Source: Fusobacterium mortiferum ATCC 9817 (lineage in GTDB: Bacteria; Fusobacteriota; Fusobacteriia; Fusobacteriales; Fusobacteriaceae). From it: DNA of 64,000 bases. The translations under genes and the position numbers were made by a program. Under the pieces are notes generated by a model that saw only the letters and a program-made list of their open reading frames with translations, was not told the origin of the DNA and searched no databases. Shown one piece after another: positions 1 through 64,000 of this stretch (position 1 is the stretch's first letter; every line of letters begins with the position of its first letter). The stretch is taken from contig NZ_GL987988.1 in assembly GCF_000158195.2 (NCBI RefSeq), positions 780,215-844,214 on the forward strand, written 5' to 3'.

Positions 1-111
1 GCTAATCATAATAATATAAATACTACTAGAGAACATTATATTAAAGCAAGAACTGGAGCAGAAAATAGAGAAAAAATCAGACAATTAAAGAGAGAAAAAG
101 GTCTAATTTAA
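1..111 (+). CDS. 3' end of an unidentified gene, probably prophage
   Basis: An open frame enters from the left edge and encodes 36 residues ending in a basic, helical tail (REKIRQLKREKGLI) before TAA at 109-111. The start lies outside the window. Its product is not recognisable from this fragment. Because lysis genes follow on the same strand, it is probably a phage structural or late gene; that is inference from position only. It could equally be an unrelated host gene. Confidence 0.45.
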   Translation, partial: ANHNNINTTREHYIKARTGAENREKIRQLKREKGLI

Positions 112-359
112 GCCTAAAAAATTGAATAAATTATTGAATTTATGCATAAACTAAAATTTTTTAAAGATTAAGAAGTCTTATTTTATTTAACTTTCTATAA
201 TTTTTGATAAAAATTGCTCTTACTTCAAAGAGTATTTACTAATTTATTTCGAAAGTTTAGAAATCTATATTTTATAAAGCTTTTTATATTTTAAATCTTA
301 TTAAATTTTGATGAAATTCAATAATTTACACATAAAAAATAAGAAAAAAGGAGAGGAAA
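112..359. other. AT-rich spacer without recognised feature
   Basis: This 248-nt gap separates the partial gene from the next coding region. It is very AT-rich and contains no convincing ORF, strong hairpin or canonical promoter that I could identify. Only the ribosome binding site of the downstream gene (AAGGAGAGG, about 348-356) stands out at its right end. Confidence 0.5.
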
Positions 360-893
360 ATGGAGAATATAATAGTTTACATTTACAACAAAGAACTTGA
401 ACTAATAGGGCAACCATATGTTACTAATTATGAAGAGTTTATAGAGAATCCTCAAGAGTTTTATCCAATTTGGAATGAAGAGGGAATGTATGCTTCTAAA
501 GATAAATTACAATATCCTATTATAGATAAAGAAACTAATTTGATTAGAGAAAAAACTCAAGAAGAACTAAAAATAGAGGGAATTATAGTTCTTGATGATG
601 GAGAATATATAGAAAATGGAAAGCTTATTAAAGTTGAGTATGATGAGAAATTAGGATATTACAAAAAGGCTTGGGATAAAGAAAATCATATCTGGTATGA
701 AGGAACTACACATGATGAGTTTGTTAAAATGAGAGCTGATAAGATACTGGAATATTCAAAGCTTGAGGAGAATAAAAAAGCTTTGGAAAATTCTAAATTT
801 AGTACTCAAGAGGAAATACAACTAATTATAGAAAAGATGCAAGAACTAGAAGTTGAAATCAATAAGATAGCAGACATAGTAAAAAGTTTATAA
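360..893 (+). CDS. Prophage tail-region protein, hypothetical
   Basis: A 177-residue acidic cytosolic protein with no signal peptide or membrane segment. The last 60 residues or so are heptad-like and rich in Glu, Lys and Leu, suggesting a C-terminal coiled coil. The central part has a repeated 'DGEYIENGKL' style that reminds me of tail-fibre accessory proteins found just before lysis genes in phages, but I cannot name a family. A good AAGGAG site precedes the ATG. The gene lies 13 nt upstream of a small membrane protein and shares its orientation with the endolysin and holin, so a tail or tail-assembly role is an inference from context. Confidence 0.6.
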   Translation: MENIIVYIYNKELELIGQPYVTNYEEFIENPQEFYPIWNEEGMYASKDKLQYPIIDKETNLIREKTQEELKIEGIIVLDDGEYIENGKLIKVEYDEKLGYYKKAWDKENHIWYEGTTHDEFVKMRADKILEYSKLEENKKALENSKFSTQEEIQLIIEKMQELEVEINKIADIVKSL

Positions 894-906
894 GGAGTGA
901 AGATAA

Positions 907-1077
907 ATGACAAAAGTATGGATAATAATAACAATATTTTTAGTAATTTTAAGTGCACTTGAAGTACTACATATAAGAGCCAACTTTTTTAAAAGACCAT
1001 TTAAAGAAGGGGCTAAAGATTATTTAGATAGTTTTAAATTAAAAACAAAAAAAGGAGAAGATGAAGATGCTAAATAG
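907..1077 (+). CDS. Small membrane protein in phage lysis region
   Basis: A 56-residue ORF starting ATG (MTKVWIIITIFLVILS) with one N-terminal hydrophobic helix of about 17 residues followed by a basic and then acidic soluble tail. An AAGGAG site ends about 9 nt before the ATG. The frame overlaps the start of the endolysin gene by 11 nt, implying translational coupling. Small single-helix proteins in this position may assist lysis (accessory holin or spanin-like), but no lipobox or other diagnostic motif is visible, so the function is open. Confidence 0.6.
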   Translation: MTKVWIIITIFLVILSALEVLHIRANFFKRPFKEGAKDYLDSFKLKTKKGEDEDAK

Positions 1078-1489
1078 TAAATATTTTACAGAAGCAGAAA
1101 CAACAGTATCAGCAACAGGAAAAGCTTTACAAATTAAAAATATACCTAATGAACAAGAGAAAAACTATATCCAATATACAGCTACTAGAATGGATTACAT
1201 TAGAGAACTTTTAGGAGTACCGCTAATTGTAACTAGTTGGTTTAGATGTGAAGAGTTGAATAAAGCTGTTGATGGCTCTAAGACTTCAGCTCATAGATTT
1301 GGATTAGCAGTAGATGTTCATAGTAAAAAAATGGCTTCAAAAGAAATTTATGAGAAAGCTTTAGAATTAAAACAAGAAGGTAAAATCCAATTTGACCAGC
1401 TGATTTACTATCCAAGACAGAATTTTGTCCACTTTGGATTTAAGCTAGATAAAGCTCAAGAAAGAGGTATGAATTGGATAAATAAATAA
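1067..1489 (+). CDS. Phage endolysin, M15-family peptidase
   Basis: A protein of about 140 residues with the zinc peptidase M15 pattern: SAHRFGLAVDV (the SxHxxGxAxD zinc-binding block) and a C-terminal FVHFGF block supplying the last His ligand. M15 enzymes cut D-Ala-containing peptide crosslinks or stems in peptidoglycan. The single-domain size and absence of a signal peptide fit a holin-dependent phage endolysin. Two in-frame ATGs exist at 1061 and 1067. The AAAGGAG at 1051-1057 leaves only 3 nt to the first but 9 nt to the second, so 1067 is preferred. Two membrane proteins follow, completing a lysis cassette. Confidence 0.85.
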   Translation: MLNSKYFTEAETTVSATGKALQIKNIPNEQEKNYIQYTATRMDYIRELLGVPLIVTSWFRCEELNKAVDGSKTSAHRFGLAVDVHSKKMASKEIYEKALELKQEGKIQFDQLIYYPRQNFVHFGFKLDKAQERGMNWINK

Positions 1490-1512
1490 AAAATAGATGG
1501 AAGGAGAGAGTT

Positions 1513-1767
1513 ATGTCTAAAATAATAGCTTTTATGGGATTTTGTGCTAATAAATTAATTGACTTATTTTCTAAAAAAGCAAAGAGTGGAGAAAAAGCTC
1601 AAGACATTGAAATAAAAAAAATAAATGCTTTTTCTAAAGGATTGATTTTTATTTTCGTAGGAACATTTTTAATGTGTGTATTAGCTTCGTTATTCCCTAA
1701 ACTAGCTATTACACCTTATTGGTTTGAAGTATTAGATAAATTAATAAATTATGCACTTAGCAATTAA
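1513..1767 (+). CDS. Small single-helix membrane protein, lysis cassette
   Basis: An 84-residue protein with a weakly hydrophobic N-terminus, a basic middle segment and one strong membrane helix at roughly residues 44-64 (LIFIFVGTFLMCVLASLF). AAGGAGAG precedes the ATG. It sits between the endolysin and the phage holin gene with short spacers (23 and 15 nt). The location suggests an accessory lysis protein or antiholin, but no family motif is recognised. Confidence 0.6.
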   Translation: MSKIIAFMGFCANKLIDLFSKKAKSGEKAQDIEIKKINAFSKGLIFIFVGTFLMCVLASLFPKLAITPYWFEVLDKLINYALSN

Positions 1768-1782
1768 AGAAGAGAGGGAAGT

Positions 1783-2250
1783 ATGGGAGAAATTATTAAA
1801 ACAATAGGAGAAATATTTGGGAATTTTATTCTTCTTATAGTTGATGTTATTAAAATATTAGGTAATGGTATAACAATAGGGTTTGGAAGTCTAGTAGCTT
1901 TTATTTTTCTTGTTACAGGGGGGCAAGATGAAGCAATGAGAATTCTTCTAATTCTTATGACTGTAGACTATCTATCGGGAGTTATTAAAGCATTTGTTAC
2001 TTGTACAGCTAATTCTAAAGCTGGAGTAATAGGAATTTTGAAAAAAGTTATGATAATATTAGTTATAGTTTTAGCTTATCAATTAGATATTCTTTTCAAT
2101 GGGAAACTTGCTATTAAAACTTTAGCAATAGGAGTTTTTATCTCTAATGAAGGCTTATCAATATTAGAAAATGCCTCATTATGTGGGTTACCTATTCCAG
2201 AAAAGTTAAAAAAAGTTCTGGTGCAATATCAAGAATATAAGAAAAAGTAA
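1783..2250 (+). CDS. Phage holin, toxin-secretion/lysis holin family
   Basis: A 155-residue membrane protein with three or four hydrophobic helices. The block LMTVDYLSGVIKAF followed by a small polar loop and a second helix (KVMIILVIVLAYQLDIL) is typical of the Phage_holin_4_1 family, which forms lesions that release endolysin to the wall. The extra hydrophobic N-terminal 40 residues make it slightly longer than common members. It is the last gene of the rightward lysis cassette and is followed directly by a strong hairpin terminator. Confidence 0.85.
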   Translation: MGEIIKTIGEIFGNFILLIVDVIKILGNGITIGFGSLVAFIFLVTGGQDEAMRILLILMTVDYLSGVIKAFVTCTANSKAGVIGILKKVMIILVIVLAYQLDILFNGKLAIKTLAIGVFISNEGLSILENASLCGLPIPEKLKKVLVQYQEYKKK

Positions 2251-2251
2251 A

Positions 2252-2276
2252 AAAAGCCTAGCTCAGCTAGGCTTTT
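2252..2276. terminator. Terminator after holin gene (bidirectional)
   Basis: An 11-bp perfect stem AAAAGCCTAGC / GCTAGGCTTTT with a TCA loop lies immediately after the holin stop and directly before the end of the opposing gene at 2278. The A/T flanks allow it to serve both strands. Confidence 0.85.
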
Positions 2277-2277
2277 C

Positions 2278-2883
2278 CTATTCTAGTGCTACATATCTAG
2301 CATAATTGAATCCTTGAGTATCTACTACAATTTTTGTAATCCCATCAGTTATTCTTACAGCTGTAAAAATACCATCCTCTAATTCTATACAAGTTTCTTT
2401 TAAAAAACTCCATTCATGGAAAAAGTCATTTATAAAAGCCAGAAACTCTTTTTTAGATAAAATAATTGTTTTTACAATTGCCACAGTACTTCTTTCTCTA
2501 TATTTAGTACTTTTGGCTTCTACAATATCAGAAGGTTTACTAGCAAAGGATAAGGTTTTTATTTCAATTTTTGATTCTTCTTCAACAGCCACATATCTAG
2601 CATACTTATTTCCATAAGTATAAACTACGATTTTAGTAGCTCCATCAGTTACTCTTACTGCCGTGAAAACTTTTTCTTGTTCTAACCAATAACAAGTATT
2701 TATTAAAAAATCTTGAGCTTCAAAAAAATCACTAGTAAATTTTTTGAATTCTTTAATTGAAAGTGTTATAGTTTTTATAATAGCTACCTCTTCCTCTTCA
2801 ACATACTTTGGTTCTTGGACTCTTTCCAGGTACTCCTTTAAATCTTTAACTTTTGAAATAAATTTTAATTTTTTAATTTCCAT
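2278..2883 (-). CDS. Uncharacterised protein with tandem internal repeat
   Basis: About 201 residues, made of two clearly homologous halves of roughly 70 residues. Each runs KTI-LS-KEF--F--DFF----FL--TC-LE---FTAVR-TDG-TKIVV-T-G--YARYVA-E. No membrane segment or catalytic motif is evident. The domain resembles small uncharacterised phage-associated domains but I assign no function. The longest frame begins at a GTG (2892), but the AGAGGAG site (2892-2898) is best spaced (8 nt) from the ATG at 2883. The gene runs against the phage late genes and has its own promoter at 2919-2947, as expected for a prophage moron. Confidence 0.65.
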   Translation of the reverse strand: MEIKKLKFISKVKDLKEYLERVQEPKYVEEEEVAIIKTITLSIKEFKKFTSDFFEAQDFLINTCYWLEQEKVFTAVRVTDGATKIVVYTYGNKYARYVAVEEESKIEIKTLSFASKPSDIVEAKSTKYRERSTVAIVKTIILSKKEFLAFINDFFHEWSFLKETCIELEDGIFTAVRITDGITKIVVDTQGFNYARYVALE

Positions 2884-2918
2884 TTCCATCACTCCTCTAT
2901 ATTTCTTAGGTTGTGTGT

Positions 2919-2947
2919 ATATTACCTTACTATTCGTTTAATTGCAA
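2919..2947 (-). promoter_or_regulatory. Promoter copy 1 of repeated moron promoter
   Basis: Reading the minus strand: TTGCAA, 17-nt spacer, TAATAT. The 36-nt block 2900-2935 is identical to 3368-3403 and 3868-3903 upstream of the two neighbouring genes. Confidence 0.75.
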
Positions 2948-2966
2948 GTTATTTATAAAAAAATAA

Positions 2967-2990
2967 AAGTTAGTGGACACCCACTAACTT
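2967..2990 (-). terminator. Terminator of the 117-residue protein gene
   Basis: A 10-bp stem AAGTTAGTGG / CCACTAACTT with an ACAC loop. On the minus strand it is followed by a T-rich run (complement of 2957-2968). The stop codon of the gene lies inside the stem. The same stem sequence recurs at 3437-3464. Confidence 0.8.
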
Positions 2991-3337
2991 CTTAAAGTTG
3001 CCTTTATCATTAAAATTATTTTTTCTATTTCTCCACGATAATTATATTCAAAATTTTCAGTTACTGTATAACTTTTAAAAATCTCTTCTTCACATAACTT
3101 GTCGTTTAATAATTCTATAATAGTTTTTAAAGTAGTATCACAAAATATCTCGAACTCTTCACAAGACATTTTTGTATATTTTTCTAAGTTATAATTCATT
3201 TCTACTTCAGCAGAAAGATACAAGCTTCCATTCTCATATTGTTCTTGAGTTTTTGCTACAAACTCATTAAAAATGATATTAACATTTTCTTTTAATACAT
3301 TTAAATTTTTATTTCTTAATTCTAAATTTTTATACAT
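2984..3337 (-). CDS. Uncharacterised moron protein, paralogue 1
   Basis: A 117-residue soluble acidic protein without recognised domain. It is a paralogue of the product of the next gene (3456-3836). Shared features are an ELR/KR-E-NL start, F--F--KTQ-QYE-GSLYL-AE-E-N--LE-Y, -TTL-T---L and a C-terminal -F-SY--TE---Y-Y-G---KIIL--. The gene has a full AAGGAGG site, its own consensus promoter (3387-3415) and its own terminator. It probably belongs to the prophage accessory set; role unknown. Confidence 0.65.
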   Translation of the reverse strand: MYKNLELRNKNLNVLKENVNIIFNEFVAKTQEQYENGSLYLSAEVEMNYNLEKYTKMSCEEFEIFCDTTLKTIIELLNDKLCEEEIFKSYTVTENFEYNYRGEIEKIILMIKATLRS

Positions 3338-3386
3338 AAAATCCTCCTTATTGGCTCTCTAGCCTTGTATTTCTTAGGTTGTGTGT

Positions 3387-3415
3387 ATATTACCTTACTA
3401 TTCAATTAATTGCAA
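3387..3415 (-). promoter_or_regulatory. Promoter copy 2 of repeated moron promoter
   Basis: Minus strand TTGCAA-N17-TAATAT. The surrounding 63 nt (3341-3403, from ribosome site through spacer) are identical to 3841-3903. The leader carries a small GGCT-AGAG-AGCC hairpin just before AAGGAGG. Confidence 0.8.
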
Positions 3416-3436
3416 GTTATTTATGAAAAGTAAAAT

Positions 3437-3464
3437 AAAAGTTAGTGGATTTCCACTAACTTTT
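3437..3464 (-). terminator. Terminator of the 126-residue protein gene
   Basis: A 12-bp stem AAAAGTTAGTGG / CCACTAACTTTT with a 4-nt loop, A/T-rich on both sides. It overlaps the 3' end of the gene and is nearly the same sequence as the terminator at 2967-2990. Confidence 0.8.
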
Positions 3465-3836
3465 TACAATTGTTTCTACAGTTAAAATAATCTTTTTTAC
3501 TTTACCTGTATATGAATATTTAACCTTTTCAGTTATTGAATAACTTTCAAAAATTCCCATTCCATTTAGGTCATCACCTAAAAACTTTTTTAAAGTTCTT
3601 AATGTAGTAGCATAGAAAACTTTTAATTCTTCTTTGTCCATTTCAATATAATTTTCTAGTTCATCATTCACTTCTAGTTCAGCCACAAGATATAAGCTTC
3701 CTCTTTCATATTGCCTTTGTGTTTTTTCTAGGAAATCATCAAACATATCTCCTGCAATTTCAGCTATTACTTTTAAATTTTCTTCTCTTTTTTCTAAATC
3801 ATCATACATATAATCCCTATAATCTTTATATTCCAT
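3456..3836 (-). CDS. Uncharacterised moron protein, paralogue 2
   Basis: A 126-residue acidic soluble protein, paralogous to the 117-residue product of the neighbouring gene over nearly its whole length (conserved KTQ-QYE-GSLYL-AE-E block and C-terminal KKIIL-V). It has about ten extra N-terminal residues (MEYKDYRDYMYDDL). No known domain is recognised. AAGGAGG precedes the ATG, and the promoter at 3887-3915 matches the other two cassettes. The tandem arrangement at an exact 500-nt offset points to duplication within the prophage. Confidence 0.65.
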   Translation of the reverse strand: MEYKDYRDYMYDDLEKREENLKVIAEIAGDMFDDFLEKTQRQYERGSLYLVAELEVNDELENYIEMDKEELKVFYATTLRTLKKFLGDDLNGMGIFESYSITEKVKYSYTGKVKKIILTVETIVKS

Positions 3837-3886
3837 TATAATCCTCCTTATTGGCTCTCTAGCCTTGTATTTCTTAGGTTGTGTGT

Positions 3887-3915
3887 ATATTACCTTACTA
3901 TTCTTTTAATTACAA
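3887..3915 (-). promoter_or_regulatory. Promoter copy 3 of repeated moron promoter
   Basis: Minus strand TTGTAA-N17-TAATAT, one base different from copies 1 and 2 in the -35 box. The rest of the 3916-4084 interval up to the next promoter holds no ORF or hairpin that I can support. Confidence 0.7.
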
Positions 3916-4084
3916 GTCATTTCTAGGGAAATTAGAAAAATATTGTTTATTAAAATTAGAAATGCTATAATTAGTAATAAAGGAGAAATGCTGGGGGCAT
4001 AGATATATTTATTTTTTTATTAAACCAGCAACCATTTGGAGATGGAATAGGACTATTTAGAAAAAAATAAATATTGTAAGAAAA

Positions 4085-4113
4085 TTGCTAAAATCTTTTT
4101 TATGAGGTATACT
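4085..4113 (+). promoter_or_regulatory. Promoter for DUF6173-like gene and toxin locus
   Basis: TTGCTA, 17-nt spacer, TATACT on the plus strand, about 40 nt before the start of the first gene of this short operon. Confidence 0.7.
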
Positions 4114-4154
4114 CATATTAACAAACTAGGATTATACAAAGTAAGGTGATAATG

Positions 4155-4574
4155 ATGAGTAAACCTAAAATATTAACAAGAAAAAAATTGAGAAAAGAGG
4201 TTCTTGAGCAAATAGAAAATTTTCCAATAGAAGCTCCAAGAGATTATAATATGGCAGATTGGAAATTTGAAAAATTAATAGAGCAGATAAAAACTTTTGA
4301 AGAAGATTTAGATGATGACCATGAGGTAGCTTTAAAATTAGCTTCTTTTGGTTCTGCTGTAGTTATGTATGTGATGACAATAGGCTATCAAAATCCTGAT
4401 ATGCTTTATTTTTATGGATTTGTAGATGGACAGCCAGCTCAACTTATTCAGCATATGAGCCAACTTAATTTTTTGATTACTTCAGTAGAAAAGATAGATA
4501 AGGATAAACCAGCTAGACGTATTGGTTTTGCTCTTCCGACCTTAGATAAAATAGAAGAGAAAATTGAAGATTAA
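4155..4574 (+). CDS. DUF6173-family-like protein
   Basis: About 139 residues, soluble. The block EEDLDDDHEVALKLASFGSAVVMYV, then IGYQNPDMLYFYGFVDGQPAQLIQHMSQLNFLI, matches my memory of the uncharacterised DUF6173 family, often phage- or plasmid-associated. Biochemical role unknown. The longest frame starts at a GTG (4146), but with AAGGTG at 4143-4148 the ATG at 4155 is the better start. It is the first gene of a likely three-gene unit with the candidate antitoxin and the Doc toxin downstream. Confidence 0.65.
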   Translation: MSKPKILTRKKLRKEVLEQIENFPIEAPRDYNMADWKFEKLIEQIKTFEEDLDDDHEVALKLASFGSAVVMYVMTIGYQNPDMLYFYGFVDGQPAQLIQHMSQLNFLITSVEKIDKDKPARRIGFALPTLDKIEEKIED

Positions 4575-4602
4575 CACAGATTAATATTGAGGAGTAATGA
4601 TT

Positions 4603-4737
4603 ATGAGTGAAAAAAAAATAGTTGACATAAAAAGTATTTTTAAAAATAAAGCTTTAGATAATAAAAAAATAAAATTGAAAGCAGAAGAGTTGATGAAAAA
4701 AAATATAACTGCTATGAGATACTTACAAGATAAGTAG
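4603..4737 (+). CDS. Candidate antitoxin of Doc toxin
   Basis: A 44-residue, very basic and helical ORF (MSEKKIVDIKSIF...AMRYLQDK). GAGGAG at 4589-4594 is 8 nt from this ATG; another in-frame ATG at 4597 is too close. Its stop codon overlaps a GTG start of the following Fic/Doc gene (TAGTG), the usual coupling of antitoxin and toxin. It is too short to carry a full Phd DNA-binding domain, so it would resemble only the toxin-neutralising tail of Phd. Antitoxin function is inferred from position and size. Confidence 0.55.
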   Translation: MSEKKIVDIKSIFKNKALDNKKIKLKAEELMKKNITAMRYLQDK

Positions 4738-5183
4738 TGGTATTTATGAATAGTAAATTTTATTCAGAAGAGGCAGAATATTTATATAATTTGGTTATAA
4801 GCTTTAATCAATCAATTATGGAAGATTTAACTCAAGAATCTATTCATAAATTTTCTTTAATAAATGAAAGTAGTCTTTTAAATTATTGTAATACAATTTT
4901 TTCTACTAGACCTTTTAGTGATGAAAAATATTGTGAAACAATAGAAGATTATCTGACATATACTATTTATTATTTAAATAAAGGTCATTGTTTCTTAGAT
5001 GGAAATAAGAGAACAACATTACTTACTACAATGTTTTTTATTGAAGAATTTGGTTTGTATAATTTTGATAATGAATTTTTCAGAGGAGTATTAGCTGTAT
5101 TTTTAGTTGATATGCTAGAAGAAAAGATGACTAAAGAAGACGTAAAAAAATGGATAGAAAAACAATTAAAATCTAAAATATAG
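4737..5183 (+). CDS. Doc-family (Fic fold) toxin
   Basis: A 148-residue single-domain protein with the Fic/Doc signature HCFLDGNKRT, matching Doc-type HxFxDxNKR. Doc enzymes phosphorylate EF-Tu or otherwise modify targets and arrest growth; Fic relatives AMPylate. Length fits Doc (about 125-150 residues). Start is GTG 4737, overlapping the upstream stop, or ATG 4746; neither has a clear ribosome site, consistent with translational coupling to the antitoxin candidate. A strong terminator follows at 5284. It probably serves prophage or island maintenance. Confidence 0.8.
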   Translation: MVFMNSKFYSEEAEYLYNLVISFNQSIMEDLTQESIHKFSLINESSLLNYCNTIFSTRPFSDEKYCETIEDYLTYTIYYLNKGHCFLDGNKRTTLLTTMFFIEEFGLYNFDNEFFRGVLAVFLVDMLEEKMTKEDVKKWIEKQLKSKI

Positions 5184-5283
5184 AGGAATAATTATAGAAT
5201 TTCCAAAAAATTAAAAAAAGTAGAAGTATTATGAATTTATATTTTAAAAGTATTTTTCAAAAATGAATAAGTTTAAAGATGAA

Positions 5284-5320
5284 TTAAATACAAGAGGGAA
5301 AAATTCCCTCTTGTATTTAA
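5284..5320. terminator. Bidirectional terminator between doc and DUF1904 gene
   Basis: A perfect 17-bp stem (TTAAATACAAGAGGGAA and its complement) with an AAA loop. The flanking A/T runs suit termination from both converging genes. Confidence 0.9.
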
Positions 5321-5330
5321 TATATTAATC

Positions 5331-5660
5331 TTAGAAAAACTCTCCATTGTCGCAGTAGTTTTCCCCTTGAAGTGGGAAGAAGATTACACAACAATCTTTG
5401 TTTCCATTGATTTTTTTAATAAATTTTGTAATGAAGTCAGCAACTTGTTTTTTAACCTCTGGAGTTCTTTCAAACCAGAAAAGTTCAACAAAAGTGTACC
5501 CTTCTACAATCTTTCCATCAAAAATATATTCAGTGTCAATGTGCTCAATAGTAAACCAAGTTCTGTCGCATTTTACTATTTCAGTAAGTCCATCTATAAG
5601 TTCCTTACTATTTTCAATAATTGGTTGTTTAGCCATTCCTCTAATTTTTAAATGTGGCAT
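5331..5660 (-). CDS. DUF1904 family protein
   Basis: A 109-residue protein starting MPHLKIRGM with the family blocks WFTIEHIDTEYIFDG, YTFVELFWFERTPEVKK and CVIFFPLQGENYCDNGEFF. These match DUF1904, a small tautomerase/MIF-like fold family of unknown function. Pro2 after Met resembles the tautomerase N-terminal proline, although activity has not been shown for this family to my knowledge. It lies 13 nt downstream of the M16 protease gene on the same strand and is probably co-transcribed with it. Confidence 0.8.
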   Translation of the reverse strand: MPHLKIRGMAKQPIIENSKELIDGLTEIVKCDRTWFTIEHIDTEYIFDGKIVEGYTFVELFWFERTPEVKKQVADFITKFIKKINGNKDCCVIFFPLQGENYCDNGEFF

Positions 5661-5673
5661 ATGATTCCTCCTT

Positions 5674-8424
5674 TTAGATTTTTTCTTTTTCTGGGATTAA
5701 AGTAACATCAATATAGTTTTTAAGATTAATTGCTTTTCTATTTATCTTCCATAGATTTTCCTTTGTCATAAGCTCTCTATACTCCTTTGGAGTAGCTAAT
5801 TTATAATCAGGAACAGTAATTTTTTGATATAGATAATTAAGCCAAAAACTATTTTCTTTTACCTCTGTATTATACGATAATTCATAATTTTTTACAACAC
5901 TATTAATTTTTTCTTTTTCAATATCACCGTATAGAAGTTTTTCCAAAGTTTTTAAGACAGCTTTTTTAATCTCTTCAACTCTTGCTACATCACAACTATA
6001 TGAGATAATCAATTTATCTTCTCCATAATTGTTAGGAGATAGAGAAATTCTTGAAGAGATAGAGTAGACACCACCAATTTTTTCTCTAATATCTTCTATC
6101 AGTGCAATATCTAAGATTTGAGAAAATCCATTATAAAGGGTCTTTTCTTCATATCCGTACTGAGAGTTATATGGGAAGATAAGAGTTATTGTAGCTTTCT
6201 TATCTACTCCTTTTATAACATCTTTTTTTATGATATTCTTAGGAACATTTAGATTTAATGGTTTCACATTACTATTGTCCTCTTGGCTAGGTAGAGAGGC
6301 AATATATTTTTTTAAATAATTTTCTAAATCCTTTTCTTCAAAAGAACCAACTACAACTAAATTAAATTTTGAAAAATTATCAAACTTATTTTTGTACTCT
6401 TTCATAATTTTTTCTGGAGAGATTAGTTGTATATCTTCTAAAGTAAGGGGATTTCTTCTAGGATGATTTCCACTGTATATTTTATTTATCTCATCACTAT
6501 AGACAGCTCTTGGAGAGTTATTTTTATTGATTACACTCTCTCTTAGCTCTGTAATAGTATTATCAAAGATTACTTTATCAACCTTAGGTTCATAGATAAG
6601 GTAGTTCATATACTCTAAAGCTGTTTCTAAATTTTTCTTATCTGTGGAAATTAAAAATCCTTGCTCATAATCTTCAATATATGATGAGATAGAGAAATTT
6701 TTCCCCTTCATAAAAGTTTCTATATCTTTAGGTTGTAATATACTAGCTCCAGATTGCTCTACTACTGAGGTAGCTATTGAAGAGTTAATAAATGATTCAT
6801 AGTTATCATCTGAGCTTCCCTCTTGTTTGAAAAATTTTATATATATCTTATCCTTATCAAAGTCAGTTTTTTTAGTATAAACTTTTATTCCATTAGAAAG
6901 AGTATAGTTTCCATTTCCTTCTTTAATAAAATTCCCTTCACTTACTTTAAGAGGTGGAAGAGTAACAGGTTTAATAGAAAAATCAAACTCCTCTTTAAGT
7001 TTATTGCTATTTTTTATTATTTTTTCTAATTGTTTATTATCGATTTTACTTTGTTCTGTACTAGTTGTTAGGAAATAAAGTGAATCTTCTTTAAAAATTT
7101 TTTTAAATCTCTTTTCTAAATCTTTTGTAGTAATATCATTTATAAGTTTTAAATAGATAGCAAACTCCTGCTCTATGTCCATAAAACTCTCTTTAGACAT
7201 CACATACTCTACTAGTGAATCAGCATAGGTATCGTGGGTAATACTCTCTTTATTTGCCACCATATTTTTATAGTTGTTTATTAAATTTTCTTTTTCCAAT
7301 TCTAATTCATATTCACTGATACCATTTTTTAATGATGATTTAAAAAATTGATTGAAAAGAGTTATTCCCTCTTCTAGCCTATCATTTTTTATAACAGTTG
7401 CAGAGGTAAAAATATCTCTTGAATTACTCATATCGTATTTATATACAAGAGATTGTAAAAAAGGTGTGTCCCCATTTTTTTGTAAATTAGCAAGTCTTGT
7501 ATTTAAAATATTAAAAAGTAATTGGTCAATAATATATTTTTTCATAGATTTTTCATCTTTTACAATATCCCTATCTAAAATTTTTGTAATTGTAAAGGTA
7601 TTGTATCTAATCTCATCATCAGAGAAAGTTATATACTTATTTTTTAAATCTTTTAATTTATACTCTTTAGGACTCTCTCCTTTTCTACTTCCAGAGTAGT
7701 TGAAATATTTATGAATATAGCTTTCTACTTGGTTTGTATCAAAATCTCCAACAGCTATAACAGAGATATTTTCAGGTTGGTACCATTTCTCATAAAATCC
7801 TCTCACTATTTCTTGAGTAGCTCCGTTAATAGTTTCAGGTAACCCAATAGGAAATCTATCATAGTATCTTGAGCCTTCAAACAAAGCTTTCTTTTGTACA
7901 TCTCCTAGCCTTTGAGCTAATCCCTGTCTTAATCTCCACTCCTCTATTACAACTTTTTTCTCACTCTCTATCTCTTGAGGATTTAGAGTAGCTTCACTTG
8001 CCCACTCTCTTAAAACTTCAACACCATCTTCTAACTCCTTAGGGGTAGTAGGAACAAGAAGTTTATATACAGTTCTATCAAAAGAGGTATAGGCATTCAG
8101 ATCTCCACCAAAACTAAGTCCAATAGATTGAAGATATTTTATCATCTCATTTTTTTCAAATTTAGTAGTACCATTGAAAGCCATATGCTCCATAAAATGA
8201 GCTATCCCCTGCTCGTTATCCTCTTCCATAAGAGAACCAGTTTTTACTACTAAATTGAGCATAGCTTTATTTTCTGGCTTTTTATTTCTATAGATATAGT
8301 AATGAATTCCATTTTCTAACTTTCCTGTAATTAGATTTTCACTGTTTTTAAAATTTTCAGCAAAGATTAAAATTGAAAAAATAGAAAACAGGAATAGAAA
8401 CAGTATTTTCTTTAAAATTTTCAT
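5674..8424 (-). CDS. Secreted M16 family zinc metalloprotease
   Basis: A 916-residue protein with an N-terminal signal peptide (MKILKKILFLFLFSIFSILIFA) and two M16-type halves. The first half has the inverted zinc motif HFMEH (in GIAHFMEHMAFNGT) and the downstream third-ligand region VVIEEWRLRQ. The second half is inactive-like, as in PqqL and pitrilysin relatives. Such periplasmic enzymes degrade small peptides in a closed chamber. AGGAGG precedes the ATG. A candidate promoter (TTGTAA-N17-TAAATT) lies upstream on the minus strand. Expected periplasmic location fits a diderm host. Confidence 0.88.
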   Translation of the reverse strand: MKILKKILFLFLFSIFSILIFAENFKNSENLITGKLENGIHYYIYRNKKPENKAMLNLVVKTGSLMEEDNEQGIAHFMEHMAFNGTTKFEKNEMIKYLQSIGLSFGGDLNAYTSFDRTVYKLLVPTTPKELEDGVEVLREWASEATLNPQEIESEKKVVIEEWRLRQGLAQRLGDVQKKALFEGSRYYDRFPIGLPETINGATQEIVRGFYEKWYQPENISVIAVGDFDTNQVESYIHKYFNYSGSRKGESPKEYKLKDLKNKYITFSDDEIRYNTFTITKILDRDIVKDEKSMKKYIIDQLLFNILNTRLANLQKNGDTPFLQSLVYKYDMSNSRDIFTSATVIKNDRLEEGITLFNQFFKSSLKNGISEYELELEKENLINNYKNMVANKESITHDTYADSLVEYVMSKESFMDIEQEFAIYLKLINDITTKDLEKRFKKIFKEDSLYFLTTSTEQSKIDNKQLEKIIKNSNKLKEEFDFSIKPVTLPPLKVSEGNFIKEGNGNYTLSNGIKVYTKKTDFDKDKIYIKFFKQEGSSDDNYESFINSSIATSVVEQSGASILQPKDIETFMKGKNFSISSYIEDYEQGFLISTDKKNLETALEYMNYLIYEPKVDKVIFDNTITELRESVINKNNSPRAVYSDEINKIYSGNHPRRNPLTLEDIQLISPEKIMKEYKNKFDNFSKFNLVVVGSFEEKDLENYLKKYIASLPSQEDNSNVKPLNLNVPKNIIKKDVIKGVDKKATITLIFPYNSQYGYEEKTLYNGFSQILDIALIEDIREKIGGVYSISSRISLSPNNYGEDKLIISYSCDVARVEEIKKAVLKTLEKLLYGDIEKEKINSVVKNYELSYNTEVKENSFWLNYLYQKITVPDYKLATPKEYRELMTKENLWKINRKAINLKNYIDVTLIPEKEKI

Positions 8425-8584
8425 TGTATCCCTCCTTATGTATTAATAATTTATTTTACTATATTTCTATTTACAATACTATGATTATTTTATAAAATAA
8501 TAGAGAAAATTTTAAATTTTTAAATAATATGTTATAATATATAGTAAATAGGGGAAGTATGTAGATATAGGAGGAAATAAGAGA

Positions 8585-9211
8585 ATGAAAAATTGTATTT
8601 TAATTGGAGTAGCAGGAGGAAGTGGAAGTGGAAAGACAACTGTTGCTAGCAATTTAGTAAAGGCTTTCAAAGCTGAAGATGCTGTATTAGTAGAGCAAGA
8701 TGCTTATTATAGAGAGCTTACAAATATGAGCTTAGAGGAGAGAGCAAAGGTAAATTTTGACCATCCAGATTCAATTGAATTTGAACTATTAAGAAAACAT
8801 TTAGAAAACTTAAAAAATGGAGTAGCAATAGAAAGACCTATATATGATTTTACAACTCACTCAAGAAAAGAGGGAGCTGTAAAGATTAATCCTTCAAAAA
8901 TAGTAATTGTAGAGGGAATTTTAATCTTTGCTGTACCAGAGATAAGAGAGTTACTAGATGTAAAAATATTTGTAGATACAGATGCTGATGAGATGATATT
9001 AAGAAGAATAGAAAGAGATATGAATGAGAGAGGAAGAAGCTTTGAATCTGTAAAAACTCAATATCTTACTACTGTAAAACCTATGTACCTAGAATTTTGT
9101 GAACCAAGTAAACGTTATGCTGATATAATTATCCCAAGAGGTGGAGAGAATAAAGTAGCTATTGATATGGTAGTTAGTAATTTAAAAGGATATTTAAACT
9201 CGATGAAATAA
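8585..9211 (+). CDS. udk: Uridine kinase
   Basis: A 208-residue cytosolic kinase with the P-loop GVAGGSGSGKTTVAS at the N-terminus, a substrate block around EQDAYYRELTNMS and HPDSIEFELL, and VEGILIFAVPEIRELLDVKIFVDTDADE. These are characteristic of Udk, which phosphorylates uridine and cytidine in pyrimidine salvage. A TATAAT -10 at 8533 precedes it. The hydrolase-like gene and the aminopeptidase follow closely on the same strand. Confidence 0.95.
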   Translation: MKNCILIGVAGGSGSGKTTVASNLVKAFKAEDAVLVEQDAYYRELTNMSLEERAKVNFDHPDSIEFELLRKHLENLKNGVAIERPIYDFTTHSRKEGAVKINPSKIVIVEGILIFAVPEIRELLDVKIFVDTDADEMILRRIERDMNERGRSFESVKTQYLTTVKPMYLEFCEPSKRYADIIIPRGGENKVAIDMVVSNLKGYLNSMK

Positions 9212-9250
9212 AACTAAGAGAAATTTTTGGAAAGGAGGGGAGAGAAAAAG

Positions 9251-9889
9251 ATGAGTTTTAGAGTTGTGTTAATTCACGGATTTAATAAAAGTTACAGAGA
9301 TATGGGAGCTCTTCAAGAAAATCTTGAATTATTAGGGTATAGAGTAGAAAATCTAAATTTTCCATTAACCTTTCCAGATATAAAATTTTCTGAAAGTATG
9401 TTGAAAGAGTTTCTTTTAGATTTAAAATATGGTGGACTTAATGAAAAGGAAGAGATAATTTTAATAGGATATGGATTGGGAGGAAAACTTATAGAGAGAA
9501 CCTTAAGAGATGAAGAGGTAAAGGGAATTGTAGATAAAGTTATTCTCATCTCTGCTCCACTTAGAGATTCAGTTATTCATAGAAGATTAAAGAGAGCTTT
9601 TCCAATTTTAGATAATATTTTTAAACCATTGAGAGTTTTAAAGAAAAATAGTACCTTTAAGCTAGATGATAATATTGAAGTAGGAATTATAATAGGAACA
9701 GAAACTTGTGGAATATTTTCAAGATGGCTAGGGGAGTTTAATGATGGAATTGTAAATTATAAAGAGTGTCTTTATGAAGGGGCTAAAGAGACTTTAAAAA
9801 TTCCTCTTGTACATAATGAAATACATAAAAAAATGGGAACAGCAAAATATATAAACAATTTCATATCAAAGGGAGTATTTAGAACGTAA
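9251..9889 (+). CDS. Alpha/beta-hydrolase-like protein, altered nucleophile elbow
   Basis: About 212 residues beginning MSFRVVLIHGFNKSYRDM, the usual HG oxyanion strand-loop of small alpha/beta hydrolases (RBBP9/YdeN-like size). The nucleophile elbow reads IGYGLGG, so the expected Ser is Gly75. C-terminal VHNEIHK could supply the His. The protein may therefore be a non-enzymatic relative or use a different mechanism. The longer frame from TTG 9227 runs through the AAAGGAGGGG ribosome site (9231-9240), so ATG 9251 is the start. Short spacers suggest an operon with udk and the M29 peptidase. Confidence 0.7.
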   Translation: MSFRVVLIHGFNKSYRDMGALQENLELLGYRVENLNFPLTFPDIKFSESMLKEFLLDLKYGGLNEKEEIILIGYGLGGKLIERTLRDEEVKGIVDKVILISAPLRDSVIHRRLKRAFPILDNIFKPLRVLKKNSTFKLDDNIEVGIIIGTETCGIFSRWLGEFNDGIVNYKECLYEGAKETLKIPLVHNEIHKKMGTAKYINNFISKGVFRT

Positions 9890-9901
9890 TAGGAGGCAAC
9901 T

Positions 9902-11134
9902 ATGGAAAAACAAATTGAAAATTATGTGGAACTTACTATTAGAAAAGGGGTTAATATTCAAAAAGGACAGATTTTAGTAATTAACTCTCCAGTGGAAACT
10001 TATGATTTTACGAGAAAGCTTGTAGAGAAAGCTTATGAGTTTGGAGCTAGTGAAGTTGTAGTACATTGGAGTGATGAGGTATGTGGAAAATATAGATATC
10101 TCTATGGAGCAGAGGAGATATTTGATATTTTTCCAAATTGGCAAAAAGAATCTCTTGATTATTATGTAAAAAAAGGAGCAGCATTTTTAAGTGTCTATGC
10201 TTCTGACCCAGATATCTTAAAAGAGGTAGATAAGGATAAAGTTGCTAGAGCAGAGAAGTGTAAAAGTTTGGCTTTAAAGGAGTTTTATGAAAATCTTATG
10301 GGAAATAGTAATCAATGGAGTGTAGTATCTGTTCCAACAAAAGCTTGGGCAATGAGAGTTTTTCCAGAGTTAAGAGAAGAGTTTGCTATTGCTGAGATGT
10401 GGAAACTTATCTTAAAAATAGTAAGAGCTGATAAAGAAAATCCTATATTAGAGTGGGAAAAACATTTAGCTATTTTAAAAGGAAGAATGGATTACCTAAA
10501 TAATAAAAACTTTAAAAAACTTATCTATAAAAACTCTTTGGGAACGAATCTTGAGATAGGATTACCAGAGGGACATAAATGGATAAGTGGAGGAGAAAAA
10601 TCTAAATCAGGAATAGACTTTATAGCCAATATTCCAACAGAAGAGATTTTTACTATGCCACATAGAGAAAAAGTAAATGGAACTTTAGTTAGTAGTAAGC
10701 CATTTATATATGGTGGTAGTACGATAATACACTTTACTTTAAGATTTGTTGAAGGAAAAGTAGTGGAGTATTCTGCTCAAACTGGAGAGGAGATACTAGG
10801 AAAACTTTTGGATATGGATGAGGGAGCTAGATATTTAGGAGAGGTAGCTCTTGTGGAATACAACTCTCCAATCTCTAAATCAGAAAAAGTTTTTTATAAT
10901 AATCTTTACGATGAAAATGCTTCTTGTCATTTAGCACTAGGTGGAGCTTATCCAACTTGTATATCTGGAAGCGAAAACCAAAGTGAAGAGGAGTTAAAAA
11001 ATAGAGGTATGAATAACTCTTTAATACATGAGGATTTTATGATAGGAACAGCAGATATGGAGATAATTGGAGTTGATTCTGAAGGAATTGAAACTCTTAT
11101 TATGAAAGATGGGAATTTTGCCTTTACTATTTAA
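9902..11134 (+). CDS. M29 family aminopeptidase (AmpS/PepS type)
   Basis: A 410-residue cytosolic enzyme starting MEKQIENYVELTIRKGVNIQKGQ, the hallmark of peptidase family M29. Metal-binding residues are spread through the second half: EEIFTMPHREKVNG, then EVALVEYNSPIS, HLALGGAYP, and the SLIHEDFMIGTADMEI end. M29 enzymes remove N-terminal residues from peptides using two Zn or Co ions. Length is normal for the family. AGGAGG precedes the ATG and the 12-nt gap to the upstream gene implies co-transcription. Confidence 0.92.
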   Translation: MEKQIENYVELTIRKGVNIQKGQILVINSPVETYDFTRKLVEKAYEFGASEVVVHWSDEVCGKYRYLYGAEEIFDIFPNWQKESLDYYVKKGAAFLSVYASDPDILKEVDKDKVARAEKCKSLALKEFYENLMGNSNQWSVVSVPTKAWAMRVFPELREEFAIAEMWKLILKIVRADKENPILEWEKHLAILKGRMDYLNNKNFKKLIYKNSLGTNLEIGLPEGHKWISGGEKSKSGIDFIANIPTEEIFTMPHREKVNGTLVSSKPFIYGGSTIIHFTLRFVEGKVVEYSAQTGEEILGKLLDMDEGARYLGEVALVEYNSPISKSEKVFYNNLYDENASCHLALGGAYPTCISGSENQSEEELKNRGMNNSLIHEDFMIGTADMEIIGVDSEGIETLIMKDGNFAFTI

Positions 11135-11182
11135 GCAAAAAGAGATATAATATAATTCCTTGGCAGGGGAGTGAATAACTCT

Positions 11183-11216
11183 AAAAAAGGTTCAGCCTTA
11201 TGACTGAACCTTTTTT
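11183..11216. terminator. Bidirectional terminator between M29 gene and minE
   Basis: A 13-bp stem AAAAAAGGTTCAG / CTGAACCTTTTTT with an 8-nt loop. It sits between converging genes and overlaps the last bases of minE. Confidence 0.88.
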
Positions 11217-11478
11217 ATATTTTTTTAGGTTTTAGTGGTATATTAGCCACTAAAGTAGTTCTTCTAGTATTATCTGGATTTTCAGCAATATCTATATTTA
11301 AGCTTTCTTTATCAATTTCTACATATTTAGATATGACAGCAATAATATCATCTTTCATCTGCTCTAACATACCAGAAGAAAGCATAGCTCTATCATGAAT
11401 TAAGACAAGTTTTAATCTATCTTTAGCTACATTTTTAGATTTTTTTTCTTCTTTATTAAAAAAACTAAATAATCCCAT
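11215..11478 (-). CDS. minE: Cell division topological specificity factor MinE
   Basis: An 87-residue protein with the MinE pattern: a short N-terminal membrane-targeting segment (MGLFSFF), the MinD-contact helix [38 protein letters not shown], and a beta-rich end. MinE binds MinD at the membrane, stimulates its ATPase and drives pole-to-pole oscillation that places the septum at midcell. It is the last gene of minCDE, 8 nt after minD, followed by the hairpin terminator. Confidence 0.95.
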
Positions 11479-11486
11479 CTGTTCAC

Positions 11487-12278
11487 CTACTTACTAAATA
11501 CCATTTTTAATTTATCAAAAAATCCTAATTTTACATCTAAATTCAAGAAAGGAACTTCTTTTCCTTCAATTCTTTCAACAATATTTTTATATGCTTGAGC
11601 AGCTAGTGATTCCCCTTTATAGATTAGAGGTTCTCCTCTATTAGTAGAGATTACAATATTTTCATCATCAGGAACAACACCAATTAGCTCAATTGCTAAT
11701 ATATCAAGCATATCATCAACACTTAGCATATTTCCAGCTTTAACCATATCCATTTTAATACGATTAACTATTAATTTTGGACTTCTAATATCATTTGCTT
11801 CTAATAATCCAATTATTCTATCAGCATCTCTTGCTGCAGATATTTCTGGAGTAGTAACAACTATAGCTTCATCAGCAGCTGCTATAGCATTTTTAAATCC
11901 TTGCTCTATTCCAGCTGGGCAATCTATAAGTATGTAGTCAAAATCTTTTCTTAACTTTTCTATAAGATTTTTCATTTGCTCAGGATTGACATCATTTTTA
12001 TCTCTAATTTGGGCAGCTGGTAAAAGACAAAGGTTTGAACATCTCTTATCTTTTATAAGAGCTTGAGCTATTCTACATCTCTCTTCTACTACATCAACTA
12101 AGTCATATACAATTCTATTTTCTAATCCCATAACTACATCAAGATTTCTAAGGCCAATATCTGTATCTATCATTAAAACTTTTTTTCCTTTTAAGGCTAA
12201 ACCTACTCCTATATTAGATGTAGTAGTAGTTTTTCCAACTCCACCTTTTCCAGAAGTTATAACTATTACTTTTGCCAT
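11487..12278 (-). CDS. minD: Septum site-determining ATPase MinD
   Basis: About 263 residues with the deviant Walker [12 protein letters not shown], the switch [14 protein letters not shown], the [10 protein letters not shown] block and a C-terminal amphipathic membrane helix ([13 protein letters not shown]). MinD dimerises on the membrane with ATP and recruits MinC and MinE. The longer frame begins inside the minC end; TTAGGAG precedes ATG 12278 ([10 protein letters not shown]), which is the likely start. It lies in an operon between minC and minE. Confidence 0.96.
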
Positions 12279-12294
12279 ACTATTCACTCCTAAC

Positions 12295-12957
12295 TTAATA
12301 ATCATTTGCTAAACGAGTACTAAAATCTTCGACTCTAATCTCTTTTCCACTTATAAAAGCTATTTTAAATCCACTTTTTCTATCAACCTTATTGGTGTCT
12401 AAGATTTTTTTCTGCATAGGCTCAGCTATAAGATGACCTATTACTAATTGAACAGGGTTCATGTGAGTAGCTCCTACAAAAGCATCTCTGTCACCATCTT
12501 GACCAGCATATACAGTTCCATTTAAAAATCCTAATACAATGACATTTCCCTTAGCTCTTATTACAGCTCCAGGATTGACATCACCAATAACTACAATATT
12601 TCCATCATATTCTAATTTGTTTCCAGAACGAAGAGTTCCTCTGTAAAATTTTGTAAATCCCTCTTCTGTAACAGCTTTTACAAATTTTATTTTTTCACTA
12701 TCTCCACTGTTTTCAGAAAATACATAGGTTATATTTAAATCACTGTTAGATTTTATTAAATCAATTAATACATTTTCTTCCAGTTCACTTAATTTTCTAT
12801 TGGTAAATTCAATAGCCATTTGTCCTTGTCCAATAAAGCTTCTAGCTTCTTTTACTTTTTCTACAAGACTATCTCTTAAAGCTAAAAAATCTACTTCATT
12901 ATTTAGGTGAATGGATAATCTATCTTTTTTTCCTTTTAAAATAACATAATTATTCAT
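12295..12957 (-). CDS. minC: Septum site-determining protein MinC
   Basis: About 220 residues. The N-terminal half is the FtsZ-antagonising domain. The C-terminal half is the beta-helix dimerisation/MinD-binding domain (GNIVVIGDVNPGAVIRAKGNVIVLGFLNGTVYAG). MinC blocks FtsZ polymerisation away from midcell. AAAGGTGAG is positioned for the ATG at 12957 (MNNYVILKG), so the 14 extra upstream residues of the open frame are unlikely to be translated. First gene of minCDE; its promoter is at 12990-13018. Confidence 0.93.
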   Translation of the reverse strand: MNNYVILKGKKDRLSIHLNNEVDFLALRDSLVEKVKEARSFIGQGQMAIEFTNRKLSELEENVLIDLIKSNSDLNITYVFSENSGDSEKIKFVKAVTEEGFTKFYRGTLRSGNKLEYDGNIVVIGDVNPGAVIRAKGNVIVLGFLNGTVYAGQDGDRDAFVGATHMNPVQLVIGHLIAEPMQKKILDTNKVDRKSGFKIAFISGKEIRVEDFSTRLANDY

Positions 12958-12989
12958 AAGTCTCACCTTTTTTCTGTCCTTATACAGTG

Positions 12990-13018
12990 AGTATACCACA
13001 TGTTCAACATTTAATCAA
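12990..13018 (-). promoter_or_regulatory. minCDE promoter
   Basis: Minus strand TTGATT-N17-TATACT, about 33 nt before the minC start codon. Confidence 0.75.
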
Positions 13019-13036
13019 TACTAGAGCTTATTATTA

Positions 13037-13065
13037 TTGTAAGAATTGTGAAAAAATGTTATAAT
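13037..13065 (+). promoter_or_regulatory. Promoter of flavin reductase-like gene
   Basis: Plus strand TTGTAA-N17-TATAAT, divergent from the minCDE promoter, 32 nt before the start codon at 13098. Confidence 0.75.
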
Positions 13066-13097
13066 TTTAAATGAAATTATAAGAAGGAGCTAATTAT

Positions 13098-13763
13098 ATG
13101 AGTAAAAATATTTTTAAAGGAAGTGTTGTATTAAATCCAGTTCCAGTAGTAATGGTAACAAGTAGAAACAATGAAGGGAAAGACAATGTTTTTACTGTTG
13201 CATGGACGGGAACAGTATGTACAAAGCCACCTATGTTATCTATTTCAATTAGACCAGAAAGATTATCTTATGAGTATATTAAAGAGAGTATGGAGTTTAC
13301 CATAAATCTTCCTACTAGAAAGCTAACAAGAGAAACAGATTTTTGCGGAGTTCGTTCAGGAAGAGTAGTAGATAAAATATCTGAGATGAAGTTTACCATG
13401 AAGGAGGGGAAAGAGGTAAGTAGTCCATATATTGATGAATGTCCTGTAAATATAGAGTGTAAAGTAAAATCTATAATTCCATTGGGAACACACGATCTAT
13501 TTTTAGCTGAAGTATTGTGTTCACATATAGATGAGAAACTTATAGATGAAAATGGAAAAATACATTTTGAATGGGCAAATCTTATAACTTATTCTCATGG
13601 TGAATATTTTCCAGTACCAAAAACAGCTATTGGAAGTTTTGGTTACTCAGTAGCAAAACAAGCTACCATTGAAAGAAAAAAAGCAATAGCAAAGACAAAC
13701 TCAAGCACTAAAAAGAAAAAAGATAAAATAAAAGAAAAAACTAAAAAGAAAGGAAGAAAATAA
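13098..13763 (+). CDS. Flavin reductase-like (flavoredoxin family) protein
   Basis: A 221-residue protein. Residues 1-180 match the flavin reductase-like FMN-binding fold: NPVPVVMVTSRNNEGKDNVFTVAWTGTVCTKPPMLSISIRPERLSYEYI and the FTINLPTRKL block, as in flavoredoxin and NimA-like proteins. Such proteins bind FMN and transfer electrons in anaerobes. The last 40 residues are an unusual Lys-rich tail (KKKKDKIKEKTKKKGRK) that may bind nucleic acid or be disordered. The stop overlaps the start of the next gene (TAATG), so the two are translationally coupled. Confidence 0.85.
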   Translation: MSKNIFKGSVVLNPVPVVMVTSRNNEGKDNVFTVAWTGTVCTKPPMLSISIRPERLSYEYIKESMEFTINLPTRKLTRETDFCGVRSGRVVDKISEMKFTMKEGKEVSSPYIDECPVNIECKVKSIIPLGTHDLFLAEVLCSHIDEKLIDENGKIHFEWANLITYSHGEYFPVPKTAIGSFGYSVAKQATIERKKAIAKTNSSTKKKKDKIKEKTKKKGRK

Positions 13764-14077
13764 TGTCAGATAGATTAAATACTTTGGGACAATATATAAT
13801 TGAACAAACTAAGAGAAATTTTAATTTTAAACAGATAAAAAATGATCCAATATATTATAATATTTTATTTACATTTGGAACAGATGATTATTTAGTAACT
13901 GATGATAAAGATGAGATAACAGCTACTATTCAGCTCATGGAATTTAGAGCTTTTCATAAGGACTATCCACCTAAACAACTAAAGAGATATACTCATAGAA
14001 AATTTGAAAAAATTCATAAAAAGAAAGAGGAATATATTACAGTTAAAGGAAAGAGATATATAATTATAAAATTATAA
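13763..14077 (+). CDS. Hypothetical basic protein coupled to flavin protein
   Basis: A 104-residue soluble, basic protein without recognised domain. It is rich in aromatic residues and Lys (RYTHRKFEKIHKKKEEYITVKGKRYIIIKL at the end). The ATG overlaps the stop of the flavin reductase-like gene, so its translation is coupled to that gene and it may work with it. A terminator follows directly. I do not recognise a family. Confidence 0.6.
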   Translation: MSDRLNTLGQYIIEQTKRNFNFKQIKNDPIYYNILFTFGTDDYLVTDDKDEITATIQLMEFRAFHKDYPPKQLKRYTHRKFEKIHKKKEEYITVKGKRYIIIKL

Positions 14078-14080
14078 AAT

Positions 14081-14110
14081 AAAAAGGACTTGCAATCACA
14101 AGTCCTTTTT
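14081..14110. terminator. Terminator after the flavin protein operon
   Basis: A 12-bp stem AAAAAGGACTTG / CAAGTCCTTTTT with a 6-nt loop. It may also act on metH transcripts from the other strand. Confidence 0.88.
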
Positions 14111-14205
14111 ATTTGCTATATCTATATAAAATATCTTGGGGAAAGATTTAGTATGTCTTAAGTATACACTTAGATTATGTCAATAGAGTTACAAAAGTAA
14201 GTAAA

Positions 14206-17200
14206 TTATTTTTTATAAAAACTTTTAGGATTTGAGATATATAGTCCACATACACTACTAAGAGGCAACATTGCATAACTAGAAGTAAGTTTTATATCTA
14301 ATTTATCCTCATCTAAAATTTTTAGAACTGTTTCTTTTAATTGATGATTGGGAAGAGATGGATAACCGATAGCAGGTCTGATATTTATTTTCCAAATATT
14401 TTTTGAAACAAAATCTTCTAAATATTCAGCTCCAGCTTCAACAATTCTATTATTTAATAACTCTTCTAATATTTTTAAATACTCTTTTTCTTTAAAAATC
14501 TCACTTTTATAAGAGAGAGCAAAAGCTCCAATATAATCATCATTGTTGATAAATTTATAGATAAAATCCTCTTTAGTAGAAATTATATTATCTTCAATAA
14601 TAAGTTTTCCATCAATTTTTTTACTAGAAAAAATTCCATAGCTTCCTCTAACTTTTAAATTATTTTCTTTCATCTTATTGAAGATAAAACTTAAATCCTC
14701 TTTTATTTTTAATTCTTCATTACTATTTTTAACTTTCAGAGTGTGTAACAGTATATCTAAATTTATGTATTTTTCTATATCTTCTAAAGAGATTTCTAAA
14801 TATTTTTTTCCAATCTCTTTTGGAATTATAACTGGAGATAAAATCTCTTGAGTGTCTTCAATATTTTCTTTTTTATTTTTTTCATATAGTTTTCTTAAAG
14901 TTTTAAAGTTTTGTAATTTTTCACTTAAAAACTCTTCTCTTTCATCAGAACAAAGTTTATTAATTGATTGTAAGGTATCTAAAGCTTCTGATACATGTAA
15001 AACTTTTCCACTGTATAGAGGTTCTAATCTTAGAGCTGTATGGAGAGGAGAGGTAGTAGCACCAGCTATAAGTATAAGAGTTTTCATACTGTTTTCTTGA
15101 AAATATTTTAAGACTTTTTCCATCTCTTTTAAAGATGGAGTAATAAGCCCACTTAAAGTGATTATATCTACATTTTGTTCTTTAGCAGTTGAAAGTATAG
15201 TTTCCTTAGGAACCATAACACCTAAATCTATTATTTCATAGCCATTGCACTTAAGAACTGTTCCTACAATATTTTTCCCAATATCATGCACATCTCCCTC
15301 AACAGTTGCCATTAAGATTTTTCCTTTAGCTTTAACTTTCTCATCACTTTTTAAATGAGGGGTAATTATATTTACAGCTTTATTCATTGTTTCTGATGAA
15401 CGAATAAGCTGAGGAAGGTAAACCTCTCCCTTCTCAAAAAGTACTCCTAATTTTTTCATACCTTCCATTAAGATATTTTGGATAATATCTAGAGGAGAGT
15501 AAATTTTAAGAGCAGAGTTTATATCATTTATAAATTCAGGAGTTTCTCCAAATATTAGAGCATTCTCAATACACTGTTCTAAAGTGAGCTCCTCTTTTAT
15601 AACTACCTCTTTTTTTCTTTGGATATGTAGATTTAATATCTGTTCTAGGCTACTCTCTTCTCCAAATATTAAATCTCTCAAAATCTTCTTATCTTCTAAA
15701 GAGAGAATAGGTGGATTTTCATTTGGATTTAAGATGGCAAAATTTAATCCCCTATTTTTACCCTCTTCTAAAAAGATAGAGTGTAACCCTGCTCTTAAAT
15801 CATTATTTCCTCTAAAAGCAAAGGAAAGATTACTAAGCCCCCCAATGATACCTACACCTTTAAAATTTTTTCTAATCCATTCACAAGCTTTTAAGAAATT
15901 TAGACCATTATATCTATCACTTTCCATTCCTGTTCCAATAGTTAAGATATTTAAGTCAAATATAATATCTGAGTTGCTATACCCTATCTCTTTCAGAATA
16001 GAGTAAGCTCTACTGCATATCTCTATTTTTCTCTCGTAACTAACTCCTTGCCCTTTCTCATCAAAAGCCATAACTACCACAGAGGCTCCATATTTTTTTA
16101 TTACCTGAGCTTTTTTTCTAAACTCCTCTTCTCCCTCTTTTAAGCTAATAGAATTAACAATAGATTTTCCAGCTATATTTTTAAGCCCAGTTTCTATTAC
16201 TTCAAAATCTGAAGAGTCAATCATTATTGGAATTTTAGATACAAATCTATCATTTTGTATAACTATTAGAAAATTTTTCATCTCAATTTTAGATTCAAAT
16301 AATCCGTCGTCCATATTGATATCTATAACTTTTGCTCCATTTTCTATCTGTTTTTTAGCTATCTCTAAAGCTTTGATGTAATTTTTATCAGCTATTAGAT
16401 TTTTGAAAATTTTAGAACCAGCTACATTATTTTTCTCTCCAACATCAACAAATTTATCATTAAAATAAAGGATTTCATTTCCTGAAAGAAAACCCTCTAA
16501 TTTAAAATTTTCCTCAAATTTTCTTGGAGCTCTATTTTTAACTAAATTAGCTATACTTTTTATATGTTCAAAGGTAGTTCCACAGCACCCACCTAAGATA
16601 TTAACCTCTTGGTTATCCACTAACTCTTTTAAATAGTTAGCTGTGATATCTGGAGATTCAAGATACTCTCCATCTTCATTTGGAAGACCAGCATTTGGAT
16701 ATAGAGAGATAGGTTTTTTTGTAAATTTACCAAGCTTTTTAGTAAGAGGAATAAGTTCTTTAGCACCAAAAGAGCAGTTAAATCCATAGGAGATAATACT
16801 CTCTCTATCTAAGGCAACTATAAGGGATTCTATACTTTGCCCAGTAAAGATTTTTCCCTCTTTATTAACAGTGGCAGAAATCATAATAGGAAGATTTATA
16901 TTTTTTCTTTTCATTACCTCTTCAGCACTTATAACAGCACACTTAGCATTTAAACCATCAAATATAGTTTCAATAAGTAGTATATCTACTCCACCATCTA
17001 TCAATCCTTCAATTTGTTCACTGTATGCTTCCTTGAGATAATCAAATTCTAAATCTCTATCATAGGGATTTTTTCCACTAGGAATAGTAAGAGTTTTATT
17101 TGTAGGACCTATTGAACCAGCTATATAGATTTTTTTCTCACTAGTAGTGGTTACCTCTTTGGCAAGTTCGGCACTTCTTTTAGCTATCTCATATGCTCTC

Positions 17201-17451
17201 TCTGAAAACCCATACTCATTTAGAGAGATTTTATTACAGTTAAAAGAGTTTGTTTCAATAATATCAGCTCCAGCTTCAATATATTTTAAATGAATATCTT
17301 TTATTATATCAGGACGAGTGATATTTAAAATCTCGTTACAACCTTTTTTACCGAGATAATCATCAGAGTTTAAGTTATATTTTTGAATAGCAGTTCCCAT
17401 AGCTCCATCTAATACTAAAATTCTTTTCTGTAACTCTTTTTTAATATCCAT
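14206..17451 (-). CDS. metH: B12-dependent methionine synthase MetH
   Basis: About 1081 residues in MetH order. The homocysteine domain begins LDGAMGTAIQKYNL and holds zinc cysteines in NCSF and LGGCCGTTFEH. The pterin-binding domain includes AGSKIFKNLIADKNY and IDINMDDG. The cobalamin domain has the DVHDIGKNIV cofactor-His motif. A shortened activation domain holds RPAIGYPSLPNHQ and SYAMLPLSSV. It methylates homocysteine from 5-methyl-THF. It is somewhat shorter than the about 1200-residue E. coli enzyme, mainly at the C-terminus. Two starts are possible (17460, 17451); a GAGAG site favours 17451. It overlaps metF and lies under the same SAM riboswitch. Confidence 0.95.
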   Translation of the reverse strand: MDIKKELQKRILVLDGAMGTAIQKYNLNSDDYLGKKGCNEILNITRPDIIKDIHLKYIEAGADIIETNSFNCNKISLNEYGFSERAYEIAKRSAELAKEVTTTSEKKIYIAGSIGPTNKTLTIPSGKNPYDRDLEFDYLKEAYSEQIEGLIDGGVDILLIETIFDGLNAKCAVISAEEVMKRKNINLPIMISATVNKEGKIFTGQSIESLIVALDRESIISYGFNCSFGAKELIPLTKKLGKFTKKPISLYPNAGLPNEDGEYLESPDITANYLKELVDNQEVNILGGCCGTTFEHIKSIANLVKNRAPRKFEENFKLEGFLSGNEILYFNDKFVDVGEKNNVAGSKIFKNLIADKNYIKALEIAKKQIENGAKVIDINMDDGLFESKIEMKNFLIVIQNDRFVSKIPIMIDSSDFEVIETGLKNIAGKSIVNSISLKEGEEEFRKKAQVIKKYGASVVVMAFDEKGQGVSYERKIEICSRAYSILKEIGYSNSDIIFDLNILTIGTGMESDRYNGLNFLKACEWIRKNFKGVGIIGGLSNLSFAFRGNNDLRAGLHSIFLEEGKNRGLNFAILNPNENPPILSLEDKKILRDLIFGEESSLEQILNLHIQRKKEVVIKEELTLEQCIENALIFGETPEFINDINSALKIYSPLDIIQNILMEGMKKLGVLFEKGEVYLPQLIRSSETMNKAVNIITPHLKSDEKVKAKGKILMATVEGDVHDIGKNIVGTVLKCNGYEIIDLGVMVPKETILSTAKEQNVDIITLSGLITPSLKEMEKVLKYFQENSMKTLILIAGATTSPLHTALRLEPLYSGKVLHVSEALDTLQSINKLCSDEREEFLSEKLQNFKTLRKLYEKNKKENIEDTQEILSPVIIPKEIGKKYLEISLEDIEKYINLDILLHTLKVKNSNEELKIKEDLSFIFNKMKENNLKVRGSYGIFSSKKIDGKLIIEDNIISTKEDFIYKFINNDDYIGAFALSYKSEIFKEKEYLKILEELLNNRIVEAGAEYLEDFVSKNIWKINIRPAIGYPSLPNHQLKETVLKILDEDKLDIKLTSSYAMLPLSSVCGLYISNPKSFYKK

Positions 17452-18325
17452 AATTTTCATCTCTCTTTCTTAAAATATTTCCAATATTTTCCATTATTTT
17501 TTTAGAAGCTTCCACTCTGTTCATTGTGTATATGTGTATTCCTGCTATATCATCAGAGATAAGCTCTATTATCTGTTCCATAGCATAAGCAATTCCTGCT
17601 TCTCTCATAGCTATTGGATTATCTTCATATCTATCTAATATCCTTTTCAATTTTTCAGGGATACTACAACCACACATAGAGGTAATTCTTCTGATTTGTT
17701 TACCATTTGTTATGGGCATAACTCCTGCTATCAGTGGAGTTTTTATATTAAGCTTTCCCAATTTTTCTTTAAATTCATAAAACTTTTCATTTTCAAAAAA
17801 TATCTGTGAGATAAGGAAGTCAGTTCCACTATCTACTTTAGTCTTTAAATTGAATAGATCTAATAAATCATTTGTTTCTTGGTGACCTTCTGGATAAAAA
17901 GCTCCTCCAATAGAAAAATCTCCATATTCTTTAATGTATTTTATCAAATCATTAGCATGAGAAAACTCACCTATTTTATTTTCACACTCTTGTGGAATAT
18001 CTCCTCTTAAAGCCATAATATTTTCTATATTATTTTTATTTAAATCTTTCAATATCTCATCAATCTCTTTTTTTGTTGCTCCTATACAAGTCAAATGAGC
18101 AAGAGCTTCTATATTATTTATATTTTTTATTTTAGAAGCAATATCTACAGTGTTTCTTCTAGTACTTCCACCAGCTCCATAAGTAACACTCATAAAGTCT
18201 GGTTTTAAAAGAGAAAGCTCATCTATAACTTCATAAACTTTTTCAAGAGTATATATTTTGTTAGGTGGAAATACCTCAAAAGAGATAGTAGGTTGTTTCT
18301 GTTTAAATAGTTCTTTTATTTTCAT
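17441..18325 (-). CDS. metF: Methylenetetrahydrofolate reductase MetF
   Basis: About 294 residues with family blocks SFEVFPPN, FMSVTYGAGGSTR, ALRGDIP and the late YAMEQIIELI helix. MetF reduces 5,10-methylene-THF to 5-methyl-THF, the methyl donor used by MetH encoded next. The upstream in-frame TTG at 18337 is part of the GGAGG ribosome site; ATG 18325 is the start. The gene overlaps metH by about 11 nt, so the two enzymes of the methyl-transfer step are made from one coupled message. Confidence 0.95.
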   Translation of the reverse strand: MKIKELFKQKQPTISFEVFPPNKIYTLEKVYEVIDELSLLKPDFMSVTYGAGGSTRRNTVDIASKIKNINNIEALAHLTCIGATKKEIDEILKDLNKNNIENIMALRGDIPQECENKIGEFSHANDLIKYIKEYGDFSIGGAFYPEGHQETNDLLDLFNLKTKVDSGTDFLISQIFFENEKFYEFKEKLGKLNIKTPLIAGVMPITNGKQIRRITSMCGCSIPEKLKRILDRYEDNPIAMREAGIAYAMEQIIELISDDIAGIHIYTMNRVEASKKIMENIGNILRKRDENYGY

Positions 18326-18354
18326 ATTTTCCTCCAAGTGTTTTATAATAAAAA

Positions 18355-18385
18355 AACTTCCTTTATCTGATAGATAAAAGAAGTT
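18355..18385 (-). terminator. Riboswitch expression-platform terminator
   Basis: On the minus strand, AACTTC-TTTTATCT, loop ATC, AGATAAAG-GAAGTT followed by a run of T. The 5' arm contains ATCTATCA, complementary to TGATAGAT at the 3' side of the aptamer P1, giving a mutually exclusive antiterminator. Confidence 0.88.
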
Positions 18386-18403
18386 AAAAACTTTATACTA
18401 TTA

Positions 18404-18484
18404 CCATCTATCAGGAATTAGCACCACACCATAAGGTAGGTTGCTGAGATATCACAAGGCCTGTCCTTCAATCTCTCTCTATGG
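18404..18484 (-). ncRNA. SAM-I riboswitch (S box) upstream of metF-metH
   Basis: Minus-strand RNA with S-box core elements: AGAGAGATTGAAGGACAGGC, a following CTCAGCAACC, GGTGTGGTGCTAATTCC, closed by CCAT/ATGG ends. It lies between a consensus promoter and a terminator upstream of metF. SAM binding should stabilise P1, free the terminator and switch off metF-metH. The conserved sequence and the gene context agree. The aptamer, at about 81 nt, is compact. Confidence 0.92.
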
Positions 18485-18497
18485 ATTTATTTTGTCA

Positions 18498-18526
18498 ATT
18501 TTATCATAATAATATCTCTGTGTCAA
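18498..18526 (-). promoter_or_regulatory. Promoter of SAM riboswitch-metF-metH transcript
   Basis: Minus strand TTGACA-N17-TAAAAT placed just upstream of the aptamer. Confidence 0.85.
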
Positions 18527-18579
18527 CAATAACTTGATTGTCCTTCAAAAAAATGATTTAATAGTAGTGGGGGGATATA

Positions 18580-19890
18580 ATGAGTTTAAATAGAAAAGAG
18601 TTAGATATTCTTGAAGAGTTAAGTAGAGAAGAAAAATTGACATTGGGATATCTTTCTGAAAAATATGAAGTAAGTGAGAGAAATATAAGATATAGTATTG
18701 ATAACTTAAATTATTATTTAACAAAGTTTTCTTTTCAAGAGATAGGAATAAAAAAAGGGGAATTAAACTGGCGAAGTAGTAGAGAGAGGTTAGAGGAGTT
18801 TATACAAAGCATTGATATAGATAACTATATTTTCTCGAAAGAAGAGAGAGAAAATTATATTTTAATAAAGTATTTATTCAGTGAAAATACTACTATAACA
18901 GAGATAGAAAAATATCTAAAAGTAAGCCGTCCTACAATAAAAAAGGATATAATCTCTCTTAATGAGTACCTTAAAGAGTTTGAGTTAGAGTTTGTAAGAG
19001 AGGAAAATGGAATAAATATAAAGGGAAAAGAGAAGAAATTACGTCATCTCAAACTTTTAAAACTTTTAGAGTATTTGGATATAAAAGATAATAAAATAAT
19101 ATTCTTATCTAAGATATATCTTACAGAAAAAGAGGAGTTAGAAGTAATAAAAAAATATGTAGGAAAAATAGATACAACTCTTTTTTACAATTTGCTTTTT
19201 AAAATAGAGAAAGCTTTAAGTGTAAAATTTGATAAACAATTTGAAAAATTAATATATATCTATCTTATTCCTACAGTGGAGAGAATAGAGAAAAATTTTA
19301 TAATTAAAAAGAAAGATAATAGTGAATTTTTAAAAAATCTAACTGATTATAAAGTGATAAAAAATATTTTAAAGGAGATTATTCCAGAAGATTTAGAGTT
19401 TGAATTTCTACATCTCACAGAATATTTTATAAGTGGATATTACTCCGATGATTTTTCAGAAAATATTTCATTAGTAAAGGAGTTTGTTGAAAAATTTTCT
19501 GAAATTATATCACAATCTTTAAATTTTGAATTTTACAATAATTTAGAATATAGAGAGGAAATTTTAAAGTATCTTCTACCAGCAGTTTATAGAATAAAAA
19601 ATAATTTTTTCCTTATAAAAACTGAAAGAAAAGTAGAGATTAATAAAAATATTTATGAAAAAATAAGAGAAGCAGTTATAGTTTGCAATTCAATAATGAA
19701 AGAGCCCTTTAGAGAAGATGAGATAGAGTATCTTACAGAGATAAGTGAGAAATATATAAAAAGAGAGGAAGAAGGAAAAATTTCATTGGCTAAACTGATG
19801 GAACTTATTAAAAAAAATGCAGATATTTATGATGAGAAAAAATTAGAAGAAGAGATTATGAAAGCTTTTAAAAATAAGATAGAAAATTAA
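18580..19890 (+). CDS. BglG/MtlR-like transcriptional regulator, short form
   Basis: A 436-residue protein with two N-terminal winged-helix domains: roughly residues 5-60 (ILEELSREEKLTLGYLSEKYEVSERNIRYSIDNLN) and 90-150 (TTITEIEKYLKVSRPTIKKDIISLNEYL). A long helical region follows that may contain PRD-like modules. LicR/MtlR activators have this layout but add PTS EIIB and EIIA domains to reach about 640 residues; those are missing here. Upstream of malX-malY on the same strand, it probably controls them. The ribosome site is a G-run (GGGGGGAT) rather than AGGAGG. Confidence 0.75.
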   Translation: MSLNRKELDILEELSREEKLTLGYLSEKYEVSERNIRYSIDNLNYYLTKFSFQEIGIKKGELNWRSSRERLEEFIQSIDIDNYIFSKEERENYILIKYLFSENTTITEIEKYLKVSRPTIKKDIISLNEYLKEFELEFVREENGINIKGKEKKLRHLKLLKLLEYLDIKDNKIIFLSKIYLTEKEELEVIKKYVGKIDTTLFYNLLFKIEKALSVKFDKQFEKLIYIYLIPTVERIEKNFIIKKKDNSEFLKNLTDYKVIKNILKEIIPEDLEFEFLHLTEYFISGYYSDDFSENISLVKEFVEKFSEIISQSLNFEFYNNLEYREEILKYLLPAVYRIKNNFFLIKTERKVEINKNIYEKIREAVIVCNSIMKEPFREDEIEYLTEISEKYIKREEEGKISLAKLMELIKKNADIYDEKKLEEEIMKAFKNKIEN

Positions 19891-19907
19891 AAACCTCCTT
19901 AAATTTT

Positions 19908-19927
19908 ATTTCAAAAAATTTTGAAAT
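19908..19927 (+). terminator. Weak hairpin between regulator gene and malX
   Basis: A 9-bp inverted repeat ATTTCAAAA / TTTTGAAAT after the regulator stop. It lacks a clean T-run, so it may be a weak terminator or an operator. Confidence 0.4.
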
Positions 19928-19937
19928 ATATTTGATA

Positions 19938-19966
19938 TTAACAAAAAAATATCTTAAATATATAAT
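19938..19966 (+). promoter_or_regulatory. malX promoter with overlapping palindrome
   Basis: TTAACA-N17-TATAAT on the plus strand. An inverted repeat GATATT-N8-AATATC (19934-19953) covers the -35 box and could be the operator for the upstream regulator; that link is inference. Confidence 0.6.
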
Positions 19967-20000
19967 AAATGTATTAATATAATATAGGAGGTTCTCAAAT

Positions 20001-21533
20001 ATGAGTAAAAAAGTTGGTTTCTGGGAATTTTTTCAGGGATTAGGAAAAACATTTATGTTGCCAGTATCATTACTAGCAGCTTGTGGTATTATGTTGGGGA
20101 TAGGTAGTTCGTTTGCTAGTTCTGTAACAGCAGAGGTACTTCCATTTTTAAAGGTACCTGTAATAAAACTATTTTTTGAATTTATGTCTACTATTGGTTC
20201 TTTTGCTTTTTCAAATTTACCAATAATGTTTGCTATGGCTATCCCTCTTGGACTTGCAAGACAAGATAAGGGAGTTGCAGCTTTTTCTGGATATGTAGGA
20301 TTTGTAATGTCAAGTATGACAGCAAACTTTTTCTTAAAAGTTACTGGTACACTTGCTACTCCAGAGAATATGAAAGCAGCTGGACAAGCTATGGTATTTG
20401 GTATTCAAAGTGTTGATATTGGAGTTCTTGGCGGAGTAATAATAGGGGTTATAGTTTATAAAATTCATGATAAATTTTGTGAAATAAAACTTCCAGATGC
20501 TCTTGCTTTCTTTGGTGGAGCTAGATTTGTTCCTATTGCTACTGCTGTTATAGTTGGTATAGTAGGACTTGTAATTCCTCTAATTTGGCCTTTCTTTAAT
20601 GGAATTATTATAAAAATTGGAGAGCTTATAGGTAAAGCTGGAGTTTTTGGACCATTACTATTTGGAGCTGGAGAGGGAGTATTAAGACCATTTGGATTAC
20701 ACCATATCTTAGTTGCTATGATAAGATTTACTTCAGCTGGAGGAGAGGCTATTATTAATGGAGAGCCTGTATATGGAGCTTTAAATATTTTCTATAAAGA
20801 GTTTGCTAATGGTATTTTAGATCCTAATGTTACAAGATTTTTATCTCAAGGTAAGATGCCATCATATATGTTTGGTTTACCAGCAGTGGCGTTAGCTATC
20901 TATCATACAGCTAGACCAGAAAATAGAAAGAAAGTAAAAGGACTTCTTGCTTCTGGACTTGTAGCCTGTGTAATAGGAGGAATCACTGAGCCACTAGAAT
21001 TTATATTCCTTTTCCTATCTCCAGTATTATATCTATTCCACTGTATAATGGTTGGACTAGGATTTATGACAATGGGAATTTTAAAAGTTGCAATAGGTAA
21101 TACAGATGGTAACCTAATTGACTTTGTAGTATTTGGTATTTTACAAGGATTTAGAACAAAATGGTATTTAGTAATTCCTGGAGGAATAGTTTGGTTTACT
21201 ATATATTACTTTGTATTTAAATATGCTATTTTAAAATATGATTTAAAAACTCCTGGAAGAGAGTTAGTAACTAATGACTCTGATATAAAATTAGGTGGAT
21301 ATGATGCAGAGAAACTACTGAAAGCTCTAGGAGGAAAAGAAAATATAGTATCACTTGATAACTGTATTACAAGACTTAGATTAGTAGTTAATGATATGAG
21401 CGTTGTAAATGAAGATGAGATAAAAGCAACAGGGGCAATAGCTGTAGTAAAACTAGATGCTACAAACTTACAAGTAATAATTGGTCCACAAGTGCATGTT
21501 GTTAAAAATAAATTAGATAAATTGATGAAGTAG
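20001..21533 (+). CDS. malX: PTS EIICB sugar transporter, MalX/glucose family
   Basis: A 510-residue membrane protein. The EIIC part (about residues 1-400) has the glucose-family start GFWEFFQGLGKTFMLPVSLLAACGIMLGIG and the substrate motif GGITEPLEF. A C-terminal EIIB domain carries the phosphorylated Cys in LDNCITRLRLVV. It imports and phosphorylates a glucose- or maltose-type sugar, relying on ptsH/ptsI later in the window and an EIIA not seen here. AGGAGG precedes the ATG. It is followed within 12 nt by a MalY-type gene, the same pairing as E. coli malXY; the true substrate is unproven. Confidence 0.85.
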   Translation: MSKKVGFWEFFQGLGKTFMLPVSLLAACGIMLGIGSSFASSVTAEVLPFLKVPVIKLFFEFMSTIGSFAFSNLPIMFAMAIPLGLARQDKGVAAFSGYVGFVMSSMTANFFLKVTGTLATPENMKAAGQAMVFGIQSVDIGVLGGVIIGVIVYKIHDKFCEIKLPDALAFFGGARFVPIATAVIVGIVGLVIPLIWPFFNGIIIKIGELIGKAGVFGPLLFGAGEGVLRPFGLHHILVAMIRFTSAGGEAIINGEPVYGALNIFYKEFANGILDPNVTRFLSQGKMPSYMFGLPAVALAIYHTARPENRKKVKGLLASGLVACVIGGITEPLEFIFLFLSPVLYLFHCIMVGLGFMTMGILKVAIGNTDGNLIDFVVFGILQGFRTKWYLVIPGGIVWFTIYYFVFKYAILKYDLKTPGRELVTNDSDIKLGGYDAEKLLKALGGKENIVSLDNCITRLRLVVNDMSVVNEDEIKATGAIAVVKLDATNLQVIIGPQVHVVKNKLDKLMK

Positions 21534-21545
21534 TAGGTGAGGTAT

Positions 21546-22718
21546 ATGAATTTTGATACTGTCATTGATAGAAAAGGAACATACTGCACACAGTGGGATT
21601 ATGTAAAAGATAGATTTGGGAAAGATGGGCTTCTACCATTCACTATCTCTGATATGGATTTTCAAGCTCCAAAAGAGATAATAGAAGCACTAATAAAAAG
21701 GGTCAATCACGGGGTATTTGGGTATAGTAGATGGAATCATGAGGATTTCAAAAATTCAATAGAGTTTTGGTATAAATCAAGATTTAATTATCAAATAGAT
21801 AAAGAGTGGATATTATATGCACCTAGTGTAATTTATTCAGTAGCAAAATTTATAGAGATGAAATCAGGAAAGGGCGATGGGGTACTTATTTTTACCCCTG
21901 CCTATGATGGATTTTTTAAAGTGATAGGAGATAACGATAGAAAAATTATCTCTTCTCCTCTAATAAAAAATGGAAATAATTATGAGGTAGATTTTGAAGA
22001 TTTTGAAAAGAAATGTAAAGAAGCAAAAATCTTTTTAATGTGTAGTCCTCATAATCCAGTGGGAAAAGTATGGAGTAGAGAGGAATTAAAAAAAATTATA
22101 TCTATTTGTAAAAAATATAATATTTTTATAATCTCTGATGAGATACATATGGATATAGTATATAAAGGAAAACATACTCCTATTCTTGAGGTAGCTGGAG
22201 ATTATATAGAAAGTATAGCTATCTGTACAGCAGCTTCTAAAACATTTAATATTCCAGCATTAGGTGGAGCATATATACTATGTACTACAAATTTAGATAG
22301 AGATGAGTATTTAAGAATATTAAAAAATAAAGAAGCTCTATCATCTCCAAGTATATTAGGAGTAATAGCTACTATTGTGGCTTATAATCAGTGTGGATAT
22401 TGGGTAGATGGACTTTTAAAATATACAAAAGAAAATATAGAATATGTAAGGGAATATTTAAAAGAAAATATTCCTGAATTAACTTGTGATATTTCTGATG
22501 GATGTTATTTTGCTTGGATAGATTTTTCAAAATTAAATATATCTAGTGAAAGTTTTCAAAAAGCTCTAATAGATATAGGAAAAGTAGCAATTATGCCAGG
22601 AGTTACCTATGGAGAAGAGGGAAAAAATTACCTTCGTTTAAATATAGGATGTCCAAGGGAAAAAGTAAAGGATGGATTATCGAGATTAAAGTTAGCAGTA
22701 GAAAGTTTTAAAAAATAA
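21546..22718 (+). CDS. malY: PLP-dependent C-S lyase / MalY-PatB aminotransferase
   Basis: About 390 residues of fold-type I PLP enzyme: start FDTVIDRKGTYCTQWDYVKDRFG, LPFTISDMDFQAP, CSPHNPVGKVWSREEL, DEIHMDIVY and the PLP Lys in AASKTFNIPALGGAY. MalY/PatB enzymes cleave cystathionine or cysteine to pyruvate, ammonia and thiol; E. coli MalY also represses the maltose regulator. ATG 21546 is favoured over an in-frame GTG nine bases upstream. In Fusobacterium such lyases are a recognised source of hydrogen sulfide; substrate here is inferred. Confidence 0.85.
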   Translation: MNFDTVIDRKGTYCTQWDYVKDRFGKDGLLPFTISDMDFQAPKEIIEALIKRVNHGVFGYSRWNHEDFKNSIEFWYKSRFNYQIDKEWILYAPSVIYSVAKFIEMKSGKGDGVLIFTPAYDGFFKVIGDNDRKIISSPLIKNGNNYEVDFEDFEKKCKEAKIFLMCSPHNPVGKVWSREELKKIISICKKYNIFIISDEIHMDIVYKGKHTPILEVAGDYIESIAICTAASKTFNIPALGGAYILCTTNLDRDEYLRILKNKEALSSPSILGVIATIVAYNQCGYWVDGLLKYTKENIEYVREYLKENIPELTCDISDGCYFAWIDFSKLNISSESFQKALIDIGKVAIMPGVTYGEEGKNYLRLNIGCPREKVKDGLSRLKLAVESFKK

Positions 22719-22810
22719 TTATTTTTCCTCTTTATTTATTTCCTTTTATAGAGTATACTTGTATTAGACAGATAGTTTATTCAATATCATTGACAGAGGG
22801 GGAGTTAACA

Positions 22811-23362
22811 ATGACTAATCAGTACAATAAAGATGGTAAAAAAGAGGGGCTATGGGTAAAAACTTATGATAATGGTGCAATACAAGAAGAAAAAAACTAT
22901 GTTAATGGTGTAAGAGAGGGAGAATATAAATCTTACTATATGAATGGACAGATAGAAACTAGAAAATTCTATAAAAATGGAAATATTGATGGAGTATATG
23001 AAACATTTTATAGTGATGGTAAATTAAGTTCAGTTCGTCATCTTGTAGATGGAGAGGCTAAAGGACTTTGTGAGGAATATTATCCAAATGGAAAAATAAA
23101 AAGGACAGCTTTTTATGAAACTACTTCTACTACAAGTAAAAATTTAAAATATTATCCAAATGGACAGTTAAAGCTTAGTGTAAATTTAAAAAATGGAGCT
23201 ATGTTTGGATTATATAAAGAGTACTATTCAAATGGAACTCTTCATATAGAGTGCCACTATACAGATCATGGGAAATTACATGGAAGATATAGAGAGTTTG
23301 ATGCAGCTGGAAATTTATTAAAAGATTGTACTTATATCGATGGTGTTGAACAAATTAAATAA
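22811..23362 (+). CDS. MORN-repeat (YwqK-like) protein
   Basis: About 183 residues composed of repeated 20-24-residue units of the type YYxNGxIKxxxxYKNGxxxGxYxEYYxNG, i.e. MORN_2 repeats. No signal peptide is visible. Such proteins are often auto-annotated as 'YwqK antitoxin', but the repeats alone indicate only a beta-hairpin scaffold, and no toxin partner is adjacent. The frame could extend to a TTG at 22790, but AGAGGGGGAG (22795-22804) fits ATG 22811. It stands alone, with a TATACT -10-like box at 22754. Confidence 0.75.
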   Translation: MTNQYNKDGKKEGLWVKTYDNGAIQEEKNYVNGVREGEYKSYYMNGQIETRKFYKNGNIDGVYETFYSDGKLSSVRHLVDGEAKGLCEEYYPNGKIKRTAFYETTSTTSKNLKYYPNGQLKLSVNLKNGAMFGLYKEYYSNGTLHIECHYTDHGKLHGRYREFDAAGNLLKDCTYIDGVEQIK

Positions 23363-23407
23363 TTTTAAATAAAATAAATATTTATGATATAAAAAATAAT
23401 TAAGTAG

Positions 23408-23463
23408 AAAAAGGAAAAGTTTTATTTTAAATATATTTAAAAATTAAAAAACTTTTCCTTTTA
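23408..23463. terminator. Bidirectional terminator between MORN gene and mocR gene
   Basis: A 15-bp stem AAAAGGAAAAGTTTT / AAAACTTTTCCTTTT with a 24-nt AT-rich loop, between converging genes. Confidence 0.75.
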
Positions 23464-23488
23464 TTTTAAAAAAATATAAAAGATAAAT

Positions 23489-24862
23489 TTAGATGATATG
23501 GTTCAATTTTTCAAATGCTAAATTAATATCTTTAATATCAGTTGAAGCAAAACTTATTCTAAAATATGGTCTATTTTTATTGTCTAAATAAAATGAAAAA
23601 GCGGGTAGAAGATATACTCCTTTATTTTGAGCTTCAATATAAAACTTATTATAATCTATTCTTTCATCAAGTTTAACCCAAATATAAAATCCTCCCTCTA
23701 TCTCATATTCTAAATTTAAAAATTTAATTTTCTCTAACTTTTCTTTTAAGAAGAGATACCGTTTTTCATATTTTTCTCTTAAAGTTTTAATATTTTTTTC
23801 TAGTATTTTTCTTTTAAGAAATTCTTTTAAAATATATTGGTCTAAACTAGAACTTGAAATATCTGAAAGAAATTTAGAAGTTTTTATTTTTTCAATAAGT
23901 TCATTAGGTAAAATCATAAAGGCTAGTCTTAGCCCTGGAGCTAAAATTTTTGAATATGATTTCATATAAATAACATACTTATTTTCTTTATCTAAATTTT
24001 TTAAAAAAATTCTTCTTTTTTCTTTATAATATAAATCAGAAGCAAAATCATCTTCTAAAATGTATGTTTTATATTTTTGAGCTAGATGAATTAATTGTTT
24101 TTTCTTTTCATTACTCCAAGAAATTCCAGTTGGACAGTTAAAATCCATCATTGTATAGATAAAACTAATTTTCTCTTTTTGTAAAAGTTCTTCTAATTCA
24201 AGCATATTAAATCCATCATTTTCCATAGTTACTGTAAAAATTTTACAATTGTTTTTAAAAATATTCAAAGCTCCATGGTAAGTAGGAGAACCTACAATTA
24301 TTTTATTTTTAGTTTTTGATATAATAGATTTCATAATTAAATCTAATCCTTGTTGAGCTCCATTAATTATTTGAATATTTTTAATAGAAATATCCATTTT
24401 TTTCTGTAATAATGTAAGTTTAATAACTTTTCTAAGCTCTTCATCTCCTTGAGTGTTAGCATAATTCATTATATTAGATGGAATATCTAATAATATTTCT
24501 TTTAACTTTATAAAGATATTTTCATCATAATCTTGGCTTCCACTAACAAAGTTAATAATAGCATTGTTATGAGTATTGATATTTCTAAATCCTTTATTAA
24601 AAGTTTCAACAGAACTATCTTTAGGATTATTATAAAATATATATTCTTTAGGTTTAACAAAAACTCCAGCGCCTTGTTTTTTTATAATATATCCATCACT
24701 CTCTAATAGATTATAAACTTTTAAAATAGTTAAGTGATTTACATTAAATTTTTGTGCAAGAAACCTAATTGAAGGTAACTTACTATTTTCAGGAAATTCA
24801 TTTTTCTCTATTTTTTCTTTAAAATAGTTATATATTTCTAAGTATTTAAAAGTATTTTTCAT
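23489..24862 (-). CDS. MocR/PdxR-family regulator (GntR-aminotransferase)
   Basis: A 457-residue two-domain protein. An N-terminal GntR winged helix (YLEIYNYFKEKIEKNEFPENSKLPSIRFLAQKFNVNHLTILKVYNLLESDGYI) is joined to an aminotransferase-like domain with the PLP-Lys region MKSYSKILAPGLRLAF. MocR proteins sense PLP or amino acids and regulate adjacent genes, usually divergent ones. Here the divergent genes are alaX and an EamA transporter, suggesting control of amino-acid export and proofreading. A perfect palindrome lies in its leader. Confidence 0.88.
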   Translation of the reverse strand: MKNTFKYLEIYNYFKEKIEKNEFPENSKLPSIRFLAQKFNVNHLTILKVYNLLESDGYIIKKQGAGVFVKPKEYIFYNNPKDSSVETFNKGFRNINTHNNAIINFVSGSQDYDENIFIKLKEILLDIPSNIMNYANTQGDEELRKVIKLTLLQKKMDISIKNIQIINGAQQGLDLIMKSIISKTKNKIIVGSPTYHGALNIFKNNCKIFTVTMENDGFNMLELEELLQKEKISFIYTMMDFNCPTGISWSNEKKKQLIHLAQKYKTYILEDDFASDLYYKEKRRIFLKNLDKENKYVIYMKSYSKILAPGLRLAFMILPNELIEKIKTSKFLSDISSSSLDQYILKEFLKRKILEKNIKTLREKYEKRYLFLKEKLEKIKFLNLEYEIEGGFYIWVKLDERIDYNKFYIEAQNKGVYLLPAFSFYLDNKNRPYFRISFASTDIKDINLAFEKLNHII

Positions 24863-24873
24863 ATTTACTCCTT

Positions 24874-24889
24874 AGTGTTATACAACACT
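24874..24889. promoter_or_regulatory. Candidate MocR operator palindrome
   Basis: A 16-bp inverted repeat AGTGTT-ATAC-AACACT lies 12 nt upstream of the mocR start codon. A further half-site AGTGTTATA occurs at 24952-24960 on the alaX side. Conservation elsewhere is untested. Confidence 0.5.
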
Positions 24890-25009
24890 TTTTATATATA
24901 AGATTGACTCTATATAAAAATATATAGTATAGGTAATATAACAGTAAATTAAGTGTTATATAGATAGTACTATCTTTCTAATGATTTGTAAAGAGATTTA
25001 GGAGGAAAA

Positions 25010-25768
25010 ATGAGAACAGAAAAGTTATATTATAAGAATCAATTTTTAACTACTTGTAAGGCTAAACTTATTGAGGTAAATGAAAGGGGACTAGTTTTTG
25101 ATAAAACAATTGCTTATCCTGAAGGAGGAGGACAAATTGGAGATAGTGGAATATTAATTAGAGAAAAAACAAAAGAAGAGATAGAATTTTTAGATACTAC
25201 AAAAATTAAAGGAAGAAATATTTATTTAGAAGATTTTCCAGTAATAAAAGTTGAAGGAGTAATTATTCATCATATAAATATATCTTTATTAAATAATTTA
25301 GAACTAGGAGAGGAATTTATAATTAAATTGAATGTTGAAAAAAGAGCTAAAACTACATTACATCATTCAGGGTTACATCTAGCATTAATGATTTTAGCAA
25401 ATATGAGAGAGGGAATTGATAAAAAAATAGTTGGAGCTAAAATAACTGATACTTATGGTAGATTAGATTTCTCCACAGAAGAAAAATTTTCAAAAGAAGA
25501 ACTTCAAAAAATCGAAGATAAATGTAATGAACTTATACAAGAAAAATTAGAAATTTCTAGTTATCATCATACAGTTGAAAATGAAGCTATTTACTGGAAA
25601 TGTTTAGATTATAGTGTTCCTTGTGGAGGGACTCATTGTGATAATACAAAATATTTGGGAAAAATGAAAGTGAAAAGAAAAAATATAGGAAAAACTTCTG
25701 AAAGATTGATTATTGAATTAAATGAAATAGAAGAATTTTTTAAGTTATATGGTGAAGATAATGAATAA
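25010..25768 (+). CDS. alaX: Alanyl-tRNA editing protein AlaX
   Basis: A 252-residue trans-editing protein resembling the C-terminal editing half of AlaRS. It has the N-terminal beta-barrel block YPEGGGQIGDSG, the metal motif HHSGLHL, and the second pair in PCGGTHC. It hydrolyses Ser- or Gly-mischarged tRNA-Ala in the cytosol. AGGAGG precedes the ATG. It is divergent from the MocR gene and overlaps the EamA transporter start, so alaX and the transporter probably form one MocR-regulated unit. Confidence 0.9.
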   Translation: MRTEKLYYKNQFLTTCKAKLIEVNERGLVFDKTIAYPEGGGQIGDSGILIREKTKEEIEFLDTTKIKGRNIYLEDFPVIKVEGVIIHHINISLLNNLELGEEFIIKLNVEKRAKTTLHHSGLHLALMILANMREGIDKKIVGAKITDTYGRLDFSTEEKFSKEELQKIEDKCNELIQEKLEISSYHHTVENEAIYWKCLDYSVPCGGTHCDNTKYLGKMKVKRKNIGKTSERLIIELNEIEEFFKLYGEDNE

Positions 25769-26617
25769 TGAATCTATAAATAAATATATATTTTATACTA
25801 TTTTAGCAATTTGTTTTTTAGCAACTGGAGGAATATTTGTTAAATTAAGTTCCTTACCTCCTATTGCAACAGGTTTTTATAGGATATTATTTTCTATACC
25901 ATTACTTTATCCATTTGTAAAAGATGAAATGAAGAAAATTGAATTTAAAAATATAATTTTAATAATATTAGCAGGAATATTTTTAGCATTAGATTTAATT
26001 TTTTGGAATATCTCTTTCTCATTTACAACAGTAGCTAATGCAAATTTATTAGCAAATTTAGTTCCATTTACAATTATTCCTCTTTCTTATTTATTTACAA
26101 AAAGAAATTTTCCATTTCTTTTATACTAGGAGGAATTATTACAATTGTAGGATTAATAGTTTTAATGAGTGGAAAGATAAATCCAACTTTAGAAAATTAT
26201 AAGGGAGATATATTAGCTTTTATAACTTCTATATTTTATGGGTTATTTTTATTGACAGTTTCAAAAATAAGAGAAAAAGTAAGTGCCTTAAGCATTATCT
26301 TTATAAGTGGGTTTGGAGGAGGAATTACTCTTTTTCTAACAATGTTACTAAAAGAAGGAGTACAATATCCACACTCATTAAGTGAGTTATACCCTCTATT
26401 AGGATTAGCACTAATTTCTCAAATTTTTGGACAAGGTTTATTAAGTTATACAGTAGGAAAAGTAGATGTAAATTTATCATCAATTATAGTTTTAGCTCAA
26501 CCAATTATTGCTACTCTATATTCATATTTTTTATTTAGTGAAGTATTGAGTTTACAAGAATTTTTTGGAATGGGAATAATTTTAATAGGAATATATATAG
26601 CTAAAAAAAATTTCTAG
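25761..26617 (+). pseudogene. EamA/DMT-family transporter, frameshifted
   Basis: The two halves of a ten-helix drug/metabolite transporter lie in different frames. The first (25761-26129) begins NKYIFYTILAICFLATGGIFVKLSSLPPIATGFYRILFSIPLL and stops early. The second resumes as ISFILGGIITIVGLIVLMSG and ends at 26617 with the usual SEVLSLQEFFGMGIILIGIYIAKK. Loss of one A in the A-run at 26099-26103 would explain the shift. It could be a real pseudogene, a sequence error or slippage-dependent expression. It overlaps alaX by 8 nt; the substrate is probably an amino acid or metabolite. Confidence 0.82.
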
Positions 26618-26627
26618 AATTAAAAAT

Positions 26628-26676
26628 AAAGAAGAAAATCTTACTTATAACTATTAGTAAAATTTTCTTCTTTTTA
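26628..26676. terminator. Bidirectional terminator between EamA gene and ABC-F gene
   Basis: A stem formed by GAAGAAAAT-TTACT and AGTAA-ATTTTCTTC with one bulge and flanking A/T runs, between converging genes. Confidence 0.78.
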
Positions 26677-26685
26677 TTATTTTAA

Positions 26686-28308
26686 TTATTCAGCATAAAG
26701 CTCTTCAAGTCTAGCTTGAACTCTTTCATCTTCTAAATATTCGTCGTAAGTCATAGTTTTATCTAAAATTCCTTTAGGAGTGATTTCGATAATTCTATTA
26801 GCTACTGTTTGAATAAATTCGTGGTCATGAGCTCCAAATAGTATTGTTCCCTTGAAGTTGATTAAAGCTTTGTTTAATGATGTAATTGACTCAAGGTCTA
26901 AGTGGTCATTAGGGTTATCAAACATAAGTACGTTAGCATTAGTAAGCATCATTCTAGCTATCATACATCTTACTTTTTCCCCTCCAGATAGAACTGAACA
27001 GCTCTTTAATGTTTCCTCTCCAGTAAATAGCATTCTACCTAAGAATCCTCTTACAAAAGCTTCATGTTGGTCAGGAGAATATGGTCTTAACCACTCGATT
27101 AGATTTAAATCTTTATTTTCAAAGAATTTAGTATTATCCTTTGGCATATATGCTTGACTAGTAGTAACTCCCCAAGTGTAACTTCCAGAATCTGGTTCCA
27201 TTTCTCCACTTAATATATTTAATAAAGTAGTTTTAACAATATCGTTTTTAGCTAAGAATACAACTTTATCTCCAGTATAGATAGTGAATGAAACGTTATC
27301 TAATACCTTTACTCCATCTACTGTTTTAGTTAGGTTTTCAACTTTAAGCATGTTGTTTCCAGCTTCTCTCTCTTGCTTAAACTCAACAAATGGATATTTT
27401 CTATTAGAGATTTGCATATCTTCAAGTTGTAATTTATCAAGTAGTTTCTTTCTTGAAGTAGCTTGCTTAGACTTAGATGCATTAGCACTGAATCTAGCAA
27501 TAAACTCTTGTAACTCTTGTCTTTTTTGCTCAAGCTTTTTATTTTTAGCAGAGATAAGTTTTGTCATAAGTTGGTTTGACTCATACCAGAAATCATAGTT
27601 TCCAACATACATTTTAATTTTTCCATAGTCTATATCTGTGATATGTGTACATACTTTATTTAAGAAGTGTCTATCATGAGATACAACTATTACAGTAGTA
27701 TTATCTAAATCCATTAAGAAATTTTCAAGCCAAGTTATAGCTTTGATATCAAGTCCGTTTGTAGGCTCGTCTAATAGTAGTACATCAGGATGTCCAAATA
27801 GAGCTTGAGCAAGTAATACCTTAACTTTTTCTGGCTCTCCTAACTCTTTCATATATTTATGATGTAAATCAGTACCAATTCCTAATCCCATAAGTAGAGT
27901 TTCAGCTTCTGTTTCAGCTTCCCAACCATTAAGTTCAGCAAACTCCCCTTCTAACTCTCCAGCTCTAATACCATCTTCATCAGTAAATTCTTCTTTAGCA
28001 TATATAGCATTTTTTTCAACAATGATATCCCATAATTTTTTATGTCCCATAAGAACAACATCTAAAACTTTATCCTCTTCATGTGCAAAGTGGTTTTGGT
28101 TTAAAACAGCCATTCTTTTATTTTTGTCAAAAATTACCTCTCCCTCAGTAGGTTCTAATACTCCTGAAAGGATTTTTACAAATGTAGACTTACCAGCACC
28201 ATTAGCTCCTATAAGTCCATAACAGTTTCCAGGTGTAAATTTGATATTTACATCTTCGAAAAGTTTTCTACCAGAAAATCTCATACCTAGATTACTAGTT
28301 GCTATCAT
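26686..28308 (-). CDS. ABC-F family ATPase, YbiT-like
   Basis: A 540-residue soluble protein with two ABC domains and no membrane segments. The first Walker A is GANGAGKST and the first Walker B is LLLDEPTNGLD. The second domain has the signature LSGGEKVRC and Walker B LMFDNPNDHLD, with an interdomain linker rich in Lys and Gln. The first signature motif and the second P-loop (FLAKNDIVKTTL) are degenerate, as in YbiT-type members. ABC-F proteins act on the ribosome E site to modulate translation or stress response. Resistance function is not indicated. Confidence 0.9.
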   Translation of the reverse strand: MIATSNLGMRFSGRKLFEDVNIKFTPGNCYGLIGANGAGKSTFVKILSGVLEPTEGEVIFDKNKRMAVLNQNHFAHEEDKVLDVVLMGHKKLWDIIVEKNAIYAKEEFTDEDGIRAGELEGEFAELNGWEAETEAETLLMGLGIGTDLHHKYMKELGEPEKVKVLLAQALFGHPDVLLLDEPTNGLDIKAITWLENFLMDLDNTTVIVVSHDRHFLNKVCTHITDIDYGKIKMYVGNYDFWYESNQLMTKLISAKNKKLEQKRQELQEFIARFSANASKSKQATSRKKLLDKLQLEDMQISNRKYPFVEFKQEREAGNNMLKVENLTKTVDGVKVLDNVSFTIYTGDKVVFLAKNDIVKTTLLNILSGEMEPDSGSYTWGVTTSQAYMPKDNTKFFENKDLNLIEWLRPYSPDQHEAFVRGFLGRMLFTGEETLKSCSVLSGGEKVRCMIARMMLTNANVLMFDNPNDHLDLESITSLNKALINFKGTILFGAHDHEFIQTVANRIIEITPKGILDKTMTYDEYLEDERVQARLEELYAE

Positions 28309-28350
28309 TTAAATAATTCCTCCTTATTTACTCTCAAAAAATTCCATAAT

Positions 28351-28379
28351 ATTATATCATTTATTTTGAACTTTTACAA
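28351..28379 (-). promoter_or_regulatory. ABC-F gene promoter
   Basis: Minus strand TTGTAA-N17-TATAAT, 42 nt before the start codon. Confidence 0.75.
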
Positions 28380-28392
28380 TTAAAAAAATATA

Positions 28393-28421
28393 TTGAGTTT
28401 TTTTAAATTTTATCATATAAT
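28393..28421 (+). promoter_or_regulatory. Promoter of OYE-earP-efp unit
   Basis: Plus strand TTGAGT-N17-TATAAT, 34 nt before the start of the flavin oxidoreductase gene. Confidence 0.75.
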
Positions 28422-28455
28422 ATAACCTGAATGTTTTTAAGAAAAGGAGATGAAA

Positions 28456-29415
28456 ATGGCATCTATATTTGATAGTCTAAAAATAAAAAATATAGAGTTG
28501 AGAAATAGAATAGTTCTTCCACCACTTGTAAGATTTTCTATTGTAGGTTTAGATGGATATGTTACAGATGAGTTAGTAGATTGGTATGAAGATGTTCTTC
28601 GTGGAGGAGTAGGATTTGTAATAGTTGAAGCTACTGCTGTTAGTGAAGATGGAAAACTTAGAGAAAATCAACTTGGAATATGGAATGACTCCTTTATCTC
28701 TGGACTTAAAAGAATAGCAGACAAATGCCATGAATATAATGTTCCAGTACTTATACAGATACATCATGCAGGATTTAAAGAAGGAATAAAAGATGTAGAT
28801 AAGTCTATCCTTGATGAGATTTTAGAAAAATTTAAATCAGCTTTTAAAAGAGCAAAACTTGCAGGTTTTGATGGGATAGAGATACATGGAGCCCATACCT
28901 ATCTTATCTCTCAACTTAATTCAAGACTTTGGAATACTAGAGATGATGAGTATGGAGGAAGCTTTGAAAAAAGAATGTATTTTTCAAGAAGATTAATTGA
29001 AGAAACAAGAGAATTATTTGATGATAATTTTATATTGGGATATAGAATGGGAGGAAATGAACCAGAGCTTTCAGATGGAATAGAGATAGCTAAGTATTTA
29101 GAGAGTTTAGGAATAGATTTAATCCATGTTTCTTCTGGAGTTCCAGCTCCTAAATATACAAGAAAAGAAAAAATTGATGTACCTAAAGATTTTCCACTTG
29201 ATTGGGTAATTTATATGGGGACAGAGATAAAAAAACATATAAATATTCCTGTTATTGGAGTTAGAAATATAAAAAAAGAAAAACAAGCAAGTTGGCTTGT
29301 TGAAAATAATCTTCTTGACCTTGTAGCTGTTGGAAGAGCTATGATAGCTCGTCCAAATTGGGTAAATGTAGCTAGAAAGGAGTATATTGCTAGAAATGGA
29401 ATTAAAAACTCTTGA
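28456..29415 (+). CDS. NADH:flavin oxidoreductase, old yellow enzyme family
   Basis: About 319 residues forming a TIM barrel with OYE blocks: IELRNRIVLPPL, VPVLIQIHHAGF, FDGIEIHGAHTYLISQLNSRLWNTRDDEYGGSFEKRM, and the C-terminal FMN phosphate site VGRAMIARPNW. Family members reduce activated C=C bonds with FMN. The C-terminal Fe-S/FAD half of 2,4-dienoyl-CoA reductases is absent. AAAGGAG is spaced for ATG 28456, not 28450. Its 3' end overlaps the earP start by about 20 nt. Confidence 0.88.
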   Translation: MASIFDSLKIKNIELRNRIVLPPLVRFSIVGLDGYVTDELVDWYEDVLRGGVGFVIVEATAVSEDGKLRENQLGIWNDSFISGLKRIADKCHEYNVPVLIQIHHAGFKEGIKDVDKSILDEILEKFKSAFKRAKLAGFDGIEIHGAHTYLISQLNSRLWNTRDDEYGGSFEKRMYFSRRLIEETRELFDDNFILGYRMGGNEPELSDGIEIAKYLESLGIDLIHVSSGVPAPKYTRKEKIDVPKDFPLDWVIYMGTEIKKHINIPVIGVRNIKKEKQASWLVENNLLDLVAVGRAMIARPNWVNVARKEYIARNGIKNS

Positions 29416-30558
29416 TATATTTTGTGAGATTATAGATAACTATGGAGATATTGGAGTAGTTTATCGTATTGCTAAGGAGTTGGATAAAATTTTTCCCAAC
29501 TCAAAAATAAGAGTGTTTCTTAATAGATTAGAAGAATTTAAGAAAATAAACTCTCAAGTGAAAGATACTCCGTGTCAAATAATAGATGGGATAGAGTATA
29601 TAACTTTTGATTATGTACAGAAAAAAGCAAAAGAGCTTTCTACATCTCAAGTTATTATAGAGGCTTTTGGTTGTAAGATACCAGATGAGTATATGGAAAT
29701 AGCTTATGGAAATTCAGAGTTATTAATTAATCTAGAATATCTTTCAGCAGAGGATTGGATAGAGGATTTTCATTTACAAAGTTCTCCACTAGGAAAGGAA
29801 AAATTAAAAAAAGTTTTTTTTATGCCTGGATTTACAGAAAAATCTGGGGGAATAATAGCCGATTCTAATTATCTAGAGAGAATAGAAAAGGTTATAAAAA
29901 ATAGAGACTTTTATACTAAAAAATATCTTGGTAATATTGAGAATAGAGATAAAAAAATAGTAGGAACTCTTTTTTCCTATGAGAAAAATTTTACAACTCT
30001 CTTTGAAGAAGTGAAAAAACTTGACAGAGAAGTAGTTATTTTAGCTATGGGAGAAAAGACACAGGAGAGTCTAAAAAAAATTTTTGAAAAAATTTAATAG
30101 AAGACTTTAGAAATTCTTTAAAATATGGTAAAATAGAGGTAAGATTTTTAGAGTTTCTTAATCAGGAAGAATATGAAGAATTAATCAATGTAGTAGATTT
30201 TAATTTTGTAAGAGGAGAGGATTCTTTTATAAGAGCTGTTCTTACAGGTAAGCCATGTATGTGGCATATCTACTGTCAAGAGGATTATGCTCATATGGAT
30301 AAGATTGAGGGATTCTTAGATAAATATAAGAGAGTGATTAAAGGCTTTGCTACTGAAGAGTTTTTAGTCAATATGGAAAAGTTTTTTAAAGATTATAATT
30401 TTAGAAAGGAAAACAGTTTGGAGCTTGGAAAGGAAAGTTATCTTTACTTTTTTGAGAACCTCACAGAGATAGAGAAAAATAATTCTATCTTTAGAGATTT
30501 TCTTATACAAAAATGTAATCTTATAAATAAATTAAAAGATTTTATAGAAAAATATTGA
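29396..30558 (+). pseudogene. earP: EF-P arginine rhamnosyltransferase EarP, frameshifted
   Basis: EarP adds rhamnose from dTDP-rhamnose to Arg32 of EF-P. The N-terminal frame has the family start LDIFCEIIDNYGDIGVVYRIAKEL and breaks at 30097. The next frame continues NLIEDFRNSLKYG and contains the conserved NFVRGEDSFIRAVLTGKP, MWHIY, ending at 30558. One A missing from the A6 run at 30087-30092 explains the shift. Truncation would remove the RGEDS nucleotide-sugar site. The gene is 12 nt upstream of efp, whose product has Arg32, so function is expected to matter. Sequencing error, true loss or slippage are all possible. Start ATG 29396 or TTG 29387. Confidence 0.88.
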
Positions 30559-30570
30559 GGAGGTTTACAA

Positions 30571-31134
30571 ATGAAAATAGCTCAAGAATTAAGAGCAGGA
30601 AGCACAATCAAGATTGGAAACGATCCATTTGTAATTTTAAAAGCTGAGTACAACAAATCAGGAAGAAACGCCGCTGTTGTAAAATTCAAAATGAAAAACT
30701 TAATATCAGGAAACATTTCTGACGCTGTTTATAAAGCAGATGACAAAATGGACGATATCAGACTTGATAAAGTAAAAGCAGTTTACTCATACCACGATGG
30801 AGCATTCTATGTTTTCTCTAACCCAGAAACTTGGGACCAAATCGAACTTAAAGAGGAAGATTTAGGAGATGCTCTATACTACTTAGAAGAAGAAATGGAA
30901 TTAGAAGTAGTTTATTATGAGTCTACTCCAGTTGCAGTAGAGTTACCTACTTTCGTAGAGAGAGAAATCATCTATACTGAGCCAGGATTAAGAGGAGATA
31001 CTACTGGTAAAGTATTAAAACCAGCTAAAATCAATACAGGATTTGAAATTCAAGTTCCTCTATTTGTAGAGCAAGGAGAATGGATAAAAATCGATACTAG
31101 AACTAACGAATATGTAGAAAGAATTAAAAAATAG
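30571..31134 (+). CDS. efp: Translation elongation factor P (Arg32 type)
   Basis: A 187-residue three-domain EF-P that relieves ribosome stalling at polyproline. The loop at the tip of domain I reads NKSGRNAAVV with Arg at position 32. This is the form modified by EarP rhamnosylation, rather than the Lys type modified by EpmA or deoxyhypusine-like systems. The C-terminal domain has the signature VPLFVEQGEWIKIDTRTNEYVERI. GGAGG precedes the ATG. The gene follows earP directly, so modifier and substrate are co-expressed. Codon choice is more C-rich than in neighbours, consistent with high expression. Confidence 0.96.
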   Translation: MKIAQELRAGSTIKIGNDPFVILKAEYNKSGRNAAVVKFKMKNLISGNISDAVYKADDKMDDIRLDKVKAVYSYHDGAFYVFSNPETWDQIELKEEDLGDALYYLEEEMELEVVYYESTPVAVELPTFVEREIIYTEPGLRGDTTGKVLKPAKINTGFEIQVPLFVEQGEWIKIDTRTNEYVERIKK

Positions 31135-31147
31135 TTCTATATAGTTT

Positions 31148-31173
31148 GGAGAGTGTAAAAACTCTCCTTTTTC
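31148..31173 (+). terminator. efp terminator
   Basis: Stem GGAGAGT / ACTCTCC with a 6-nt loop followed by TTTTTC. Confidence 0.85.
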
Positions 31174-31204
31174 TTTAAATTATTTTTACTAGATGAGTAT
31201 TTAC

Positions 31205-31238
31205 AAAAAGACCAAGGCATAAACACCTTGGTCTTTAT
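31205..31238 (-). terminator. aspA terminator
   Basis: An 11-bp stem AAAGACCAAGG / CCTTGGTCTTT with an 8-nt loop, just downstream of the aspA stop on the minus strand. Confidence 0.85.
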
Positions 31239-31246
31239 ATTAAAAA

Positions 31247-32668
31247 CTATTTATTTTTCTTTAATAATGCTTTTCCAGGGATACCAGGTTTTGTCATCTC
31301 AAATGGATTTAAGATAACATCTAAATCCTCTTTAGATAGTAATCCTCTCTGAAGAACTATTTGTGCAACAGGTACACCAGTTTTTATAGATTCTTTTGCT
31401 ATTTCAGCAGCATTTTTATATCCAATATGAGGGTTTAGAGCTGTAATTATTCCTACACTTCTATCTACCCAATATTTACAGTTTTCTTCTTGAGCTGTAA
31501 TTCCTTTTAAACAGTTTTCAATAAATGTTATAATACCATTCTTTAAAATCTCAATAGATTGGAATAGGTTAAAGAATAAAACAGGCTCAAAAACATTTAA
31601 TTCTAATTGCCCAGCTTCAGCAGCTTTAGTTATAGTTATATCATTACCAAAGATTTGGAAACAAACTTGGTTTAAAACTTCTGGTATAACTGGATTTACT
31701 TTTCCTGGCATAATTGATGAACCTGGTTGTTGTTGAGGAAGTAATATTTCAGCAAGTCCTGCTTTTGGTCCAGAAGCCATAAGTCTAATATCATTAGCAG
31801 TCTTAGATAAATTTACAGCACAAGTTTTTAAAGCTGAAGATAACCATACAAAGCTATCTAAGTTTCTAGTTCCGTCAACTAAATCTGGAGATTGTTTAAA
31901 TTCAAATCCAGTAACTTCTGATAAAATTCTTACAACATTTTTTACATATTCAACATCAGCATTAATTCCTGTTCCTACAGCAGTAGCTCCCATATTAACA
32001 TAAGTTAATTCTTCCACAGCAGCAGAGATTCTTTTTATATCTCTAAGTACAGGTTGAGAGAAAGCTCTAAACTCTTGCCCAAGTCTAATAGGTACAGCAT
32101 CTTGTAAGTGTGTTCTACCCATTTTTATGACATGGTCAAATTCATTCCCTTTAGCTTGTAAAGTATCATATAGATATTGTAAATCTGTTAATAAATCTTT
32201 TATTAATAATTGGACAGTTAGTTTTCCAGCTGTTGGGACAACATCATTAGTAGATTGTCCATAGTTAACATGGTCATTAGGGTGACATCTATCATATTTT
32301 CCTAATTCTCCACCTAAAATTTCATTAGCTCTATTAGCTATAACTTCATTCATATTCATATTCATTGAAGTTCCAGCTCCACCTTGAATAACGTCAGTTA
32401 TAAATTGGTCTCTAAATTTACCTGCAATTATTTCATCAGCAGCTTGAATCATAGCTTCTTCTACTTCTTTAGAAATTACTCCAGCTTCGTAGTTTGCTCT
32501 TGAAGTAGCTTTTTTTACATAAGCAAGTGCAGTAATAAATGTATCGCTAAGTCCATATCCAGTAATATGGAAATTATTTTTTCCTCTTAAAGATTGTACT
32601 CCATAATAAGCTCCAGCAGGAACTTCTAAAGTACCAATTGAATCACTTTCTAATCTAAATTTTTCCAT
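31247..32668 (-). CDS. aspA: Aspartate ammonia-lyase (aspartase)
   Basis: About 473 residues of the fumarase/aspartase superfamily: YYGVQSLRG near the N-terminus, HPNDHVNYGQSTNDVVPTA, the catalytic-loop signature GSSIMPGKVNPVIPE, and MGRTHLQDAVPIRLGQEF. Aspartase deaminates aspartate to fumarate and ammonia, important in amino-acid-fermenting anaerobes. AspA rather than fumarase is chosen from the overall sequence style (NITGYGLSD) and the neighbouring asparaginase. ATG 32668 follows GGAGG; the upstream TTG frame is not a true start. Confidence 0.9.
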   Translation of the reverse strand: MEKFRLESDSIGTLEVPAGAYYGVQSLRGKNNFHITGYGLSDTFITALAYVKKATSRANYEAGVISKEVEEAMIQAADEIIAGKFRDQFITDVIQGGAGTSMNMNMNEVIANRANEILGGELGKYDRCHPNDHVNYGQSTNDVVPTAGKLTVQLLIKDLLTDLQYLYDTLQAKGNEFDHVIKMGRTHLQDAVPIRLGQEFRAFSQPVLRDIKRISAAVEELTYVNMGATAVGTGINADVEYVKNVVRILSEVTGFEFKQSPDLVDGTRNLDSFVWLSSALKTCAVNLSKTANDIRLMASGPKAGLAEILLPQQQPGSSIMPGKVNPVIPEVLNQVCFQIFGNDITITKAAEAGQLELNVFEPVLFFNLFQSIEILKNGIITFIENCLKGITAQEENCKYWVDRSVGIITALNPHIGYKNAAEIAKESIKTGVPVAQIVLQRGLLSKEDLDVILNPFEMTKPGIPGKALLKKNK

Positions 32669-32710
32669 TATCTTTTCCTCCAACTTTTTAGAAATATATC
32701 TTATACTATT

Positions 32711-32739
32711 ATGATACTTTTATTTTGATCTTTTTTCAA
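32711..32739 (-). promoter_or_regulatory. aspA promoter
   Basis: Minus strand TTGAAA-N17-TATCAT, 42 nt upstream of the aspA start codon. Confidence 0.75.
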
Positions 32740-33073
32740 CCAAAAAAATAAAAAATAATTTCAAAAAATATATTAATTATTATAAAAAATATATATTTGT
32801 TAAATAATTATATATAAAATAAATATTTTTAAAAAAATAAAAATAAAAAATAAGAAAATAAAAATAAATTATTATAAAAAATATTAGATAAAGTGTATAT
32901 TTTTCATAGAATATTTACTGAAATTAGTTAAAAAAGTAAAAATAAAATAATTTTTTAGAAAAGATAAAATTGAAAATAATAAATATATGAAGATGAAATA
33001 AAATTTTTAAAATAACTATGTTTGAAAAATAAAAAAGATAAAAAAATAATCATAAATAAGAGTTGTTTAAATG
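32740..33073. other. Extremely AT-rich intergenic stretch
   Basis: About 330 nt consisting almost only of A and T with a few G and C. No ORF, repeat array or DnaA-box cluster was found. The left end adjoins the aspA promoter and the right end the asparaginase terminator. It may be an UP-like activating or bent-DNA region for the aspA promoter; nothing specific supports a function. Confidence 0.5.
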
Positions 33074-33119
33074 AAAAAAGATAAGAAATGGATATAAAAT
33101 AACATTTCTTATCTTTTGT
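33074..33119 (-). terminator. Asparaginase gene terminator
   Basis: A 15-bp stem AAAAGATAAGAAATG / CATTTCTTATCTTTT with a 12-nt loop, immediately downstream of the asparaginase stop on the minus strand. Confidence 0.82.
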
Positions 33120-33131
33120 AAAAAAATATTT

Positions 33132-34550
33132 TTATCTTAAATATTCAGAGAAAATAGAAAATTTAATTGCTTCCATTGAAATCTTCATATTACTTTGTAT
33201 TTTTATTTTTAAAATACTGTTTTTATCTATTATAGATTTTATAGTATGATTGAAGATAGCATGGAAGTTTTTCTTATTATTAGGAAGAAGTTTATTGATA
33301 ACATTGTTTATTTTCAGTTGTTCAGTTGAGATAGAATTTTCTCCCTCTATAGTTATAGAGATATTTAAATCATCACTATAATTTTCTCTTTTATCAATAT
33401 TTTTTATCCTTACAACTGCTTCTATTAAATCCTCTTTTTTCAGTGTAGTTGGAATTTCTAATTCATATTCAAAAGAATTAGAAAATATTTCTTTAAATTC
33501 TTCTGTAATAAAATCATATTGACTGATAGTTTGTTCCCCACACATATCTATTTGCATAAGTCTTTTAACTTCTTGGATAGGAAGATTTTTTCCTAGTAGA
33601 TACATAAGTTTTGTAACAGCAGCTTCTGGAGTTAAATCTACTCCACTTATTACTCCAACATCTGTAAGCTTAGCACTTGCTTCATATAGACCCATCTTTA
33701 CAAATCCTCTAGTACATTGAGTGATATCTACTATGATTATTCCCTTTGATGAAATATACTCAAGAACATCTAAAAACTCTTTATTAGTAGGAGCATTACC
33801 ATTTCCAAAAGTTTTAAGTATTACCCCTTTTATATTGTTATTTTCAAAAATACTTTTTAGGTAGCTTGGTTTTAATCCTGGGAATAGTTCTAAAACTACT
33901 ACTTCACTATCAATAACAGCATCTACATAAAATTTTTCTTTAGCCGGAGGAAGTATTCTATCTTTGATTACTCTAATATCTGCTCCGACTTCTGCAATAG
34001 CTGGATAATTTGGAGAAGAGAAACCAAAATAGTTAGTAGCATCTATCTTTCTAGAACGATTTCCTCTAAGAAGAGTATCTCTAAAGAAGATACAAACTTC
34101 TGGAATTAATTTTACTCCATATAGCTCATTTCCAGCAATATGTATAGCTGTAATAAGATTTTGTAAAGCATCACTTCTAGGAAATTGTAGCGGAACTTGA
34201 GAACCTGTTAAAACTACTGGCTTATCTAAATTTTTTAACATAAAAGATAGAGCTGAAGCAGTAAAAGCCATAGTATCTGTTCCATGTAAAACTACAAATC
34301 CTCTATATTTTTCATAGTTTTTAGAGATGAACTTTGCTATATCCTTCCAAATCTCTGGAGACATATCAGAGGAATCTATTAATGGATTAAATTGATAGTA
34401 ATCTGTAGAATATTTGTTGAGGATAGGATGCTCTTTAGTTATTTCATGCCAATCATTAGCAGGTCTAAGTGGACTATTTGGATCATTTTCATCGCTGTGA
34501 ACCATACCAATAGTTCCACCAGTATTAATTATCATAATCTTATCTAACAT
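33132..34550 (-). CDS. L-asparaginase with C-terminal extension
   Basis: About 472 residues. Residues 1-350 are a type I/II bacterial asparaginase with both nucleophile motifs, INTGGTIGM and VVLHGTDTMAFTASAL, and the conserved QFPRSDALQNLITA and GDLTPEAA-like block (GVDLTPEAAVTKLMYLLG). No signal peptide is present, so it is cytosolic. The last 120 residues are an extra, beta-rich domain absent from ordinary 330-350-residue enzymes. It converts Asn to Asp, feeding AspA. ATG 34550 follows GGAGG. It is co-transcribed with the upstream FMN dehydrogenase gene. Confidence 0.9.
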   Translation of the reverse strand: MLDKIMIINTGGTIGMVHSDENDPNSPLRPANDWHEITKEHPILNKYSTDYYQFNPLIDSSDMSPEIWKDIAKFISKNYEKYRGFVVLHGTDTMAFTASALSFMLKNLDKPVVLTGSQVPLQFPRSDALQNLITAIHIAGNELYGVKLIPEVCIFFRDTLLRGNRSRKIDATNYFGFSSPNYPAIAEVGADIRVIKDRILPPAKEKFYVDAVIDSEVVVLELFPGLKPSYLKSIFENNNIKGVILKTFGNGNAPTNKEFLDVLEYISSKGIIIVDITQCTRGFVKMGLYEASAKLTDVGVISGVDLTPEAAVTKLMYLLGKNLPIQEVKRLMQIDMCGEQTISQYDFITEEFKEIFSNSFEYELEIPTTLKKEDLIEAVVRIKNIDKRENYSDDLNISITIEGENSISTEQLKINNVINKLLPNNKKNFHAIFNHTIKSIIDKNSILKIKIQSNMKISMEAIKFSIFSEYLR

Positions 34551-34561
34551 TAATTCCTCCA

Positions 34562-35578
34562 CTATTTAGTTATAATTTTATTAGAAACAGATTTTACATC
34601 ATCAGTTCCAGTTAAAATCATAGCTTGTGAAAGCTGAGATTTTAGAGTATTCATTATAGTAGTAACTCCCTCTTTTCTTCCACCAATAGAACCCCAGATA
34701 AGAGGTCTTCCAACTAAAACTCCTTTAGCTCCTAGTGCTAAATATTTTAAAACATCTACTCCTTCTCTAACAGAGCCATCTGCTAAGACAGTGATTTTAT
34801 CTCCAACAGCTTTAACAATATCTTCCAATACATTACAGCTTGCTTGGCAATAATCTAGTACTCTACCTCCATGGTTTGATACAACAATAGTATTTACTCC
34901 AGCTTCTACACAAGCAAGAGCTTCATCTACACTCATAATTCCCTTAGCTATAAAAGGAAGTTTTGTAGAAGCAACTAACTCTTTTAAATCCTCAACAGTT
35001 TTTGGACCTACTGGTTGTCCGAAAAGTTTCATTGTAACAAGACCAGCTCCATCTAAATCAACACCAACAGCAATAGCTCCAGCTTCTTCAGCCATTCTAA
35101 TTCTTTTAATAATCTCTTCGTTACTTCTTGGTTTTATAATAGCAACACCTAAACCTCCAACTTTTTTTATAGCTTGAAGTCCAAATTCATAACAAGTAGG
35201 GTCTCCAGTATCTCCAATCATACCTATACTTCCCGCTTCTAAGCATCCTTCAATAATATCATTACAATATTCTTCTTCAGTTACTCCTCCACCCATATTG
35301 AACTTTGTTCCAGTAATAGGAGCACCAAGTACTGGAAAAGATAGTTCTCTACCTAATAAAGTGCAAGATAATTTTGGTTCAGTAGCATTATGTATTGTTC
35401 TTAGAACAAGTTTTATATTTTTTAAACTTTCATAATTAACTTTAAATGATGAACCACTACCAGTTCCACCCATACCTGGAACTTTTCCAGCACACCATAC
35501 ACCATCACAAGTTTTGCAAAGATTGCAGAATCCTTTCATTTTTTCTCTAGCATTTTCTTTTAAAGTTTTAATATCCAA
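34562..35578 (-). CDS. FMN-dependent alpha-hydroxy-acid dehydrogenase
   Basis: A 338-residue TIM-barrel protein of the lactate/glycolate oxidase family: APITGTKFNMGGG, KGIMSVDEALACVEAGVNTIVVSNHGGRVLD and the FMN phosphate site ADGSVREGVDVLKYLALGAKGVLVGRPLIWG. The N-terminus carries four closely spaced cysteines (C18, C21, C24, C29), possibly a metal or Fe-S site, then PGMGGTGSG. The electron acceptor in an anaerobe is unlikely to be oxygen. First gene of an operon with the asparaginase gene. Confidence 0.85.
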   Translation of the reverse strand: MDIKTLKENAREKMKGFCNLCKTCDGVWCAGKVPGMGGTGSGSSFKVNYESLKNIKLVLRTIHNATEPKLSCTLLGRELSFPVLGAPITGTKFNMGGGVTEEEYCNDIIEGCLEAGSIGMIGDTGDPTCYEFGLQAIKKVGGLGVAIIKPRSNEEIIKRIRMAEEAGAIAVGVDLDGAGLVTMKLFGQPVGPKTVEDLKELVASTKLPFIAKGIMSVDEALACVEAGVNTIVVSNHGGRVLDYCQASCNVLEDIVKAVGDKITVLADGSVREGVDVLKYLALGAKGVLVGRPLIWGSIGGRKEGVTTIMNTLKSQLSQAMILTGTDDVKSVSNKIITK

Positions 35579-35622
35579 TTCAATCCCTCTCCTTTAAAAA
35601 TAGTGATAAATTACCTATTTTT

Positions 35623-35651
35623 ATAATATACCATTATAATTACAATGTCAA
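35623..35651 (-). promoter_or_regulatory. Promoter of hydroxy-acid dehydrogenase-asparaginase operon
   Basis: Minus strand TTGACA-N17-TATTAT, 44 nt before the start codon; near consensus. Confidence 0.82.
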
Positions 35652-35700
35652 TTAAAACAGAACAAATTAATGACAACTTGATAACTTATTTAAAAAAAAA

Positions 35701-35729
35701 TTGACAAATTTTGGAAAATGAAGTAACCT
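35701..35729 (+). promoter_or_regulatory. Candidate ptsH promoter
   Basis: Plus strand TTGACA-N17-TAACCT, about 50 nt before ptsH. The -10 is weak. Confidence 0.5.
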
Positions 35730-35777
35730 ATAGATAATGAGAGAATTTTTATAAAGTTAAGAGAGGGTGGAAGAAAC

Positions 35778-36041
35778 ATGACAAGTAAAACTGTTGAAAT
35801 TACAAATGAAACTGGATTACACACTAGACTAGGAAATGAGTTCGTTAGCTTAGCTAAGACTTTTGCTTCTCAAATAGAAGTTGAAAATGAAGCAGGAAAA
35901 AAAGTTAAAGGAACATCTTTATTAAAGCTACTTTCATTAGGAATAAAAAAAGGTACTAAAGTAACTGTATATGCTGAAGGTGCTGACGAAGCTGAAGCAG
36001 TAGAAAAATTAGGAGACCTTCTAGCAAACTTAAAGGACTAA
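35778..36041 (+). CDS. ptsH: PTS phosphocarrier protein HPr
   Basis: An 87-residue protein with the active-site His15 in NETGLHTRLG (commonly GLHARPA) and a regulatory-serine region KGTSLLKLLSLGI. In the latter, Ser47 aligns with HPr Ser46, the HPr-kinase site of Firmicutes. HPr passes phosphate from Enzyme I to EIIA proteins such as those serving the MalX-type transporter. A terminator hairpin directly follows and separates it from ptsI. Confidence 0.95.
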   Translation: MTSKTVEITNETGLHTRLGNEFVSLAKTFASQIEVENEAGKKVKGTSLLKLLSLGIKKGTKVTVYAEGADEAEAVEKLGDLLANLKD

Positions 36042-36051
36042 TTTTATGATG

Positions 36052-36083
36052 GAAGGTACTTATTTAAGTACCTTCTTTTTTTT
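36052..36083 (+). terminator. Intrinsic terminator between ptsH and ptsI
   Basis: A 9-bp stem GAAGGTACT / AGTACCTTC with a 6-nt loop and a run of eight T. It would let part of transcription stop after ptsH, giving more HPr than Enzyme I. Confidence 0.88.
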
Positions 36084-36119
36084 GAAAAATTTTTTGAATA
36101 ATGATTGTGAGGGAAAAAT

Positions 36120-37847
36120 ATGAGTAAGATAGTTAAGGGTATTGAAGCATCTCCTGGAATTGCAATAGGAAAAATATTTCTATATCAAGAGAATGAATTA
36201 GTAATCGATGAAAAAAAGAAATGTGATTCTGATTGTGAAAAAGAGAGATTATTAAGTGGTAGAGAAAAAGCAAAAGAACAACTATTAAGAATCAGAGAAA
36301 AAACTGCACAAAAATTAGGTGAGGATAAAGCTGCTATATTTGATGGACATATCACTTTACTAGAAGATGAAGACTTATTTGATGAAGTTGTAGATATTAT
36401 TGAAGATGAAGAGACTTGTGCTGAGGCAGCTCTTCAAAGAGGAATAGATGATTATTGTGAAATGCTTGCTAATCTAGAGGATGAGTATTTAAGAGAAAGA
36501 GCAGCAGATTTAAGAGATATTGGTAAGAGATGGTTATATAATGTAGCAGGGGTAGAGATATTAGATTTAGGTGCATTACCTCCAAATACTATAATAGCTG
36601 CTAAAGACTTAACTCCATCAGATACTGCTCAAATAGATTTACAAAATGTAGTTGCTTTCATAACTGAAATAGAAGGAAAGACAGCTCACTCATCTATTAT
36701 GGCTAGATCATTAGAGTTACCAGCAGTAGTAGGAACTGGAAATATATGCTCATTAGTTAAGAGTGGAGATGATGTTATAGTTGATGCTCTTAAAGGAGAT
36801 ATAATAATAAATCCTACTGAAGAAGAAGTTGCTAAATATCAAGAGAAAAAAGAAGCTTTCTTCGCTGAAAAAGAGTTATTAAAACAATTAAAAGATAAAG
36901 AAGCTATATCAAAAGATGGTGTAAAAGTAGGAGCTTGGGCTAATATAGGTTCACCAAAAGATATAGAGGGAGTATTAAGAAATGGAGCAAAAGGAATAGG
37001 ACTTTATAGAACAGAGTTCTTATTCATGAATAATGATAGATTCCCTACTGAAGATGAGCAATTTGAAGCTTATAAAATAGTTGCTGAAAAAATGGAAGGA
37101 AAACCTGTAACTATAAGAACTATGGATATAGGTGGAGATAAATCTCTTCCTTATATGCAATTACCAAAAGAGGAAAATCCATTCCTTGGATGGAGAGCAA
37201 TCAGAGTTTGCTTAGATAGACCTGAAATATTAAAAACTCAATTTAGAGCACTATTAAGAGCATCAGCTTTTGGATATATAAAAATCATGCTTCCTATGAT
37301 TATGGATATAACAGAAATTAGAAGAGCAAGAGCAATATTAGAAGAGTGTAAAGCTGAGTTAAGAGAAGAAGGAGCTAAATTTGATGAGAATATAGCTCTT
37401 GGAATAATGGTTGAAACTCCAGCAGTTGCTTTTAGAGCTAGAAGTTTTGCTGAAGAAGTAGATTTCTTCTCAATAGGAACAAATGACTTAACTCAATATA
37501 CACTAGCTGTTGATAGAGGAAATGAAAATATTTCTCATCTATACAATACTTATAACCCTTGCGTATTAGAAGCTATAAGAATGGCTATAAAAGGAGCTCA
37601 TGAAGCTGGAATTACAATTTCTATGTGTGGAGAGTTTGCTGGAGATGAAAATGCAACAGCTATTCTATTTGGAATGGGATTAGATGCTTTCTCAATGTCA
37701 GCTATCTCTGTACCTAGAATTAAGAAAAATATTATGTCTTTAGAGAAAGCTAAATGTGAGGCTTTAGTTGAAGAAGTAATGGCTCAAAAAACTCCAGATG
37801 AAGTTTTAGCTATTGTTAAAAAGTTTAATAAAGAGAATATGAAATAA
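36120..37847 (+). CDS. ptsI: PTS Enzyme I
   Basis: A 575-residue enzyme: N-terminal HPr-binding and phospho-His domain with the active-site block GKTAHSSIMARSLELPAVVG, then the PEP-binding barrel with GIGLYRTEFLFM, IRTMDIGGDKSLPY, FFSIGTNDLTQYTLAVDRGN and ISMCGEFAGD. It takes phosphate from PEP and passes it to HPr, starting the sugar PTS. Length is standard. It follows ptsH after an intrinsic terminator, so expression needs read-through or its own weak promoter. Confidence 0.97.
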   Translation: MSKIVKGIEASPGIAIGKIFLYQENELVIDEKKKCDSDCEKERLLSGREKAKEQLLRIREKTAQKLGEDKAAIFDGHITLLEDEDLFDEVVDIIEDEETCAEAALQRGIDDYCEMLANLEDEYLRERAADLRDIGKRWLYNVAGVEILDLGALPPNTIIAAKDLTPSDTAQIDLQNVVAFITEIEGKTAHSSIMARSLELPAVVGTGNICSLVKSGDDVIVDALKGDIIINPTEEEVAKYQEKKEAFFAEKELLKQLKDKEAISKDGVKVGAWANIGSPKDIEGVLRNGAKGIGLYRTEFLFMNNDRFPTEDEQFEAYKIVAEKMEGKPVTIRTMDIGGDKSLPYMQLPKEENPFLGWRAIRVCLDRPEILKTQFRALLRASAFGYIKIMLPMIMDITEIRRARAILEECKAELREEGAKFDENIALGIMVETPAVAFRARSFAEEVDFFSIGTNDLTQYTLAVDRGNENISHLYNTYNPCVLEAIRMAIKGAHEAGITISMCGEFAGDENATAILFGMGLDAFSMSAISVPRIKKNIMSLEKAKCEALVEEVMAQKTPDEVLAIVKKFNKENMK

Positions 37848-37859
37848 AATTTTTTAATT

Positions 37860-37908
37860 GAAGAGTTTAATTTTTACCTAGAAAAGATAGAAGTTAAGCT
37901 CTTTTTTT
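37860..37908 (+). terminator. Probable ptsI terminator
   Basis: An imperfect stem GAGTTTAA / TTAAGCTC with a long loop, then a run of seven T. Moderate strength. Confidence 0.5.
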
Positions 37909-37917
37909 ATATATAAA

Positions 37918-37946
37918 TTGACTTTTGAAAAATAAAATAGTAATAT
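37918..37946 (+). promoter_or_regulatory. Promoter of MINPP-like phosphatase gene
   Basis: Plus strand TTGACT-N17-TAATAT, about 40 nt before the start codon. Confidence 0.75.
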
Positions 37947-37986
37947 TAATTAAAAAATAAAAAAATAATTTTAAAGGAGTATGATT

Positions 37987-39270
37987 ATGAAAAAAATAAA
38001 TAAAATACTATTTTTTTTACTTGTAAATGGAGTAATATTAGCAGAAACAAATGACTTAAAATATTTAGGAACAAAACAACCATATATTTACAAAGAAATA
38101 ACAGTTAAAACACCTGAAGGTTATGTTCCATTTTATATTAACCATATAAGTAGACATGGATCAAGGCATCTTTCTTCATCAAAATATGATAAAAGTATAT
38201 ATGAACTTTTAGATTTAGCAGAAAAGGAGAAAAAATTAACTTTTGAAGGTAAAAAATTAAAAGGCAAAGTAGAAGAAATATTAAAAATAGAAAAAGGGAA
38301 TTATGGTTTGCTTACTTCAATAGGGGTTGAGGAACAGAAAGGTATAGCTAAAAGAATGTATGAAAATAATAAAGAGGTTTTTGAAAAAGAAGTAGAAGCA
38401 GTTGCTACTTATGTAAAAAGAGCTCAGGAAAGTAGAGATGCATTTTTAGAAGAACTTTCAGAATATACACCAAATATTAAGTTTAAAGTATCAACAAATG
38501 GGAAAGAAGATATTGAATTGAGATTTTTTGATATTTCTTCAGCATATTTAGAGTATGAGAAAAAAGAACCTTGGAAAACAGAGTATAAAAAATATTCTAA
38601 GACTAAAGACTATACTAATAGGATATTAGAACAATTTTTTGCTAAGGAATTTATAGAGAAATTAAATAGAGGAGAGATACAGTTAAAATCTGAAGAGGGA
38701 AAAGTTATTTTAAAAAGTGGGGATGATGCTGTATCTAATCTCTATGACTTATATGTTCTTCAAGCTGATATTGGAAAAGATTTTGATATTGGGAAATATT
38801 TTACAGAAGAAGAGTTAAAATGGTATGAAGAATTAGATAATATAAAAACTTTTTATGAAAAAGGTCCAGGGATGACAGGAGAAAATATAGCTACTGATAT
38901 AGCAATACCATTATTAAAAGAGTTTATAGAAACAAGTGATAAGGCAATAGAGAATAAAAATATTTCTGCCAATTTAAGATTTGCTCATGCTGAAACAATA
39001 ATACCATTTATTAGTATTATGGAAATAGAGGGAATGTCAGAAAAACAAAATGATATGTCAAAAGTTTATCAAACTTGGGATGGAAGCAAAATTTCATGTA
39101 TGGCAGCTAATATCCAATGGATATTTTATAAAAATGAAACTAATGATATAATTGTGAAAATTCTCCATAATGAAGAACCTGTATCACTTCCAATAAAAAC
39201 TGATATTGCTCCTTTTTATAAATGGAGTGAAATGAAAGAATTTTATAATAAAAAATTATATATAAAATAA
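37987..39270 (+). CDS. Secreted histidine acid phosphatase, MINPP/phytase-like
   Basis: About 427 residues with a signal peptide (MKKINKILFFLLVNGVILAE). The branch-2 histidine phosphatase motif RHGSRH is at residues 56-61 and the proton-donor motif HAE at 334-336, in RFAHAETIIPFISIM. HAE instead of HD, together with the YVKRAQESRDAFLEEL block, resembles multiple inositol polyphosphate phosphatases, including bacterial gut phytases. The likely substrate is phytate or other inositol phosphates in the periplasm or outside. AAGGAG favours ATG 37987 over 37981. It is transcribed alone. Confidence 0.82.
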   Translation: MKKINKILFFLLVNGVILAETNDLKYLGTKQPYIYKEITVKTPEGYVPFYINHISRHGSRHLSSSKYDKSIYELLDLAEKEKKLTFEGKKLKGKVEEILKIEKGNYGLLTSIGVEEQKGIAKRMYENNKEVFEKEVEAVATYVKRAQESRDAFLEELSEYTPNIKFKVSTNGKEDIELRFFDISSAYLEYEKKEPWKTEYKKYSKTKDYTNRILEQFFAKEFIEKLNRGEIQLKSEEGKVILKSGDDAVSNLYDLYVLQADIGKDFDIGKYFTEEELKWYEELDNIKTFYEKGPGMTGENIATDIAIPLLKEFIETSDKAIENKNISANLRFAHAETIIPFISIMEIEGMSEKQNDMSKVYQTWDGSKISCMAANIQWIFYKNETNDIIVKILHNEEPVSLPIKTDIAPFYKWSEMKEFYNKKLYIK

Positions 39271-39310
39271 TATCTATAAAATTATATTTAAATAAAAAAA
39301 AAGAAAAAAC

Positions 39311-39339
39311 TTGCAAAAATATAAAAAAAGTTATATAAT
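39311..39339 (+). promoter_or_regulatory. Promoter of hydrogenase-rubrerythrin gene
   Basis: TTGCAA-N17-TATAAT on the plus strand, near-consensus, with a palindrome immediately downstream. Confidence 0.82.
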
Positions 39340-39353
39340 TGTATTAATTACAA
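39339..39353 (+). promoter_or_regulatory. PerR/Fur-like operator candidate
   Basis: A 15-bp element TTGTATTAATTACAA with 7-1-7 symmetry (six of seven pairs). It matches 12 of 14 defined positions of the PerR consensus TTATAATNATTATAA and covers the expected transcription start. Confidence 0.5.
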
Positions 39354-39403
39354 AGTTGTTATAAATTAAGTAAAGGTTATTTTTAGAAAGAAAAGGAGAA
39401 AAT

Positions 39404-41440
39404 ATGAAGCATTTGTCTGAAAATATAAGGGTTCCAATAGAATTGGATAATCCATCAATAATGAGAAATGAGTCTCTATGTATTAAGTGTGGTCAATGTA
39501 AAGAAGTATGTGAAAAATATATTGGAGTACATAATACATATAAGTTAGTAGATACAAATAATATTGCTGTATGTATAAACTGTGGTCAATGTGCTAATGT
39601 TTGTCCAACATCTAGTATAACAGAGAAACATGAATATCAAGACATAAAGAAAGCTATTTTAGATTCAGATAAAATTGTAATATTCTCTACATCTCCATCT
39701 GTAAGAGTAGCTTTAGGAGAGGAATTTGGAGAAGAGGATGGAAAATTTTTAGAAGGAAAGATGATATCTTTACTTAGAAAACTAGGTGGAGATTATATAT
39801 TAGATACAAACTTTGCTGCTGATATGACAATATTAGAGGAAGCTTCGGAATTGATAGAGAGAGTTAGTAAAAAAACTGCTCCACTTCCACAATTTACAAG
39901 CTGTTGTCCATCTTGGGTAAAATATTTAGAAACATATCTGCCAGATATGAGAGAAAATTTATCGTCAGCAAAAAGCCCAATAGGGATGCAAGGTCCAACT
40001 ATAAAGACATATTTTGCTAAGATGAAAAATATAGATCCTAAAAAAATTGTAAATGTAGCTGTAACACCTTGTACAGCAAAGAAATTTGAAATTCGTAGAG
40101 AAGAGATGAATGCTGCTGGAAGATATTTGGATATACCAGGTATGAGAGATATGGATTATGTTATCACTACAAGAGAATTAGCTAAATGGGCAAAAGAAGA
40201 GGGAATTGATTTTTCTTCCTTAGAAGATAGCAAGTATGATTCTCTTATGGGAGAAGCTTCTGGAGCTGGAGTAATATTTGGAAATACTGGTGGAGTTATG
40301 GAGGCGGCTTTAAGAACAGCTTATAAATATATAACTGGTGAAGATGCCCCAGAGGTACTATTAAATTTTGAACTAGTACGTGGAATGAAAGATGTTAAAA
40401 CAGCCATTGTAAAAGTAAAAGATTTAGAATTAAAAGTAGCTGTAATCTATGGAACTAAGTCAGCAAAAGATTTTATAGAAAAAATAAAAAGAGAAAATGA
40501 AGAGTATCATTTTATAGAAGTGATGACTTGTCCAGGTGGATGTATAGGTGGAGGAGGTCAACCTAAAGGAACTTTAGAAAAGGGAGATGCTCTTCGTGAA
40601 AAGAGAATAGAAGGATTATATTCAAGAGATAGAGAGTTGAAAAGAAGAAGAAGTGATGAAAACAAAGAGTTAATGGAACTTTATGAAAAATTTTATGGAG
40701 AGCCATTAAGTGAATTGGCAAAAAGTATGTTACATACAGATTATATAGATAGAAGAAAGGATTTAGGAGGTAATAATATGAAAAAATATCGTTGTACAGT
40801 ATGTGGATATATCCATGAAGGAGAGTTAACTGAGGATTTTAAATGTCCTATTTGTAAGCAACCAGCTTCTGTATTTGAAGAAGTAAAAGAGGAGAAAAAA
40901 TCTGAAAATAAATATGCTGGAACAAAAACTGAAAAAAATCTAATGGAAGCTTTTGCTGGAGAGAGCCAAGCTAGAAATAAATATACTTATTTTGCTGAAA
41001 TAGCAAAAAGAGAAGGATATGAGCAACTAGCAGAGATCTTCTTATCAACAGCTAGAAATGAGCAAGAGCATGCAAGACTTTGGTTTGATGCTTTAGGACA
41101 TATTGGAAATACAGCTGAAAACTTATTAGCTGCTGCTGAGGGAGAAAATTATGAGTGGACAGATATGTATGATAGATTTGCTAAAGATGCTGAAGACGAG
41201 GGATTCCCTGAATTAGCAGAAAAATTCCGTAAAGTAGCTGCTATAGAAAAATCTCACGAAGAGCGTTATCGTGCTCTATTAAAGAATGTAGAGATGCAAA
41301 AAGTATTTGATAAAGGAGTACAAGTAATGTGGGAATGCCGTATTTGTGGACACTTAGTAGTAGGACCTAAGGCTCCAGAAGTTTGTCCAGTATGTAATTA
41401 CTCACAAAGCTACTTTGAAATTAGAAAAGAAAACTACTAA
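39404..41440 (+). CDS. [FeFe]-hydrogenase-like protein fused to rubrerythrin
   Basis: A 678-residue multidomain protein. Residues 26-36 and 57-67 carry two 4Cys clusters (ferredoxin, 2x[4Fe-4S]). Residues 85-390 form an H-cluster domain with TSCCPSW (165-171), TPCTAKKFE (221-229) and [16 protein letters not shown] (372-387). From Met459 a rubrerythrin follows: rubredoxin-like CTVC...CPIC, a ferritin-like di-iron domain ([31 protein letters not shown]) and a C-terminal rubredoxin CRIC...CPVC. It could couple hydrogen or ferredoxin electrons to peroxide reduction. An internal GGAGG plus ATG at 40778 may also give free rubrerythrin. Confidence 0.92.
40778..41440 (+). CDS. Possible internal translation: free rubrerythrin
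   Basis: Inside the hydrogenase fusion, GGAGG at 40766-40770 stands 7 nt before an in-frame ATG at 40778, exactly where the rubredoxin-rubrerythrin part begins ([11 protein letters not shown]). A 220-residue stand-alone rubrerythrin with two rubredoxin-type centres would result. This could be a relic of two genes that fused or a working second start. Not proven by sequence alone. Confidence 0.5.
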
Positions 41441-41451
41441 TATTTGAATTT

Positions 41452-41505
41452 AAAAAGAGAAAATTACTTTAATCTTATTAAGAGAAAAGAGATTTTCTCT
41501 TTTTT
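41452..41505. terminator. Terminator between hydrogenase and DUF218 genes
   Basis: Stem AAAAAGAGAAAAT / ATTTTCTCTTTTT, with an alternative shorter hairpin AGAGAAAA / TTTTCTCT, then T-rich DNA. It lies between converging genes. Confidence 0.75.
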
Positions 41506-41521
41506 CTATTATTAAACAATT

Positions 41522-42280
41522 TTAATATCTAATTTTATAATAAATATTTCCAATAGTTTCCCAAAACCAAAGTTGAAATTTTAAAAGATTATAATATTTA
41601 GGTATGTAATAGAAAAAATTCTCTTTTTCTTTAGAAGCTAAAAAATTACAAGGAGCAGGAACAATTTCTACCCCATCTAAATTTTTTTCAAAGATAAACA
41701 TACTTCTTTTCATATGAAAAGCTGAAGTAATTAGAATAATATTTTTTATCCCATTCTTTTCCAATTCTTGTTTTATAAAAAGAGCATTTTCATTTGTATT
41801 TTTGCTATTTTCTTCAACAATAATATCTTCAGAATTGACTCCTAATGAGATTAACTCTCTAGCATAGACAGAGCTTTCACTCTCTTGATTTTGTAGTGGA
41901 CTTCCACCAGAGATATAGATTTTTTTAGGGTATTTTTTATAATATTCAGCAGTCTTCATAATTCTTACAGCTGGCATAATGCCAGGAATATTTCCCTCTC
42001 CAGTAGTAGTGATTATTCCACCACCAAGTAAAACATAGACTTCTCCTTTTTCAAGATTCTTTTCTGAAATAATAGAATAACTATTTTCAAGGTCATAAAG
42101 TTTTTTATCAATAAACACTTCACTAGATGCAAGATATAAAAATATACTAATAAGAATTAAAACTAATCCCGATTTTTTTCTTTTTTTAAAGAGATTTCCT
42201 ACTCCTACAAACAGTAAGATAATAATTATAGGGAGAGGCGAAAGTAGAGAAAGCGATATAAATTTTTCAATTAAAAACAT
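41522..42280 (-). CDS. DUF218/YdcF-ElyC family membrane protein
   Basis: A 252-residue protein with two N-terminal membrane helices (about residues 10-30 and 38-54), then a DUF218 domain: VYVLLGGGIITTTGEGNIPG, KIYISGGSP, EENSKNTNENALF and ILITSAFHMKRSMFIFEK. ElyC- and SanA-type members influence envelope integrity and lipid-carrier metabolism; the catalytic activity is not settled. It stands alone downstream of the nrd operon terminator. Confidence 0.85.
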   Translation of the reverse strand: MFLIEKFISLSLLSPLPIIIILLFVGVGNLFKKRKKSGLVLILISIFLYLASSEVFIDKKLYDLENSYSIISEKNLEKGEVYVLLGGGIITTTGEGNIPGIMPAVRIMKTAEYYKKYPKKIYISGGSPLQNQESESSVYARELISLGVNSEDIIVEENSKNTNENALFIKQELEKNGIKNIILITSAFHMKRSMFIFEKNLDGVEIVPAPCNFLASKEKENFFYYIPKYYNLLKFQLWFWETIGNIYYKIRY

Positions 42281-42302
42281 AGAGTCAACTCCTTCTATTT
42301 AG

Positions 42303-42328
42303 AAAAAAAGCTACCATAAAAGGTAGCT
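42303..42328 (-). terminator. nrd operon terminator
   Basis: Stem AGCTACC / GGTAGCT with a 6-nt loop; the minus strand continues into seven T. Confidence 0.85.
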
Positions 42329-42414
42329 ATTAATTTTTAGGTATTATTGGAAAAATTCCAAAGTAATGCCCTAATTATATATTAAATTTTTTAAAAAGTC
42401 AAGGAAGGTAATAA

Positions 42415-43461
42415 CTAGAATTCGTCCCAACCTTCAACTGAAGAACTCATATTATAACTTGTAACAGTTCCTTCAAAGAAGTTAGCTTTTACATTCCCCT
42501 CTCCTTCTGTATCAGCAAATCTCTCTAAATGTTTATAAGGATTTTTTTCATATCCTTCATATAGAGGTTGTAATCCTATACTTTTTAATCTCTCATTAGC
42601 AAGCCACTTAGTGTAACTTTCAGTAGTTTTTTCAGTAATTCCTAAAATATTTCCACCGATTATATGATTAGTCCAAGATATCTCCTGTTCAACAGCTTTT
42701 TCAAACATCTCATAAATAATATTTTCATCAAAGAAATTAGGATTTTCATTTTGTACCTCTTTTATCATCTGTTGAAAGATAACAACGTGAGATAACTCAT
42801 CTCTATTGATAAGTCTGATTATATCAGAAGTTCCCATCATTCTATTTCTACTAGCTAAAAGGTAGAAAAAATTAAATCCATTGTAAAAGTAGATAGATTC
42901 TAATAGATAGTCAGCTACTATTACTCTAGCAAAATTTTTGTCATCTGGATTATCTAAAAAGTTTTGATAAATTTCAGCTATATATCTGTTTCTTTCAAAT
43001 AAAATCTTATCCTCTCTCCACTTATCATAAATATAGTTTCTAGTTTCCTTAGGGAGAATAGACTCTATAATATATTGATAAGATTGTGAGTGTATAGCCT
43101 CTTGGAAAGTTTGTATAGATAGTATAAGATTTATCTCTGGAGCTGTAATGTAGTCAGAGATATTAGGAATATTATTTGTTTGGATACTATCTAAGAAGAT
43201 TAGAAAAGATAGTATTCCATCATAAGCTTCCTTTTCATAATTAGTAAGATTGTTGTAATCAACTCTATCTTGAGTTAAATCAATTTTTTCTGGTATCCAG
43301 AAATTTCCCATCATAGTTCTATAAAGGTGGTTAGCCCAACCATATTTTACATTGTTAAGATTAAAAATATTTGTACTATTTCCTTTGATAATCTTTCTCT
43401 CATTAAGTGAGTCAATACCTGATGGATTAAAAAGTTTTTTTCTATCCACTACAACTTTCAC
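42415..43461 (-). CDS. nrdB: Class I ribonucleotide reductase beta subunit
   Basis: A 348-residue ferritin-like R2. Metal ligands are visible as the Asp in FLIFLDSIQTNN, E and H in FQEAIHSQSY, E in ADYLLESIYFY and the E/H pair in INRDELSHVVIF. The Tyr of EAIHSQSY is in the position of the radical tyrosine. The C-terminal segment (SSSVEGWDEF) would bind the alpha subunit. It makes the radical for NrdA. It overlaps nrdA by 20 nt and ends the operon. Oxygen-requiring class Ia enzymes in an anaerobe suggest use under oxygen exposure. Confidence 0.93.
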   Translation of the reverse strand: MKVVVDRKKLFNPSGIDSLNERKIIKGNSTNIFNLNNVKYGWANHLYRTMMGNFWIPEKIDLTQDRVDYNNLTNYEKEAYDGILSFLIFLDSIQTNNIPNISDYITAPEINLILSIQTFQEAIHSQSYQYIIESILPKETRNYIYDKWREDKILFERNRYIAEIYQNFLDNPDDKNFARVIVADYLLESIYFYNGFNFFYLLASRNRMMGTSDIIRLINRDELSHVVIFQQMIKEVQNENPNFFDENIIYEMFEKAVEQEISWTNHIIGGNILGITEKTTESYTKWLANERLKSIGLQPLYEGYEKNPYKHLERFADTEGEGNVKANFFEGTVTSYNMSSSVEGWDEF

Positions 43462-45688
43462 ACTCCTCTTTATCCTTAGCTATATTTGTATTTTTCTGAA
43501 TAGTTCTAATATAGTAAACAGATTTACATCCCTCTTTCCAAGCTGTAAGGAATGTATCATATATATCCTTTGCACGAATATTTTTATTCAAATCAAATAG
43601 AAGCTCCATAGAGACTCCTTGAGTAATCCACTTACCAATTCTACTCATCATCTTTACATAGGTTTGAGCATCTACATTTTTAAACTCTGGATAGAACCAA
43701 GCTCTATCTTTTAAATATTTTACAACTCTAGGGACAGCTCCCTTTTGATTTTTTTCTATAAAAAATCTAGAGAAGGTTGGATTTACAGAGGCAGTAGCTC
43801 CCATAAGTAATGATGTAGAAGTATTAGGAGCAACAGCAGAAAGCTCTCCATTACGAAGCCCATACTCTTTAACTAAATTAAATACCTCATTCCACTTATC
43901 AGCAAATTGAGAGTTTTCTTCATACCAAACTCTATCTTTTTGGAAAAATACTCCTCTATCCCACATAGAGTTTTTAAAGTATGGGTAAGCTCCTCTTTCT
44001 TTAGCAAGTAAGGCAGAAGCTTTAACTGTATAAAGAGCAATCTCTTCATATAGTCTATCTATCTCATCTAAAGACTCTTCATATATCATAAACTCTTTAG
44101 CCATAAAATCAGCAAGTCCCATAGTTCCTACTCCTATAGTTCTATAATTAGAATTATGTCTATCAGATTCAAGAATAGGAGTTTCAGTTAAATCTATGGT
44201 ATTATCTAGTATTCTTACAGCTATGCCAGTGATATCCTCTAGCTCATCTCTTTCTATTTCAGCTAGATTCATAGATACAAGGTTACAAGTATGTACCATA
44301 CCTAAATCTACTTTTCTAACTCCACTACCATTATTTTCCTCTTCAGTATAGTTTTTACTAGGAGCAAAGTTAGAAAAACTCTCCATACAAAGATTTCCAT
44401 TTCCTATCATCCCAATATGATTATTATGATTCATTCTATTAGCCCTATCTTTAAAGAAAATATATGGCATACCTGTTTCAATCTGTACTTTCATTATCTC
44501 TTTAAATAGCTCTCTAGCTCTGATTCTTTTCTTTAGAGTAAGAGTTTCATCATTTTCTATCTGTAGATATATCTTTTCAAACTCTACACCATAGAGTTCA
44601 CAAAGCTCGAGATTATACTTCATTCTAATCTCATATGGGTCAACTAAAGTCCACATCTCATCTTTTTCTACTCTTTTCATAAAGATATCAGATACCACTA
44701 CTTGAGGATAGATATCATAAGCTTTTGTTCTTTGGTCTCCATTTTCTGTCTGTAACTCTAAAAACTTTTCAATGTCTAAGTGCCAAGTATCAAGTGCTAC
44801 TGTAACAGCTCCAGCACGCCTTCCCTGTTGGTTTACAGCTACAGCTGTATCATTTATTATTCTTATCCAAGGAACAACTCCTCCACTGGCATTATAATAT
44901 CCATTTACCATAGAGTTTTTAGCTCTGATACGAGAGATATTTACTCCGACTCCTCCACCATTTTTGCTAATCTTTGCTATTGTATCTATGTTATAGAAGA
45001 TAGACTCTATATTATCATCAATAGCTGTAATAAAACAAGATGAAAGATTTCCTTTAGGAATTCTTAAATTTGCAAGGATAGGTGTAGCTAAAGAGATTTT
45101 TTTAAGAGATAGGGCATCGTAGAATTTTTTTGCTATCTCTACTCTATTTTTCTCATTTATAGCTAAAAGCATAGCTATACACATAAAAACCTCTTGAGGT
45201 AATTCATAGGTATTTCCAAGATATTTTATAAGATATCTATTAACCAACATATTAGCCCCAGCATAATCATACATCATATCTCTATCAGGAGCAATATATT
45301 TTCCTAACTCTTCAATCTCTTTATCACTATAATCTCCAAGTCTAGAGTCATATATTTTTTTATCTACTAGTTCTCTCACTGTTTGTAAAAACTTTCCATA
45401 AGAGAAGCCTCTTTTATGAAAAACTTCTCTCTCTGTTTCCATCATAAGAAGTCTTCCAGCTACATATGTCCAATCTGACTCTTCAAAACTTACCATAGCA
45501 ACAGCCTGTGTTATAAGGGTTTCTTGAATTTTTTTTGTAGTGATTCCCTCTTGATAGATAGCATCTATATGACTTTCTAATTCTATCATATTCACTTCTA
45601 AATTATCACAAGCTTTGATTAATTTCTCTCTTATTTTTTTTATATCTAATTCTTCTTTTATTCCAGCTCTATTTACTACCCACTTCAT
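43442..45688 (-). CDS. nrdA: Class I ribonucleotide reductase alpha subunit
   Basis: A 748-residue R1. An ATP-cone-like N-terminus (about residues 1-90) precedes the barrel with LRIPKGNLSSCFIT, GGGVGVNISRIRA, the active-site GNLCMESFSNF (N-x-C-x-E), and PNTSTSLLMGATASVNPTFSRF. The C-terminal CESC pair re-reduces the active site, probably using the glutaredoxin-like protein encoded just upstream. It converts ribonucleotides to deoxyribonucleotides. It overlaps both neighbours (1 and 20 nt), indicating tight coupling. Confidence 0.95.
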   Translation of the reverse strand: MKWVVNRAGIKEELDIKKIREKLIKACDNLEVNMIELESHIDAIYQEGITTKKIQETLITQAVAMVSFEESDWTYVAGRLLMMETEREVFHKRGFSYGKFLQTVRELVDKKIYDSRLGDYSDKEIEELGKYIAPDRDMMYDYAGANMLVNRYLIKYLGNTYELPQEVFMCIAMLLAINEKNRVEIAKKFYDALSLKKISLATPILANLRIPKGNLSSCFITAIDDNIESIFYNIDTIAKISKNGGGVGVNISRIRAKNSMVNGYYNASGGVVPWIRIINDTAVAVNQQGRRAGAVTVALDTWHLDIEKFLELQTENGDQRTKAYDIYPQVVVSDIFMKRVEKDEMWTLVDPYEIRMKYNLELCELYGVEFEKIYLQIENDETLTLKKRIRARELFKEIMKVQIETGMPYIFFKDRANRMNHNNHIGMIGNGNLCMESFSNFAPSKNYTEEENNGSGVRKVDLGMVHTCNLVSMNLAEIERDELEDITGIAVRILDNTIDLTETPILESDRHNSNYRTIGVGTMGLADFMAKEFMIYEESLDEIDRLYEEIALYTVKASALLAKERGAYPYFKNSMWDRGVFFQKDRVWYEENSQFADKWNEVFNLVKEYGLRNGELSAVAPNTSTSLLMGATASVNPTFSRFFIEKNQKGAVPRVVKYLKDRAWFYPEFKNVDAQTYVKMMSRIGKWITQGVSMELLFDLNKNIRAKDIYDTFLTAWKEGCKSVYYIRTIQKNTNIAKDKEECESCSG

Positions 45689-45891
45689 TATAGAACCTCT
45701 AAAAATTGTTCCATAGTATAAATTTTATCCTCTTTTTCTACTACAGGGGCAGACATTATTCTAGCTTTGCTTGCTACCATCATAAGAGTTTTTAAATCTT
45801 CTATATATTCATAAGCTACTTTTTTTTCATCTAATATATTTTTTAAACTTTGACATCTTCCACAATTAGTTTTTCCATAAATTTTAATCAT
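45688..45891 (-). CDS. NrdH-like glutaredoxin
   Basis: A 67-residue thioredoxin-fold protein with the redox pair CGRC near the N-terminus and the cis-Pro segment SAPVV. The small size and first position in the nrd operon mark it as the electron donor for the reductase. Its stop overlaps the nrdA start codon. AGGAGG precedes the ATG. nrdH is a plausible name, but the active site differs from the usual NrdH CVQC, so I leave the symbol open. Confidence 0.85.
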   Translation of the reverse strand: MIKIYGKTNCGRCQSLKNILDEKKVAYEYIEDLKTLMMVASKARIMSAPVVEKEDKIYTMEQFLEVL

Positions 45892-45907
45892 AAGTTTTCC
45901 TCCTAAT

Positions 45908-45953
45908 ACAATATATATTAATTTACTTTCTTAAAATATACTACATATAGTAT
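45908..45953 (-). promoter_or_regulatory. Paired NrdR-box-like palindromes upstream of nrd operon
   Basis: AATATATATT (45910-45919) and ATACTACATATAGTAT (45938-45953) are palindromes whose centres are 31 bp apart, the spacing usual for tandem NrdR boxes. Both resemble the ACACWATATATW core. A TTGAAA -35-like box lies just upstream on the minus strand. Confidence 0.5.
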
Positions 45954-46110
45954 TATTACATAAAAAATAGATTTTTTCAAGCATTTTTTATTAAAAAAGT
46001 CTAGTATAGAATAGAGGCTCTAAAATATCTCTAAAAATGATTTTAGAATATTCTTTGATATTTTATTATGGCTATTTTAAATAGGTCTATGAGCTTATAA
46101 AATAGTGAAA
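45954..46110. other. Intergenic stretch, no clear feature
   Basis: About 160 nt between the nrd regulatory region and the kdsC terminator. It contains the candidate nrd -35 at its left edge and short inverted repeats (for example around TCTAAAA/TTTTAGA) without a T-run. No ORF or named element is supported. Confidence 0.4.
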
Positions 46111-46138
46111 TAAAAGAGGGCTTCAAACCCTCTAAAAT
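46111..46138 (-). terminator. kdsC terminator
   Basis: Stem AGAGGG / CCCTCT with a 7-nt loop; the minus strand continues TTTTATTTC. It lies about 80 nt past the kdsC stop. Confidence 0.75.
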
Positions 46139-46215
46139 TAATTATTATAACAGTTGTTATTTTACAATAAAAACTAAAAGTAACTAAATTATGTCAACTT
46201 TTTATAAAAATAAAA

Positions 46216-46719
46216 CTATTTCTCATTTAGATATCTCTCTAAAACTTTATTCCACATACCATTCTCTTTCATAAGTTTTTCAAATATCTCTCTAACTGCT
46301 CCTCTTCCTCCATTTTTGCTAGCTATGTAATCAACTCTTTCTAAGACTTCAGAAACTGCATCTTTTGGGCAGGCAGAAAATCCAACTTTACTCATTACTC
46401 CTAAATCGTTGATATCATCTCCAATGTATGCTACTTCATCTAGTGAAAGAGAGTACTTAACTAGAAGTTTATTTAACTCTACAACTTTGTTACTAACTCC
46501 TTGAGCTAACTCTTGGATACCTAATTCCTCTTTTCTTCTTCTTACTATTTCAGAAGTTTTTCCAGTAATAATAGCAACTAATCCTCCTAATTTTATCCAC
46601 TGAGCTATTGCAAATCCATCTTTTACATCAAAAGCTTTAAGACAGTTATCTTTATCATCCATATATAATCTACCATCAGTTAAAGTTCCATCTACATCTA
46701 ATACTATTAATTTTATCAT
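46216..46719 (-). CDS. kdsC: KDO-8-phosphate phosphatase-like HAD protein KdsC
   Basis: About 167 residues without cap domain. Motifs are IVLDVDGTLTDG (nucleophile Asp), IITGKTS (motif II), a Lys in the SNKVVELNKLL region, and YIGDDINDL (motif IV). This is the C0-type KdsC/YrbI pattern that releases KDO from KDO-8-P for lipopolysaccharide core synthesis. The upstream 21 residues of the open frame run through the rpsT terminator; AAGGAGG fits ATG 46719. Other KDO genes are not in the window, so a related sialic- or nonulosonate-phosphate substrate is possible. Confidence 0.87.
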   Translation of the reverse strand: MIKLIVLDVDGTLTDGRLYMDDKDNCLKAFDVKDGFAIAQWIKLGGLVAIITGKTSEIVRRRKEELGIQELAQGVSNKVVELNKLLVKYSLSLDEVAYIGDDINDLGVMSKVGFSACPKDAVSEVLERVDYIASKNGGRGAVREIFEKLMKENGMWNKVLERYLNEK

Positions 46720-46745
46720 AATTTTCCTCCTTAAGTCTTTGTAAG

Positions 46746-46773
46746 AAAAAAGGGTATCCTTTCGGATACCCTT
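46746..46773 (-). terminator. rpsT terminator
   Basis: A 10-bp stem AAGGGTATCC / GGATACCCTT closed by a GAAA tetraloop on the minus strand, followed by six T. Confidence 0.92.
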
Positions 46774-46783
46774 GAAGTACAAA

Positions 46784-47044
46784 TTAAAGTGCGTTTACTT
46801 TAGCTGCTAATCTAGCTTTCTTTCTAGATGCTGTATTTTTCTTGATGATTCCTTTAGTAACTGCTTTGTCTAACTCTTTGTAAGCTACTGATAAAGCTGC
46901 GTTAGCTGCCTCTACTTCTTTAACCTCTACAGCTGCTAAAACTTTTTTAACCATAGTTTTAACTCTAGATTTTACTGCTTGATTTCTCTCTCTGTTTCTT
47001 TCTGCTATTAATACTCTCTTTTTAGCTGATCTTGAATGTGCCAA
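46784..47044 (-). CDS. rpsT: 30S ribosomal protein S20
   Basis: An 86-residue, highly basic helical protein starting MAHSRSAKKRVLIAERNRERNQAVKSRVKT and ending GIIKKNTASRKKARLAAKVNAL, matching S20, a primary binder of 16S rRNA. AGGAGG precedes the ATG, a near-consensus promoter lies at 47096-47124 and a tetraloop terminator follows, so it is a monocistronic unit with partial read-through into kdsC. Confidence 0.97.
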   Translation of the reverse strand: MAHSRSAKKRVLIAERNRERNQAVKSRVKTMVKKVLAAVEVKEVEAANAALSVAYKELDKAVTKGIIKKNTASRKKARLAAKVNAL

Positions 47045-47095
47045 ATTAAAAACCTCCTAAGTTTTAAAAAACAAATTTTTTATTTTTTCCATAAG

Positions 47096-47124
47096 ATGAT
47101 AACATAATTTAAACAAAATGTCAA
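47096..47124 (-). promoter_or_regulatory. rpsT promoter
   Basis: Minus strand TTGACA-N17-TATCAT. Confidence 0.85.
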
Positions 47125-47338
47125 TTAGAAAATTGACAGAAGTTCTTTTTAATTTGTTTAAGTTAAGCTACAAAAGAGACACCTTTTCTTGTACAATGGA
47201 CCAACATTATTATAGCATATTTGTTAGAAAAAATAAAGAAATTTTTTTAAAATATCTCTTTAGTTCAAGCTTGCTATTTTTTAAAAAAAGAGGTATTATA
47301 TAATATCGAAAATTGTAATTTTTTATGAAAGGATAATT
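47125..47338. other. Leader region upstream of the helicase operon
   Basis: About 210 nt with no supported gene; the short open frame here has no ribosome site. A possible plus-strand promoter is TTGTAC-N16-TATAGC (47189-47216), about 120 nt upstream of the helicase start. Confidence 0.4.
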
Positions 47339-49810
47339 ATGGATATAAAGGAGAAAATCTCTTTAGAAGCTAGAGAAATTATGTGTGAAGAGATAAAAAA
47401 AGCTCAAGGAAATGAAGTTTTTTTTAGAGGTATTCCAGATGAAAACGGAGTAGTTACACAGGTACAGGTTCTAGCTAGAGGAAATGAGTATTCAGTTCCA
47501 GCTATTTTAAAAGCTATGAGAAAGGGAGAGGTAATAATTCACAACCACCCTTCAGGGATATTATACCCTTCTGATGCTGATGTAGAAGTCGCTTCTATCT
47601 ATTCCAATAGAATGGATGGAGCTTCATATATAGTCAATAATGATTTGACTGATATATGGATAATAGTGGAACTTTTTAAAGATGAGAATATAAAAATAGA
47701 TATAGCCCCATATTTTGAAAAGACAGGATTATTATCACAAGCTTTTAAAGGTTTTGAATATAGAGATGAACAACTTCATATGGCAACTCATATAGAAAAA
47801 GGATTGAATAGTGAAACTCCTGTAATAGTAGAAGCAGGGACAGGAACAGGAAAAACATTAGCTTATCTTATTCCAAGTATTGAGTGGGCAATAAAAAATA
47901 AGAAAAGAGTTGTAATCTCTACTAATACTATAAATTTACAGGAGCAACTTTTAAATAAAGATATTCCAATAGCAAAAAGAGTTATACAGGGAGATTTTAA
48001 ATATATTCTTGTAAAAGGAAGAGGGAACTATCTCTGTAATAGAAAATATCATAATGTAGTTATGGGAGATAAATCTCTTTTAGAAGATCTTACTACTTCT
48101 CAAAAAAATCAGTTTGCTGAGATTATAAAATGGGGTAATCAAACAGAAACTGGAGATAAGGCTGAACTTACATTTGAAGCTGATAATACTATATGGGAGT
48201 TATTTCAAAGTGAGACAGATATGTGTTCTGGAAATAAGTGTCCATATAAAAATGAGTGTTTCTTTTTAAAATCAAGAGATGAGAAAAAGAAAGCTGATAT
48301 TCTAATAACAAATCATCATATGTATTTCTCAGATTTGGCTATTAGAAAAGAGATAGGATTTAATACAGAATACTCTATTCTACCAGAATATGGATTAGTA
48401 GTTTTTGATGAGGCTCACAATATAGAAAAGGTAGCTAGGGATTATTTTTCTTATGAAGCTTCTAAATATAGCTTTACAAAAACTATGAACCAGATTTTTA
48501 TAACAGAGGGGAAGAAAAAAAATACAGGAGCCTTAGATTCTGTTTTAAAACATATAAAGAGTGAAGAATTAGATAATCACGGAATTTTAGAAAGAGAGAT
48601 AGAGGAGATAAAACTTAAACATAAATCTCTTTATATAGCAGGAAGAGAGTATTTCAACCATATTATTGAAGTGTTTTCTAAGGGAGAGATGGGAACATTT
48701 ACTTTCCGTGCTAGAAAAGAGGAGATAGAAAACTCTCCATTTTTAAATACTCTAAATGATTTTAAGGATAAATTTTTAAGCGAGTATAATTCCTATAATA
48801 GAAAAGTAAGAGAGCTAATAAAAGAGTTAAAAGATGAAGAGGATAGGGCTGGGTATATCAATGATTTTTCAAAATATATTGATAGGATAGATGGATTTAT
48901 AAATAATTTTAGATTTATACACGATTTTTCAGATGAGGAGTTTATCTATTGGATAGAGGTAAATAGCAGAAAAAGTAATTCAAAACTAGTAGCAACACCT
49001 TTAAAAATAGATGGAGAGTTGCAAAAGAATCTTTATCTAAATTTAAATCAGATAATTTTTACTTCAGCTACAATAGCAATAGGAAATGATTTTACATATT
49101 TTAAAGAGTCAATTGGTTTAGATAAAAATACTTTAGACAAGGTAATACACTCTCCATTTGATTATGATAATCAGATGAAAGTATATATACCAAATGATAT
49201 TCCAAATCCATCAGATAAAAATTTTATAGATGAGATTTCAGAATATTTAAAAACTCAGCTGATAGTATCAAGAGGAAAAGCCTTTGTACTTTTTACATCT
49301 TATCAAACATTAAATTATGTATACTATATGATAAGAGATGAGTTAGAAGCTAATGGGATAGAGTTATTTATTCACGGAATGGCTCCTCGTAGTCAACTTG
49401 TAAATATGTATATCAATGGAAAAAATCCTGTATTATTTGGAACAGACTCTTTCTGGGAAGGAGTAGATATTAAGGGGCATCAATTAAGTAATGTAATCTT
49501 AATAAAGCTACCTTTCAAAGTTCCTAGTGACCCAGTTACAGAGGCAATAATTGAGCATATAACTGCTCAAGGAAAAAACTCTTTTACTGAATATCAAATT
49601 CCAGAGGCAGTTATTAAATTTAAGCAGGGAATAGGAAGACTTATTAGAAGTAAGACAGATTCAGGAACAATAACTATATTAGATAATAGAGTTATTACAA
49701 AAAAATATGGAAAATATTTTATGGACTCCATACCTACTAAGAATATAAATATTTTAAGTAAAAGTGAGATATTAAAAGATATCTCTAAGAGTGTGAAAGG
49801 AGGAAAATAA
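47339..49810 (+). CDS. DinG-family helicase with N-terminal RadC/JAB-like domain
   Basis: An 823-residue fusion. Residues 1-130 contain HNHPSGILYPSDAD (68-81), the RadC/JAMM metal motif. From about 150 an XPD/DinG superfamily 2 helicase follows: Walker A EAGTGTGKT, motif Ia STNTINLQEQLL, an Fe-S-type Cys set (LCNRKYH and MCSGNKCPYKNECFF), DEAH in VFDEAHNIEK, and C-terminal motifs GTDSFWEGVDIKG and QGIGRLIRS. DinG unwinds D-loops, R-loops and G4. Many Firmicutes forms carry an exonuclease domain instead. First gene of a long operon; its stop overlaps the next start. Confidence 0.92.
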   Translation: MDIKEKISLEAREIMCEEIKKAQGNEVFFRGIPDENGVVTQVQVLARGNEYSVPAILKAMRKGEVIIHNHPSGILYPSDADVEVASIYSNRMDGASYIVNNDLTDIWIIVELFKDENIKIDIAPYFEKTGLLSQAFKGFEYRDEQLHMATHIEKGLNSETPVIVEAGTGTGKTLAYLIPSIEWAIKNKKRVVISTNTINLQEQLLNKDIPIAKRVIQGDFKYILVKGRGNYLCNRKYHNVVMGDKSLLEDLTTSQKNQFAEIIKWGNQTETGDKAELTFEADNTIWELFQSETDMCSGNKCPYKNECFFLKSRDEKKKADILITNHHMYFSDLAIRKEIGFNTEYSILPEYGLVVFDEAHNIEKVARDYFSYEASKYSFTKTMNQIFITEGKKKNTGALDSVLKHIKSEELDNHGILEREIEEIKLKHKSLYIAGREYFNHIIEVFSKGEMGTFTFRARKEEIENSPFLNTLNDFKDKFLSEYNSYNRKVRELIKELKDEEDRAGYINDFSKYIDRIDGFINNFRFIHDFSDEEFIYWIEVNSRKSNSKLVATPLKIDGELQKNLYLNLNQIIFTSATIAIGNDFTYFKESIGLDKNTLDKVIHSPFDYDNQMKVYIPNDIPNPSDKNFIDEISEYLKTQLIVSRGKAFVLFTSYQTLNYVYYMIRDELEANGIELFIHGMAPRSQLVNMYINGKNPVLFGTDSFWEGVDIKGHQLSNVILIKLPFKVPSDPVTEAIIEHITAQGKNSFTEYQIPEAVIKFKQGIGRLIRSKTDSGTITILDNRVITKKYGKYFMDSIPTKNINILSKSEILKDISKSVKGGK

Positions 49811-51882
49811 TGAAAACTATAAATCTCTTTGGTTTGAAACTTCAGTTTGAAATAAAGAGAAATAAATATAGTGATGAAAATATCTATTCTAGTGATTATT
49901 CTTTAAGAGAAAAGTTGATATATATTATTTTAATAATGTTCATAGTAGCTTTTTCATCAAAGATATCTCTTATCTCCAATCAAAATAACTACAAGGTAGG
50001 AGATATAGTACGAAGTGATATATATGCTCCTAATACAATTATTTTTAAAGATCAGAGTGCAAAAGAAAAAATAATTGAAGAGATGATAAGGGAATCAGGG
50101 AAAGAGTATATATATTCAGCTGATGCTGAAAAAGTTTATTTAGAGTACTATGATGAATTTTTTAATAGTATCTATGCAAGTAAAAATAATCATATAGAGG
50201 ATTTAGAATACAATACAATAGAGAGAAATACCAATAAAAAAATTCCAAATACAATTATTCAAGAGTTATTAGCTTTAAAAACTTCTCAACTGAAAAATTT
50301 ACAAGGAAGAGTGAGGGAGTTTTTAGTAGAGGCTTATAATGAGGGAATAATAAAGGAAAAAAATGGTGTTTTTTATAAAGAAAAAAGTCAGAAACAGTAT
50401 AATAAGTTAAGTACTTTAGAAAAAGAAATAGCAGATATATTTACCTCTCCAAACTATGTTTATGATGAGTTAAAGACTAAAAAAAATATTCAAGAAAAAG
50501 TTTCTCAAATAAAAGACCAGTATATAGAGATAAAGGCTGGTACATTGATAGGAAAAACAGGAGAGATTTTAAATGAGAGAAGAATAAAAATTTTAGAGGC
50601 TTGTGGAGTTTTTTCTTATAAGAAAAGTTTTGCTTTAATTTTTGCAAATGTAATATATTTAGGAATTGTTTCATCACTTTTCTATATATTGTTCTTTAAT
50701 AATTATAGGAAAAAAATTCTAAATAAAAATTATTATAGGTCATCGCTTTTAATAGTTGCTGGGACTTTGCTTGCTTTTAGAGTTTTCAACAATGATTTGA
50801 TGTATTTGATACCAGCTGATACAGCTTTTTTCCTATTGATACTATTAGTAGGGAAAAATTATGCCACATCACTGTTTTCATTTATGTTATTTTTCTTGAT
50901 GCCAATACTGAATTATGACTTGAAGTTTTTTACAATGTATTTTATAGCTATTGCTTTTGCAGCTCAAATAGTTTCTAAGATAACTACTCGTTCTGGAATA
51001 ATTGCTGCAGGAGTACAGCTTTCAGTATTGAAAGTTGTAATTTATCTACTATTTTCATATTTTTCTGAGATAGGAAGTTTTACAACAGCAATAACTTCAG
51101 GAGCAATACTGCTATCTGGACTTATTTCAGGAATGTTGACAATAGCATTTTTACCATACTTTGAAAAAACATTTAATATATTAACAATATTTAAATTATT
51201 AGAGCTAGGAGATTTATCTCATCCTTTGCTTAAGAAAATTTCAGTAGAAGCACCTGGAACTTTCCAACACTCTGTAATGGTAGCAACTCTTTCAGAAAAT
51301 GCAGCTACTTCTATAGGGGCTAATGCTGTATTTTGTAGGGTAGCTTCATACTATCATGACCTTGGAAAAACAAAACGTCCTAAATTTTATGTAGAAAATC
51401 AGCAAAATGGAGAGAATCCTCATAATAAAATATCTCCTTTTATGAGTACCTTGATAATCACATCTCATACAAAAGATGGAGCTGAGATGGCAAAAGAGTA
51501 TCAGATACCTAAAGAGATAAGAGATATTATGTATGAGCACCAAGGAACAACATTTTTAGCTTATTTCTATAATGCTGCTAAGAAAATAGACCCAAATGTT
51601 GAAAAAGAAGAGTTTAGATATAGTGGACCAAAACCTAAAACAAAGGAATCAGCTATTATTATGTTAGCAGATTCAATAGAGGCAGCTATAAGGTCATTAG
51701 ATGAAAAATCTCCAATGGCTATGGAAAATATGATAAGAAAGATAATTAATGGAAAAATAGAAGATAATCAACTATCAGAAGCTGACCTAACTTTTAAAGA
51801 GATAGAGATTATAATAAAAACTTTTGTAAAAACTTTGGTAAGTATTCATCATGTAAGAATAAAATACCCAGGACAAAAATAA
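49810..51882 (+). CDS. pgpH: PgpH-type membrane HD phosphohydrolase
   Basis: A 690-residue protein: one N-terminal helix, an extracytoplasmic 7TMR-HDED domain of about 230 residues, about seven membrane helices (residues 270-450), and a cytosolic HD domain with H in GTFQHSVMVAT, YYHDLGKTKRP, and ENPHNKISP. PgpH-class enzymes hydrolyse cyclic di-AMP to pApA. The ATG overlaps the dinG stop with GGAGG inside the dinG end. The pgpH-ybeY-dgkA order matches a common Firmicutes arrangement. Confidence 0.92.
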   Translation: MKTINLFGLKLQFEIKRNKYSDENIYSSDYSLREKLIYIILIMFIVAFSSKISLISNQNNYKVGDIVRSDIYAPNTIIFKDQSAKEKIIEEMIRESGKEYIYSADAEKVYLEYYDEFFNSIYASKNNHIEDLEYNTIERNTNKKIPNTIIQELLALKTSQLKNLQGRVREFLVEAYNEGIIKEKNGVFYKEKSQKQYNKLSTLEKEIADIFTSPNYVYDELKTKKNIQEKVSQIKDQYIEIKAGTLIGKTGEILNERRIKILEACGVFSYKKSFALIFANVIYLGIVSSLFYILFFNNYRKKILNKNYYRSSLLIVAGTLLAFRVFNNDLMYLIPADTAFFLLILLVGKNYATSLFSFMLFFLMPILNYDLKFFTMYFIAIAFAAQIVSKITTRSGIIAAGVQLSVLKVVIYLLFSYFSEIGSFTTAITSGAILLSGLISGMLTIAFLPYFEKTFNILTIFKLLELGDLSHPLLKKISVEAPGTFQHSVMVATLSENAATSIGANAVFCRVASYYHDLGKTKRPKFYVENQQNGENPHNKISPFMSTLIITSHTKDGAEMAKEYQIPKEIRDIMYEHQGTTFLAYFYNAAKKIDPNVEKEEFRYSGPKPKTKESAIIMLADSIEAAIRSLDEKSPMAMENMIRKIINGKIEDNQLSEADLTFKEIEIIIKTFVKTLVSIHHVRIKYPGQK

Positions 51883-51892
51883 GAAGGAGGAT

Positions 51893-51916
51893 ATGCAGCA
51901 AAAAGTTGTTGTATAA
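51893..51916 (+). CDS. Seven-codon ORF with strong ribosome site before ybeY
   Basis: AAGGAGG is followed 3 nt later by ATG and codons for MQQKVVV then TAA, ending 6 nt before the ybeY ATG. The reading frame is too short to be judged by content. It may be a leader peptide, a ribosome loading site for ybeY or a chance ATG. Confidence 0.3.
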   Translation: MQQKVVV

Positions 51917-51922
51917 AGGAAA

Positions 51923-52390
51923 ATGGATTTAGTATTAGAGATGTCATTAGAAATAGAAGGATTTGATGATTTAGTTAATGAAGAAGAGATAAGGGAGTAT
52001 GTACAAAAAGTATTAGAGAAAGAGTATGAGAGTGAAGCTCCTGTATATATGTCTTTACTATTTACAGGAAATGATGAGATACAAGTGATAAATAGAGAGT
52101 ATAGAGATAAGGATCAACCTACTGATGTAATATCATTTGCTTATCATGAAACGGAGGATTTTGATATAGGACCATATGATACACTTGGAGATATAGTAAT
52201 CTCTTTAGAAAGAGTAGTAGAGCAAGCAAAAGAGTACAATCACTCTGACAAGAGAGAACTATTTTATGTATTAACCCATGGAATTTTACATCTATTAGGA
52301 TATGATCACATAGAAGAGGAAGATAAAAAAGAGATGCGTGCTAAGGAAGAGGAGATATTAGGAAGTTTTGGTTACACTAGAGAGATGTGA
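51923..52390 (+). CDS. ybeY: Endoribonuclease YbeY
   Basis: A 155-residue metalloprotein with the zinc motif HGILHLLGYDH and the preceding conserved blocks NREYRDKDQPTDVISFAY and LGDIVIS. YbeY acts in 16S rRNA 3'-end maturation and ribosome quality control. It lies 40 nt after pgpH; its stop overlaps the GTG of the next gene by 4 nt (GTGA). Confidence 0.95.
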   Translation: MDLVLEMSLEIEGFDDLVNEEEIREYVQKVLEKEYESEAPVYMSLLFTGNDEIQVINREYRDKDQPTDVISFAYHETEDFDIGPYDTLGDIVISLERVVEQAKEYNHSDKRELFYVLTHGILHLLGYDHIEEEDKKEMRAKEEEILGSFGYTREM

Positions 52391-53115
52391 TAGTTGTGAA
52401 AGAGAGAAATAAATGGAAAAATATTGGAGTTACAGAAAAATTTAATGTAGCTTTTGAAGGAATATTTGAAACTATTCGTACAGAGAAGCATATGAAATTT
52501 CATTGTTTTTGTACAATAGTAATATTTATTTTATCACTATTTTTAGATATTGGAAAATATGAAGCTTTAGCTGTAATTGTAAGTGTATCTCTTATATGGG
52601 TAGCTGAGCTTTTCAATACAGCTATTGAAAGTTGTGTGGATATGGTTACAGAAAAATATCATCCTTTGGCAAAAAGAGCTAAAGATATAGCAGCAGGAGC
52701 AGTTTTGATAACTGCTCTCAACGCTCTTTTTGTAGGATATATAGTTTTTGAGAAGAAGATAATTTTAAATATGAGAGATATTTTTTCCGTTTTAAAAACT
52801 TCATATCAACATACAGTACTTTCAATTTTTATTTTAATTTTGATAACGGTTATTTGTATAAAAGCTATAACAGGAAAAGGGACAGCTTTAAGAGGTGGAT
52901 TTCCAAGTGGACATAGTGCTCTAGCAACTTCTATCTTAACTTTAATTACCTCTTTAACTGATAACCCTAAAATATTTTTTTTAACACTTATTTTAACAAT
53001 ACTTGTTATTCATTCTAGAATTGAAGGGAAGATACATACATTTTTTGAAACTATGGTAGGGGCTTTTTTAGGTTGGGCAATAACTTATTTGATATTAGTT
53101 TTAGTGGAGTTGTAA
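52387..53115 (+). CDS. DgkA-PAP2 fusion: lipid kinase plus phosphatase
   Basis: A 242-residue membrane protein. Residues 1-130 form a DgkA-type undecaprenol/diacylglycerol kinase (NVAFEGIFETIRTEKHMKFH, VWVAELFNTAIESCVDMVTEKYHPLAKRAKDIAAGAVL type motif). Residues 140-242 form a short PAP2 domain with PSGHS and SRIEGKIHTFFET. One part would phosphorylate a lipid carrier while the other dephosphorylates one, both within undecaprenyl recycling. Start is GTG 52387 (overlapping ybeY) or GTG 52396; the ribosome site is weak, so coupling is likely. Confidence 0.9.
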   Translation: MIVVKERNKWKNIGVTEKFNVAFEGIFETIRTEKHMKFHCFCTIVIFILSLFLDIGKYEALAVIVSVSLIWVAELFNTAIESCVDMVTEKYHPLAKRAKDIAAGAVLITALNALFVGYIVFEKKIILNMRDIFSVLKTSYQHTVLSIFILILITVICIKAITGKGTALRGGFPSGHSALATSILTLITSLTDNPKIFFLTLILTILVIHSRIEGKIHTFFETMVGAFLGWAITYLILVLVEL

Positions 53116-53130
53116 TGGAGGATAGAAAAG

Positions 53131-54654
53131 ATGATTACAGTGAGAGAATATATACTTTTAAGTGTTTTATCCTATTGTAACTTTAGTGAAAACGAGTGTA
53201 AAAAGACGCTTAAAGAGATATTTGAAGCTACTAAAAATACCCATATTATAACAGGAACCTTTGATGTTTTATTGCCTCAAAATAGGAAGTTATTTTTAGA
53301 TTATTTTGGAGATGTATTGGGAGAATGGAAAATATATCATATAGATAATAGAACAGCTCATATACTAGGAAAAAATGCATCAGGATTTTATTCTGTTGTA
53401 TTTGAAAAAAATGGGGAGTTTGTAATAGCATATAGAGGAAGTGAAAAATTTCCACTGGAAGATGCATACAAAGATTTTATAGAAACAGATTTGGCTATTG
53501 GTTTAGGAAAGATACCACTTCAATTTTATGAAGGAGTAGAGGTATATTATAATTTAGTAAATAAGCATAAAATCTTGCCTAAAAATATAAGTTTAACAGG
53601 GCACTCTTTAGGTGGAGGAATAGCACAATATGTTGCTCTATCTGTGGATAAAAATTCTCAAACTATTCCTTATACTTATACTTGGAATGCAGTTGGAATA
53701 AATAGAGATGGAATAGTGTCAGTATTAGACTATATTGATTTAGAAAAAATATTAAAAGAGCAAACTGATTTAACAGTAGAAGAGAGAAATATATTTTTAC
53801 CATTTAAACAACCATATTTAGAATTTTTATCTAAAGAATTAAAAAAAATAAAAGCTATAAAAGATACAAGAACAACTTTAGTAGATAAATATGATACTGT
53901 CTTTTTTGATATAGATGAAAGTTTTATTAAACAGTTATTAAAGACAACAAATTTAGAAAAATGTATGATGAAATTACCTTTACCTAGAAGAAAAAGTTTA
54001 ATACTTAAACAACATTTCTTCGATAAAATATTTCAACTGACTAATATGGGAGAACTTTTAGAAAAGGCACAAGGATTTATAGAGAGAGTTAGGAATAATA
54101 AGGTGTATGAAGAATACATTTTTAACTTTGGTCACTCTCAAGATCTGACTTTTTCATTATTTAAACATTTAGGAGCTTCATATTTGGTAGATGAAAATTT
54201 TTCAAAACGTAACAGTGTAAAAAGCTCTTTTTTTAATAATTTTAAGATTTTTACTAAATCTATTCAAGATCATCATTTTGAAGATGTTTTTCTGCCATTT
54301 ATAGTAACTTATGGAGAGAATAAGGGAAATTTTGCTATGGATCTAAGTCTAGATTTTATGGCAAGCTCTTTAAGGAAGCTTTTTACTATGGAGTATTGTT
54401 TAGAGAAAAGATTATTAGCAAATTATTACTCATTAGTAACCATTGATGAAACTAATTTTGAAGAGATAAAAAAAGATATAATCAGTGGCTTGAGTAGCAG
54501 TGGTGTAAATATGTTGTATAGAAAACAGATGATAAATCAAATAAGAGAGATGGAAAAAATAGAGTTTAATATTTTATGGGAAAAAGTAAAGAAGAAATTG
54601 CCAAGTCCTTATAAAAATTTAGATATTTTTGATATTTTTATATTTTCTGAATAG
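53131..54654 (+). CDS. Lipase-like protein, class 3/Mbeg1-like
   Basis: A 507-residue protein without signal peptide. Residues about 80-210 have the alpha/beta-hydrolase lipase core FVIAYRGSEKFPLEDAYKDFIETDL and the nucleophile elbow LTGHSLGGGIAQYVAL with an intact Ser. Mbeg1-like (DUF2974) proteins share this layout. The C-terminal 300 residues are not recognised. It may hydrolyse lipids at the inner face of the membrane, or be an effector; neither is shown. It lies 15 nt after the DgkA-PAP2 gene. Confidence 0.8.
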   Translation: MITVREYILLSVLSYCNFSENECKKTLKEIFEATKNTHIITGTFDVLLPQNRKLFLDYFGDVLGEWKIYHIDNRTAHILGKNASGFYSVVFEKNGEFVIAYRGSEKFPLEDAYKDFIETDLAIGLGKIPLQFYEGVEVYYNLVNKHKILPKNISLTGHSLGGGIAQYVALSVDKNSQTIPYTYTWNAVGINRDGIVSVLDYIDLEKILKEQTDLTVEERNIFLPFKQPYLEFLSKELKKIKAIKDTRTTLVDKYDTVFFDIDESFIKQLLKTTNLEKCMMKLPLPRRKSLILKQHFFDKIFQLTNMGELLEKAQGFIERVRNNKVYEEYIFNFGHSQDLTFSLFKHLGASYLVDENFSKRNSVKSSFFNNFKIFTKSIQDHHFEDVFLPFIVTYGENKGNFAMDLSLDFMASSLRKLFTMEYCLEKRLLANYYSLVTIDETNFEEIKKDIISGLSSSGVNMLYRKQMINQIREMEKIEFNILWEKVKKKLPSPYKNLDIFDIFIFSE

Positions 54655-54686
54655 AATAGATATAAGATTAGGGGAGGAAATAAAAA

Positions 54687-56165
54687 GTGAAATACCTATT
54701 AGGAATACTTTTGTTAATTTTTACAGCTTGTGGTGGAGATAGGAATATAGAGACAAAAAAAGATGAAGTTTTAAAGGTAGCTTTAGCTAATAAACCACGT
54801 TCTTTTGATCCACAGAAAAATACTGATAGTTCAACTCTTGCAGTTACTAAGCAAATTTATAATAACCTATTTTCTCTTGGAGAAAATGGAGAAATTATAT
54901 TAGAGTTAGTGGAAAGTTATGAGATAGAGGAAGATAATTCTATAATTCTTCAGTTAAGAAAAGGTATCTTTTTTCACGATGGGAATGAATTAACATCTGA
55001 AGATGTGAAAAAAAGTTTGGAAAGAAATTTAGATATCCCAGTTTCTAGAATTTTAGTGGAATCAATAGAAAAAATTGAGGTATTAGATAAATATAGATTA
55101 AAAATTGTTCAAAAAAACTCTCCATCTATTTTGATTCATAATTTAGCACATTCATCAACTGCAATAGTAAAAGAGATTAAAACAGATAGTGATATAGATT
55201 TGATTGGAACAGGAGCATATAAAATAAAAGATTGGAGTTTAAGTGAAAGAATTAGTTTAGAAAGTTTTGATAAATACTATGAAAAAACTCCAAAGATTAA
55301 AGAGATAATATTTCAAACTATTCCAGAAAGTTCAAATAGATTAATTGCTCTTGAAACAAAAGAGATAGATATAGCTTACGATATTTCAGCAAATGATATA
55401 AAAGGAATAGAAAAAAATCCTAATTTAAAGGTAATAAATAGTATATCACTAGGAAGTGATTTTTTAACTATCAATACTAGAAAAATTAAAGATAAAAAAA
55501 TAAGACAAGCTATAGAATATGCTATTGATAAAAATTCTATAATAAAAACTGTATATGAAGGTTTTGGAGAGATTCCCAATTCTATATTGACTCCTAGTGT
55601 TTTTGGATATGATAGAGATGGAGAGAAGAGAGAGTATAATCCTCAAAAAGCAAAAGAGTTATTAAAAGAAGCAGGAGTAAAAAATTTATCATTAAAACTT
55701 TGGATATATGATGAACCATCAAGACAACAAATGGCTCAGATAATACAAGCTAATTTAAAAGAAATAGGAATAGATGTAGAGATAATAGTGGCTGAGGTAT
55801 CTACATTTTTACAATATACAGGTATGGGGGAGCACGATATTTTGATAGGACTTTGGTATGTGAGTACAGGGGATGCAGATTATGGATACTATCCTTTACT
55901 TCACTCTAAGTCTGTAGGTCCAGTGGGAAATAGAAGTTTTTATGAAAATTCTCAAGTTGATAATTTATTAGACAGAGCTAGAGAAATTTCAGACTTGAAA
56001 GAAAGAGAAAAATACTACCAAGATGTTCAAAAAATTATCTATGATGAAGTTCCTCTTTTACCTATTGCATATAAAAATTATACCATAGGCTTACAAAGAA
56101 ATATTGAAGGATTTGTATTTAAACCGAATGGAAATCATATACTTTCAAAAATAGAAAGAAAATAA
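54687..56165 (+). CDS. Peptide/nickel ABC transporter substrate-binding lipoprotein
   Basis: A 492-residue extracytoplasmic solute-binding protein (SBP_bac_5). Lipoprotein signal peptide KYLLGILLLIFTACGG with the lipidated Cys, then LKVALANKPRSFDPQKNTDSSTLAVTKQIYNNLF, IILQLRKGIFFHDGNELTSEDVKKSLER and LPIAYKN. It binds oligopeptides or related solutes, but no permease or ATPase genes are adjacent, so it must use distant partners. Start is GTG 54687 behind GGGGAGG. Last gene before a strong terminator. Confidence 0.92.
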   Translation: MKYLLGILLLIFTACGGDRNIETKKDEVLKVALANKPRSFDPQKNTDSSTLAVTKQIYNNLFSLGENGEIILELVESYEIEEDNSIILQLRKGIFFHDGNELTSEDVKKSLERNLDIPVSRILVESIEKIEVLDKYRLKIVQKNSPSILIHNLAHSSTAIVKEIKTDSDIDLIGTGAYKIKDWSLSERISLESFDKYYEKTPKIKEIIFQTIPESSNRLIALETKEIDIAYDISANDIKGIEKNPNLKVINSISLGSDFLTINTRKIKDKKIRQAIEYAIDKNSIIKTVYEGFGEIPNSILTPSVFGYDRDGEKREYNPQKAKELLKEAGVKNLSLKLWIYDEPSRQQMAQIIQANLKEIGIDVEIIVAEVSTFLQYTGMGEHDILIGLWYVSTGDADYGYYPLLHSKSVGPVGNRSFYENSQVDNLLDRAREISDLKEREKYYQDVQKIIYDEVPLLPIAYKNYTIGLQRNIEGFVFKPNGNHILSKIERK

Positions 56166-56175
56166 TTTATTTAAT

Positions 56176-56223
56176 AAAAAGCTTTTTCTTGAGCAAAAAA
56201 TAAACTCAAAGAAAAAGCTTTTT
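56176..56223 (+). terminator. Terminator at end of the helicase-lipoprotein operon
   Basis: An 18-bp stem beginning AAAAAGCTTTTTCTTGAG, with a single-base bulge and an 11-nt loop, just past the lipoprotein gene. Confidence 0.85.
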
Positions 56224-56406
56224 GTTATATTACAAAATAAAAAAATAAGATAATAATTTGTATTGTTTATTTTGTAATTATTCGGATATAATTCAATATT
56301 TACAAATTTTAAAAATATAAAAATAGAGTATGAAAAAATGTTAAGTTTAAAAAATTACCATTTTTTTATGAAAAACAGTCCATAAATAAAAAAATAAAAT
56401 AATATA
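56224..56406. other. Intergenic region with long inverted repeat upstream of thl
   Basis: AT-rich spacer containing a 13-bp perfect inverted repeat ATTACAAAATAAA (56229-56241) and TTTATTTTGTAAT (56266-56278). There is no T-run next to it, so it may be an operator or a cruciform rather than a terminator. No ORF is seen. Confidence 0.45.
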
Positions 56407-56435
56407 TTGCAATTAAAATCACAATATGATAATAT
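56407..56435 (+). promoter_or_regulatory. thl promoter
   Basis: Plus strand TTGCAA-N17-TAATAT. A short AAGGT/ACCTT hairpin lies in the 70-nt leader. Confidence 0.8.
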
Positions 56436-56509
56436 CTAATTATAAGTGAATTTAATAAAGGTTGTTAGGGGACCTTAAATTTAAATTAAATTGAATGGAG
56501 GATAAGGTT

Positions 56510-57694
56510 ATGGCAAAAAAAGTAGTTTTAGCAGGTGCATGTCGTACAGCAATAGGTTCAATGGGAGGAGCTTTAAGTAACGTTCCAGCAGCAGAGTTAG
56601 GAGCAGTAGTTATTAAAGAAGCTTTAAATAGAGCAGGAATCCCAGCTGAAAAAGTTGACCAAGTACTATTTGGATGTGTAATACAAGCAGGATTAGGACA
56701 AAACGTTGCCCGTCAAGCTTCATTAAAAGCAGGATTATCAATCAAAACTCCAGCAGTTACTCTAAACGTAGTTTGTGGTTCAGGATTACATACAGTAAAT
56801 ATGGCTGCTGCAATGATTCAATCAGGACAAGCTGATATCGTAGTAGCAGGAGGAACTGAAAATATGTCTTCAGCTCCATATTTATTAAGAAAAGGACGTT
56901 ATGGATATCGTTTAGGAAATGCAGAATTAGTAGACGCTATGGTAAATGATGCTCTATGGGATGCATTTAACAACTACCACATGGGAATTACAGCTGAAAA
57001 TATTTGTGATCAATGGGGATTAACTCGTGAAGAGTTAGATAAATTTGCTGCTGATAGCCAACAAAAAGCAGTAAAAGCTCAAGAAGAAGGAAAATTCAAA
57101 GATGAAATTGTTCCAGTAGTAATCAAAGGTAAAAAAGGAGATATCATTGTAGATACAGATGAAGGACCTAGACCAGGAACTACTGCTGAAGGAATTGGAA
57201 AATTAAAACCAGCATTCAAAAAAGATGGAATGGTAACAGCAGGAAATGCTTCAAGTATCAACGATGGAGCTGCTGCAATCATAGTTATGTCTGAAGAAAA
57301 AGCTAAAGAATTAGGAGTAAAACCAATGGCTACTTGGGTAGATGGAGCATTAGGAGGAGTAGAACCATCTATCATGGGAATTGGACCAGTAGAATCAACA
57401 AGAAGAGTTCTTGAAAGAACAGGAATGGAAATAAAAGATTTTGATTTAATAGAAGCAAATGAAGCTTTTGCTGCTCAATCAATTGCAGTAGGAAGAGACT
57501 TAGGATTTGATTTAACAAAACTAAATGTAAATGGAGGAGCTATTGCTCTTGGACACCCAGTAGGAGCATCAGGATGCCGTATTCTAGTAACTCTATTACA
57601 TGAAATGCAAAAACGTAATGCAAAAACTGGATTAGCAACTCTTTGTATCGGTGGTGGAATGGGATGTTCTGCTATCGTTAAGAGAGAAGACTAA
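56510..57694 (+). CDS. thlA: Acetyl-CoA acetyltransferase (thiolase)
   Basis: About 394 residues with thiolase residues: nucleophile Cys in [12 protein letters not shown], His in [17 protein letters not shown], and the second Cys in [12 protein letters not shown]. It condenses two acetyl-CoA into acetoacetyl-CoA, the first step of butyrate formation. AUG 56510 follows TGGAGG. Together with crt and hbd it covers the route to crotonyl-CoA. Codon usage (more C-ending codons) and the near-consensus promoter suggest strong expression. Confidence 0.95.
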
Positions 57695-57737
57695 TTATAT
57701 AATTTAATGTCAACTCACTTATCTTAATCTATATATT

Positions 57738-57764
57738 GTTAAGAGCAGAAAATCTGCTCTTAAC
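57738..57764 (+). other. Strong hairpin between thl and crt
   Basis: A perfect 12-bp stem GTTAAGAGCAGA / TCTGCTCTTAAC with an AAA loop, not followed by a T-run. It could be a partial terminator, an RNA-processing site or a 3'-end stabiliser giving thl more stable mRNA than crt-hbd. Confidence 0.7.
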
Positions 57765-57796
57765 TTATATAACTAATCTAATAAGGAGGGTTCATA

Positions 57797-58573
57797 ATGA
57801 ACTTTATTACATATGAGCAAGAAGGATTTGTAGGAGTAATAACTATAAATCGTCCAAAAGCTTTAAATGCTTTAAATAGTGAAGTACTAAAAGAGTTAAA
57901 TGCTACTTTAGATGCAGTAGATTTAGAAAATACAAGAGCTCTAGTTCTTACAGGAGCTGGAGAAAAATCATTTGTTGCTGGTGCTGACATAGCAGAGATG
58001 AGTACTCTTACAAAAGCTGAAGGAGAGGCTTTTGGAAAAATAGGAAACGATGTATTTAGAAAAATAGAAACTTTCCCTATTCCAGTAATAGCAGCTGTAA
58101 ATGGCTTTGCATTAGGTGGAGGTTGTGAAATAGCAATGAGCTGTGATATTAGACTTTGTTCTGATACAGCAATATTCGGACAACCAGAAGTAGGTTTAGG
58201 AATTACTCCAGGATTTGGAGGGACTCAAAGATTAGCTCGTTTAATTCCAGTTGGAAAAGTTAAAGAGATAATATATGGAGCTGTAAATATCAAAGCTGAT
58301 GAAGCATACAGATTAGGATTAGTTAATTCTGTATATCCATTAGAAGAGTTATTACCAGCAGCTAAAAAATTAGCAGCTAAAATAGCTAAAAATGCTCCAA
58401 TAGCAGTTAGAGCTTGTAAACAAGCTATAAATGAAGGTTTAGATTTAGATATGGATCAAGCTATTGTATTAGAGGAAAAACTTTTTGGAAGTTGTTTTGA
58501 AACTGAAGACCAAAGAGAAGGAATGCAAGCTTTCTTAGAAAAAAGAAAAGTTGAAGGATTCAAAAATAGATAA
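57797..58573 (+). CDS. crt: 3-hydroxybutyryl-CoA dehydratase (crotonase)
   Basis: A 258-residue enoyl-CoA hydratase family protein: FVAGADIAEMSTL (oxyanion hole), NGFALGGGCEIAMSCDIRL, FGQPEVGLGITPGFGGTQRL with both catalytic Glu regions. In this cluster it dehydrates 3-hydroxybutyryl-CoA to crotonyl-CoA. AAGGAGG precedes the ATG. Flanked by thl and hbd on the same strand, 102 nt after thl with a hairpin in between. Confidence 0.93.
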   Translation: MNFITYEQEGFVGVITINRPKALNALNSEVLKELNATLDAVDLENTRALVLTGAGEKSFVAGADIAEMSTLTKAEGEAFGKIGNDVFRKIETFPIPVIAAVNGFALGGGCEIAMSCDIRLCSDTAIFGQPEVGLGITPGFGGTQRLARLIPVGKVKEIIYGAVNIKADEAYRLGLVNSVYPLEELLPAAKKLAAKIAKNAPIAVRACKQAINEGLDLDMDQAIVLEEKLFGSCFETEDQREGMQAFLEKRKVEGFKNR

Positions 58574-58621
58574 AAATATTTCTTAAATTTACTATAAAGT
58601 ATAAAAATTAGGAGGCATAAC

Positions 58622-59461
58622 ATGAAAGTAGGAGTAATTGGTGCAGGAACTATGGGTTCTGGTATAGCACAAACATTTGCACAAACAGAAGGATACGAAG
58701 TATTACTTTGTGATATAAATGAGGAATTTGCAGCTAGAGGAAAAGCTAAAATAGCTAAAGGATTTGAAAAAATGGTAGCAAAAGGAAAAATGGATCAAGC
58801 TACTGTAGATGCTGTATTAGCAAAAATAACTACTGGAACAAAAGAAATTTGTGCAGACTGTGATTTAGTAATAGAAGCAGCTCTAGAAAATATGGAAGTT
58901 AAAAAACAAACTTTTAAAGAATTAGATGGAATTTGTAAACCAGAAGCAATATTTGCTACAAATACATCTTCTTTATCAATAACTGAAATAGGAGCTGGAT
59001 TAAATAGACCTGTAATAGGAATGCACTTCTTCAACCCAGTACCAGTTATGAAACTTGTAGAAGTAATAGCTGGATTAAATACTCCAGTTGAAATAGTAGA
59101 AACTATCAAAAAAATATCTGAAGAAATAGGAAAAGTACCTGTACAAGTAGAAGAAGCAGCAGGATTTGTTGTAAACAGAGTATTAATCCCTATGATAAAC
59201 GAAGCAGTTGGAATCTTAGCTGATGGAGTAGCTTCAGCAGAAGGAATAGACAATGCTATGAAACTTGGAGCTAACCATCCAATGGGACCATTAGCTTTAG
59301 GAGACTTAATAGGACTAGATGTATGTCTAGCTATTATGGAAGTTCTTTACAATGAATTTGGAGATTCTAAATATAGACCTCATCCATTATTAAGAAAAAT
59401 GGTTAGAGGAGGAAAACTTGGAAGAAAAACTGGAGAAGGATTCTTCAACTATAATAAATAG
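58622..59461 (+). CDS. hbd: 3-hydroxybutyryl-CoA dehydrogenase
   Basis: A 279-residue enzyme with the NAD-binding [14 protein letters not shown], catalytic [15 protein letters not shown] and [11 protein letters not shown], ending [13 protein letters not shown]. It reduces acetoacetyl-CoA to 3-hydroxybutyryl-CoA, the step between Thl and Crt. AGGAGG precedes the ATG. Butyryl-CoA dehydrogenase and Etf genes are not in the window. A strong terminator follows. Confidence 0.95.
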
Positions 59462-59486
59462 TATTTTTGACCATGACCATAATATG

Positions 59487-59520
59487 AAAAGCCAAAGAGA
59501 ATTAATTCTCTTTGGCTTTT
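59487..59520 (+). terminator. hbd terminator
   Basis: A perfect 17-bp inverted repeat AAAAGCCAAAGAGAATT and its complement, with a T-rich 3' side. Confidence 0.9.
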
Positions 59521-59576
59521 TACATTATGAACTTTTTTGCTTTATGTTAATTTGATTAAAATTTATTTTTAGATAC

Positions 59577-59605
59577 TTGCTAAGTTATTTTAAATATGTT
59601 ATACT
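59577..59605 (+). promoter_or_regulatory. nadA operon promoter with candidate NiaR site
   Basis: Plus strand TTGCTA-N17-TATACT. Just downstream, 59611-59627 contains TTGACAAGACAATTGTA with the palindrome ACAATTGT. As niaR is in the same operon, this is a natural operator candidate; the exact NiaR consensus was not checked. Confidence 0.65.
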
Positions 59606-59658
59606 TTTCATTGACAAGACAATTGTAATACTAATGAATATTCTTGTTAGGGGGAGTT

Positions 59659-60564
59659 ATGAATAAAATAGAATTAATTAAAGATTTAAAAAAGAAAAAG
59701 AAGGCTGTTATCTTAGCACACTATTATACTGAAGATGAAATTCAAAAAATAGCAGATTATATAGGAGATTCCTATTTTTTAAGTAAGAAGGCAAAAGAGT
59801 TAAAAGAACAGGTAATTGTTATGTGTGGAGTATATTTTATGGGAGAAAGTGTAAAATTATTAAATCCAAATAAAAAAGTTATAATACCAGATAAATCTGC
59901 AGATTGTCCAATGGCTCATATGGCAACTCTTAAAAGTATAAATGAAATGAGAAAGAAATATGAAGATTTGAGTGTTGTATGTTATGTAAATTCTACTGTT
60001 CAATTAAAAGCATTAAGTGATGTCTGTGTTACTTCTGCTAATGCTGTTGATATAGTAAAAAAATTACCTAATAGAAATATATTTTTTATTCCAGATAAGC
60101 ATTTAGGAAACTTTGTTGCAAGTAAAGTCCCAAAGAAAAATATAATTATAAATGATGGATATTGTCCTATACATGATAGGGTAGAGGTAAAAGATATAAT
60201 TGAATTAAAAGAAAAGTATCCTCAAGCTCTTGTTATGGTACATCCAGAATGTAGCCAAGAAATTTTAGAGTTAGCTGACTATATTGGAAGCACATCTGGA
60301 ATAATAGATTTTGTATCAAAAAGTAAAAATCAAGATTTTATAATTTGTACAGAGATTGGTATTCTATATGAGTTGAAAAATAAAAATCCTAATAAAAATT
60401 TCTACTCTCCTAAAAATAAAATGGAGTGCTTGGATATGAAAAAAATAACTTTAGATAAGATAATTCAAGTTTTAGAAACAGAAGAAAATGAGATTATTTT
60501 AGATTTAGAAGTAGCTGAAAGAGCTAAAAAACCTCTAGAAAAAATGTTGGTATTAGGGAGATAG
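59659..60564 (+). CDS. nadA: Quinolinate synthase NadA
   Basis: About 301 residues with family blocks KKKAVILAHYYTEDEIQKIADYIGDSYFLSKKA, the cluster cysteines in VMCGVYFMGE, the PECSQEI block and the MECLDMKKIT block, plus PDKHLGNFVA. NadA condenses iminoaspartate with DHAP to quinolinate using a [4Fe-4S] cluster. GGGGGAG precedes ATG 59659; the longer frame is not needed. First gene of nadA-nadB-nadC-niaR. Confidence 0.95.
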   Translation: MNKIELIKDLKKKKKAVILAHYYTEDEIQKIADYIGDSYFLSKKAKELKEQVIVMCGVYFMGESVKLLNPNKKVIIPDKSADCPMAHMATLKSINEMRKKYEDLSVVCYVNSTVQLKALSDVCVTSANAVDIVKKLPNRNIFFIPDKHLGNFVASKVPKKNIIINDGYCPIHDRVEVKDIIELKEKYPQALVMVHPECSQEILELADYIGSTSGIIDFVSKSKNQDFIICTEIGILYELKNKNPNKNFYSPKNKMECLDMKKITLDKIIQVLETEENEIILDLEVAERAKKPLEKMLVLGR

Positions 60565-60566
60565 TT

Positions 60567-61865
60567 ATGAAAAAATTTGATGTTATTGTTGTTGGAACGG
60601 GGGCAGCTGGATGTTTTTCAGCGTTACATTTAGATAGTTACTTAGATGTTTTAATAGTGACGAAAGAAAGAGCAGAGGAGAGTGACTCCTATCTAGCACA
60701 GGGAGGGATATGCGTTTTAAAAAATAAAGATGATTTCAATAGTTTTTTAGAAGATACTTTGAGAGCTGGTCACTATCAAAATAAAAAAGAGGCTGTTGAA
60801 GTTATGATAAATTCCTCTAATGAAGTGATAGATGAATTAATTGATTACCATGTGGAGTTTAATAAGGAAAATGGAGAATTACTTTATACTCGTGAGGGAG
60901 CTCACTCCAAATCTAGAATATTGTATCATAAAGATATAACTGGTCAAGAAATAACAAGTAAGTTATTAACTGAAGTTAAAAGGAGAAAAAATATAACACT
61001 TCTTGAAAATATTAGAGTTATAGATATAATAGAGAATAATAATAGATGTATTGGTGTGGTTTTAGATGATGGGAAAAATGGGATAGGAACTGTATATTCT
61101 AAATGTGTTATTTTAGCAACTGGTGGTATAGGAGGAATTTTTAAAAATTCAACTAATTTTCCTCATATAACAGGAGATTCTTTAGGGATAGCAATTAAAC
61201 ATCATATTAATTTAAAAGATTTGAGTTATATCCAAATTCATCCAACAACACTGTATTCTGAAAAAACAGGAAGAAGATTTTTAATTTCGGAATCAGTAAG
61301 AGGAGAGGGAGCACTACTATATAACAAAAAATTTCAAAGGTTTACAGATGAGTTACAACCTAGAGATGTAGTAACTAAAGCTATATTAGAGGAGATAAAA
61401 AAAGATGGGAGTGACTTTGTTTGGTTGGATATGAGACCGATAATTGTAAAGGGGATAGATATAACTAAAAGGTTTCCTAATATTATAAAAAGATGTAATG
61501 AGGAGGGGTATGACCCAACGAAAGAGTGTATTCCTGTTGTTCCAGCTCAACACTATTTTATGGGAGGAATTGAAGTGGATTTAAATAGCTCTACTTCACT
61601 TGAAAATCTTTATGCTGTTGGGGAAACTAGCTGTAATGGAGTACATGGAGCAAATAGATTAGCTAGTAATTCTTTACTAGAAAGTCTAGTTTTTTCAAAA
61701 AGAGCAGCTTTGGATATAAATAGAAAAATTGAGAGTATCCCAAATCCAGATTTGAAATTTTTTAATTCAAATTTAATTAATGCTGGGAATATTTTTGATG
61801 ACTATAAAGCAAGTATTTTAGAGGAGATTGAAAAAGATAAAATACTAAAGGAGAAAGTACAATGA
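60567..61865 (+). CDS. nadB: L-aspartate oxidase NadB, short form
   Basis: A 432-residue FAD protein: VVGTGAAGCFSALHL, AQGGICVLK, the active-site segment LSYIQIHPTTLY, SVRGEGALLYN, HYFMGGIEVD and VGETSCNGVHGANRLASNSLLESLVF. It oxidises aspartate to iminoaspartate for NadA; in anaerobes fumarate may be the acceptor. It lacks most of the C-terminal helical domain that brings typical NadB to 510-540 residues. It lies 2 nt after nadA and overlaps nadC by 4 nt. Confidence 0.94.
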   Translation: MKKFDVIVVGTGAAGCFSALHLDSYLDVLIVTKERAEESDSYLAQGGICVLKNKDDFNSFLEDTLRAGHYQNKKEAVEVMINSSNEVIDELIDYHVEFNKENGELLYTREGAHSKSRILYHKDITGQEITSKLLTEVKRRKNITLLENIRVIDIIENNNRCIGVVLDDGKNGIGTVYSKCVILATGGIGGIFKNSTNFPHITGDSLGIAIKHHINLKDLSYIQIHPTTLYSEKTGRRFLISESVRGEGALLYNKKFQRFTDELQPRDVVTKAILEEIKKDGSDFVWLDMRPIIVKGIDITKRFPNIIKRCNEEGYDPTKECIPVVPAQHYFMGGIEVDLNSSTSLENLYAVGETSCNGVHGANRLASNSLLESLVFSKRAALDINRKIESIPNPDLKFFNSNLINAGNIFDDYKASILEEIEKDKILKEKVQ

Positions 61866-62716
61866 ATTTAATAACTGATAAGATAAATGTAGATAATTTA
61901 ATTTTGATGGCTTTGAGAGAGGATGTATCTAATGAAGATATCACAACTAATTCTATTATAAGTGAAAAAAGAGAGGGTAAGGTTCAGCTGATATGTAAAG
62001 AAGATGGAATTTTAGCAGGAATAGAGGTATTCAAAAGAGTTTTTCAACTATTAGATGAGAATATAAAATTTTCTATTCAAAAGAAAGATGGAGAAAAAAT
62101 TAAAAATAAGGAACTAATAGGGGAGATTTATGGAGATGTACGAGCTATTCTTACTGGAGAGAGAACAGCTCTTAATTATTTACAACATATGAGTGGTATT
62201 GCAACTTATACTAATAATATGGTAGAATTATTAAAAGGGAGTAATATCAAACTTTTGGATACTAGAAAAACGACACCAAATATGCGTATCTTTGATAAAT
62301 ATTCTGTTAAAATAGGTGGGGGATATAACCATAGATATAATCTTTCTGATGGAATTTTAATAAAAGATAATCATATTGATGCAGCTGGAAGTATTACAAA
62401 AGCTATAAAATTAGCTAAAGAGTATGCTCCTTTTGTGAGAAAGATTGAAGTTGAGGTAGAGAATTTAGATATGGTAGCTGAGGCTTTAGAAGCTGGAGTA
62501 GATATTATAATGTTAGATAATATGAGTCCTGAGCTTATGAGAACAGCTGTGAAACTTATAGCTGGAAGAGCTGAAACTGAATGTTCTGGAAATATATCTA
62601 AGGAAAGTATAGAAAAAATAAAAGATACAGGGGTAGATTATATTTCAAGTGGGGCATTGACTCACTCAGCACCTATTTTAGATTTTTCTTTAAAACATCT
62701 TCAAATATTAAAATAG
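61862..62716 (+). CDS. nadC: Nicotinate-nucleotide pyrophosphorylase NadC
   Basis: A 284-residue enzyme with DVSNEDITTNSI, GERTALNYLQHMSGIAT, LDTRKTTPNMRIFDKYSVKIGGGYNHRYNLSDGILIKDNHI and ISSGALTHSAPILDFSLK. It converts quinolinate and PRPP to nicotinate mononucleotide. It overlaps nadB and is followed by the regulator gene niaR, closing a complete aspartate-to-NaMN pathway. Confidence 0.96.
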   Translation: MNLITDKINVDNLILMALREDVSNEDITTNSIISEKREGKVQLICKEDGILAGIEVFKRVFQLLDENIKFSIQKKDGEKIKNKELIGEIYGDVRAILTGERTALNYLQHMSGIATYTNNMVELLKGSNIKLLDTRKTTPNMRIFDKYSVKIGGGYNHRYNLSDGILIKDNHIDAAGSITKAIKLAKEYAPFVRKIEVEVENLDMVAEALEAGVDIIMLDNMSPELMRTAVKLIAGRAETECSGNISKESIEKIKDTGVDYISSGALTHSAPILDFSLKHLQILK

Positions 62717-62737
62717 TAAAGATTGTGAGGGAAAAAT

Positions 62738-63256
62738 TTGACAGGTAGAGAGAGACGTAAAAAAATTTTAGAAATTATAAAAAAATCAACTGTTCCTATA
62801 TCAGGAACTGAGTTGGCAAAATTATGTGGAGTTAGTAGACAGATAGTGGTACAAGATATAGCTTTATTGAGAGCGGAGGAGTATAATATATATTCTACTA
62901 CTAGAGGATATCTTTGTGAGGAACCTAAAAAATATATTAGAATTTTTTGTGTTTCACATAAAGATGATAAAATGGCGGAAGAGTTAAATTCTATTGTAGA
63001 TTTTGGTGGAGTAGTTTTAGATGTATTTGTGAAACATGATGTCTATGGAGATATTAAAGCTGAATTAAATATTAATTCAAGAAAGAAAGTGTCGGATTTT
63101 ATAAAAAAATTAAATTCAGGAAATGTATTACCACTAAAAAATTTAACTTCTGATATTCATTATCATACTGTTGAAGCTGAAAATGAAGAAATTTTAGATT
63201 TGATTGAAAATGAATTGAGAAATAAAGATATCTTATATGAGAAAGAAGAGAGGTAG
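62738..63256 (+). CDS. niaR: Niacin-responsive repressor NiaR
   Basis: A 172-residue regulator. An N-terminal HTH_11 (RRKKILEIIKKSTVPISGTELAKLCGVSRQIVVQDIALLRAEEYNIYST) precedes a 3H domain with conserved His in KHDVYGD and in SDIHYHTVEA, which binds metal and nicotinic acid. NiaR represses NAD synthesis or niacin uptake genes when niacin is present. The start is TTG at 62738 behind TGAGGG. Cotranscribed with nadABC, it probably autoregulates the operon. Confidence 0.9.
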   Translation: MTGRERRKKILEIIKKSTVPISGTELAKLCGVSRQIVVQDIALLRAEEYNIYSTTRGYLCEEPKKYIRIFCVSHKDDKMAEELNSIVDFGGVVLDVFVKHDVYGDIKAELNINSRKKVSDFIKKLNSGNVLPLKNLTSDIHYHTVEAENEEILDLIENELRNKDILYEKEER

Positions 63257-63384
63257 GAGAAAAGTAGCTAGTAATTAGAAAATAAAATAAGAAAATTGAA
63301 AAAGGTAACTACTCATCTATTTCTTATTTAAAAAGAAAACTAAGAATTGTTTTATATTCCAAGAAGTTGATTAACTATAGCTTT

Positions 63385-63520
63385 CAAAATTCTAAGAGCT
63401 TTTAGCTCTCTAAGAATTTTGAGACACAGAAAGTAAAGTTTTCAGTGTTTCCTTAATGTAACACAGAAAATAAATTTCTGCGTCTCAATAGTAGTAGTCG
63501 TTTACACTCCTCTACTATTG
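63385..63520. ncRNA. Candidate structured element of three contiguous hairpins
   Basis: Within the 362-nt gap 63257-63618, three stems follow without spacers. Stem 1 is CAAAATTCT-AGAGCT / AGCTCT-AGAATTTTG (63385-63421). Stem 2 is GAGACACAGAAA / TTTCTGCGTCTC (63421-63486, one mismatch). Stem 3 is CAATAGTAG / CTACTATTG (63486-63520). No ORF or T-run is present. It could be a small RNA, a repeated extragenic element or a convergent-terminator region. The rest of the gap shows nothing recognisable. Confidence 0.45.
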
Positions 63521-63618
63521 GAAAACTCACTTCGTTCAAACAGTTGTGTTTTTTAGAATTGGATTTTGCTGAGTTAATCTAACTTCTTTTCATAAATTAC
63601 ACAATTTTTTGAGTTTTC

Positions 63619-64000
63619 TTAAATTAATTTATTGGCTGAGTAGTCACTCTCTTCATTTTCTAATTTGAAAAAATATTCACTTAACTCTTTAGCACATTTA
63701 TCCATATCTTCGTATTTAATAGATAAATCAAACTCATGTCTATCAATACTTACTTCATAAAGTGGATCATAATATTGAACAATTAAAAGTTCTCCAAGTT
63801 CCTTAAGTTTTCCCTCATGTAATAAATTTAAATAAGTATTTGTTTTTTCTTTAGAAACATAACGAGCTACTTTCATAATACACTCTTCTATCTCTTGAGG
63901 AGAAACTTTTGTATAATCTTCTAATAAAATATCAAGTCTATTTGAAATAGAAGTATCTATAAATAGATGTCTACCATTAGTCATAGATGTATAAACAGAT
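63619..64000 (-). CDS. mnmH: tRNA 2-selenouridine synthase, C-terminal part
   Basis: The frame is open through the right edge, so only about 127 C-terminal residues are seen. They read SVYTSMTNGRHLFIDTSI, RLDILLEDY, and later LLIVQYYDPLYE followed by a final helix. These match the region after the rhodanese and P-loop domains in MnmH (SelU/YbbB), where P-x-x-V/I-Y-x-x-M, R-x-x-L-L-x-x-Y and YYDPxY are typical. MnmH exchanges sulfur for selenium at the tRNA wobble position. The catalytic part is outside the window, hence moderate certainty. Confidence 0.72.
   Translation of the reverse strand, partial: SVYTSMTNGRHLFIDTSISNRLDILLEDYTKVSPQEIEECIMKVARYVSKEKTNTYLNLLHEGKLKELGELLIVQYYDPLYEVSIDRHEFDLSIKYEDMDKCAKELSEYFFKLENEESDYSANKLI

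Follow-up and report, generated by a model that had tools for sequence, protein, structure and literature searches.

Three small minus-strand genes in a prophage of Fusobacterium mortiferum ATCC 9817, each preceded by one copy of a long promoter-like element and followed by an intrinsic terminator, are best interpreted, together with a fourth such unit at the other end of the same prophage, as moron-type accessory cassettes. We put the probability of this interpretation, which is drawn from sequence, at about 0.55. The window referred to throughout is the whole stretch of 64,000 nucleotides that was analysed. Their anatomy gives good support to the description of these units as morons, a term for accessory genes that are transcribed independently. 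We infer in addition that the element acts as a promoter, that it does so in the lysogen and that the encoded proteins serve the lysogen. The repetition of the element is a product neither of chance nor of one recent tandem duplication, because a fourth copy lies at a distance, the element is conserved, the genes behind it belong to differing families and none of the four sister prophages compared has a cassette after its holin.

The prophage and its probable accessory cassettes

The prophage is about 46.6 kb in length and lies between two copies of TTTGGAGATGGAAT, the left one at G000:C2:737692 (G000 being the genome under study) and the right one, the attR core that marks the right end of the prophage, at window positions 4035-4048. 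Integration is at the 3' end of an O-methyltransferase gene, and the site is empty in two other members of the genus, G009 and G010. The prophage ends about 120 nt past cassette 3. Two loci beyond this point were weighed as possible additional cargo and rejected: DUF6173 (4146-4574), which is outside attR and present in both of the empty-site genomes, and a Fic/Doc pair (4597-5183), which is outside attR and on the host side. The latter consists of a Fic/Doc-family toxin-like gene and a small upstream ORF, and in G009 the Fic/Doc-family gene is missing between DUF6173 and DUF1904.

The last late gene is the holin (1783-2250, plus strand), beyond which the minus strand carries gene 1 (2278-2883), gene 2 (2984-3337) and gene 3 (3456-3836). 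The terminator of cassette 1 is a hairpin with a 15-pair stem and a T-rich tail (2248-2280, minus strand), located between gene 1 and the convergent holin. Cassette 2 ends in a 12-bp stem, GTTAGTGG/CCACTAAC, again with a T-rich tail (2965-2992, minus strand), and cassette 3 has the same 12-bp stem with a different loop and a T-rich tail (3437-3464, minus strand), in agreement with the initial annotation, which had two of the cassettes ending in the same hairpin. Four terminators are found in the region, compared with 0.9 expected.

The cassettes had also been described as running against the late genes. This is correct for the holin and the other late genes, which are on the plus strand and opposed to cassettes 1-3, but once the phage is circular they share the direction of the integrase and the early arm. 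Read along a single strand, the circle leads from cassette 4 through the integrase, one small gene and attP to cassettes 3, 2 and 1, such that all four cassettes flank attP and are opposed only to the late genes. The left (early) arm contains YopX and DUF2786 genes, as identified with Pfam, together with ParA-like and replication-type genes recognised by inspection of the ORFs.

Several other segments of the prophage have repeated or inverted sequences. Just upstream of the window, L008:4400-7880 (G000:C2:775400-778880) is a shufflon-like tail-fibre region, in which repeated TTACAGAATTT/AAATTCTGTAA sites, oriented in one direction or the other, separate alternative C-terminal pieces of the tail fibre; it has runs of 100 N inside and adjoins a tyrosine recombinase gene (L008:7890-8897). 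The window starts with a second copy of the 3' end of this recombinase gene (window 1-340 and L008:8780-9115). The stretch of about 190 nt after the 3' end is found in inverted orientation across a run of N, flanked by AATAAATTATTGAATTT / AAATTCAATAATTTA, and is probably a small invertible segment that has been assembled in both states. Inverted repeats of about 75 bp (L006:14490-14565 and 16680-16755) also surround a 2.2-kb prophage segment that holds an HTH_26 gene and a lipoprotein-like gene, and that is possibly a mobile or invertible unit.

Among four related prophages, one of them in the same chromosome, none has a cassette after the holin, which is consistent with the cassettes being dispensable for the phage life cycle. 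In the same-chromosome sister prophage the lysis region has 80% DNA identity, which stops at the holin stop codon, and the gene 126 nt past that stop is, as we recognise it from its sequence, presumably host guaA. Relative to this sister, the cassettes are additional DNA. In the three further prophages, similarity likewise fades at or near the holin stop, and cassettes of this kind are absent. In another prophage, that of G006, a one-domain homologue of gene 1 is present in the same slot, convergent to the holin, and after it comes a small gene that by eye is AbrB-like (L044:4662-5199, G006:C8). The slot between holin and attR thus accommodates different small genes in the opposed direction, in the manner of moron sites.

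The units thus have terminators of their own, intrinsic ones after genes 1-3 and a hairpin after gene 4, and the three in the window are additional DNA past the point, at or near the holin stop, at which homology to the four related prophages ends. The proposal that they are morons, made at the outset from an independent promoter and terminator, is supported by the promoter-like element, gene and terminator of each unit, by the direction against the late genes, by the holin-attR slot and by the four sisters that have no cassette after the holin; it is weakened by the promoter hexamers.

The shared promoter-like element

An exact search of the window for the 43-nt pattern TTGYAA-N6-GAATAGTAAGGTAATATACACACAACCTAAG gives exactly three occurrences, at 2905-2947, 3373-3415 and 3873-3915, all on the minus strand, where 100 shuffles lead to an expectation of 0. 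Near-identical blocks ahead of the three minus-strand genes are thereby confirmed. The block had been given a length of 36 nt, but alignment of the copies reveals that the stretch common to cassettes 1-3 is 55 nt long (AAATRACTTGYAATTAANNGAATAGTAAGGTAATATACACACAACCTAAGAAATA), with four variable positions. By pattern match and copy alignment the three copies extend over 2900-2954, 3368-3422 and 3868-3922 on the minus strand. In copy 1, the -35 hexamer TTGCAA (2942-2947) and the -10 hexamer TAATAT (2919-2924) are 17 nt apart, a spacing that is kept with the TTGTAA found as the -35 of copy 3. Variation among the copies, including the fourth, is found at the C/T of the -35 and at two spacer positions, where the four copies have four different dinucleotides (AC, TT, AA and GG), and scarcely anywhere else. 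Conservation covers the spacer, the start region and the leader, and so reaches well past the two hexamers.

The hexamers match the sigma-70 consensus at 8 of 12 positions, which is under the threshold of the promoter scanner, and the real sequence is no richer in sigma-70-like sites than AT-rich shuffles. Since the match is only 8 of 12, it is position, repetition and conservation, and not the consensus score, that lead us to call the element a promoter. What had been called promoters are thus conserved promoter-like elements with weak hexamers, one of which is found 5' of each cassette gene.

Beyond the 55-nt element, cassettes 2 and 3 have a further identical 26-nt leader, CAAGGCTAGAGAGCCAATAAGGAGGA, which includes the Shine-Dalgarno sequence (3342-3367 and 3842-3867, minus strand) and is also identical in cassette 4. 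Cassette 1 diverges from the repeat past AAATA and carries a ribosome-binding site of its own. A function of the leader as an RNA switch was rejected, as its small hairpin is not stronger than those of shuffles and no Rfam family scores above the gathering score.

Proposed expression of the cassettes

Each unit would act as a complete transcription unit, with a housekeeping-type promoter, a gene and an intrinsic terminator, so that the prophage could supply a small protein even when the phage's own programmes are silent. The promoter-leader may have been a module that was copied and fitted to three unrelated families, represented by gene 1, by genes 2 and 3 and by the DUF4241 gene 4, and that would then have been held nearly unchanged through selection. 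The probable cause of this selection is that the -35, the -10, the start site and the leader together set the right constant level of expression. A dedicated regulator would be unnecessary for this, and a constitutive or nearly constitutive promoter module would be the simplest reading.

The initial annotation had proposed instead that one regulator switches all three genes on. The element has no dyad symmetry (296 of 300 shuffles are equally good) and no inverted repeat better than those in shuffles, and its parts do not recur above chance at other prophage promoters or near repressor genes, nor as a prophage-wide operator. Given the missing dyad and the lack of recurrence at other sites of the prophage, the element is accounted for equally well by a plain constitutive promoter; a dedicated regulator may exist, but nothing points to one.

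The main rival to the moron interpretation is early-lytic use. As has been proposed for the extended start-associated sequence (ESAS) promoters of cluster K mycobacteriophages, the shared promoter could belong to a phage-controlled regulon that is used at infection or induction, in the early lytic or establishment phase, and that a phage regulator turns on or off by binding the conserved spacer and leader. Such a regulon would account for the conservation beyond the hexamers and for the position of all four copies around attP on the strand of the integrase and early arm, and it has a parallel in mycobacteriophage Adephagia, where a 46-47-bp repeated promoter motif drives only some genes in the lysogen (PMC11373665). 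At copy 4, moreover, no terminator was seen between the element and the gene upstream, and read-through from early transcription is therefore possible there. The absent dyad and the lack of recurrence described above argue against it, and we consider a regulon of this kind unlikely, with a probability of about one in four.

A fourth copy and its orthologue

The fourth copy of the element, found by genome search outside the window (G000:C2:740509-740551), is on the same strand as copies 1-3 and 42.6 kb upstream of them, at the other end of the prophage. It precedes gene 4, which encodes a DUF4241 protein, is unrelated to genes 1, 2 and 3 and adjoins a large serine integrase. A second species of the genus, G011, has an orthologue of this copy that keeps its GG dinucleotide. 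Between the two genomes, element and leader differ at 2 of 78 nt, compared with 149 of 658 third codon positions (23%) in gene 4 and the integrase (Fisher p = 2e-6); measured against flanking intergenic DNA alone (2/78 vs about 10/103, p = 0.07), the conservation is only suggestive. The sole change within the element converts the -10 from TAATAT to TATTAT, which is nearer consensus. The terminator stem of gene 4 differs on both sides, being GAAGAGGGA/TCCCTCTTC in G000 and GAAGAGAGA/TCTCTCTTC in G011, with the pairing kept. An element that is kept and a terminator that is compensated would represent the pattern expected of a maintained cassette with a start and a stop. G011 is without cassettes 1-3, but this was not used as evidence, as it also has no match to the holin and this end of its prophage is perhaps lost, different or unassembled.

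The distant copy and its orthologue exclude the possibility, raised at the outset, that the block occurs only here by chance duplication. The wider search for the block that had been proposed added these two but no other match among 61 genomes, in which the searchable Fusobacterium assemblies comprise one genome per species. An exact search of viral contigs found no copy, and genome contigs gave three matches in Clostridia, to one repeated element without the -35 half, which is about the chance number.

Recombination might also have generated most of the arrangement: a cassette would have been duplicated in tandem and gene conversion would have kept the promoters similar, without any coordinated function. 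Genes 2 and 3 are indeed adjacent paralogues with the same terminator stem, and direct repeats of more than 80 nt invite unequal crossing-over. However, the element is carried by three unrelated gene families, copy 4 is 42.6 kb from the others and has an orthologue under constraint, and the copies have not been recently homogenised, since their spacer dinucleotides all differ and the GG of copy 4 is kept in G011. We regard this explanation as improbable.

The cassette proteins

Gene 1 encodes two tandem domains of about 75 amino acids, 59% identical to each other, that belong to phrog_21303. Its ORF is open to 2892, and the start at 2883 is preferred from the spacing of GAGGAG. Pfam gives a weak, sub-threshold match to DUF6329, and the structure prediction for the domain is of low confidence (pLDDT 41). 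Genes 2 and 3 encode orphan proteins of 117 and 126 amino acids, paralogues with 46% amino acid identity and a predicted alpha-beta-alpha-beta-beta fold (pLDDT 85.7, from two sequences). A fold search against the PDB returned nothing significant, the best match being Alba (E 0.035, TM 0.34), and searches of phages, of viral contigs and of 98 genomes from the phylum yielded no relative of either gene. The description of the proteins as being without recognised function is therefore accurate for genes 2 and 3, and is modified for gene 1 in that it alone of the three has a family match, to a phage family itself of unknown function.

The divergence between genes 2 and 3 is rich in amino acid changes (dN 0.38, dS 0.70 by NG86, with a lower dS by another method), compared with the strongly constrained gene 4 (0.05/0.48); this would suit genes in conflict, as weak evidence. 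An anti-phage defence or superinfection-exclusion island, as first suggested, would be in keeping with this divergence and with a moron position and independent expression, which are typical of exclusion genes, but it is improbable and finds no support in the searches, as there is no credible PADLOC, Pfam or NCBIfam match (in PADLOC, genes 2 and 3 give only weak, partial matches with E 0.0035 or worse, and gene 1 none) and no significant match in the fold search.

A more ambitious proposal, which we hold to be speculative, is that a portable phage-borne promoter-leader module recruits unrelated accessory genes, and that the resulting co-expressed lysogen proteins, including the new family of genes 2 and 3, act together on the host or on competing phages.

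Comparison with known systems

In most descriptions, morons are single loci whose promoters are unrelated. Those of lambdoid phages, and STMMW_20121 of ST64B in Salmonella D23580, resemble the present cassettes, as read from their sequence, in consisting of a small gene with its own promoter, putative here, and its own terminator that is antisense to lytic genes and missing from sister phages. Genes with independent promoters, lying antisense to the lytic genes, have been described as a hallmark of moron loci (PMC7067206). The present system differs in that several cassettes with different genes have one common promoter-leader, and in that its transcription in the lysogen is a prediction. A sequence tag of this type eases prediction, as any gene found behind the element in further strains becomes a candidate accessory gene.

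The closest known analogue is the extended start-associated sequences (ESAS) of cluster K mycobacteriophages. The ESAS/SAS element is about 50 bp long and has sigma-A-like -35 and -10 sequences with a spacing of about 17 (PMC3203893, PMC11373665); some ESAS promoters are on in lysogens and others are not (PMC11373665). Like the present element, ESAS recur ahead of several non-structural genes within a single phage lineage, are conserved between relatives and in part come with conserved sequence around the ribosome-binding site. However, the sequences are unrelated: the 13-bp SAS, GGGATAGGAGCCC, is not encountered before the start codon here, where the leader is CAAGGCTAGAGAGCCAATAAGGAGGA, and ESAS contain a 15-17-bp imperfect inverted repeat that the present element lacks. 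There are also seven copies of ESAS as opposed to four, and here every copy opens a cassette closed by a terminator of its own. The use of one conserved promoter for several cassettes with different genes would illustrate how a phage standardises the expression of genes that it has acquired, and would place such standardisation outside the mycobacteriophages, in which a comparable repeated element is known.
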